Source of the DNA: Candidatus Staskawiczbacteria bacterium
GTDB lineage: Bacteria > Patescibacteriota > Minisyncoccia > Minisyncoccales > Staskawiczbacteraceae
Direction of reading: 5' to 3'
Assembly: GCA_023245145.1 (NCBI GenBank)
Contig: JAHFKW010000005.1
Location: 1-34,920, forward strand
DNA length: 34,920 nucleotides
Below the pieces are notes generated by a model. It was not told the DNA's origin, ran no database searches, and saw only the letters and a program-made list of their open reading frames with translations. Both the position numbers and the translations under genes were made by a program. Below are positions 1 through 34,920 of the stretch, piece after piece (position 1 is the first letter of the stretch; the number at the start of each line of letters is the position of its first letter).

Positions 1-387
1 ATTTTCAGAACTAATATTCGGGGAGTGTATGTGGCCAAAAGAGAAAATTTCAAGTCATCGCATAAAATTTTGACGCGGGCTTACTTTTCTCATTTTCAGA
101 CACAAAACATGAATCATCTTATATTCAGTAAGGTTACGAGGCCTAAAACCCAGTATGTATTTCGTAAAAGAATACCGTTTATTAGGTCTCGTCGGCAGTT
201 TCGTAATTATGTCTTACGGTTTGCTCCATTATTTCCCGACAGAAAAAGTGAAATGGCTATTTTAAATCCGGAAGAATTGGCAACTTTGTATCACTTTCCA
301 ATTAAAATTACTGGATTGGTGGCGCCCACCATGTCGCGGGTTGAGTCTAAAAAAGGCGGACCACCACCTAATTTACCAGTTGAATAA
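1..387 (+). CDS. C-terminal end of a protein encoded just upstream of the T4SS coupling-type ATPase (partial at window start)
   Basis: Frame is open from base 1 to the stop at 387; C-terminal ...LNPEELATLYHFP...APTMSRVESKKGGPPPNLP resembles the protein preceding VirD4/TraG-like ATPases in CPR genomes (recalled, not searched). Confidence 0.6.
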   Translation: MFRTNIRGVYVAKRENFKSSHKILTRAYFSHFQTQNMNHLIFSKVTRPKTQYVFRKRIPFIRSRRQFRNYVLRFAPLFPDRKSEMAILNPEELATLYHFPIKITGLVAPTMSRVESKKGGPPPNLPVE

Positions 388-390
388 ATT

Positions 391-1995
391 ATGAACAAAG
401 AACCCGAAAATCATAAAGACATTACATTTTTTGGGCTGACTTCTTTCAGAAATGCGAGGAAGCGTTTTGGCATTCGGCGAGATGACCGGCGTCGGCACTT
501 TTATACCATTGGTAAAACAGGTATGGGCAAATCCAATTTAATGGAAAACATGGCGATTCAGGATATCCAAAATGGCAATGGCATCGCCTACGTTGATCCC
601 CATGGAGAGGGCGCTGAAAAGTTATTGGATTTTGTACCGGAGAGCAGAATTAAAGATGTTATTTTTTTCAATCCGGCCGATTTGGATTTTCCGATTGCTT
701 TTAATGTGATGGAAAAAGTGGAATTTCAATATCGTCATTTGGTGGCCGGAGGATTAATGGCGGTGTTTAAAAAAGTGTGGCCGGATGTTTGGTCTGCCAG
801 AATGGAATACATTTTAAACAATACGATTTTAGCTTTGCTGGAGTATCCGAATTCAACGTTGCTTGGCATTAATCGTATGTTGTCGGATGTGGAATATCGT
901 AAAAAGGTGGTGGCGATGGTGCAGGATCCGGTGGTCAAAGCCTTTTGGGTGACAGAATTTGCCAGATACAGTCAAAAATATGAAACGGAAGCTACGGCCG
1001 CCATTCAAAATAAAGTGGGGCAGTTCGTTTCCAATGCATTAATTCGAAATATTATTGGTCAGGTGGAAAGTACGATTAATATGAGAAAAATTATGGATGA
1101 AGAAAAAGTCCTAATTTTAGATTTATCCAAAGGCCGGATTGGCGAGGATAATTCCAGATTGTTGGGGGCGCTATTAATCACCAAAATTCAATTGGCGGCG
1201 ATGAGTCGGGTGGATATTCCGGAAAACACCCGCAAAGATTTTTATTTATACGTAGATGAGTTCCAGAATTTTGCCACCGAGTCGTTTGCTAATATTTTAT
1301 CCGAGGCCAGAAAATATCGTTTAAATTTAATTGTGGGACACCAATACATTACTCAAATGGATGAAATTGTGCGTGACGCGGTGTTTGGCAACGTCGGCAC
1401 GTTGGCAGTATTTCGGGTGGGAGCCGAAGACGCCGAATTTTTGGAAAAAGAATTTTCGCCGGAATTTACCGCTGAAGACTTGGTCAATTCCACCAAATAC
1501 ACTATTTATTTAAAACTCATGATCGATGGCGTGGCCTCGCATCCTTTTTCGGCCTACACCTTGCCACCGCCCATTCAGTCGGATATATCAAGCAAGGAAA
1601 AGATTATTAACGCTACTCGTGAAAAGTATGGTGTTAGTAAAGTGGTAGTGGAAAACAAAATATCAAGTTGGATGTCTGGGGCAGGGGACGCTTTGGTCGC
1701 TGATTTGATGATTCCTAAAAATCCTCCACCTGTTTCTGTATCTGGCAATGTGCAAGAAGATGGCACCACCTTGTATAACGCTATTTGTTCCATTTGCGGT
1801 AAGCCCACCAAAGTTATTTTTGAACCAAAAGAAGGCCGGCCGATATATTGCAAGTCTTGTATGAAAAAAGTGAAAGCCGCCAAGTCCCCAGTCAATGCTC
1901 TGCCAAAGCCTTCACCCAGAAAAGAAATTAATTTATCCGAATTAAAAAAAGCCTTGGACGCAGCACAGGCACCTAAGGAAAACGATAATACATGA
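391..1995 (+). CDS. Type IV secretion coupling-type (TraG/TraD/VirD4-like) DNA-binding ATPase with C-terminal CxxC...CxxC zinc-binding motif
   Basis: Walker A-like TIGKTGMGKSNLMENM, Walker B-like FYLYVDEFQNF, C-terminal CSICGKPTKVIFEPKEGRPIYCKSC. Confidence 0.85.
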   Translation: MNKEPENHKDITFFGLTSFRNARKRFGIRRDDRRRHFYTIGKTGMGKSNLMENMAIQDIQNGNGIAYVDPHGEGAEKLLDFVPESRIKDVIFFNPADLDFPIAFNVMEKVEFQYRHLVAGGLMAVFKKVWPDVWSARMEYILNNTILALLEYPNSTLLGINRMLSDVEYRKKVVAMVQDPVVKAFWVTEFARYSQKYETEATAAIQNKVGQFVSNALIRNIIGQVESTINMRKIMDEEKVLILDLSKGRIGEDNSRLLGALLITKIQLAAMSRVDIPENTRKDFYLYVDEFQNFATESFANILSEARKYRLNLIVGHQYITQMDEIVRDAVFGNVGTLAVFRVGAEDAEFLEKEFSPEFTAEDLVNSTKYTIYLKLMIDGVASHPFSAYTLPPPIQSDISSKEKIINATREKYGVSKVVVENKISSWMSGAGDALVADLMIPKNPPPVSVSGNVQEDGTTLYNAICSICGKPTKVIFEPKEGRPIYCKSCMKKVKAAKSPVNALPKPSPRKEINLSELKKALDAAQAPKENDNT

Positions 1996-2945
1996 AAAAT
2001 CTAAAAGACTTTGATGTAGCCGGCAAGCGCATCTTGGTCAGGTGCGATTTTAATGTGCCTTGCGATGCATCAGGCGCTATATTAGACGACACTAAAATTT
2101 CTGAAGCACTGCCGACGCTTCAATACCTGCTGACCCAAAAAGCCAAAATAATTATTATTACCCATTTGGGTGATGGCAGTCAGTCACTTGATAGTGTGAA
2201 AGCTAGATTATTTGAATTACTCGGTCAGTCAGTTGATGTTTTGGAAAACATCAGAAGTCACCAAGAAGAAATAGAAAATAATCTTGAGTTTGCAAAAAAG
2301 TTGGCGAACATGGGAGACATTTACATTAACGAAGCTTTTGATGTGTGTCATCGGGCGCATGCTTCGGTGGTGGGCATTCCTCAATTTTTGCCACATGGAG
2401 CGGGTTTTGCGCTCCAAAAAGAGGTTGAGGTTTTGTCGGGCATTATGCAAAAACCGGCGCGTCCCATGGTGGCCATTATTGGCGGAGCAAAGGCAAAAAC
2501 CAAGGCTTTATTTGTCCAGCCTTTTTGTGCCTTTGCAGATGTGGTTATTATTAACGGACTGATTAAGCAAGAATTAATTGATAAAAAAATTCCGCTAGAA
2601 TATCCGGAAAAAGTCTTTGGTCCCAAAGAAAATTTGGGAGGGCTGGATTTAACACCCGAAGACATTAATCGGATTGTAGAAAAAATTAAGCCAGCTAAAA
2701 CCATTTTTTGGAACGGCCCATTTGGTAAGTTTGAGGATGAAGAATATAAAAAAGGCACATTAGCCATTGCCAAAGCTATCATTGAAAGTGGCGCATTTTC
2801 GGTGGTGGGCGGGGGAGAGACCATTGAGTTTTTGAAAAAAGAGGGTATGCTGGACAAATTCAGCCATGTCAGCACAGCGGGCGGAGCACTCATGGAATTT
2901 TTAAGCGGGCAAGAATTACCGGGGTTGGTTGCTCTTGACAGTTAA
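1992..2945 (+). CDS. pgk: Phosphoglycerate kinase-like protein, shortened (317 aa)
   Basis: RILVRCDFNVP, CHRAHASVVG, AIIGGAKAKTK, TIFWNGPFGKFE, VVGGGETIEF, SHVSTAGGALMEFLSGQELPGL; overlaps the previous stop. Confidence 0.85.
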   Translation: MKNLKDFDVAGKRILVRCDFNVPCDASGAILDDTKISEALPTLQYLLTQKAKIIIITHLGDGSQSLDSVKARLFELLGQSVDVLENIRSHQEEIENNLEFAKKLANMGDIYINEAFDVCHRAHASVVGIPQFLPHGAGFALQKEVEVLSGIMQKPARPMVAIIGGAKAKTKALFVQPFCAFADVVIINGLIKQELIDKKIPLEYPEKVFGPKENLGGLDLTPEDINRIVEKIKPAKTIFWNGPFGKFEDEEYKKGTLAIAKAIIESGAFSVVGGGETIEFLKKEGMLDKFSHVSTAGGALMEFLSGQELPGLVALDS

Positions 2946-2963
2946 GCTTGATGGGTGTATGAT
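2935..2963 (+). promoter_or_regulatory. Sigma70-type promoter upstream of the DGR target gene
   Basis: TTGACA (2935-2940), 17-bp spacer, TATGAT (2958-2963); AGGAG RBS upstream of ATG 3028. Confidence 0.7.
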
Positions 2964-3027
2964 TAAGGTATGGGTACGGCACATTGCTGTTACGCCTAGA
3001 TATTCACTTTTTTAGGAGATACTGGCG

Positions 3028-3807
3028 ATGAGTATGAAAGTCGTCGGAGACATGTCGGAATGGTCTGGCATGTTGAGCGAAGTGTTTCGCCAAGCTGGCA
3101 ATGGGGAGTTTACTCCCCAGCAATTGCAGGCCTTTTTGGAGCATCGTAACGATATTTTTGTAGTTGATGCGCCAAAAAAGATTGAAGTCGTGGAGAAGAA
3201 ACTCATTCTCCCTGACCTCGACAACGCCAAAATCTTTTCGGAGCTGGGCCTTAAGGCACAGTATAAAAAAATCATGGCCGGCATGAAGTCGCCACCAGAC
3301 AACACGGAATTTTGGTACCTCTTGGTGCCACCGGAAGATATGGAGATTCCATGCGACGTCGTGACAGCGAAATTCAGGGAATTGGGAGTCACAACTTCGT
3401 TGCGATACGACAACCTGGATTTCAACCTCAAGCCCGAGTACGAAGTTCGTGAAGCCAAGGGCGCGCATTGGTTGGCTTTCAAAAAGTCGCTGACGGGAGA
3501 GGCGACCAGCCAGTCCGCCAACCAACGCTGGGAAGATGTTCGGTCTCGCTACCGTGACCCCCGTTTGTGCGACGGCTTGCGGCTGATGTTTGGGGCTTAC
3601 CTTGCCTCCGGTAAGGAAAAGCTCCTACTTAACATCGAAAAGTGGACCCGTACACGCTCGCGCTTTCGCGATGGCGACGTCGCCAGTTTCAATGCTTATC
3701 ATGGCAAGGTTCGCGTCAGCTACGGCTATCCGGTCTATGCCTACCCGGATGCTCGTGTTCGTCCCGCAGATTTCCTGCCTTTGGAACCGAGCGGAGCGAA
3801 GGTGTAA
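3028..3807 (+). CDS. DGR target (variable) protein; C-terminal region predicted to be a C-type-lectin-like variable domain
   Basis: AGGAG RBS before ATG. C-terminal region RSRFRDGDVASFNAYHGKVRVSYGYPVYAYPDARVRP lies in VR and matches a nearby TR except at TR adenines. Confidence 0.85.
   Translation: MSMKVVGDMSEWSGMLSEVFRQAGNGEFTPQQLQAFLEHRNDIFVVDAPKKIEVVEKKLILPDLDNAKIFSELGLKAQYKKIMAGMKSPPDNTEFWYLLVPPEDMEIPCDVVTAKFRELGVTTSLRYDNLDFNLKPEYEVREAKGAHWLAFKKSLTGEATSQSANQRWEDVRSRYRDPRLCDGLRLMFGAYLASGKEKLLLNIEKWTRTRSRFRDGDVASFNAYHGKVRVSYGYPVYAYPDARVRPADFLPLEPSGAKV
3654..3766 (+). repeat. DGR variable repeat (VR)
   Basis: 113 bp ungapped match to 4041-4153 with 11 mismatches, every one at a TR adenine: VR 3676G, 3686G, 3697T, 3713G, 3719G, 3721T, 3725G, 3727T, 3734T, 3742T, 3748G. 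Confidence 0.95.
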
Positions 3808-3822
3808 AAGGCATTTTGTCAG

Positions 3823-3853
3823 GCCCCGATGCATATTGCAGAGGGGCATTTTT
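3823..3853 (+). terminator. Hairpin plus T-tract downstream of VR (terminator and/or DGR target-site hairpin)
   Basis: GCCCC-GA-TGCA-TAT-TGCA-GA-GGGGC followed by ATTTTTT. Confidence 0.6.
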
Positions 3854-3863
3854 TATGTATAAT
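3836..3863 (+). promoter_or_regulatory. Possible promoter for the TR RNA
   Basis: TTGCAG - 16 bp - TATAAT (3858-3863) between the target gene and TR. Confidence 0.35.
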
Positions 3864-4040
3864 ATTTGTGTGGCTAGCAATTTTCTAATAAGCAAAAAGT
3901 TACTTGTCACAAGGAAACTGCTTGCATGGCCATCACGAATATCGAAGATTCGGAAAACTTCTGTGCGACGGACACAGTTAACCCAGATAGCACAAGCTTA
4001 TTGTGACTTATCGGTGACACGGATGTGGTTATGCAAAAAG

Positions 4041-4153
4041 ACGCTCGCGCTTTCGCGATGGCAACGTCGCCAATTTCAATGCTAATCATGGCAAGGTTCA
4101 CGTCAACAACGACAATCCGGACTATGCCAACCCGAATGCTCGTGTTCGTCCCG
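4041..4153 (+). other. DGR template repeat (TR), presumably part of a noncoding DGR RNA
   Basis: Non-coding copy of VR; read in VR frame it has nine AAY codons (RSRFRDGNVANFNANHGKVHVNNDNPDYANPNARVRP). Located just upstream of the RT. Confidence 0.95.
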
Positions 4154-4164
4154 AAGTCTCCTTT

Positions 4165-4200
4165 GTACTACAGGTAGTAAAGCTTTACTACTTGTAGTAC
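4165..4200. repeat. 36-nt inverted repeat between TR and RT
   Basis: GTACTACAGGTAGTAAAG|CTTTACTACTTGTAGTAC; 18-nt arms with one mismatch that would be a G-U pair in RNA. Confidence 0.9.
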
Positions 4201-4317
4201 AGAAAAAAGTTAATAAAAATACTATGCCAAATTTTAAACAGTCTGGGGGGGGGGCTTACAGGTTGGGAAAATGTAAAAAATGCTTGGGAGAATTTTGAAC
4301 GTGGTAAAACTAAAAAA

Positions 4318-5235
4318 TTGGATGTTATTGAGTTTAAAAATAACTTAAAACAAAATCTTAATTTAATTCAAAAAGAGTTACAGAATAAAACGTATCAACA
4401 TTCTGCCTACACTACGTTTTACGTTAAAGATCCTAAATTACGGAAAATAAATAAAGCTTGTGTACGTGACAGAGTGGTGCATCATATATTATTTAGAAAA
4501 TTGTATTGGTATTTTGACCGGACTTTTATCTTTGATTCGTATTCCTGCCGAATTGAAAAGGGGACGCATAAAGCTGTGCGTCGTTTACATGAACTTTTCA
4601 ACAAAGAAAGTCAAAATAATACTAAAACCTGCTGGGTATTAAAATGTGACATCAAAAAGTTCTTTGATAATGTTGACCAAGAAACTTTACTTTCACTGAT
4701 TGCAAGAAGGGTAAAAGATGGGGATGCGATGTGGCTCATAGAGTTAATTATTAAAAGTTTTCCAGCCGGCTTGCCTTTGGGCAACATTACCAGCCAGCTT
4801 TTTTCCAATATTTATTTACACGAGCTTGATTTGTTTATTAAACACACATTAAAAGTTAAATACTATATCAGATACTGCGATGATTTTGTAATTTTAAATA
4901 CTGACCGAGACTATTTAGAAGGCCTGATTCCCAAAATAGATGTATTCTTAAAAAACAACTTAAAATTATCACTGCACCCTAATAAAATTCATATTAGGAA
5001 ATATCATCAAGGCATAGACTTTCTGGGGTATGTCAGTTTTCCCAATCACAGTATTTTGCGTGTAAAAACCAAAGAGAGGATGTTTGTGAAGGTAAAGAGC
5101 AGGCTAGCACAATATGAAAGTGGTGCCATTAAAAAAGAATCGTTTGAGGCAACGATGAATTCATATTTGGGAATGCTGAAACATTGTAATGCACACAATG
5201 TCAGACAGGAATTAATGGACATACTAATTTACTAA
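4318..5235 (+). CDS. Diversity-generating retroelement reverse transcriptase (likely original start ATG 4224, out of frame here because of a G10 tract)
   Basis: RT motifs FDSYSCRIEKGTHKA, CDIKKFFDNVD, LPLGNITSQLFSNIYLHELD (DGR-type instead of QGxxxSP), YYIRYCDDFVIL, HPNKIHIRKYHQGIDFLGY. Confidence 0.93.
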   Translation: MDVIEFKNNLKQNLNLIQKELQNKTYQHSAYTTFYVKDPKLRKINKACVRDRVVHHILFRKLYWYFDRTFIFDSYSCRIEKGTHKAVRRLHELFNKESQNNTKTCWVLKCDIKKFFDNVDQETLLSLIARRVKDGDAMWLIELIIKSFPAGLPLGNITSQLFSNIYLHELDLFIKHTLKVKYYIRYCDDFVILNTDRDYLEGLIPKIDVFLKNNLKLSLHPNKIHIRKYHQGIDFLGYVSFPNHSILRVKTKERMFVKVKSRLAQYESGAIKKESFEATMNSYLGMLKHCNAHNVRQELMDILIY

Positions 5236-5265
5236 AAAATGTAGTAGAATAAGAAAATTTATGAT

Positions 5266-6444
5266 ATGAAAATAAAAAATCTTAAAGAAGTAGCGGAAAG
5301 AATCAAACTGGCCATTAAAAATGGTGAGCGGATTATTATTTACGGTGATTCGGACTGTGATGGAATTTGTTCGTCGGTGATTTTAAAAGAGGCTATTAAA
5401 AATATCCCTTTCGACCCTGTTCAAGGTAAAGGCGGGCAGGTGGACTGCGTGGTTTTTCCTAATCGGGAAAACGACGGCTACGGCATTAATTTGAAAGCCT
5501 TGGAAATGCTCAAGGCTAAGGCTCCCGCGCTTTTTATTACGTTGGACTTGGGAATTGGTAATATAAAAGAGGTGGAAATTGCCAATGCACTGGGTTTTGA
5601 GGTGATTATAGTTGACCACCACGAAATTTTGGGAAAAGTGCCGGAGGCCAGTCTTGTGGTTGATCCAAAACAGCCGGGAGACGAATCGGGGCTAACTTAT
5701 TTGGCTAATGTGGGAATAACCTTTATGCTGGCGGAAGAATTATTAGGGGAGAATTTTTCAGCACAACTACGCAACAGCTTTTTGGAACTTACGGCGCTGG
5801 CGACCATTTCTGATATGGTGCCTCAAATTCAAGAAAACAAAATATACATTGAAGAAGGGTTAAGGTCCATTAAAACCACTTTTCGACCCGGTTTAAAAGC
5901 ATTCATGGAGTTGGTGGGGTATGGCGAAATCGTGGCTGGCGGATTTTACAAAATTATCGGCGCGATTAATTCAGCTGAATCCATTGATTTTAAAAATGAT
6001 GCCTATTTGTTGCTCACCGAATCTTCGCCAGAAAAATGCCGGGAGTTGGCACAAATATTAATTGATAAGACCAATCTAAAACAGCAAAATATCCAAAGAA
6101 TTGTGGATGAAATTGAGCGCAGAATTACTTCCAAAAAAAGTGAGCCGATTATTTTTGAGGGTGATCCGGCGTGGCGATTGGTGTTGGCTGGTTCGGCGGC
6201 ATCGGTTATTTCCCAACGCTACCAAAAACCAACTTTTATTTACAAAAAAATGGATACAGAAAGTGCGGGGTCGGTCAGAAGCCCTCTTGAAGGTCAAAAT
6301 TCGGTGGATGCCATGAAAACCTGCATGGATATTTTGATAACCTACGGTGGGCATCCTAAAGCCTCGGGATTTAGGTGTAAAAATGAGAACTTGGAGGAGT
6401 TGAAAAAGAGGTTGAGTGAATATTTTAAAAACCATGCAGTTTAA
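5266..6444 (+). CDS. recJ: RecJ-like DHH-family exonuclease/phosphoesterase
   Basis: IIYGDSDCDGICS, DLGIGN, VDHHEIL, C-terminal ITYGGHPKASGFRC (DHHA1-like). Confidence 0.85.
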   Translation: MKIKNLKEVAERIKLAIKNGERIIIYGDSDCDGICSSVILKEAIKNIPFDPVQGKGGQVDCVVFPNRENDGYGINLKALEMLKAKAPALFITLDLGIGNIKEVEIANALGFEVIIVDHHEILGKVPEASLVVDPKQPGDESGLTYLANVGITFMLAEELLGENFSAQLRNSFLELTALATISDMVPQIQENKIYIEEGLRSIKTTFRPGLKAFMELVGYGEIVAGGFYKIIGAINSAESIDFKNDAYLLLTESSPEKCRELAQILIDKTNLKQQNIQRIVDEIERRITSKKSEPIIFEGDPAWRLVLAGSAASVISQRYQKPTFIYKKMDTESAGSVRSPLEGQNSVDAMKTCMDILITYGGHPKASGFRCKNENLEELKKRLSEYFKNHAV

Positions 6445-7078
6445 ATTTTTAAAATCTCCGGCGTTTTGGATTTTTACGGTGTTGGTTTTGGTGGTGGGCG
6501 GATACGCTTACATTTTTGAAGAGTTACCCAAAGAAGAAGTTAAAACCAAACAAACCACCCAGTTGGCTGCCCTGCTTACGCCCTTGCCCGAGCCCATCGT
6601 TTTAGATGAGCGGACTAAAGAGGCCGATTGTCAAATCCAGGGGTCTTTGCCTGATCATGAATGCAGTCCGGGAGCCGTTTTTAAAGATGCCACTCAAGAA
6701 ATTATTTGCGTATCAGGTTACACCAAAACTGTCAGAAATGTTTCGGTGAGTTTAAAGAAAAAAGTTTTTGCCGAATATGGCATTGCTTATCCCGTGCCAT
6801 TTGGCAGTTATGAAGTAGACCATATTGTTCCCTTGGCTTTGGGTGGGAATAATGATATTGCTAATTTGTTTCCGGAAGCTCGTCAGCCTTATCCGGGGTT
6901 TCAGGAAAAAGACGTGGTGGAAAACTATTTGCACGAACATGTCTGTAGCGGAGAAATTGATTTAGCCGCCGCACAGGTGCAAATAGCTAATGATTGGTTG
7001 GGTGTGTATAATAATTTAAGCGAGGAAACCATCAAAGCGTATAAGGCAAAGTATAAAAGTTGGGCACCAGAATCGTAA
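6434..7078 (+). CDS. Membrane-anchored or secreted HNH-type nuclease domain protein
   Basis: N-terminal TM FWIFTVLVLVVGGYAYIF; VDHIVPLALGGNNDIANLFPE HNH-like motif. Confidence 0.7.
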   Translation: MQFKFLKSPAFWIFTVLVLVVGGYAYIFEELPKEEVKTKQTTQLAALLTPLPEPIVLDERTKEADCQIQGSLPDHECSPGAVFKDATQEIICVSGYTKTVRNVSVSLKKKVFAEYGIAYPVPFGSYEVDHIVPLALGGNNDIANLFPEARQPYPGFQEKDVVENYLHEHVCSGEIDLAAAQVQIANDWLGVYNNLSEETIKAYKAKYKSWAPES

Positions 7079-7100
7079 AGCATGAAACATGAATCATGAA

Positions 7101-7184
7101 ACATGGATCATAAAACATGAAACATAAAAAATGAAACATAAAACATGGATCATAAAACATGAAACATAAAAAATGAAACATAAA
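7101..7184. repeat. Perfect 2 x 42-bp tandem repeat within a CATGAAACAT-rich tract
   Basis: acatggatcataaaacatgaaacataaaaaatgaaacataaa at 7101-7142 and 7143-7184; related sequence from about 7080 to 7215. Confidence 0.9.
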
Positions 7185-7229
7185 ACATAAAAATTGAAAC
7201 GTGAAGCATAAAAAGCATAAAGCAAAGAT

Positions 7230-7574
7230 ATGGAACAATTCCACGAAAAGTTAAGGACCAAAATGGATTTTTTAGTTCATGAAGTTTATAGCGCAGCCAA
7301 ATGTTTTCCAAAAGAAGAATTATATGGAGTAACCTCGCAATTAAGGCGAGCTTCATTGTCGATAATTTTGAATTATATCGAAGGTTATGCGCGAGGGAGA
7401 GAAAAGGTTCATAAAAACTTCTTAGAAATTTCTTATGGTTCCCTAAAGGAAACTCAGTATCTGATAGACTTTTCTTTCAAAGAGGGCTATATTGTTGAAG
7501 AAAGTTATAAAAAATTAATAAAAATAGCAGACGAAATTGGAGCAATGCTTTGGGGTACAATCCAGAAAGTTTAG
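7230..7574 (+). CDS. Four helix bundle protein (S23/IVP family, same broad fold as DGR Avd)
   Basis: LVHEVYSAAKCFPKEELYGVTSQLRRASLSIILNYIEGYARG...FLEISYGSLKETQYLIDFS...EIGAMLWGTI pattern. Confidence 0.85.
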   Translation: MEQFHEKLRTKMDFLVHEVYSAAKCFPKEELYGVTSQLRRASLSIILNYIEGYARGREKVHKNFLEISYGSLKETQYLIDFSFKEGYIVEESYKKLIKIADEIGAMLWGTIQKV

Positions 7575-7602
7575 TTGCTTTATGTTTCATGCTTCATGTT
7601 TT

Positions 7603-8028
7603 ATGAAAAGGATCGTTATTTATACAGATGGGGGAAGTAGGGGTAACCCTGGCAAGGCGGCCATTGGGGTGGTTTTTTGCGACCAGGATGGCTCGGTGAC
7701 TAAAAAGTTTGGGGAATATTTGGGAGATGGGTTGACTAATAATGAAGCCGAATATCGGGCGGTTATTTTTGCGTTTAAAAAAGTGAGAGAGCTTTTTGGC
7801 ACGGAATCGTTGGCTGAAATTGAAGTTGAAATTCGCAGTGATTCCCAATTACTGGTCAACCAAATGATGGGACGCTTTAAAATAAAGAATGAGAATATCC
7901 GCATGTTTGTGGTCAATATTCAAAGGCTCATGGAAGGTTTTGCCAAAGTTTCTTATGTTGCCATTCCGCGCGAACAAAACAAAGAGGCAGACAAAATGGT
8001 CAACGAGGCGTTGGATGCGCAAGGGTAA
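7603..8028 (+). CDS. rnhA: Ribonuclease HI family protein
   Basis: IYTDGGSRGNPGKAAIG, LTNNEAEYRAV, IRSDSQLLVNQM, VPREQNKEADKMVNEAL-like C-terminus. Confidence 0.9.
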   Translation: MKRIVIYTDGGSRGNPGKAAIGVVFCDQDGSVTKKFGEYLGDGLTNNEAEYRAVIFAFKKVRELFGTESLAEIEVEIRSDSQLLVNQMMGRFKIKNENIRMFVVNIQRLMEGFAKVSYVAIPREQNKEADKMVNEALDAQG

Positions 8029-8035
8029 ACAAAAA

Positions 8036-8059
8036 GCTCAACGGGATGTTGAGTTTTTT
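8036..8059. terminator. Bidirectional intrinsic terminator between rnhA (+) and rnpB (-)
   Basis: aaaaaGCTCAACgggatGTTGAGTTTTTT. Confidence 0.75.
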
Positions 8060-8111
8060 GTTAGACAAGCAAGGCTATAAGCCGAATTCTGTTCTTCTAC
8101 TATTATGCCTG

Positions 8112-8139
8112 CACTGAGCGAGCATAGCGAGTCGAAGTG
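8112..8139. repeat. CACTGAGCGAGCATAGCGAGTCGAAGTG palindromic repeat inside rnpB
   Basis: CACT...AGTG hairpin of the TTCGAC/GCTCAG repeat family. Confidence 0.6.
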
Positions 8140-8261
8140 TGATTATCTATCTGCGCCAGGCATTACTGCATGGCTGTGCCAGGCACAATACTGCGCCTGA
8201 CTTTGGCGAACTACTTTTCTCCTGCGACAGCAAAATTCATAAACGAACTTTTTCAGGCTTT

Positions 8262-8282
8262 ACCCTGAGCTTGTCGAAGGGT
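8262..8282. repeat. ACCCTGAGCTTGTCGAAGGGT palindromic repeat inside rnpB
   Basis: ACCCT/AGGGT arms; same TTCGAC...GCTCAGGG family as 29758-29777. Confidence 0.7.
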
Positions 8283-8547
8283 TTGTTCTTGCACTCCAGT
8301 AAGCATTTAGCACGTTTCAGCCGGACTAAACCGGGTCGTTTCTGTTCGCAGCTCGGTCGTTACCGACGACGGGTATTACCCGCTACCGTTTCCACCTTGC
8401 GGTGGATAGTGTTCGGACTTTCCTCCCCACCCTTCCTAAATAATATAGGGATGGCGGGGCAATCACTCACCTTGCTTGTCCATCTCTAATATAGCAGTAC
8501 TTTCACCCTTTGTCAAATTTGAAAAATACTCTAGAAAAGATTAAGAT

Positions 8548-9252
8548 ATGTTTATGGAATTAAAGCCAAATTCGGGGAAAAAATTGGTGATTGAAGTGGA
8601 GGGAAGGAGGTTTGAACGCTGGCCGGTGAAAACCAAACTAATTACGCCTGAAGATAAGGATATTTTTTTGATTGTGGAAGAATTTGCCAAACCACACATA
8701 AAGTCTGGCGACATTTTGTTTATTTCCGAAAAAGCCGTGGCGGTGACGCAAGGCAGAAGTTATCATATAAAAGATATTAAAGCCTCAAAGTTGGCAACGT
8801 GGCTTTCAAAACGGGTCATGAAAACGCCGGTGGGAATTGGCCTTGGTAGCCCTCAAACCATGCAATTGGCGATTGAAGAAGTTGGTGTAGGCCGAATTTT
8901 GCTGTCAGCTATTATTGGTGGCCTTGGAAAAATAGTTGGGATAAAGGGTCTTTTTTACGTTGTAGCGGGGGATGGAGCAAGGTCAATTGATGGGGCTGTT
9001 CCTTATGCCATTCCGCCGTATAATAATTATGTTTCCAAGGGCCCGCGCGATGCCATGGGCATCGCGCGGAGCATCGCCCAAACCCTCAATGTAAAAACTG
9101 CCATTGTAGATGCCAATGATTTGGGCGTAAATATTTTGGGCGCCAGCCAAGGCGTGGATGCAAAGTTAATCGCAAAAATAATTAAAGATAATCCTTTGGG
9201 GCAAACCGATGAATGCACACCGATAGGGATTATTAGAGAGTTACATGATTAA
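8548..9252 (+). CDS. Coenzyme F420-0:L-glutamate ligase-like (CofE-like) protein
   Basis: SGDILFISEKAVAVTQGR, GLFYVVAGDGARSIDGAVPYAIPPYNNYVSKGP, KTAIVDANDLGVNILGAS resemble the CofE family. Confidence 0.7.
   Translation: MFMELKPNSGKKLVIEVEGRRFERWPVKTKLITPEDKDIFLIVEEFAKPHIKSGDILFISEKAVAVTQGRSYHIKDIKASKLATWLSKRVMKTPVGIGLGSPQTMQLAIEEVGVGRILLSAIIGGLGKIVGIKGLFYVVAGDGARSIDGAVPYAIPPYNNYVSKGPRDAMGIARSIAQTLNVKTAIVDANDLGVNILGASQGVDAKLIAKIIKDNPLGQTDECTPIGIIRELHD
9043..9069. repeat. Perfect intragenic inverted repeat (12-bp arms, 3-nt loop)
   Basis: CCGCGCGATGCC-ATG-GGCATCGCGCGG. Confidence 0.95.
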
Positions 9253-10903
9253 ATCTTTCTTTAAAAAAGTTTCCAATTATCAAACAGAAAAAATTAGCTT
9301 GGCGGCTGGGATTATTTCTATTGCTTCATTTTTGAGTTTTTTATTGGGCTTATTGCGTGACCGCTTGCTCTCGGGTGCTTTTGGCGTGGGCAACTCTTTA
9401 GATGTTTATTACGCCGCTTTTCGCATCCCGGATTTTGTGGCTTTGGTGCTGATGATGGGAGCCATTTCTGTGGCCATTATCCCCATTTTCACTCAAAATT
9501 TAGTTGAAGATAAAGAAAAGGCTTTCAAATATTTGGCCAACTTTTTGAATGTGGCAACGGTTATTTTAATCGTCGTCTGCGCTATCCTTTTTATTTTTAC
9601 CCCCCAATTGGTCAATTTGATTGCTCCGGGTTTTTCACCTGAAAAGAAAGAAACCACAGCAATGCTCACGCGCATTATGTTTTTAAGCCCCATTTTGCTG
9701 GGTATTAGCAACATTATTTCGGCGACGCTCATGGTATTTAAGCGTTTTTTAATTACTTCGCTGGCGCCGATAGTTTACAACTTGGGCACTATTGTAGGCA
9801 TTATAATTTTTGTGCCGATGTGGGGGATTAAGGGGTTGGCGTTTGGCATTGTGCTCGGCGCGGCACTTCATTTGGCCATTCAAATTCCTTCTTTTTTGAG
9901 CATTGGTTTTCGGTTTAAGCCTTCTTTTAACTTTTTAGAAAAAGATTTTCTGCAAACCGTAAAACTTACTATCCCGCGTGCCATTGGCCTGACTGCCAAC
10001 CAAATAAATTTCATTATCATTACCGCCATTGGGTCCACGCTTTTGGTTGGGTCAGTTACCATGTTTAATTGGGCGAATGATTTATCGGCGCCTATTGTTG
10101 GATTGATTGCCATTCCGTTTGCCACGGCGGTGTTTCCGGCGCTTTCCCTGGCAATTTCCAAAAACAACCGCGAAGAATTTTTAGGGCAGTTTTACATGGC
10201 TTTGCGTCAAATTCTATTTTTAATTATTCCGGCTAGCGCTCTGGCATTTTTATTGAGGGCGCATTTGGTACGGATTGTGTTTGGCACGGCCATGGTTAAT
10301 TGGACGCAAACGCGTCTGACCGCCGCCTGTTTTGGTATTTTTATGTTTGCTTTGTTTGCGCAAGGCTTGGTATTTTTAGTTTCTCGTGCTTTTTATGCTT
10401 TGAAAAATACTCTTATTCCAACAGCTGTCAGCTTGGTTAGTATTATGGTGCTTCCGCCACTGGCGTATTATTTTGTGCACTTGTTTCGTGATTCCGGTGG
10501 TTTTGCGGATATTGTTGCCACCGCCCTAAGAGTAAAAGACATTGCCCATTTTCAAATTTTGGCGTTGCCGTTGGCTATTTCCATTGATTCGGTTATTCAA
10601 ATTATTTTGCTACTAATTTTTTTACGTTTTTATGTCAAGGAAATTCGGTATGGTCACTTGCTAGGCTTTTTGGTAAAAGTGCTTTTGGCAACTACCACGA
10701 TGATTGCACTATCATATGCTGTTCGCCAGATCTTTGGGGGGGTTTTAGGTTCAGAAACTTTTTTAGTCATGTTTATCCAAACGGCGGTGGTTTCCGCCAT
10801 CGCCGTTATTATTTATTTTCTGACCGCCCTGGTTTTACGTCTTCCCGAAATTTCCACGTTTACGTATTTTTTGAATCGGCTAACCAGCATTAAAGCAAAA
10901 TGA
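9245..10903 (+). CDS. murJ: Lipid II flippase MurJ (MviN family)
   Basis: LLGLLRDRLLSGAFGVGNSLDVYYAAFRIPDF, multi-TM; overlaps the upstream gene by 8 bp. Confidence 0.9.
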   Translation: MIKSFFKKVSNYQTEKISLAAGIISIASFLSFLLGLLRDRLLSGAFGVGNSLDVYYAAFRIPDFVALVLMMGAISVAIIPIFTQNLVEDKEKAFKYLANFLNVATVILIVVCAILFIFTPQLVNLIAPGFSPEKKETTAMLTRIMFLSPILLGISNIISATLMVFKRFLITSLAPIVYNLGTIVGIIIFVPMWGIKGLAFGIVLGAALHLAIQIPSFLSIGFRFKPSFNFLEKDFLQTVKLTIPRAIGLTANQINFIIITAIGSTLLVGSVTMFNWANDLSAPIVGLIAIPFATAVFPALSLAISKNNREEFLGQFYMALRQILFLIIPASALAFLLRAHLVRIVFGTAMVNWTQTRLTAACFGIFMFALFAQGLVFLVSRAFYALKNTLIPTAVSLVSIMVLPPLAYYFVHLFRDSGGFADIVATALRVKDIAHFQILALPLAISIDSVIQIILLLIFLRFYVKEIRYGHLLGFLVKVLLATTTMIALSYAVRQIFGGVLGSETFLVMFIQTAVVSAIAVIIYFLTALVLRLPEISTFTYFLNRLTSIKAK

Positions 10904-11217
10904 AAATTCCAACACGAGTTCCAGAATTAGGTTTTTACTATCACTACAAACACGACCCAAGCGAGCCGGCGAATAACTATGCCTACGAAGTGATGGGCGT
11001 GGGTGCTCACACCGAAGAGGACGACGTTTTCTTTGTGGTGTATCGACCACTGTACGAATCTTCGGTGTACCAAGCTGGTAAACTGTTTGACATCCGACCA
11101 TTGGAAATGTGGATGGGCAATGTTGAAAAAACGGGCGGTCCGCGCTTTACTAAAATTACGGACGTCGGTGTCATTACCGAGTTGGAAGAAATCAAGAAAA
11201 AGATGTACGGTAGTTAA
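10900..11217 (+). CDS. DUF1653-like small protein
   Basis: YYHYKHDPSEPANNYAYEVMGVGAHTEEDDVFFVVYRPLYESSVYQAGKLFDIRPLEMW; overlaps the murJ stop. Confidence 0.75.
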   Translation: MKIPTRVPELGFYYHYKHDPSEPANNYAYEVMGVGAHTEEDDVFFVVYRPLYESSVYQAGKLFDIRPLEMWMGNVEKTGGPRFTKITDVGVITELEEIKKKMYGS

Positions 11218-11225
11218 ACTCGTAG

Positions 11226-11250
11226 TGCCACGTTAGTCGTGGCTTTTTTA
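11226..11250 (+). terminator. Intrinsic terminator
   Basis: GCCACG-ttagt-CGTGGC followed by TTTTTTA. Confidence 0.8.
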
Positions 11251-11375
11251 TTGCCTGCCAGCCGATGAGGCTGGAAATTTGAGGTAAAAAAGGGTAATAT
11301 CATGGAACATAAAGCATAAAGCATGGATCATGGAGCAAAAGTTGTTTCATGTTGTGTGTTTCATGTTTCATGAAA

Positions 11376-13193
11376 ATGTCCCAAGAACATATTCGAAACT
11401 TCTGTATTATTGCCCACATTGACCACGGAAAATCGACTTTAGCCGATCGGCTTTTGGACATGACAAAAACGGTTGCCACCAACAAAATTACGGCACAGTT
11501 TTTAGATTCCATGGAATTGGAAAAAGAAAAGGGAATAACGATAAAGCTTAAGCCCGTTCGCATGAGTTACGTGCTTCATGATACAAGCTACACGCTTAAC
11601 TTGGTGGATACTCCCGGCCATGTGGATTTTTCGTATGAAGTTTCACGTTCACTGGCTGCCGTTGAAGGCGCGGTGTTACTTGTAGATGCCACTCAGGGAA
11701 TTCAGGCTCAAACGTTGGCCAATATTGAATTGGCAAAAAAACAAAACTTGGTAATTATTCCGGTCATCAATAAAATTGATATGCCGGCCGCACGAGTTGA
11801 GGAATCCTGTGCAGAATTGGCTAATGTGTTGGGAATGATGCCCGATGAAGTCATAAAAATTTCAGCTAAACAGGGCACGAATGTGGAAGCAGTTTTAAAA
11901 GCGGTAATTGAAAAAGTACCCTCGCCTGAAGTGCGTAACCCCGGTGCCGACCAAAAACCGTTTCGTGCCTTAATTTTTGATTCAACCTATGATTCGTTTA
12001 AGGGTGTGTTGGCGCTGGTGCGGGTGATGGAGGGAAGCATTTACGACCGTGAAAAAATTGAACTGCTGGCCACTAAAACCGAAGCGGAAATAAAAGAATT
12101 GGGATATTTACATCCGGAAATTTCGCCCCAAAAAAGTATTTTGTGTGGAGAAATTGGTTATATTGCCACCGGAATTAAAGAACCGGGTAAAGTTCGCGTG
12201 GGCGATACTGTGGCTAAGTTTCAAGTTTCAAGTTCATCAAGTTATAAAGTTACGCCGTTGCCAGGCTACTCAGAGCCAAACCCCATGGTGTTCGCCAGCT
12301 TTTACCCGGAAGATCCGGAAGAATTTGATGTACTTAAAGTAGCTCTGGGTAAATTAAAACTGCAGGATCCGGCCTTGGTGTATGAACCCGAAATGAAAGA
12401 AGCTTTGGGGCGCGGGTTTCGCTGTGGGTTTTTGGGTACACTGCACGTGGAAATTATTTCAGAAAGGTTGGAAAGGGAATTTAATTTGGGGTTGGTTATT
12501 TCCACGCCAAGCGTAATTTATAAGTTATTTGATAAGCGCGGAGTTGAAAAGGTTGTGTATTCGGCCAGCGATTGGCCCGATCCCAGTGGCATTGAAAAAA
12601 TGGAAGAGCCGTGGGTACAATTGGAAATTGTCGCACCGCAAAGTTATTTGGGAAAATTGATGGAGGCACTCAAAGACGTGGGGGGAAATTATATGGACAC
12701 CAGTTATTTGTCCGGCGAGCGGTCAATTATTACCTACGAAGCTCCGCTTAGGGCGATTGTGGCCAACTTGTATGACAATATTAAAAGCATCAGTCAGGGG
12801 TATGCGTCGCTTTCTTACAAGATGCTGGGCTATCGTCCGGCTCAATTGGTGAAAATGGAAATTTGGATTGCCGGCAGGTCGGAAGAAGCGTTTAGCCGAG
12901 TGGTGGCAGAAAGTGAAGCCTATGAACAAGGCAAAAAAATTGTAGAAAAATTAAAAGAGGCCTTGCCCATGCAGCAGTTTTCGGTGGCGCTCCAAGCCGT
13001 GATTGGTGGCAAAATTATTGCTAGGGAAACCATCAGCGCGCGAAGGAAAGACGTGACAGGATATTTATACGGGGGAGACAAGTCCCGCAAAAAGAAATTA
13101 TTGGAAAAGCAAAAGAAAGGTAAGGCACTGATGAAGGATAAAGGGAAGGTCAACGTCCCCACCAAGACGTTTTTGGAGATATTTAGGGCGTAG
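11376..13193 (+). CDS. lepA: Elongation factor 4 (LepA)
   Basis: IRNFCIIAHIDHGKSTLADRLL, VDTPGHVDFSYEVSRSLAAVEGAVLLVDA, INKIDMPAA, C-terminal MKDKGKVNVPTKTFLEIFR. Confidence 0.97.
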   Translation: MSQEHIRNFCIIAHIDHGKSTLADRLLDMTKTVATNKITAQFLDSMELEKEKGITIKLKPVRMSYVLHDTSYTLNLVDTPGHVDFSYEVSRSLAAVEGAVLLVDATQGIQAQTLANIELAKKQNLVIIPVINKIDMPAARVEESCAELANVLGMMPDEVIKISAKQGTNVEAVLKAVIEKVPSPEVRNPGADQKPFRALIFDSTYDSFKGVLALVRVMEGSIYDREKIELLATKTEAEIKELGYLHPEISPQKSILCGEIGYIATGIKEPGKVRVGDTVAKFQVSSSSSYKVTPLPGYSEPNPMVFASFYPEDPEEFDVLKVALGKLKLQDPALVYEPEMKEALGRGFRCGFLGTLHVEIISERLEREFNLGLVISTPSVIYKLFDKRGVEKVVYSASDWPDPSGIEKMEEPWVQLEIVAPQSYLGKLMEALKDVGGNYMDTSYLSGERSIITYEAPLRAIVANLYDNIKSISQGYASLSYKMLGYRPAQLVKMEIWIAGRSEEAFSRVVAESEAYEQGKKIVEKLKEALPMQQFSVALQAVIGGKIIARETISARRKDVTGYLYGGDKSRKKKLLEKQKKGKALMKDKGKVNVPTKTFLEIFRA

Positions 13194-13264
13194 TATAATA
13201 TTAAGTATTGGTTTATATCGCACTTGCAAATATAAACTAAATGTGCTAATATGTTTATATTAAT

Positions 13265-14452
13265 ATGGACAATGTAAACAAACTAAAAATAGGCAGATAT
13301 ATACAGCAAAAAGCAGGATATAAAGCTTTTACGCCCTTTACTTTCCCCCCCACGGGTGGCTTTGTCGTTACTCCGCGTATTTACAAAAAAAATGAAGAGG
13401 CAATTAGATTAGTTGGGAAACTAGATGGCATTATGCGTTTACTACCAGATAAGGATTTTTTCCTTCAGATGTTTGTCAACAAAGATGCGACATTTTCAAG
13501 TCAGATTGAGGGGACAAAGGCAACTCTTCAAGATGCCATTTTAGCTCCTGTAACTGAGGAAAAATCTCAACTTCATCCCGAAGTGGAAGATATTTTATAT
13601 TACACAAAAGCTGCAAATTATGGATTAGAAAGGGTGAAGACTCTTCCAATTTCACTGCGTCTTCTCTGTGAGATTCATGAGAAACTTATGACAGGAGCCA
13701 GATCAACCCAGCATGCGTATCCGGGAGAATTTCGTCGTTCGCAAAATTGGATCGGGGGGAAAACGCCTGCTGATGCTTCATTTGTACCGCCAGCTCCAGA
13801 TGATATGCATTCAGCGCTTGGAGATTTAGAAAAGTTTATTCATGCTGAAGATGAATATCCTTTATTAGTAAAGGCGGGCTTAATTCACGCCCAATTTGAA
13901 ACTATCCACCCATTCACTGATGGTAATGGTAGAACTGGGCGTATGTTAGTTTCAATTTACATACACCACATGAAATTATTAGAATTACCGGTACTGTATC
14001 TTGCTGGTTATTTTAAAAAGTATCAAAAAGTGTACTACCAAAAACTTCAAGCATATCATGACGAAGAAGCGAATGTTGATGGATGGCTTGAGTTTTTTCT
14101 TGAAGGTGTAGCTGAAACTGCAGAATCAGGTATTGAGACGTGTGATAAAATTACCGCATTGCGTGACAGGGACTTTGTAAAAATACAAAAGCTCGGTAAA
14201 AAATCTGCGGCATCAACATTAGAAATCGTTCGTAAGTTATTTGGACAGCCAATTGTTGGGATAGCAGAAATAATGAAGTGGACGCATTTTACCGCTCCTG
14301 GTGCGTATAAGGTAATTGATAGACTTAAAGATTTGAGAATTCTTGAGCCTCTTGGAGATGCTGCTTATGGACAGAAATACGTTTACGCAGATTACTACGA
14401 ACTCTTTGATGATGTCTTCAGGGATGCAAGAAAGGGTAAAAACAGAAAATAG
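13265..14452 (+). CDS. Fic family protein (AMPylator-like), self-inhibited class
   Basis: HPFTDGNGRTGRML Fic motif; N-terminal SSQIEG inhibitory motif; C-terminal wHTH-like segment. Confidence 0.93.
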   Translation: MDNVNKLKIGRYIQQKAGYKAFTPFTFPPTGGFVVTPRIYKKNEEAIRLVGKLDGIMRLLPDKDFFLQMFVNKDATFSSQIEGTKATLQDAILAPVTEEKSQLHPEVEDILYYTKAANYGLERVKTLPISLRLLCEIHEKLMTGARSTQHAYPGEFRRSQNWIGGKTPADASFVPPAPDDMHSALGDLEKFIHAEDEYPLLVKAGLIHAQFETIHPFTDGNGRTGRMLVSIYIHHMKLLELPVLYLAGYFKKYQKVYYQKLQAYHDEEANVDGWLEFFLEGVAETAESGIETCDKITALRDRDFVKIQKLGKKSAASTLEIVRKLFGQPIVGIAEIMKWTHFTAPGAYKVIDRLKDLRILEPLGDAAYGQKYVYADYYELFDDVFRDARKGKNRK

Positions 14453-14473
14453 CCCCCATTTGGGGCTGTTTTT
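14451..14473 (+). terminator. Intrinsic terminator after fic
   Basis: AGCCCC-cattt-GGGGCT-gTTTTT. Confidence 0.8.
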
Positions 14474-14540
14474 AATAACCCTATTGACATTGTAATACCG
14501 ATTTGCTACCCTTACGTTATATATTATTATTTCAGTAATT

Positions 14541-14762
14541 ATGTCATCTCAAGAAGAAAAAAGGGAAAGGTTTAAAAAATTAGCCGTTTATAGAACAAAC
14601 GGAGTTTTAAAGCGTCTTAAGGTTCTCGGTAATTGTGCAAACAGGAGTGCCTATGATTACTCAGAAGAAGAAATCAGTAAAATTTTCTCTGAAATCGAAC
14701 GAAAGATTCGAGAAACAAAAGCGAAATTTCATTTTCCAAAACATAAAGAATTTAAATTATAA
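14541..14762 (+). CDS. Small charged protein paired with the downstream GHKL ATPase gene
   Basis: 73 aa, RERFKKLAVYRTNGVLKRLKVLGNCANRSAYDYSEEEISKIFSEIERKIRETKAKF; immediately upstream of ATG 14767. Confidence 0.65.
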   Translation: MSSQEEKRERFKKLAVYRTNGVLKRLKVLGNCANRSAYDYSEEEISKIFSEIERKIRETKAKFHFPKHKEFKL

Positions 14763-14766
14763 TTTT

Positions 14767-16809
14767 ATGGAAAAAAGAGAGAAGATTAACATTACACCTG
14801 ACAAGAGTATTTATCCTAAACTGGGACAGACTGGCTATACGATATCAGAAGCACTGGCTGAGTTGATTGATAATTCGATAGATGCAAGGGGCGTAAAAAT
14901 TTTGATAGATATTTCGGTAGATACTAAGCGTGGGATTATAGTAGTGGAAGATAATGGATCTGGTATGAATAGGGCGACCACCGAGGAAAGCATAGTGCTG
15001 GGAAGATCTAAAAAGAAGGAAGGACAACTGGGGCAATTTGGTATTGGACTCAAAACTGCTTGCATGAGTTTGGGAAGGAGATTCGAAATAGAAACAACCG
15101 AAAAGGGGAATGATGAGATGTACAAAATTATTTTTGACGAAGAAGAGTTTCTCAAAAGGGGCACTTGGGCAGATTTTGAAATAGTTATTAAGAAAGGGGT
15201 TGATAAAAGTAAAACAGGAACGAAGATAGTGATAGATAAATTAAGAGTAAGGTTTTACTACAATGTGGTTGAAATAATAAAGAAACACCTTGCTGAAAGA
15301 TTCGCTCCGTTTATTAAAAATAATGAGGTGAAGATTAGGGTAAACGGTAGCTTGCTATTTGCTGACGCCCTCGGCATTATACCTGAGACTAAAAAAGAAT
15401 TCGTTATAAATCTCTCAAACGGTAAGCAGATAGGGGGATGGAATGGTATTTTGGCGGTAGGTTCGATGGAAAATAGTGGCTTTAACCTATATAGATATGG
15501 TCGGTTGATAAGAGTTCATGAAAAATTAGGTTATTTATATCATCCTTCCAAAATGTGGATTACAGGGGAGATTTACTTAGATCCAGTACCAGTGACCCAC
15601 AATAAGAGAGAATTCATAAAAGAAGATGCTCTTTATATAGAGTTTTTCGATAAGTTCAAGGATATATTAAAACCGTTATTGGCCGAAGCTCAACAGAGGC
15701 ATAAAGAGGAGAAAATAAAAGATTTACCAAGAGAACTGAAAGAAACTCTGAAAGACAATTTATTGCATGCATTAAATAAGGTAAATGATTTTAAGGAGCT
15801 CGCCTTCCCTAATTTATTAAAACGCAAAGACAGTGGAGATGTATTGGCCGACAAAGAGAAGAGAGAAACCGATGGAAAAAATGTTGGAGAGATTGGTCAA
15901 GAAAATGCTCAATCGACTGATCAGGAGCGTGGGAGAACGCCAATTACTAGACGGCCGCGTAAGGTTAGATTTATAAATATTGCAGGAAAAAAGTATAGCT
16001 TTGATTGGGATTGGGGAACATTAGAAGAGGATGTGTCCAAGGAATCTTATCTCGACAAAGATCGGGGGCTGATATTTGTTATACTAAATTCTAAATATTC
16101 TATGTTGAATGTTGTAAAGCCAGACTGGTTTTATCAGGCCATTTATGTAATGGAGGGTATAGTGGAGGTTTTTTTAAAAGAAAACGATCAGCCATTAGAC
16201 AAAGTTATTGCCCTCAGAGATAAATTAGCAAAACAATTAGCAGACGTCTCCTCTGAAGATTTTGAGGAACAGATAGCTACTAAGGATAACCAAATCATGG
16301 ATGTGCAGTCATCTTTATTAAAAAATGAAATTAGTGAAAAGCTTACTGATAATGAAAAAGTGGTCTTAAGCATGAGATTGGAAAAAAGTATGCCAATGCA
16401 AGAAATTGCTAGTTATCTCCAAGTAACGAGACAAAGGGTTTATCAGCTTTTTAATTCTGCGGTAAATAAAACAATGGGTATTGTGCCCAATAAATCTCAA
16501 AACACAAATTTAGAGGGGGAGTCTAGTCCCGATATAAAGGAAGTAGAAATTTTCGATGAAAAGGAAACTACAATATCTATTATTGAAAAAATAGCAGAAA
16601 GTTATGGAGTTAAAGCTGATGACTTGTTGGGTGAAAAAAGAAACAAGGAATTGGTTCTACCAAGACATATTGCTATGTATACACTAAGGAACCAGCTTAA
16701 GCTGTCTTTTCCTAAAATTGCAGAAATAATGAGAAGGAGAGACCACACGACGATTATTCATGCATATAACAAAATAGAAAAATTGATCAAAGAGGAGGGA
16801 AGTAGATAA
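14767..16809 (+). CDS. GHKL (MORC/Hsp90-like) ATPase with sigma70-region-4-like HTH and C-terminal DnaA domain IV
   Basis: EALAELIDNSIDA, VVEDNGSGMN, QFGIGLKTACMSLG; LTDNEKVVLSMRL...MQEIASYLQVTRQRVYQLF; LPRHIAMYTLRNQLKLSFPKIAEIMRRRDHTTIIHAYNKIEKL. Confidence 0.88.
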   Translation: MEKREKINITPDKSIYPKLGQTGYTISEALAELIDNSIDARGVKILIDISVDTKRGIIVVEDNGSGMNRATTEESIVLGRSKKKEGQLGQFGIGLKTACMSLGRRFEIETTEKGNDEMYKIIFDEEEFLKRGTWADFEIVIKKGVDKSKTGTKIVIDKLRVRFYYNVVEIIKKHLAERFAPFIKNNEVKIRVNGSLLFADALGIIPETKKEFVINLSNGKQIGGWNGILAVGSMENSGFNLYRYGRLIRVHEKLGYLYHPSKMWITGEIYLDPVPVTHNKREFIKEDALYIEFFDKFKDILKPLLAEAQQRHKEEKIKDLPRELKETLKDNLLHALNKVNDFKELAFPNLLKRKDSGDVLADKEKRETDGKNVGEIGQENAQSTDQERGRTPITRRPRKVRFINIAGKKYSFDWDWGTLEEDVSKESYLDKDRGLIFVILNSKYSMLNVVKPDWFYQAIYVMEGIVEVFLKENDQPLDKVIALRDKLAKQLADVSSEDFEEQIATKDNQIMDVQSSLLKNEISEKLTDNEKVVLSMRLEKSMPMQEIASYLQVTRQRVYQLFNSAVNKTMGIVPNKSQNTNLEGESSPDIKEVEIFDEKETTISIIEKIAESYGVKADDLLGEKRNKELVLPRHIAMYTLRNQLKLSFPKIAEIMRRRDHTTIIHAYNKIEKLIKEEGSR

Positions 16810-16891
16810 AATATATTTACCCGTACTTCTTTTGCTCGGACTTTTTGTTTATAATAAATTAATATTAAAAATATATTATTAAATACAATCT

Positions 16892-17476
16892 ATGTTCAAA
16901 AAGTATATTGTTGAAGCGTTGGGGACGTTTGCGTTGGCCTTGACGGTGGGGCTTTCGGTGGCGGGTGTGTTTGCGGTGCCGACACCTGTGTTGGCGGGTT
17001 TGGTGCTGGGGCTGTTTGTGTACACGGTGGGGCATATTTCGGGTACGCACATTAATCCGGCGGTGACGATTGGTGCTTGGTCAATTGGTAAAATTACGGG
17101 TAAAGATGCCCTGGGATATATTGTGTCGCAATTTGTTGGCGGGGGATTGGCCATGTGGATTTTATCTATGACGACAGTGATGCCAGCGTTGACAGTTTCG
17201 GGTGATTGGATGACGGGTTTTGCCGAGCTTCTGGGAACGTTTTTCTTTACCTTTGGAATTGCTTCGGTAGTCTATGGAAAAACGCCGAGTGTGATGAGCG
17301 GAGCGGTCATTGGTGGCTCGCTTTTGCTGGGCATTACGATTTCAGCCTTACTGGGTGCCAATGGAGTACTGAATCCGGCGGTGGCTTTGGGAATTGGGTC
17401 GTTTGGAATCATGTATATTTTGGGGCCAGTGGTGGGGTCGGTTTTGGGTATGCAGGCGTATAAAAAATTGCAGTAA
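16892..17476 (+). CDS. MIP family channel (aquaporin)
   Basis: Two NPA motifs (GTHINPAVT, GVLNPAVAL), multi-TM, 194 aa. Confidence 0.9.
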   Translation: MFKKYIVEALGTFALALTVGLSVAGVFAVPTPVLAGLVLGLFVYTVGHISGTHINPAVTIGAWSIGKITGKDALGYIVSQFVGGGLAMWILSMTTVMPALTVSGDWMTGFAELLGTFFFTFGIASVVYGKTPSVMSGAVIGGSLLLGITISALLGANGVLNPAVALGIGSFGIMYILGPVVGSVLGMQAYKKLQ

Positions 17477-18756
17477 TGAATGAAGTATACGATGTTATTG
17501 TCATTGGTGGGGGAGCCAGTGGGATGATGGCGGCGGGGAGCGCGGCGGCCTCGGGCCGCCGCGTCCTTTTATTAGAAAAAAATGCTAAGCTGGGCGAAAA
17601 ACTTGCTATCACGGGCGGAGCGCGTTGCAACATTACCAATGCTACCTATAATGTGCATGCGTTTTTGAAAAATTATGGGGTGTCGGGGCCGTTTTTGTTT
17701 TCGCCGTTTTCGCAATTTGGAGTAAAAAGCACCTTTGAATTTTTTGAGGGACTAGGGTTGCCGTTGGTGGTGCAGGCAAATAATAGAGCTTTTCCAAAAA
17801 CCGAAAAAGCGACGGATGTGGTGAAAGTTTTGATGAAGTATTTAAAATCTGGCGGCGTGGAAATAAAAACTAGTTCGCCGGTTGAAAAAATATTGCACTC
17901 TGCGGGAAAGATTAATGGCGTGGTGGCGGGTGGCCCGCCTTCGCCAGGGGCTTCGGCGAGGCGAAGAATAACATACACGGCCAAAAGTTATATTTTGGCT
18001 ACGGGTGGGGTAAGTCACCCTGAAACGGGCAGTACGGGCGATGGATTTTTGTGGCTGAAAGAATTGGGACACACGGTAAAACCGCCCACGCCAACCATTG
18101 TGCCCTTAAAAACCAGCGACAAGTGGAGTCATATGCTTTCCGGAATTTCGGTGGATGGGGCTAAGATTACTTTTTATTTGGACAAGAAAAAGTCTTTTTT
18201 TAAGATAGGTAAGATTTTATTTACGCATTTTGGGTTGTCCGGCCCGTTAATTTTAAACAGTGCGGGTCAGGTGGGTGATCTTTTAAGAGAGGGCAAAGTG
18301 ACGGCTGGCATTGATGTATATCCAGCACTTGATGCAGGTCAACTGGATAAAAAAATCATTGAATTATTTGGCGTGCATAAGAAAAAACAGTTAAAAAATG
18401 TCATCAAAGAAATAGTACCGCCGGGAATGGCGCCGGGAGTTTTAGAATTATTGGAGGCCGAAAAGGAGCTACACCTTGGTGGAAAGGTTCAGATGGTGCC
18501 AAAAGAGCATCGTAAAATAATCGTTAATTTACTTAAAAAGTTGCCCGTGACGGTAACCGGTTTAATGGGTTTTGACAAAGCGGTGGTGGCTGACGGCGGT
18601 GTTCCATTAAACGAAATTGATACTCGATCTTGTCGCTCAAAAATTCATAAAAATCTTTTCATCACCGGAGATTTATTGCACATTAACCGTCCTTCCGGAG
18701 GATATTCTTTGCAATTGTGCTGGACTACGGGTTTTGTGGCGGGGAGCAACGCCTAA
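17476..18756 (+). CDS. NAD(P)/FAD-dependent oxidoreductase, HI0933/BaiN-like
   Basis: VIVIGGGASGMMAAGSAA, LLLEKNAKLGEKLAITGGARCNITN, C-terminal LFITGDLLHINRPSGGYSLQLCWTTGFVAG. Confidence 0.92.
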   Translation: MNEVYDVIVIGGGASGMMAAGSAAASGRRVLLLEKNAKLGEKLAITGGARCNITNATYNVHAFLKNYGVSGPFLFSPFSQFGVKSTFEFFEGLGLPLVVQANNRAFPKTEKATDVVKVLMKYLKSGGVEIKTSSPVEKILHSAGKINGVVAGGPPSPGASARRRITYTAKSYILATGGVSHPETGSTGDGFLWLKELGHTVKPPTPTIVPLKTSDKWSHMLSGISVDGAKITFYLDKKKSFFKIGKILFTHFGLSGPLILNSAGQVGDLLREGKVTAGIDVYPALDAGQLDKKIIELFGVHKKKQLKNVIKEIVPPGMAPGVLELLEAEKELHLGGKVQMVPKEHRKIIVNLLKKLPVTVTGLMGFDKAVVADGGVPLNEIDTRSCRSKIHKNLFITGDLLHINRPSGGYSLQLCWTTGFVAGSNA

Positions 18757-18843
18757 AAAAGCTAGTCTTGACACCGGCGTAAAAAGGAGTAGCGTGGATG
18801 GTATGTTTTTTATCTGAGTAGTTCTTTTTTGGGAGGGCTTAGA

Positions 18844-19083
18844 ATGACTGGATTAAGGCGAATCGAAGCCAGGGGAAATCAAGAGATTCTTCAAGGCCTT
18901 CTTGATGTGCAGGAGGAGATCGATGGAATCAATCTCGAGCTCTATGGGTTCTTGATGAACTCTACGGAGGCCAGCCAACACAGCAGGAATACCCACGTAG
19001 TCGCCAAGCTGCGAGAATTTAAAAAATTGCTCGCGGCTCTTGAGGCTCGACGTCAGCGTCTATTCGCCAAGATTCTTGAATAA
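18844..19083 (+). CDS. Small hypothetical protein
   Basis: GGGAGGG RBS before ATG 18844, followed by a strong terminator; 79 aa helical sequence. Confidence 0.65.
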   Translation: MTGLRRIEARGNQEILQGLLDVQEEIDGINLELYGFLMNSTEASQHSRNTHVVAKLREFKKLLAALEARRQRLFAKILE

Positions 19084-19102
19084 TAGATTAATTCCCCCCT
19101 GT

Positions 19103-19136
19103 ATCTCGCTTGTCTTGGGACAGGCGGGATTTTTTA
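19103..19136 (+). terminator. Intrinsic terminator
   Basis: ATCTCGCTTGTC-ttgg-GACAGGCGGGAT (two G-U) + TTTTTATT. Confidence 0.85.
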
Positions 19137-19162
19137 TTAAAAACATGTCACAATGAATAATA

Positions 19163-20263
19163 ATGAAAAATATATTCAACTTTCCGCAACATTATAAAAA
19201 TGTGAAAGCCTTTCATAGCAAATATGAACGCTTTTTGATGCCAACTTTTTTGGTGGCCGGTTTTGTGTTTGATTATATTGTTTTTGCCAACATTGAAATT
19301 AGCTTAAATTTTATTTTTTTAATGGTGTACTGGATTGTGGCAGGAGTGGCCATTGTTGTTACCACTTTGTATGATTCGGGAAAAATAAAGTTTGGGGCAA
19401 AATATATTCGATTGGTGGCGTTTTTAGTAATTCAATTTTCATTTGGGGGATTGTTGCGTGGGTCATTGCTGTTTTATTGGTTTTCGGGAGCTCTTTCCAT
19501 TAGTTGGCCGTTGATTGTGGTGATTGCTTTGTTGATGCTTTTTTACGATGTATTCCGTGAATTCTTTTTAAAACCCGTTGTACAATTGAGCCTCTATTTT
19601 TTCATAACTTTTTCTTTTTTTGTATTGGCATTGCCATTTTTCTTTAATTCCATCAGTGTTTGGCTGTTTGTAGTGGCGGGAGCATTAAGTTTGGCCGTAT
19701 TTTTCCCCTATATTTTATTATTATTTTATTTTGGTCACGCCGGCCGAGAAAAACAACGTCGTATTTTTACTTCCATTATTATCATTTTTTTCATCATTAA
19801 CACACTGTATTTTTTCAATATTATTCCACCCATTCCTTTATCCATCCGAGAAGCCGAGGCTTTTCATAGTCTGAAAGTTTCGGGCGGAAAATATATCATG
19901 CAAGGCGAGCTTGAAACTTTTTGGCAAAATTTAATTCCTGGGCAAACACTGCATTTGCAAACAGGGGAAAGAGTCTATTTATACACCGCTATTTTTGCAC
20001 CGGCTACCCTCAACACTACCATTGTGAACCGCTGGCAGTATTTTAATGAGACAACCAAAAAATGGCTAACCATGAGCAATGCTTCTTTTGATATTGCCGG
20101 TGGTAGGCAACAGGGCTACAAGGGCTATTCGTGGTTTTTAAACCCGGCTCCAGGCCGTTGGCGCGTATTTGTCCAAACTCCCAGAGGACAGGTTTTGGGC
20201 AAGGTTAACTTGAATATTGTGCACGCTAGTACATTGGTGGAGATGGGGGAATTCGTCAGATGA
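19163..20263 (+). CDS. DUF2914-like membrane protein
   Basis: Multi-TM N-terminus followed by IPPIPLSIREAEAFHSL...RWQYFNETTKKW...GGRQQGYKGYSWFLNPAPGRWRVFVQTPRGQVLG. Confidence 0.75.
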   Translation: MKNIFNFPQHYKNVKAFHSKYERFLMPTFLVAGFVFDYIVFANIEISLNFIFLMVYWIVAGVAIVVTTLYDSGKIKFGAKYIRLVAFLVIQFSFGGLLRGSLLFYWFSGALSISWPLIVVIALLMLFYDVFREFFLKPVVQLSLYFFITFSFFVLALPFFFNSISVWLFVVAGALSLAVFFPYILLLFYFGHAGREKQRRIFTSIIIIFFIINTLYFFNIIPPIPLSIREAEAFHSLKVSGGKYIMQGELETFWQNLIPGQTLHLQTGERVYLYTAIFAPATLNTTIVNRWQYFNETTKKWLTMSNASFDIAGGRQQGYKGYSWFLNPAPGRWRVFVQTPRGQVLGKVNLNIVHASTLVEMGEFVR

Positions 20264-20343
20264 AATTGAAATTACAATTTACAAAAGGTAGAATAAAATA
20301 ATAAAGATAGGGTGCAACACATTTAATAGAGGAGGGAACTCTG

Positions 20344-20547
20344 ATGCCACTCAAAGATTTGTTGTTGCTGGATGAGTGGGTTATTGCCCAATTTGGTTCG
20401 CTTCTTCGCGTTCGGCGATGGTATGCTGGTCATCACCCCAATATCGGTGGGAAGTGTATTCGGGGAGATACTGGACCGGAAACGGTCGTGGAGGTTGATG
20501 TAATCAGGGCCGTCGGAAAATACTGGGTTAAAGAACCCGAAGACTAG
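20344..20547 (+). CDS. Small hypothetical protein
   Basis: GAGGAGGG RBS before ATG, followed by a terminator; 67 aa. Confidence 0.6.
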   Translation: MPLKDLLLLDEWVIAQFGSLLRVRRWYAGHHPNIGGKCIRGDTGPETVVEVDVIRAVGKYWVKEPED

Positions 20548-20565
20548 TCTTTGGGCTTCGCGAAT

Positions 20566-20599
20566 ACTCCTCTTATCTCTTTGATGGGAGGGGTTTTTA
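20566..20599 (+). terminator. Intrinsic terminator
   Basis: ACTCCTC...GAGGGGT + TTTTA. Confidence 0.6.
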
Positions 20600-20707
20600 T
20601 TGAGCCATTAAAATATTGGCATACAAAAGGCTTGTGTGGATAAGTGGTGGTTTTAAATGATTACAACGTGGTAACATGAGGTAATAATTATTAAATTTTT
20701 TAAAAAT

Positions 20708-21043
20708 ATGTTATCAAAGATGCAAAAAGTTTGGTTATGGATTTTCGGGGCGATGTTTGTGGTGCCAGAGGTGGTGTTTTCGCCTTTGGTATCGTTTGGT
20801 CTTTACTTGGTAAAGGTTAATTTTAATTCATTATACTCTTTGGGTATCGGTACTGTATTTCCGTCTGATAGTTTAGGATACCTGCTAGCTGCTATTATTA
20901 TCGAATTAATTGGTACTGGGGGTCTATTTCTCTTGAATTTGAAATTAAAAAACAAAGTAGTCACAATTATCTCTGGAATATTTTTTATTTGTCTTTGTTT
21001 TATATTTTTCTTTCTCTATTCATTGAGCCACATGGGTTTTTAA
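20708..21043 (+). CDS. Small multi-TM membrane protein
   Basis: Three hydrophobic segments in 111 aa. Confidence 0.6.
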   Translation: MLSKMQKVWLWIFGAMFVVPEVVFSPLVSFGLYLVKVNFNSLYSLGIGTVFPSDSLGYLLAAIIIELIGTGGLFLLNLKLKNKVVTIISGIFFICLCFIFFFLYSLSHMGF

Positions 21044-21064
21044 AAGTAAAATAAAAGTCATTCT

Positions 21065-23455
21065 ATGAGAAACAAAGTAATTTCAATTTTAATCCTCGCA
21101 TCACTGATTGCTCCTTCATTTTCGCAAGCACTTATTTTACTTCCTACGGCCAATTTAACTATAGTGGTAAATACACAAGGAGGGGATAGCAATTTTATCT
21201 TTGATTTAAGTGATGGTGAGCAATTTAATCTACAAACAGATAATTTAACAGCTTCACAAATAGTCAGTGTGATTGCGTTTGGTAGTCAATACTCTTTAAG
21301 CCAAGAAAGTGTCGCTGGTTTGAAAATCAATAGTATTAATTGTGTGAGCGATAACCAGAATGACAACATTTCTTATGGAACAGATTACGTATTATTTTCA
21401 CCGACAATAGATGAGAATATCACTTGCACTTTTGGTAATATAAAAAGCGAGGGGAAGACACCAGTTTTAATTGTTCCGGGTTTGATCGGAACAGACTTGG
21501 TTAAGGGAAGTGAGTTATTGTGGGCGGATGTGCCTAGAATGGTTACAAATTTTGGAGATGCCTTTATGGATCCTTTGGCTTTTACGAAAAGTCTAACTTC
21601 AACAGATCCTGATGTATATGCTTCAAATGTTATACGTTCAGAAAAAGTATCAGGAATAACTGTATTCGATTATACAGAAAAACTTATATCTGACCTCACC
21701 TCCCAAGGCTACGTTGAAAACACAAACCTCTTTACGTTTCCTTACGATTGGCGATATGGGGTGACGGGTAGATATGCGGATGGAAAGACGAATGTAGATT
21801 TACTGAAACAAAAAATCGCGGACATTAAAGCTCAAACGGGTGCAGAAAAAGTGGATGTCGTGGCGCATTCCATGGGTGGATTGATTACCAAAAAGTATGT
21901 AGTGGATAATCCAATCAGTCATAGTATTGGCAAAGCCGTTTTTGTGGGCGTGCCAAATACGGGCGCACCAAAATCAGTAAAAGTTCTTTTGCAGGGAGAC
22001 AACTTTGATGTGGCTGGATTAAGTGATGCCGAAATTAAAAAGATTTCTGAAAATTTTCCAGCAGCTTATGATTTGTTGCCGAGCCAGCAGTACTACAACA
22101 CCAAGGGCAGTTTTGTAACCGTGGTTGACAGGGGGAATCTGACCGGTTCGGGATCGGTTAGCATTAAGGATTTAAATTACAACGAAACAAAAAGCTTTTT
22201 GACAAGCGACCATCAATTAAATGCTGTGGCTATGAACTTTGCAGAAGGTTTACACACACAAGATTTTGATAATTTTGACATGAGAAACACGGGTGTTAAT
22301 CTTTATGCTGTGGATGGTTGTAAAACTCCAACTCTTAGCAATATTACTGAAACTAGGGCAACGAATATTTTTGGTCAAAAAATCATTGAATACAAAAATG
22401 TAAAATGGGCACCGGGAGATAAAACCGTTCCCCTAGAAAGTTCCACCAATTTACCCATTGATCAAGATCACAAATTTTATTCTTTAAATGCCAGCCATGG
22501 CACCATGATGACTCAAGACGGCAGTCGTCAGCAAATCATAAATATTATTTCGGGTAGCAATTTAAGTCCGGGGAAGAATATAACCCAAGATATTACCAAA
22601 TGCCAATTGAACGGTAAAGCTATTTCAGTTTTTAGTCCCGTAGATATTTTTGTGACTGACCAAGATGGTAAAAAATTAGGCTTAGCTGAAGATGGGAGTA
22701 TTTTCAATGAAATTATCAATGCTGATTTTCAAATTTGGGGAGACCCCGCTTCACCGGCGGATAGGCATAAATTTTTGTATTTACCAACCGACGAAGGTCA
22801 AACTTACACCATTACCATGGATGGCACCGGGACGGGCACGTACACTATAAAAATTGATGACATTCAAAACAGTAATGTCGTAAAAACCCAAGAATTTCGT
22901 GATTTACCGGTAACCGCTGATTTGACGGGGGTGGTTAACTTTGGCGCTCAAAAAGATTTCCTGACTGTAAAGCAAAATACGGTCAGTCAGCCCGAAACTA
23001 TTTTTTCTTCACCGCCCGAAGTGGTTATTTCCTTTGACACTGCTAAAAAAGATCTTACATTCTCATCGCCACAGAAAAACGTGACCATCGTTGATAGTGA
23101 TAACACAATTACCCTAACCGACCAGGTGGGCAATAAAACTGAAATAACCCTCAAAGAAAAAGACCGAAAAAAGAGAATGTCAGCCGAAATTAAATCACTC
23201 AAATATAATGGCGTAGCTCAAGATATCAGTAAAAACAGTATGATGTATGCTTGGAATGTTGATAAGGCGGGCAATTTTAAAAAAATAATCCAACACGTAA
23301 AATCCAAAAAAGAGTACAATATTTTAGCGGAGTTTGACGGTAAAAATACCAATATTATCGGTAAAGATGTGATTGGTAAAATTAAGAAAACCGTGGCGGG
23401 GCTGAAGATTATTAGTATTACAACTGACAAGGGAGATTTTAATTGGAGTTACTGA
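21065..23455 (+). CDS. Secreted lipase/esterase-like alpha/beta hydrolase
   Basis: N-terminal signal-like segment; VDVVAHSMGGLITKKYV nucleophile elbow; FPYDWRYGV as in LCAT-like lipases. Confidence 0.8.
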   Translation: MRNKVISILILASLIAPSFSQALILLPTANLTIVVNTQGGDSNFIFDLSDGEQFNLQTDNLTASQIVSVIAFGSQYSLSQESVAGLKINSINCVSDNQNDNISYGTDYVLFSPTIDENITCTFGNIKSEGKTPVLIVPGLIGTDLVKGSELLWADVPRMVTNFGDAFMDPLAFTKSLTSTDPDVYASNVIRSEKVSGITVFDYTEKLISDLTSQGYVENTNLFTFPYDWRYGVTGRYADGKTNVDLLKQKIADIKAQTGAEKVDVVAHSMGGLITKKYVVDNPISHSIGKAVFVGVPNTGAPKSVKVLLQGDNFDVAGLSDAEIKKISENFPAAYDLLPSQQYYNTKGSFVTVVDRGNLTGSGSVSIKDLNYNETKSFLTSDHQLNAVAMNFAEGLHTQDFDNFDMRNTGVNLYAVDGCKTPTLSNITETRATNIFGQKIIEYKNVKWAPGDKTVPLESSTNLPIDQDHKFYSLNASHGTMMTQDGSRQQIINIISGSNLSPGKNITQDITKCQLNGKAISVFSPVDIFVTDQDGKKLGLAEDGSIFNEIINADFQIWGDPASPADRHKFLYLPTDEGQTYTITMDGTGTGTYTIKIDDIQNSNVVKTQEFRDLPVTADLTGVVNFGAQKDFLTVKQNTVSQPETIFSSPPEVVISFDTAKKDLTFSSPQKNVTIVDSDNTITLTDQVGNKTEITLKEKDRKKRMSAEIKSLKYNGVAQDISKNSMMYAWNVDKAGNFKKIIQHVKSKKEYNILAEFDGKNTNIIGKDVIGKIKKTVAGLKIISITTDKGDFNWSY

Positions 23456-23461
23456 AAATAA

Positions 23462-24154
23462 ATGAAAAAAATCCATCGATTTATTTTGGAATTTACGATT
23501 GATGCCGGAATTATTTTAGTGACGGACGAAGAAGTGGTAAATCAAATTCGTAATGTGCTCAAATTAAAAATTGGTGAGCAAATTTTATTGTGCGACGGTC
23601 GGGGCGGGGAAGTATTGGTAGAAATATTGGAAATAAGCGCGGTTGGCGTGAAATTGAAAGTATTGGAAGAAAGAGAAAATGAACACGAATCGGTTAAAGG
23701 CGTGACGCTGTATTGTGCTATTTTAAAGCGGGAAAATTTTGATTGGGTTTGTCAGAAAGCTACAGAAATTGGGGTGGCCGAAATTGTGCCGTTGATTACC
23801 AAAAGAACAGTGAAGCTGGATATTAAAAAAGAGCGGTTGGAAAAAATAATCAAAGAATCGGCGGAGCAAAGCGGGCGGACGGTTTTGCCAATTTTGCATG
23901 AGCCGGTAACATTTGAAGTAGCTGTAAAGCAGTCAACGAAAAATGAGGTGAATGTGTTGTTTGATGTAAGTGGCGCCCCGCCCGCGGGCGGGGCGCCAAA
24001 ACGCACTGGAATTTTTATCGGTCCCGAAGGTGGATGGGATGAGAGTGAGTTAAAAATTATCAAGTTATCAGGTTATCAATTAGTGAGCCTCGGCAAATTA
24101 ACTCTGCGCGCCGAAACAGCTGCCATTATTGCCGTCTATCTTGCGGTAAACTGA
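23462..24154 (+). CDS. rsmE: 16S rRNA (uracil1498-N3)-methyltransferase
   Basis: HRFILEF, KATEIGVAEIVPLITKRTV, AEQSGRTVLPILHEP, IFIGPEGGWDESEL, LGKLTLRAETAAI. Confidence 0.92.
   Translation: MKKIHRFILEFTIDAGIILVTDEEVVNQIRNVLKLKIGEQILLCDGRGGEVLVEILEISAVGVKLKVLEERENEHESVKGVTLYCAILKRENFDWVCQKATEIGVAEIVPLITKRTVKLDIKKERLEKIIKESAEQSGRTVLPILHEPVTFEVAVKQSTKNEVNVLFDVSGAPPAGGAPKRTGIFIGPEGGWDESELKIIKLSGYQLVSLGKLTLRAETAAIIAVYLAVN
23971..23998. repeat. Perfect 28-bp GC-rich palindrome within rsmE
   Basis: TGGCGCCCCGCCCGCGGGCGGGGCGCCA encodes GAPPAGGAP in frame. Confidence 0.95.
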
Positions 24155-24202
24155 TTTTTGTGGTAAAAACTATGTATGCGTATAAGCGCATTTTGTTTAT
24201 AT

Positions 24203-24543
24203 CGCGCCCTGGAGGAATAGTACCTCGGCGGTCTCATAACAAAAGCCCGTGTAATTCGGGCCGAAGATGTGACCCTGGATGGCAACATCCAACGGAAAAT
24301 TCCTGAAATTGCTGGAAGGCCATTAAGTTTTTCTCGCTACAACATAATCCGAAAGGATAGGTGTGAATGCTTGAAAAGAGAAAAAATTTGGTAATCAGCA
24401 GCCAAGCCTCAAAAGTGTTGGGGAAGGTTCAGAGACTATAATAGGAACCCCGCTTTGCGGGGATGGTATAGTCCATTCTTTCTGGAAACAGAAAGTACAA
24501 AAAGAAGCCGCAGGTCCCCGTGCAATTCGGGGGGGCGCAACCA
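24203..24543 (+). tRNA. Initiator tRNA-fMet(CAU) interrupted by a group I intron
   Basis: Exons 24203-24237 and 24505-24543 fold as CGCGCCC-TG-GAGG..CCTC-G-GCGGT-CTCATAA-GCCGC-AGGT-CCCCG-TGCAATT-CGGGG-GGGCGCA-A-CCA; C1/A72 mismatch as in bacterial initiators; encoded CCA. Confidence 0.88.
24238..24504 (+). ncRNA. Group I intron (about 267 nt) in the tRNA-fMet anticodon loop
   Basis: Core motifs AATCAGCAGCCAAGCC, GGAAGGTTCAGAGACTA and GGTATAGTCC; 5' exon ends in U and the intron ends in G. Boundaries inferred from tRNA folding. Confidence 0.88.
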
Positions 24544-24571
24544 TTCGACGCGCCCTTCGCTCGCGCTCAGG
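24541..24571. repeat. CCATTCGAC...GCTCAGG repeat abutting the tRNA-fMet 3' end
   Basis: CCATTCGACGCGCCCTTCGCTCGCGCTCAGG; compare CCATTCGACACGGCTCAGGG at 29758. Confidence 0.6.
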
Positions 24572-24606
24572 TCTTGCTCATGGCAGGCACTTGGGCGCGG
24601 CGAATG

Positions 24607-24628
24607 GAGCTGAGCGAAGTCGAAGCTC
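24607..24628. repeat. GAGCTGAGCGAAGTCGAAGCTC palindromic repeat
   Basis: GAGCT/AGCTC arms, same repeat family. Confidence 0.65.
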
Positions 24629-24658
24629 AAATTCATTTTCTCGCTCAGTGCAGGCAAT

Positions 24659-24913
24659 ATGGAAAAATGGTTTGTATACATTATCAAATGCGAGGATGCG
24701 AGTCTCTATACTGGAATTACCAATAACCTAGAAAGGAGATTTTTTGAACACTCACACAAAAAGGGTGGTAAATATACGTCCAGCCATAGACCAATTAAGA
24801 TTATCTACCATGAAAGTTGTCCCGATAGGTCAGGTGCTTTAAAAAGAGAATCACAAATTAAAGGATGGAGCCGTCAGAAAAAGATAGATATTCTACATCT
24901 TAATATAAATTAA
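24659..24913 (+). CDS. GIY-YIG nuclease family protein
   Basis: FVYIIKCEDASLYTGITNNLERRFFEH...GALKRESQIKGWSRQKK. Confidence 0.9.
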   Translation: MEKWFVYIIKCEDASLYTGITNNLERRFFEHSHKKGGKYTSSHRPIKIIYHESCPDRSGALKRESQIKGWSRQKKIDILHLNIN

Positions 24914-24916
24914 TTT

Positions 24917-24990
24917 GTCGGGGTAGCTCAGTTGGTGAGAGCGCAGCATTCATAACGCTGAGGTCGTGGGTTCGACTCCCACCCTCGACA
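24917..24990 (+). tRNA. tRNA with CAU anticodon (elongator Met, or Ile2)
   Basis: GTCGGGG-TA-GCTC..GAGC-G-CAGCA-TTCATAA-CGCTG-AGGTC-GTGGG-TTCGACT-CCCAC-CCTCGAC-A. Confidence 0.88.
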
Positions 24991-25040
24991 CAGAGAGTCG
25001 AACTCACAAGGGTTGTGTAATTTTAATAAGTTCAAACCAT

Positions 25041-25116
25041 GCGGGCGTAGTCCAGCCCGGTTTAAGACGCCTCCCTGTCACGGAGGAGATCAGGGGTTCA
25101 AATCCCCTCGCCCGCG
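25041..25116 (+). tRNA. tRNA-Asp(GUC)
   Basis: GCGGGCG-TA-GTCC..AGAC-G-CCTCC-CTGTCAC-GGAGG-AGATC-AGGGG-TTCAAAT-CCCCT-CGCCCGC-G. Confidence 0.9.
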
Positions 25117-25123
25117 CAAGAAA

Positions 25124-25146
25124 AATACCCCATCGGGGTATTTTTA
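25124..25146 (+). terminator. Intrinsic terminator after tRNA-Asp
   Basis: ATACCCCATCGGGGTATTTTT. Confidence 0.75.
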
Positions 25147-25151
25147 TTGCG

Positions 25152-25170
25152 CTCGGGATTTGAACCCGAG
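25152..25170 (-). pseudogene. tRNA T-arm remnant
   Basis: Minus strand CTCGGGTTCAAATCCCGAG T-arm; no complete cloverleaf seen. Confidence 0.45.
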
Positions 25171-25260
25171 GGGTGGGTCGGAGGGGAAACTTGGTGTCAC
25201 CTCTGTGTAGGAAATTATTCAAAACCGAGGGTTTTGAAGGAGCGAGCACGAAGTGTGAGC

Positions 25261-25286
25261 GACGGGTTCTATATCCCATCGCCCGC
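25261..25286 (+). pseudogene. tRNA 3'-end remnant
   Basis: GGGTTCTATATCCC T-arm-like followed by CGCCCGC identical to the tRNA-Asp acceptor strand. Confidence 0.4.
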
Positions 25287-25293
25287 ACAATCA

Positions 25294-25318
25294 AAATCGC
25301 CTTTTTGGCGATTTTTTG
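25294..25318 (+). terminator. Intrinsic terminator
   Basis: AAATCGCC-ttttt-GGCGATTT-TTT. Confidence 0.75.
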
Positions 25319-25331
25319 GTATACTGACAGT

Positions 25332-25733
25332 ATGAATATAGGAAATGATGTTAGCTTAAAAAAAGCCGAACCAAGTTTAAAATCATTGCGCTATTTTTAT
25401 TTTGTCAGCGGAGTGGTGGCGACTATTGCCTATCGCATCACCTTTTTACTCAACCCTTTTTGGGCGATGGTAGCTTGGTATGTGGGCACGATTGGTTTTT
25501 CTATTTACTTTGGCCATCGAACTGTGGTGGAAACCAAGCGCGCCCGATTAGTTAAAGAAAATAATTTGGTGGAGGCGGTCAAACAGAGCGATGTGCCGGA
25601 AGATAAAAAGGCATTACTTTTGTATTTGACGGAAACTTCTGCCAGCTCAAAAGTTCGCTTTAATTCGTTATTCATCTTTTTAGCCTCGGTATTTTTTCTT
25701 GTCTTAAATATTGTAATTAGTCTATGGAAATAA
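25332..25733 (+). CDS. Small membrane protein
   Basis: ATG 25332; hydrophobic segments near both ends. Confidence 0.6.
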   Translation: MNIGNDVSLKKAEPSLKSLRYFYFVSGVVATIAYRITFLLNPFWAMVAWYVGTIGFSIYFGHRTVVETKRARLVKENNLVEAVKQSDVPEDKKALLLYLTETSASSKVRFNSLFIFLASVFFLVLNIVISLWK

Positions 25734-26149
25734 AAAGAATCACAGATTTTAATGAGAAAATACTGGCAGATACAAATACGCTAGTGTCTCAGTTAACCCC
25801 CAGAAAATACCAGATGGATGCAGTACATTTTAAAAAAGTATTGAAAAGTAAACAGATACATATATTAGCGGCATACGATGGGGATGTAGTTGTTGGAGTT
25901 GCCACTTTGATTGCTCTTCACCAAATTACAGGGTATAAAGGTTATGTGGAAGATGTGGTGGTTGATGAAAAATATCGCGAACAGGGATTAGCAAAACAGT
26001 TAATGCTGGAAGTTATTACCTTGGCAAAAAAGCTAAACATATTCAGATTAGAATTGAAATCAGAGGTATTCCGAGGTGCTGGAAATAATTTGTATCAGAA
26101 ATTGGGTTTTGAAAAAATAGAAGCAAACGTGTATCAGTTAAAAATATGA
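25724..26149 (+). CDS. GNAT family N-acetyltransferase
   Basis: GYVEDVVVDEKYREQGLAKQLMLEVITLAKKLNIFRLELKS...NLYQKLGFEK. Confidence 0.88.
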   Translation: MEIKRITDFNEKILADTNTLVSQLTPRKYQMDAVHFKKVLKSKQIHILAAYDGDVVVGVATLIALHQITGYKGYVEDVVVDEKYREQGLAKQLMLEVITLAKKLNIFRLELKSEVFRGAGNNLYQKLGFEKIEANVYQLKI

Positions 26150-26820
26150 AAACAGAATCAGACCCATCTGCCGAAAATCGTGAAGGCAAGATTCTTGAAG
26201 AATTTGACTGGGAAGATAAAGAAGGTGCCAAACACCAAGGCGTCATAAGATATGCAGAGAGAAATGAAGCTGATTTTGATGGAGTAGTGGCAATAGACAG
26301 AGACCGTAGTGAATTTAGGTGGAAAGCACACGAAATTACCCCAAAAACAGAAGAGCAGATAGAAGCTGCGAGAAAGAATCTAGAAGAAAGTTTGGATGAG
26401 CCACAAAAACGCGCTTTTATTATTTTAAAAATTGACGACGAGGTGGTAGGTTACACGGAATTTGGCCCAGTACCTGAAGTGGAGGGAACGGTTGGTATTT
26501 TTACCACTTCCGTTTTGCAAATGAATCCGAAGTATAAAAGAAAAAATGAAAAAGGCGAGGAAAGGGGCTATGGTTTTGGAGAAAAACTACGCACCCACGC
26601 TATAAAAGAAGCCAAAGATATTTTTAGGGCCAAGCGTGTTGAAAGCAATGTAGCTAGCTGGAATAAGCCTTCCATTGCTCTTTGGGAGAAGCTTGGTTCA
26701 AAAAGAATTTCAGAAACAGAAAATAAAGACAAGAATGGTGATCCAATTACGGTGCTTGATCCTGCAACTGGCCAAAAAATAAAATCAACTACCATTAGAT
26801 TTAGACATTTGGATGAATAG
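26146..26820 (+). CDS. GNAT-fold acetyltransferase-like protein
   Basis: YGFGEKLRTHAIKEAKDIFRAKRVESNVASWNKPSIALWEKLGS. Confidence 0.65.
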   Translation: MKTESDPSAENREGKILEEFDWEDKEGAKHQGVIRYAERNEADFDGVVAIDRDRSEFRWKAHEITPKTEEQIEAARKNLEESLDEPQKRAFIILKIDDEVVGYTEFGPVPEVEGTVGIFTTSVLQMNPKYKRKNEKGEERGYGFGEKLRTHAIKEAKDIFRAKRVESNVASWNKPSIALWEKLGSKRISETENKDKNGDPITVLDPATGQKIKSTTIRFRHLDE

Positions 26821-26865
26821 AAATAACGGCCCACCATATAGGGAGTAATTATGGTATAATGAAAT

Positions 26866-27471
26866 ATGTCTAAATTTCAAAAAGGCCATGCCCATTATCC
26901 TAGAAGTGAGGCGGGGAAACTGGCGATGAGAGAAAAGATGAGTGGTGATAAAAATCCAGCCAAGAGGCCTGAAGTAAGGAAAAAAATCAGTGAAAAAAGA
27001 AAGGGAAATAATGGACGATTAGGCATACCTCATTCAGAGGAAACTAAGAGAAAGATGAGCGCAGCTCATAAGGGAAAAAAGAAGGAATGGGCAGGAAAGT
27101 TTATAACAGAAGAAGGAAGAAAAAGAATAAGTGAATCCAAGATGGGTTCAAAAAATAGCAATTGGAAGGGTGGCATTACGTCCCTAGATTTCCAGATTAG
27201 AAATTCCGCTCGGTATCGCCACTGGAGGTGGAATATATTCAAAAGAGATAATTTTACATGCCAAGAATGTGGATCTAGGAGCAGGCCCGGTAAGGCCGTA
27301 TACCTAGAAGGTCACCATACTCCAAAATCTTTCTCAAAAATAGTGCAAGAATATAGTATAAAAACTTTAGAGCACGCATTCTTCTGTAAAGAATTGTGGG
27401 ACATTAACAATGGCAAAACTCTATGCAATCAGTGTCATAGTTTAACAAAATATGGAAGACCCAATAATTAA
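26866..27471 (+). CDS. NUMOD3/HNH homing-type endonuclease
   Basis: Repeated NUMOD3-like HSEETKRKMSAAHKGKK; HNH core WNIFKRDNFTCQECG...LEGHHTPKSF...LCNQCH. Confidence 0.85.
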   Translation: MSKFQKGHAHYPRSEAGKLAMREKMSGDKNPAKRPEVRKKISEKRKGNNGRLGIPHSEETKRKMSAAHKGKKKEWAGKFITEEGRKRISESKMGSKNSNWKGGITSLDFQIRNSARYRHWRWNIFKRDNFTCQECGSRSRPGKAVYLEGHHTPKSFSKIVQEYSIKTLEHAFFCKELWDINNGKTLCNQCHSLTKYGRPNN

Positions 27472-28249
27472 ATATAAAAAAGCTGCTAATGAAGCACGCA
27501 AGAGAGTCTTGAAAATGATACATCTGGGCGGAACTTCCCATATTGGATCTAATTTCTCTGCGATTGATGTTATGACTGTGTTGTTTTCCAAACTTAATAT
27601 TGATAAAGATTTAAAGGCGGACAGAGACCGATTTGTATTATCAAAGGGCTGGGTGGCTTCGGCCTTGTATTACTTTCTGTCAGAAAAGGGGATTATTCCT
27701 AAAGAAGATTTAGAGAAGTTTGGAAAAGAAGGTTCAAAATATATTGGGCTTTCAGAGCCTGAAGTTCGTGGCGTAGAAGTGGCCGGTGGGGCGATGGGTC
27801 ATGGACTGCCGATTGCCGTGGGCATGGCTATTGCGGCACAGAGGGGAGGTGAAAAGTGGCACACATATGTGTTAATGTCTGATGGCGAGTTGGATTGCGG
27901 CACAACCTGGGAATCGGCGCTTTTGGCCGCCCAGCAAAGATTAAATAATTTGACGGTGATTGTGGATTATAATGGTTTTCAAGCCATGGGCACCAAAAAA
28001 GAAGTGTTGGACATGGAGCCATTGGCCGATAAGTGGCGAGCATTTAATTGGGAAGTGGTAGAAATTGATGGACATGATTATGAGCAAATTTCAAATGCTT
28101 TGAATAAAAAACATAATAAACCCTTAATCATTATTGCTAAAACCACTAAAGGAAAAGGCGTAAGTTTTTTTGAAGGAAAATTAGAATGGCATTACAAGAC
28201 GATTGATGAGCAAAATTATAAAGCCGCCTTGGCGGAGCTAAATAAATGA
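27452..28249 (+). CDS. Transketolase N-terminal (TPP-binding) subunit
   Basis: HLGGTSHIGSNFSAIDVMTVLF, GGAMGHGLPIAVGMAIAAQ, MSDGELDCGTTWESALLA. Confidence 0.9.
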   Translation: MEDPIIKYKKAANEARKRVLKMIHLGGTSHIGSNFSAIDVMTVLFSKLNIDKDLKADRDRFVLSKGWVASALYYFLSEKGIIPKEDLEKFGKEGSKYIGLSEPEVRGVEVAGGAMGHGLPIAVGMAIAAQRGGEKWHTYVLMSDGELDCGTTWESALLAAQQRLNNLTVIVDYNGFQAMGTKKEVLDMEPLADKWRAFNWEVVEIDGHDYEQISNALNKKHNKPLIIIAKTTKGKGVSFFEGKLEWHYKTIDEQNYKAALAELNK

Positions 28250-28806
28250 AAGACGAACAAACATCAATTCCGGGATTTACCAATGGCTTGCCCGGCGAAG
28301 TGCAAAAAGAAAAAACAGCGCGAAACGCTCGCGGAGTTTTTATGGAAACGCTGGAAGAGTTGGTAAAAAACGACCCCAAAATTATTTTAATTGTAGGGGA
28401 TGTGGGGTTTTCTTACATGGCGGAATTTCAAAAAAAATATCCTAATCAATACCTTAACACGGGTGTGATGGAGCAAACGTTCATGGGCGTGGCGGCGGGA
28501 TTGGCACAATCAGGCTGGAAACCATATGTGTACAGCATGGTGCCATTTGTGATGATGCGAAATTATGAACAACTAAGAAACGATGTCTGTTATGCTAACG
28601 CCAACGTAAAATTAATCGGGGCGGTGGGCAATGTGCATTATCGCTTCCAAGGTATGAGCCATAATTTGCTAGGTAAGGAAAACGAAGAAGATTTACTCAA
28701 AAATTTGCCAAATATTAAGCGATTTTATCCAGCCAGCCCAGACGAAGTCCGCCAAATAGTTTTGGATACGTATCAGCAACCCGGCCCGGTGTTTGTTAGG
28801 TTGTAA
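28246..28806 (+). CDS. Transketolase C-terminal subunit, pyrimidine-binding domain only (186 aa)
   Basis: LNTGVMEQTFMGVAAGLAQSGWKPYVYSMVPFVMMRNYEQLRNDVCY; ends at PVFVRL. Confidence 0.87.
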   Translation: MKDEQTSIPGFTNGLPGEVQKEKTARNARGVFMETLEELVKNDPKIILIVGDVGFSYMAEFQKKYPNQYLNTGVMEQTFMGVAAGLAQSGWKPYVYSMVPFVMMRNYEQLRNDVCYANANVKLIGAVGNVHYRFQGMSHNLLGKENEEDLLKNLPNIKRFYPASPDEVRQIVLDTYQQPGPVFVRL

Positions 28807-28847
28807 TTGGTGGGTTTTTTTCTTACCCCAAATTGGTAGTATAAAAT

Positions 28848-28865
28848 ACGAAGCTTCGTTTTTTG
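28848..28865 (+). terminator. Intrinsic terminator
   Basis: ACGAAGCTTCGT palindrome followed by TTTTT. Confidence 0.55.
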
Positions 28866-28914
28866 TCATACCGGTGGATTTGAAGTTTTAAAAGATAAGG
28901 AGTAGTGTTGGGGT

Positions 28915-30759
28915 ATGTGCGGAATTGTCGGTTACATCGGCAAACAGGAAGCTCTGCCTATTTTAATGAATGGGCTGAAGGCTTTGGAATATCGCGGATA
29001 TGATTCGGCTGGAGTTTTATTACTTAATGATGGGCAAATATATGTTCAAAAAGCCGTCGGCCAAGTCGCCAATTTAGAAACCGCTCTGCATGATTTAAGA
29101 TTCATGCCTCATGATTCTCACCTGGGTATCGCCCACACTCGCTGGGCCACGCATGGCGCGCCAACAGAAATCAATTCTCATCCGCATAAGGACTGCACGG
29201 GGCGGATTTTTTTAGTGCATAATGGAATTATAGAAAATTACAAAGAACTAAAAGAATATTTAATCAAAAAGGGTCACCTTTTTTCATCAGAAACTGACAC
29301 TGAAGTTGCCGCTCATTTAATTGAAGACTTTTTAAAAAATGAGCCCGATTTTAAGACCGCTTTTTTTAGCGCCCTAAAAATGATAAAAGGTGCTTATGCA
29401 TTAGTCGTAGCCGATGCCCATCCGCCAGCCGGCGGACTAAAAACCTTATACGCGGCCAAATTACAAAGCCCGTTGGTGATTGGCATTGGCAAAGATGAAA
29501 ACTTTTTAGCATCAGACCCGAGCGCCTTAATCGGTCACACCAGAGAAGTAATTTATTTAAAAGATAACGAAGTGGCACAAATTTCGCAAAACCTTATCGT
29601 CATCGAAAATGTAAATAACCAGCCGACCGATACCAAAGTTATCACATTAGAATGGAATTTGGAACAATCGCAAAAAGGAAATTTTCCGCACTTTATGTTA
29701 AAAGAAATTTTTGAGGGTCCAGATGCGGTGCGCTCCGCATTTTCAGGCAGATTAAAACCATTCGACACGGCTCAGGGTGAAATAAAATTAGGCGGACTTG
29801 AGCAAGTCAAAGAAAAACTACAACAAACCAAACGCCTGATTATTTCCGCTTGTGGAACATCATATTACGCTGCCATGGTGGCTGAATATCTGTTTGAAGA
29901 AATTGCCGGTATTCCCACCGAAGTGCACTTTGCCTCGGAATTTAGGTATCGGAAAGAACCGTTTGATGCCAATACTACGTTTTTATGTATTTCTCAATCC
30001 GGAGAAACTGCCGACACTCTGGGCGCATTGCGAAAAGCCAAAGAGCACGGATTGTTAACGCTTGGTATTGTAAACACCGTGGGCTCAACTATTGCGCGTG
30101 AAACAGATGCTGGAATTTATAATCACGCCGGACCGGAAATTGGAGTGGCAACCACCAAGGCATTTTTATCTCAAATTACGATTTTGGTTTTAATGGCAGA
30201 GTATTTGTCAAAAGAAAGGTATCCAGAATTGTTGAAAGAGCTTCATTACATCCCTGAAAAAATCGCTAGCATTTTAGCCCAAGCCGAAACAATAAAAGCA
30301 CTGGCCGAAAAGTATTCTCAATACAAAAATTTTATTTTCCTGGGACGAAGATACAATTATCCCACCGCGCTGGAGGGTGCACTAAAATTAAAAGAAATTT
30401 CTTATTTGCATGCCGAAGGTTACGGAGCGGGGGAGCTAAAGCACGGGCCGATTGCCATGATTAGCCAGCAGTTTCCGACTATTGCTTTGGTGCCGAAAAA
30501 TAGTGTTTCCGAAAAAATGTATTCCAATTTGGAAGAGATTAAAGCTCGCAGTGGTCCGATTTTAGCCATTGCCACCGAAGGCGACGATAAAATTTCAAAT
30601 ATAGCTAACGATGTTTTGTTTATACCTAAAACCATAGAAATGCTTGAGCCGTTGCTCACGGTGATTCCGCTCCAGCTTTTTGCTTATTATCTTGCAGTAA
30701 AGTTGGGAAACAATGTGGATAAACCACGCAACTTGGCCAAATCGGTGACGGTGGAATAA
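28915..30759 (+). CDS. glmS: Glutamine-fructose-6-phosphate aminotransferase (isomerizing)
   Basis: MCGIVGYIGKQEA, HTRWATHGAPTEINSHPH, CGTSYYAAMVAEY, SQSGETADTL, C-terminal DKPRNLAKSVTVE. Confidence 0.97.
   Translation: MCGIVGYIGKQEALPILMNGLKALEYRGYDSAGVLLLNDGQIYVQKAVGQVANLETALHDLRFMPHDSHLGIAHTRWATHGAPTEINSHPHKDCTGRIFLVHNGIIENYKELKEYLIKKGHLFSSETDTEVAAHLIEDFLKNEPDFKTAFFSALKMIKGAYALVVADAHPPAGGLKTLYAAKLQSPLVIGIGKDENFLASDPSALIGHTREVIYLKDNEVAQISQNLIVIENVNNQPTDTKVITLEWNLEQSQKGNFPHFMLKEIFEGPDAVRSAFSGRLKPFDTAQGEIKLGGLEQVKEKLQQTKRLIISACGTSYYAAMVAEYLFEEIAGIPTEVHFASEFRYRKEPFDANTTFLCISQSGETADTLGALRKAKEHGLLTLGIVNTVGSTIARETDAGIYNHAGPEIGVATTKAFLSQITILVLMAEYLSKERYPELLKELHYIPEKIASILAQAETIKALAEKYSQYKNFIFLGRRYNYPTALEGALKLKEISYLHAEGYGAGELKHGPIAMISQQFPTIALVPKNSVSEKMYSNLEEIKARSGPILAIATEGDDKISNIANDVLFIPKTIEMLEPLLTVIPLQLFAYYLAVKLGNNVDKPRNLAKSVTVE
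29421..29436. repeat. TCCGCCAGCCGGCGGA palindrome within glmS
   Basis: TCCGCC-AGCC-GGCGGA; encodes PPAGG, as in rsmE. Confidence 0.7.
29758..29777. repeat. CCATTCGACACGGCTCAGGG repeat within glmS
   Basis: Encodes PFDTAQG; same family as copies in rnpB and after tRNA-fMet. Confidence 0.7.
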
Positions 30760-30785
30760 TCAAGATAACATGGTATTATTATTTC

Positions 30786-31628
30786 ATGCTACCAGATAAA
30801 TACAGTGCCGTTTGGATTTCTCACTCTTCTATGGGCGACTTTTTAAAGTGCCCCAGAGCTTATTTTTTACATAATGTGTATAGAAATCCTGCCGGCCGGA
30901 AAATTAATTTAGTTAATCCACACTTGTCGCTGGGAATTGCCGTGCATGAAACATTAGAGGGGCTTTTGAATTTTAAGGCCGAGGATCGCTTTAAAAAATC
31001 GCTGATGCAAACGTTTGAGGCAAATTGGCAGAAGGTGTCCGGAAAAATTGGCGGGTTTAAAAGTGAAGCCGAGGAAGCGGATTACAAAGCCCGGGCTAAA
31101 AATATGATTGAACGGGTGGACACGCACCGGGGGTTTTTGGAAAAACTAGCAGTCAAGTTGCCCGAGCATGCCAACAACATGCCACCGAATTTTTATTTGT
31201 CAGAAGAGGATAACATTATTTTATCCGGCAAAATTGATTGGCTAGAATATGTGCCTGAAAACGACAGTGTGCGAGTGATAGATTTTAAAACGGGTAAAAA
31301 CGATGAAAGTAAAGAGTCATTGCAGTTGCCTATTTACGCATTATTACTGAATGCTTTACAAAAGCGCAAGGTTTCGGGCGCGGCGTATTGGTATATTGAT
31401 AGAAACGACGAGCCGACCGAAATGCCGTTGCCCGATCTTGCCGAATCAAAAAAACGGGTTTTGGAAGTGGCGCTAAAAGTGAAAGCGGCTCGTGAAGGGA
31501 ATAAATTCTTTTGTCCCTATGGCTCGCAGGGCTGTTTTGCTTGTAAACCATTTGAAAAGATTGTAAGAGGCGAGGCGGAGTTGGTGAAGGTGGATGAATC
31601 CAGAAAAACGGAGATTTATATTGTATGA
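30786..31628 (+). CDS. PD-(D/E)XK (RecB/Cas4-like) nuclease family protein
   Basis: ISHSSMGDFLKCPRAYFLHNVY, LSLGIAVHETLEGLL, LSGKIDWLEY...VRVIDFKTGK, LQLPIYALLL, Cys near C-terminus. Confidence 0.85.
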   Translation: MLPDKYSAVWISHSSMGDFLKCPRAYFLHNVYRNPAGRKINLVNPHLSLGIAVHETLEGLLNFKAEDRFKKSLMQTFEANWQKVSGKIGGFKSEAEEADYKARAKNMIERVDTHRGFLEKLAVKLPEHANNMPPNFYLSEEDNIILSGKIDWLEYVPENDSVRVIDFKTGKNDESKESLQLPIYALLLNALQKRKVSGAAYWYIDRNDEPTEMPLPDLAESKKRVLEVALKVKAAREGNKFFCPYGSQGCFACKPFEKIVRGEAELVKVDESRKTEIYIV

Positions 31629-32908
31629 AACAACGTGAGGCATTATCTATTTTAAAACTGGGATACAATGTATTCCTTACTGGTCCGCCTGGAAGCGGCA
31701 AAACTTTTTTGTTAAACGAATATATCTCTGAATTGCGTAAAAAGGGAAAGAAGGTGGCGGTGACGGCTTCCACTGGCATTGCGGCTACGCACATGGGCGG
31801 AACGACGATTCATTCTTGGAGTGGTCTTGGTATTAAGGACAGTATTTCTGATCTTGAAATACGACATTTGTTAAAAAAACCGTATTTGCGAAAAAATATC
31901 CGCGGGGCGGATGTGTTAATTGTTGATGAAATTTCCATGTTAAAACCCGGCCAGTTTGAAGCCGTGGACAGAATCTGCCAGTATTTTAAAGCCAGTTTTG
32001 AGCCGTTTGGTGGGATGCAGGTGATTTGTAGTGGCGATTTTTTTCAGCTACCGCCCATTCAAAAGTATGGTGAGGAATTGGCTTTTGTGGTGGAAAGTTC
32101 CAGCTGGAAAAACATGGATATGAAAGTCTGTTATTTAACCGAGCAATTTAGGCAAAAAGATGCCAAGTTGTCAGAATTGCTGGCGCATATTCGTGAAAAT
32201 AATCCCGAAGAAGGAAAAAATATGTTAATGGCTAATGTGAAAAATAAAACGGCGCAAAAAGATGTTACTAAATTGTACACGCACAATGTGGATGTGGATC
32301 AGATTAATAATGCGGAGTTGGCCAAAATTCCGGCCAAAGAATGGAATTTTTACATGACGCATTCGGGAAAAAAAGAAGTAGTGGAAAGTTTAAAAAGAAG
32401 TTGCTTGGCGCCCGAAAATTTGGCGCTCAAAGTTGGGGCCAAAGTCATGTTTGTGAAAAATAATTTTGATGAAGGCTATGTGAATGGCACGCAGGGGACA
32501 GTGATGGAATTTGACGTTATGGGTATGCCGATTATTAAAACCACCGGCGGTCAGAAAATTACCGCTGCCATGGCGGCTTGGAATATTGCCGATGAAGACC
32601 CTTCGAATCCCTCAGGGCAGGCCAGCGCGTTGGCCGAAATTAAGCAATTACCACTGCGCTTGGCGTGGGCCATTACGGTTCATAAAAGTCAGGGTATGAA
32701 TTTGGATTCGGCTCAAATTGATTTGTCAAAATGTTTTGTGGAAGGCATGGGTTACGTGGCGATTTCCAGATTAAGTTCGCTTAAGGGCCTGCACCTACTT
32801 GGCATCAACGACATGGCCTTTCGCGTACACGAAAAAGCACTGGAAGTGGATGAAGATTTTAGGAGACATTCGCAAGAAAACCAAAAAATAGCGTATAATG
32901 AATTGTAA
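31625..32908 (+). CDS. PIF1-like SF1B helicase
   Basis: NVFLTGPPGSGKTFLLNEYI, VTASTGIAATHMGGTTIHSWSGLG, LIVDEISML, C-terminal LRLAWAITVHKSQGMNLDSAQIDL, YVAISRLSSLKGLHL. Confidence 0.92.
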   Translation: MKQREALSILKLGYNVFLTGPPGSGKTFLLNEYISELRKKGKKVAVTASTGIAATHMGGTTIHSWSGLGIKDSISDLEIRHLLKKPYLRKNIRGADVLIVDEISMLKPGQFEAVDRICQYFKASFEPFGGMQVICSGDFFQLPPIQKYGEELAFVVESSSWKNMDMKVCYLTEQFRQKDAKLSELLAHIRENNPEEGKNMLMANVKNKTAQKDVTKLYTHNVDVDQINNAELAKIPAKEWNFYMTHSGKKEVVESLKRSCLAPENLALKVGAKVMFVKNNFDEGYVNGTQGTVMEFDVMGMPIIKTTGGQKITAAMAAWNIADEDPSNPSGQASALAEIKQLPLRLAWAITVHKSQGMNLDSAQIDLSKCFVEGMGYVAISRLSSLKGLHLLGINDMAFRVHEKALEVDEDFRRHSQENQKIAYNEL

Positions 32909-32913
32909 TTGTA

Positions 32914-34713
32914 ATGAGTAAAACAATATACCCAAAAGTTACATTTATTGACATTTCCAAAGCGTTTTGGAATGGAGTGAGACCACAAAAAAAGTGGCTA
33001 TTTTTAATTGCTTTCTGTCTGGTGATACAAAATGTAATTATAATTATTGCCCCACTTTTTTATAAACATTTTTTTGACGTTATAATGGCTGGAGGCGATG
33101 TGTCAGTGGTAGCACAAAATCTTTTAAAAGTTATTACTTATATTGCCGTCTTGCATTGTGCACTTTGGATATTTAACCGCGTTCCTGAATTTGCCAACAA
33201 CACCTATGTACCTCTAGCAATGGCAAATTTAAAACAACAGTCTTATGACTACCTTATTGAGCATGCATACGATTTTTTTGCCAATAACTTTGTGGGGTCG
33301 TTGGTTCAGCGAGTTAACCGTTTCAGTCGAGCCTTTGAGCGTCTTTCTGATAATTTATTGTGGAATTTATTACCATTAATAGTTAGGGTTTGTGGCGTTT
33401 TGTTGGTGTTATTCTTTATCAATAAATGGATTGATTTAGTTGTTTTGTCTTGGATTCTTATTTTCCTTTTTTGTAATATTGTGTTTTCACGTTGGAAGTT
33501 AAAATATGATATTCAGGGAGCAGTGCTAGATTCAAAATCTACTGGATATCTTGCCGACACGCTCACCAATCAAAATAATGTGACACTTTTTAATGGTGTA
33601 CTTCGGGAGAAAAAGGGGTATAAAAATGTGACGGACGAGCAGGCTTTTTTACAACGTTTTAGGTGGAATTTAGGGGCGACCATTAATGCTGTGCAAAGTG
33701 CTCTGGCTTTTAGTATTGAATTTTTACTATTTTACTTTGCCATTGGGTACTGGAGTGTTGGCCTCGTCACAGTGGGCGTGTTTGTGCTTTTACAGTCATA
33801 TGCCGGAAATCTAATTGATCAATTATGGGGTTTTAACAGAATCATGCGTGATATGTATGAAGCCTACGCCGATGCCAAAGAAATGGTGGAAATTTTAAAA
33901 TTGCCACATGATATAAAAGATGTGCCCGAGGCAAAAGAGTTGAAGGTGGATGGAGGTGAAATTGAATTTAAAAACCTGCAATTTAATTTTAATGAAACGC
34001 GGGCGGTGTTAAAAAAGATAAATGTGGTGATTAAATCTGGCGAAAAAGTCGCTTTAATTGGGCCATCGGGCGCGGGGAAAACCACGTTTGTCAGATTATT
34101 ACTCCGGCTTTATTCTTCGACAGCCGGCCAGATTTTAATTGACGGCCAAGATATTTCCAAAATTACTCAAGGAAGTTTGCGTAAAAATATTTCGCTGGTG
34201 CCTCAAGATCCCATTTTGTTTCACCGTACCTTGGCCGATAATATTGCCTATGGTAAACCGAATGCCTCGCGTAAAGAAATTGAAAAAGCGTCCAAGCTGG
34301 CTCACTGCGATGAGTTCATAAAAAATTTGCCACAAGGTCTGGAAACTTTGGTGGGTGAACGGGGAATTAAATTGTCGGGCGGAGAGCGTCAGCGAGTCGC
34401 TATCGCACGAGCCATTTTAAAAAATGCACCGATTTTAATTTTGGATGAAGCGACGAGCAGTTTAGATTCACATTCTGAAATGCTTATCCAGGATGCTCTT
34501 ATCACATTAATGGAAGGCAAAACAACCATTGTGATTGCACATCGACTTAGCACCATTCAAAAAATGGATAGGATTATTGTGGTGGACAACGGCAAAGTGT
34601 TGGAAGAGGGCAGTCACACAGAGCTTCTCCAAAATGAAAATAGTTTGTACAAAAAACTTTGGACCCTTCAAGCCGGCGGATTTTTGACTGAAGACGAGGT
34701 TGAAGAAGAGTAG
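32914..34713 (+). CDS. ABC transporter, fused permease/ATP-binding protein
   Basis: TM domain followed by ALIGPSGAGKTTFVRLLLRLY, ISLVPQDPILF, IKLSGGERQRVAIARAILKNAPILILDEATSSLD. Confidence 0.95.
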   Translation: MSKTIYPKVTFIDISKAFWNGVRPQKKWLFLIAFCLVIQNVIIIIAPLFYKHFFDVIMAGGDVSVVAQNLLKVITYIAVLHCALWIFNRVPEFANNTYVPLAMANLKQQSYDYLIEHAYDFFANNFVGSLVQRVNRFSRAFERLSDNLLWNLLPLIVRVCGVLLVLFFINKWIDLVVLSWILIFLFCNIVFSRWKLKYDIQGAVLDSKSTGYLADTLTNQNNVTLFNGVLREKKGYKNVTDEQAFLQRFRWNLGATINAVQSALAFSIEFLLFYFAIGYWSVGLVTVGVFVLLQSYAGNLIDQLWGFNRIMRDMYEAYADAKEMVEILKLPHDIKDVPEAKELKVDGGEIEFKNLQFNFNETRAVLKKINVVIKSGEKVALIGPSGAGKTTFVRLLLRLYSSTAGQILIDGQDISKITQGSLRKNISLVPQDPILFHRTLADNIAYGKPNASRKEIEKASKLAHCDEFIKNLPQGLETLVGERGIKLSGGERQRVAIARAILKNAPILILDEATSSLDSHSEMLIQDALITLMEGKTTIVIAHRLSTIQKMDRIIVVDNGKVLEEGSHTELLQNENSLYKKLWTLQAGGFLTEDEVEEE

Positions 34714-34740
34714 TTTTTGTGGTAAAATAGAGTATAAAGC

Positions 34741-34920
34741 ATGATAGTTGAGCCCCTCATTTTTTCAGCGCTGACGTTTGTTTCCACCTTTTTGGGCGGG
34801 CTTTTTGCGATTAAATTTAAAGATAAACTGCATTTTATTATGTCGTTTGCGGCCGGCGTTTTGCTGGGCATTGTGGCCTTTGATATTTTTCCGGAAATTA
34901 TTGAAATGATTAATGAAAAT
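34741..34920 (+). CDS. ZIP-like metal transporter, N-terminal part (truncated by window end)
   Basis: FVSTFLGGLFAIKFKDKLHFIMSFAAGVLLGIVAFDIFPEIIEM, open to window end. Confidence 0.65.
   Translation, partial: MIVEPLIFSALTFVSTFLGGLFAIKFKDKLHFIMSFAAGVLLGIVAFDIFPEIIEMINEN

Follow-up and report, generated by a model that had tools for sequence, protein, structure and literature searches.

A run of ten guanines (G10) interrupts the start of the reverse transcriptase (RT) gene of a diversity-generating retroelement (DGR) in a Patescibacteria genome. The DGR lies in a 34,920-nucleotide stretch of DNA (the window), and its RT is OFF as assembled. Judged from comparative sequence, slipped-strand phase variation of the DGR mutator is very probably the best explanation of this tract.

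In the proposed mechanism, RT would copy the RNA of the template repeat (TR), making errors at adenines, and the resulting cDNA would take the place of the variable repeat (VR), which forms the 3' part of the target gene. The A-only TR/VR differences point to this copying, and adenine-error copying of TR into VR is standard DGR biology. A simple-sequence repeat in the 5' ends of the mutator genes would gate DGR activity. Slipped-strand mispairing would change the number of repeat units and thereby join the start codon to the gene or cut it off, and a lineage would flip, at random and reversibly, between DGR-ON and DGR-OFF. The window cassette contains no avd accessory gene, and its G10 is inside RT. 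The anatomy of the DGR, the conservation of the tract and the frame statistics are demonstrated from sequence; we infer slippage in living cells, its effect on the protein and its consequence for mutagenesis.

The window DGR

Table 1 Coordinates of the DGR features in the window
Feature	Position	Strand	Basis
Sigma-70-like promoter candidate, TTGACA-17-TATGAT, upstream of the target gene	2935..2963	+	Consensus scan, 11/12
DGR target gene, 259 aa, VR at the C-terminus	3028..3807	+	ORF
VR	3654..3769	+	12 differences from TR, every one at a TR adenine
G+C-rich hairpin followed by a T-rich tail, directly 3' of the target gene	3823..3847	+	Fold -16.6 kcal/mol, z -3.7
Two-hairpin RNA element, 49 nt 5' of TR	3902..3992	+	Covariance model R1
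TR	4041..4156	+	Alignment with VR
19-bp hairpin between TR and RT	4162..4203	+	Fold -25.5 kcal/mol, z -6.4
RT gene, presumed full extent	4224..5235	+	Relatives L012, L029, L032 and L034 have the matching ATG and N-terminal peptide
G10 simple-sequence tract	4245..4254	+	Inside the RT gene start
DGR reverse transcriptase, continuously open frame, 324 codons	4261..5235	+	Pfam RVT_1 2.2e-20; phrog_1423 5.6e-109; PDB 8ub7 1.6e-40

The TR/VR pair was recomputed. The 113-bp core (TR 4041-4153, VR 3654-3766) has 11 mismatches, and all 11 fall at a TR adenine, in agreement with the original prediction. The TR core contains 27 adenines in 113 bases, which gives a hypergeometric p = 2.2e-8 for all-A mismatches. 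Extension of the ungapped alignment to 116 bp adds a twelfth TR-adenine difference (A to C; 12/12). The core substitutions are six A to G and five A to T, and their predicted location at codon positions 1 or 2 was confirmed, with 11/11 altering the target residue. VR ends ~38 bp before the end of the target gene, and no further TR copy or extra VR was detected elsewhere in the 626-kb genome.

The best PDB match of the RT is 8ub7, titled 'Reverse transcriptase', which lies far above the group II intron RTs and which we take to be the RT complex of the Bordetella phage DGR (bRT). Membership of the RT in the DGR clade was checked with a tree, and the window RT groups with CPR DGR RTs, apart from the LtrA/retron-like outgroups. 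The window element is a genuine cellular DGR and belongs to the Patescibacteria clade. The host appears to be a tiny groundwater-type bacterium with a Ca. Staskawiczbacteria-like genome. The locus had been described as a complete DGR, with DGRs being known in CPR bacteria. By its RT matches and the RT tree, it is a DGR and its host is a CPR bacterium. The word complete is doubtful because the G10 tract leaves the assembled RT ORF without an in-frame ATG, the RT start had been set at the wrong place and the cassette has no avd.

No avd is present in the cassette upstream of the window RT, which does not disqualify it as a DGR because not all DGRs carry avd. The nearest four-helix gene (7230-7574, an S23 protein) was rejected as the Avd of this DGR; it belongs to the 23S-IVP family with 97.7 bits versus 32.8 bits for bAvd, below the bAvd cut-off of 40. 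The majority of DGRs carry avd (PMC10053308), and in Patescibacteria the gene is usually divergent and head-to-head with RT. The antisense gene of the relatives is Avd, with 5/5 tested proteins above the Pfam bAvd cut-off; NCBIfam DivGenRetAVD places two of the same five above its cut-off and three below it at E ≤ 2e-16.

The target protein has no sequence match in Pfam, PHROG, NCBIfam or PDB. Its family had been put forward as new at this locus and is not unique to it, with homologues in 28 of the 335 genomes of the class. An AF2 model of the target (mean pLDDT 74, pTM 0.69) had no Foldseek match at E ≤ 0.001; the weak matches include EgtB, rhodocetin, DEC205 CTLD and DUF1566. The C-type lectin fold anticipated for the target is only weakly suggested. 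The sigma-70-like site is at most a putative target promoter because promoter-like sites in the region are no more numerous than in shuffles. The hairpin directly 3' of the target gene may be terminator-like, or it may be the counterpart of the post-IMH stem-loop.

The conserved element upstream of TR consists of a 5-bp stem (CGAAT/ATTCG) and a second 5-bp stem (CTGTG/CACAG) with the loop CGACGGA. Its covariance model found 21 matches in 20 loci, with compensatory changes in 54 cells compared to 15.7 after shuffling. Nothing in Rfam matched this TR leader at E ≤ 1. The element is presumed to be the 5' part of the template RNA.

The RT start and the repeat tract

The RT frame is open upstream of 4318 (GGGLTGWENVKNAWENFERGKTKK) and carries an N-terminal motif conserved in the relatives. 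The RT start had originally been placed at 4318, and the frame and conserved motif continue upstream of this position through G10. TTG 4318 was rejected as the start on account of the conserved N-terminal residues in the same frame. Upstream there is a single ATG (4224), which G10 separates from the RT frame by one base; a tract longer or shorter by one repeat unit would be needed to connect the two. G10 is presumed to be a phase-variation switch. The A-only VR differences show that the window RT was ON recently.

The tract site was surveyed in 180 RT loci, comprising the window and 179 related loci divided into set 1 (n = 93) and an independent phylum-wide set (n = 87). All are MAG assemblies with one genome per species, and single tract lengths may contain errors. 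A simple-sequence repeat is located just 5' of the RT core in 121/180 loci (66/93 in set 1 and 55/87 in the phylum-wide set). The repeats are mostly G8-12, and GA, GT, CT, ATTG and CCTGT units also occur, all at the same site. This site is inside the start of the divergent avd, of RT, or of both where their 5' ends overlap antisense. In set 1 (93 loci), the 200-bp stretches 5' of the RT cores (~18 kb in all) contain 61 runs of at least eight G, compared to five G/C runs in ~800 kb of flanks from the same loci (Fisher odds ~540). The RT tree requires at least 13 repeat-unit changes at the tract site. Because different units occupy one site and change this often on the tree, the conserved trait is repeat instability and not one sequence. 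Tract presence has phylogenetic signal (18 changes versus 45.7 shuffled), and the ON/OFF phase has none (22 versus 20.7). The viral relatives in IMG/VR had no tract and no strain pairs, and the other runs of at least nine G in the family occur in varied contexts with no common gene.

Reading frames and alternative explanations

The avd gene is in frame with an ATG in 50/50 tract-less loci. Its frame is tract-dependent in 100 of the 121 tract loci. In the tract loci avd is ON in 23 and OFF in 77 (Fisher 2e-20 versus tract-less), with starts called by ATG only; GTG or TTG starts could rescue some OFF genes, an ATG in the antisense overlap can arise from a His codon of the opposite strand, and only the ~7 avd-less loci are immune to this effect. 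Some loci that had looked tract-less yet out of frame were left out of the frame statistics, L264 and L131 for an N gap at the site and L293 and L295 for a G7 run below the threshold. A change of one repeat unit restores the ATG in 77/79 OFF avd genes, compared to 7/24 artificially frame-shifted tract-less loci. The RT ORF is intact in 74/76 OFF loci, and A-only TR/VR pairs occur in OFF loci such as the window, L033, L037 and L041. On these three lines of sequence evidence, the OFF genes are not pseudogenes.

All three phases occur, and the OFF loci split about evenly between those that need one unit less and those that need one more. In two tract-less relatives with only G6 (L084 and L096), the corresponding ATGs are in frame with both genes. 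Two species of one family have near-identical geometry and tracts one G apart, L036 (G9) being ON and L037 (G10) OFF. Where both genes are tract-dependent, the ON phase is shared in 23/24 loci and, more weakly, in 14/19 loci of the second set. It is probable that across Patescibacteria one slippery repeat in the antisense RT/avd starts switches both genes together, such that bursts of receptor diversification would alternate with long keeping of a good variant. The ON fraction of 23% is not far from the chance value of 1/3 and so gives no clear sign of selection for a phase.

The tract could instead be a site of programmed frameshifting or transcriptional slippage that gives a constant low dose of RT/Avd at any length, an attenuator rather than a heritable switch. 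Homopolymer runs can be slippery, a low mutator dose is plausible, and the OFF phase is common (77/100). A programmed site would fix one length class, whereas all three are found with OFF evenly split; GA, GT, ATTG and CCTGT repeats fill the same place, and the tract-less loci are uniformly in frame. This explanation is considered unlikely. Slightly less likely still is a plain DGR in which the out-of-frame tract is an assembly error or a mark of a decaying RT and the start is internal or non-ATG, such as TTG 4318. The window is a single assembly in which a homopolymer length could be miscalled, TTG starts exist, and so do decayed relatives (the L045 region has stops), but many assemblies, with 121 loci in total, have the same arrangement, only tract-bearing loci have lost the frame, the relatives conserve the N-terminal region encoded upstream of 4318 and VR shows recent activity. 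It is very improbable that the G tract acts as nucleic acid within the DGR, either as an RT-binding site or as a piece of the template RNA, in an incidental coding context: poly-G is always on the RT-sense strand and the tract is kept across many species while the coding context around it changes, but GA, CT, GT, tetra- and pentanucleotide repeats substitute for G (poly-G as a fixed RNA element was rejected on the GA, GT and CCTGT repeats at this site), about one-third of the related loci have no tract, some of them with TR/VR pairs (L031, L039 and L040), and the tract is at the gene start with no fixed distance from TR.

Relationship to known systems

The window DGR resembles that of Bordetella phage BPP-1 (mtd-avd-TR-brt) in its RT family (tblastn 29% identity; 8ub7 as best PDB match), the adenine-specific TR-to-VR changes, the location of VR at the 3' end of the target gene and the hairpin downstream of the target. 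In BPP-1 a single-strand-encoded operon comprises avd, TR and brt (PMC12875486), and TR is upstream of brt on the same strand. Unlike BPP-1, the window has no avd, the avd of its relatives is divergent between TR and RT and shares with RT a 5' region that holds the repeat tract, the window target is a cellular protein and a covarying hairpin pair is located 5' of TR. The window RT and its relatives fit the Patescibacteria/CPR DGR clade 2, which is cellular, CPR-restricted and has targets without recognisable domains (Roux et al. 2021, PMC8144416); the comparison was with this published description. Clades 2 and 5 have slower turnover, and RT control as the cause was left open (PMC8144416). The main text of that paper makes no mention of homopolymers or simple-sequence repeats.

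The tracts are like the contingency loci exemplified by the poly-G of Campylobacter, Neisseria and Bifidobacterium pili, having intragenic G8-12 or short-unit repeats near the start codon of genes that are otherwise intact in all three phases. Unlike in contingency loci, the putative slippage would switch a mutator (RT/Avd) instead of a surface structure, and many DGR loci have one tract that serves two overlapping antisense genes at once. The literature searched contained no report of a DGR with phase variation, homopolymers or slippage, and control of a DGR mutator by a slippery repeat was described nowhere in it; an earlier description may exist. Control of DGR activity in nature is an acknowledged open question, and the regulation of DGRs in the wild has been called an exciting frontier (PMC12875486). 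If the repeat-length switch is real, DGR control would be readable from one tract in existing metagenomes, and a random switch on a targeted mutator would be an unusual layered design across a hardly cultivated phylum. The switch would also be a warning that these RTs and Avds will be given wrong starts, or be missed, in automatic gene calling.

The window genome has only two runs of at least nine G, the G10 tract and a G9 tract at the RT of a second DGR (L027, at G000:C8:43078-43086). The two RTs are 48-51% identical, and the second DGR has its own TR/VR pair with 10/10 differences at adenines. Unlike the window, L027 carries a divergent avd, which is ON, and its RT starts independently of the tract; the Avd of L027 could serve the window RT in trans. 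Ribosomal or RNA-polymerase slippage could yield some RT from OFF alleles.

TR/VR pair and reverse transcriptase of the window

Recomputation of the predicted TR/VR pair placed all 11 mismatches at TR adenines (hypergeometric p = 2.2e-8) and, as originally predicted, at codon position 1 or 2. The ungapped alignment reaches 116 bp, and its 12th mismatch is also a TR adenine. No extra TR copies occur elsewhere across the 626-kb genome. The window RT matches RVT_1 and the PHROG reverse transcriptase family phrog_1423 (5.6e-109). Among solved structures it scores 142 bits against 8ub7, presumably the Bordetella DGR RT, and ≤64 bits against others, including group II intron RTs. A 197-RT tree bore out the anticipated DGR-clade placement: the window RT clusters with Patescibacteria DGR RTs, and an LtrA/retron-like outgroup forms a separate clade. 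The closest named relatives are Ca. Staskawiczbacteria.

The predicted RT start, TTG 4318, was not upheld. The frame stays open further upstream and encodes GGGLTGWENVKNAWENFERGKTKK, a stretch conserved in relatives, and reading back from 4318 a stop codon is reached before any in-frame ATG, GTG or TTG. The closest upstream ATG is one base out of the RT frame, with a G10 run intervening. Only two G runs of at least 9 exist genome-wide, this one and one preceding the RT of a second DGR (L027) in the same 0.63-Mb genome. The TR/VR differences of L027 are 10/10 adenine, its divergent avd is in frame across the G9 tract, and its RT has its own ATG. The L027 Avd might act in trans for the avd-less RT of the window.

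Coordinates of features in the window and in compared loci
Feature	Location	Strand	Remark
Target gene	window 3028-3807
VR	window 3654-3766
Two-hairpin element	window 3902-3992
TR	window 4041-4153
TR-RT hairpin	window 4164-4201
TR-RT hairpin, second copy	G000:C1:14233-14271
RT gene, presumed	window 4224-5235		from ATG 4224
G10 tract	window 4245-4254
Near-repeats	window 7072-7200
RNase P RNA (class A)	window 8062-8478	minus	above gathering score
Second DGR (L027)	G000:C8:42107-43086
G run before second DGR RT	G000:C8:43078-43086
L013 target homologue	G008:C11 4053-4673
L012 leader insertion	G013:C12, within 3296-3955	minus

Repeat tracts and reading frames in related loci

Set 1 comprised the window and its relatives, 93 distinct RT loci in all. 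A simple-sequence repeat lies ≤200 bp from the RT core in 66/93, and 61 of these are G8-12; the ~800 kb of flanking DNA, compared by Fisher test, holds 5 G/C runs of that length. For the independent set 2, 380 genomes were sampled across the phylum; 109 of them encode such an RT, and 87 loci were taken from this sample. Tracts were present in 55/87, with units of G, GA, CT, GT, ATTG, TGTCC and CTGTC. A tract 5' of the RT is the rule among related RT loci; viral-contig relatives have none (0/25). That the tract is an RNA element is a less likely reading than the one developed below.

The tract is accompanied by a divergent antisense gene encoding roughly 115-130 aa. Five examples were compared with family models, and all five scored above the Pfam bAvd cut-off; two exceeded the NCBIfam Avd cut-off, and the other three fell below it at E ≤ 2e-16. 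This avd lies upstream of the RT on the antisense strand in 163/180 loci. Three layouts occur: the tract is within avd only and the RT starts at its own ATG downstream; avd and RT overlap head-to-head with the tract within both; or avd is absent and the tract is within the RT only (window, L012, L029, L032 and L034).

Frames were called from ATG starts only, all in MAGs or draft genomes, as ON or OFF according to whether the ATG is in frame with the gene body across the tract. An in-frame ATG opens avd in 50/50 tract-less loci; in tract-bearing loci avd is ON in 23, OFF in 77, tract-independent in 7 and unresolved in 2 (Fisher 2e-20). One repeat unit restores an ATG in 77/79 loci lacking one in frame, compared with 7/24 tract-less controls shifted artificially. 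The RT is tract-dependent ON in 14 loci, OFF in 41 and tract-independent in 59. Where both genes are tract-dependent, they share the ON phase in 23/24 (set 1) and 14/19 (set 2). Tract presence carries phylogenetic signal (18 changes versus 45.7 shuffled), and phase carries none (22 versus 20.7). L036 (G9, ON) and L037 (G10, OFF) differ by one G at equal ATG-to-tract distance, with RTs 83% identical. In the tract-less (G6) loci L084 and L096, both genes are in frame from the corresponding ATGs. OFF loci need one unit less or one more in roughly equal shares, and the RT ORF is intact in 74/76 of them. Assembly error or decay is a less likely reading of the out-of-frame tract in the window.

A separate 0.7-Mb genome (G013) has six DGR RT matches with G9 to G11 tracts in differing phases; these may be diversifiers that switch independently of one another.

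Proposed phase variation of RT and avd

The tract distribution and frame statistics fit a model in which slipped-strand mispairing would change tract length and phase-vary the mutator genes. We infer all three of its steps, namely cellular slippage, protein output and the effect on VR. Retrohoming in BPP-1 requires Avd (PMC10053308), and avd nonsense mutations served as the inactive control in the reconstituted system (PMC12875486); mutagenesis should therefore stop if Avd or RT is lost. In the assembled genome the window RT is OFF, yet the VR bears signs of recent mutagenesis, the pattern expected of a reversible switch. Programmed slippage during expression is a less likely explanation of the out-of-frame starts. 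CPR DGRs and G-tract contingency loci are each already known; no report combining the two was found in the open-access literature.

Leader element, target and neighboring features

The two-hairpin element lies between the target gene and TR. A covariance model built from seven loci gave 21 matches in 20 CPR DGR loci (96 sources searched). In eight loci checked, the element shares the strand of TR and precedes it by 46-322 nt, the largest distance belonging to an insertion-bearing locus. Both stems covary (54 compensatory cells versus 15.7 in shuffles) and 96% of cells are paired versus 35-51% when slid, in an alignment fitted to the structure; the original seven loci are therefore the cleaner test (13 versus 4.6). 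The element had no Rfam 15 match at E ≤ 1. Its single-sequence fold in the window is no better than shuffles, so the structural case rests on covariation. The element presumably forms the 5' portion of the template RNA.

The ~300-nt insertion in the TR leader of L012 has a ~28-bp inverted repeat at its ends (GTGCGAAACGGAATTGGCATTGTTTTAG), is MITE-like and separates the leader element from TR. The TR-RT hairpin recurs elsewhere in the genome, with partial copies in G011 and G020, and is a dispersed palindromic element. In G019 (L011 3' end and L045 5' end), post-TR sequence directly abuts VR, and stop codons interrupt the RT. Either recombination between VR and TR may have removed TR, accompanied by decay of the RT, or the assembly may have collapsed at the repeat.

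The 259-aa target had no sequence match in Pfam, PHROGs, NCBIfam or PDB, and a profile search found relatives in 28/335 genomes of the class. Its AF2 model (pLDDT 74) had no significant structural match; several C-type-lectin/FGE-like folds are among its weak matches. Judged from other DGR targets, the likeliest role of the protein is to bind variable ligands. The L013 homologue, with neither a G8 run nor a TR/VR pair in its 9-kb neighborhood, is possibly an undiversified or remote target. The TR/VR scan also detected overlapping near-repeats in the window with A-biased differences and a period of about 42 bp, adjoining an S23-type four-helix protein gene; these look like a short tandem repeat rather than a DGR.
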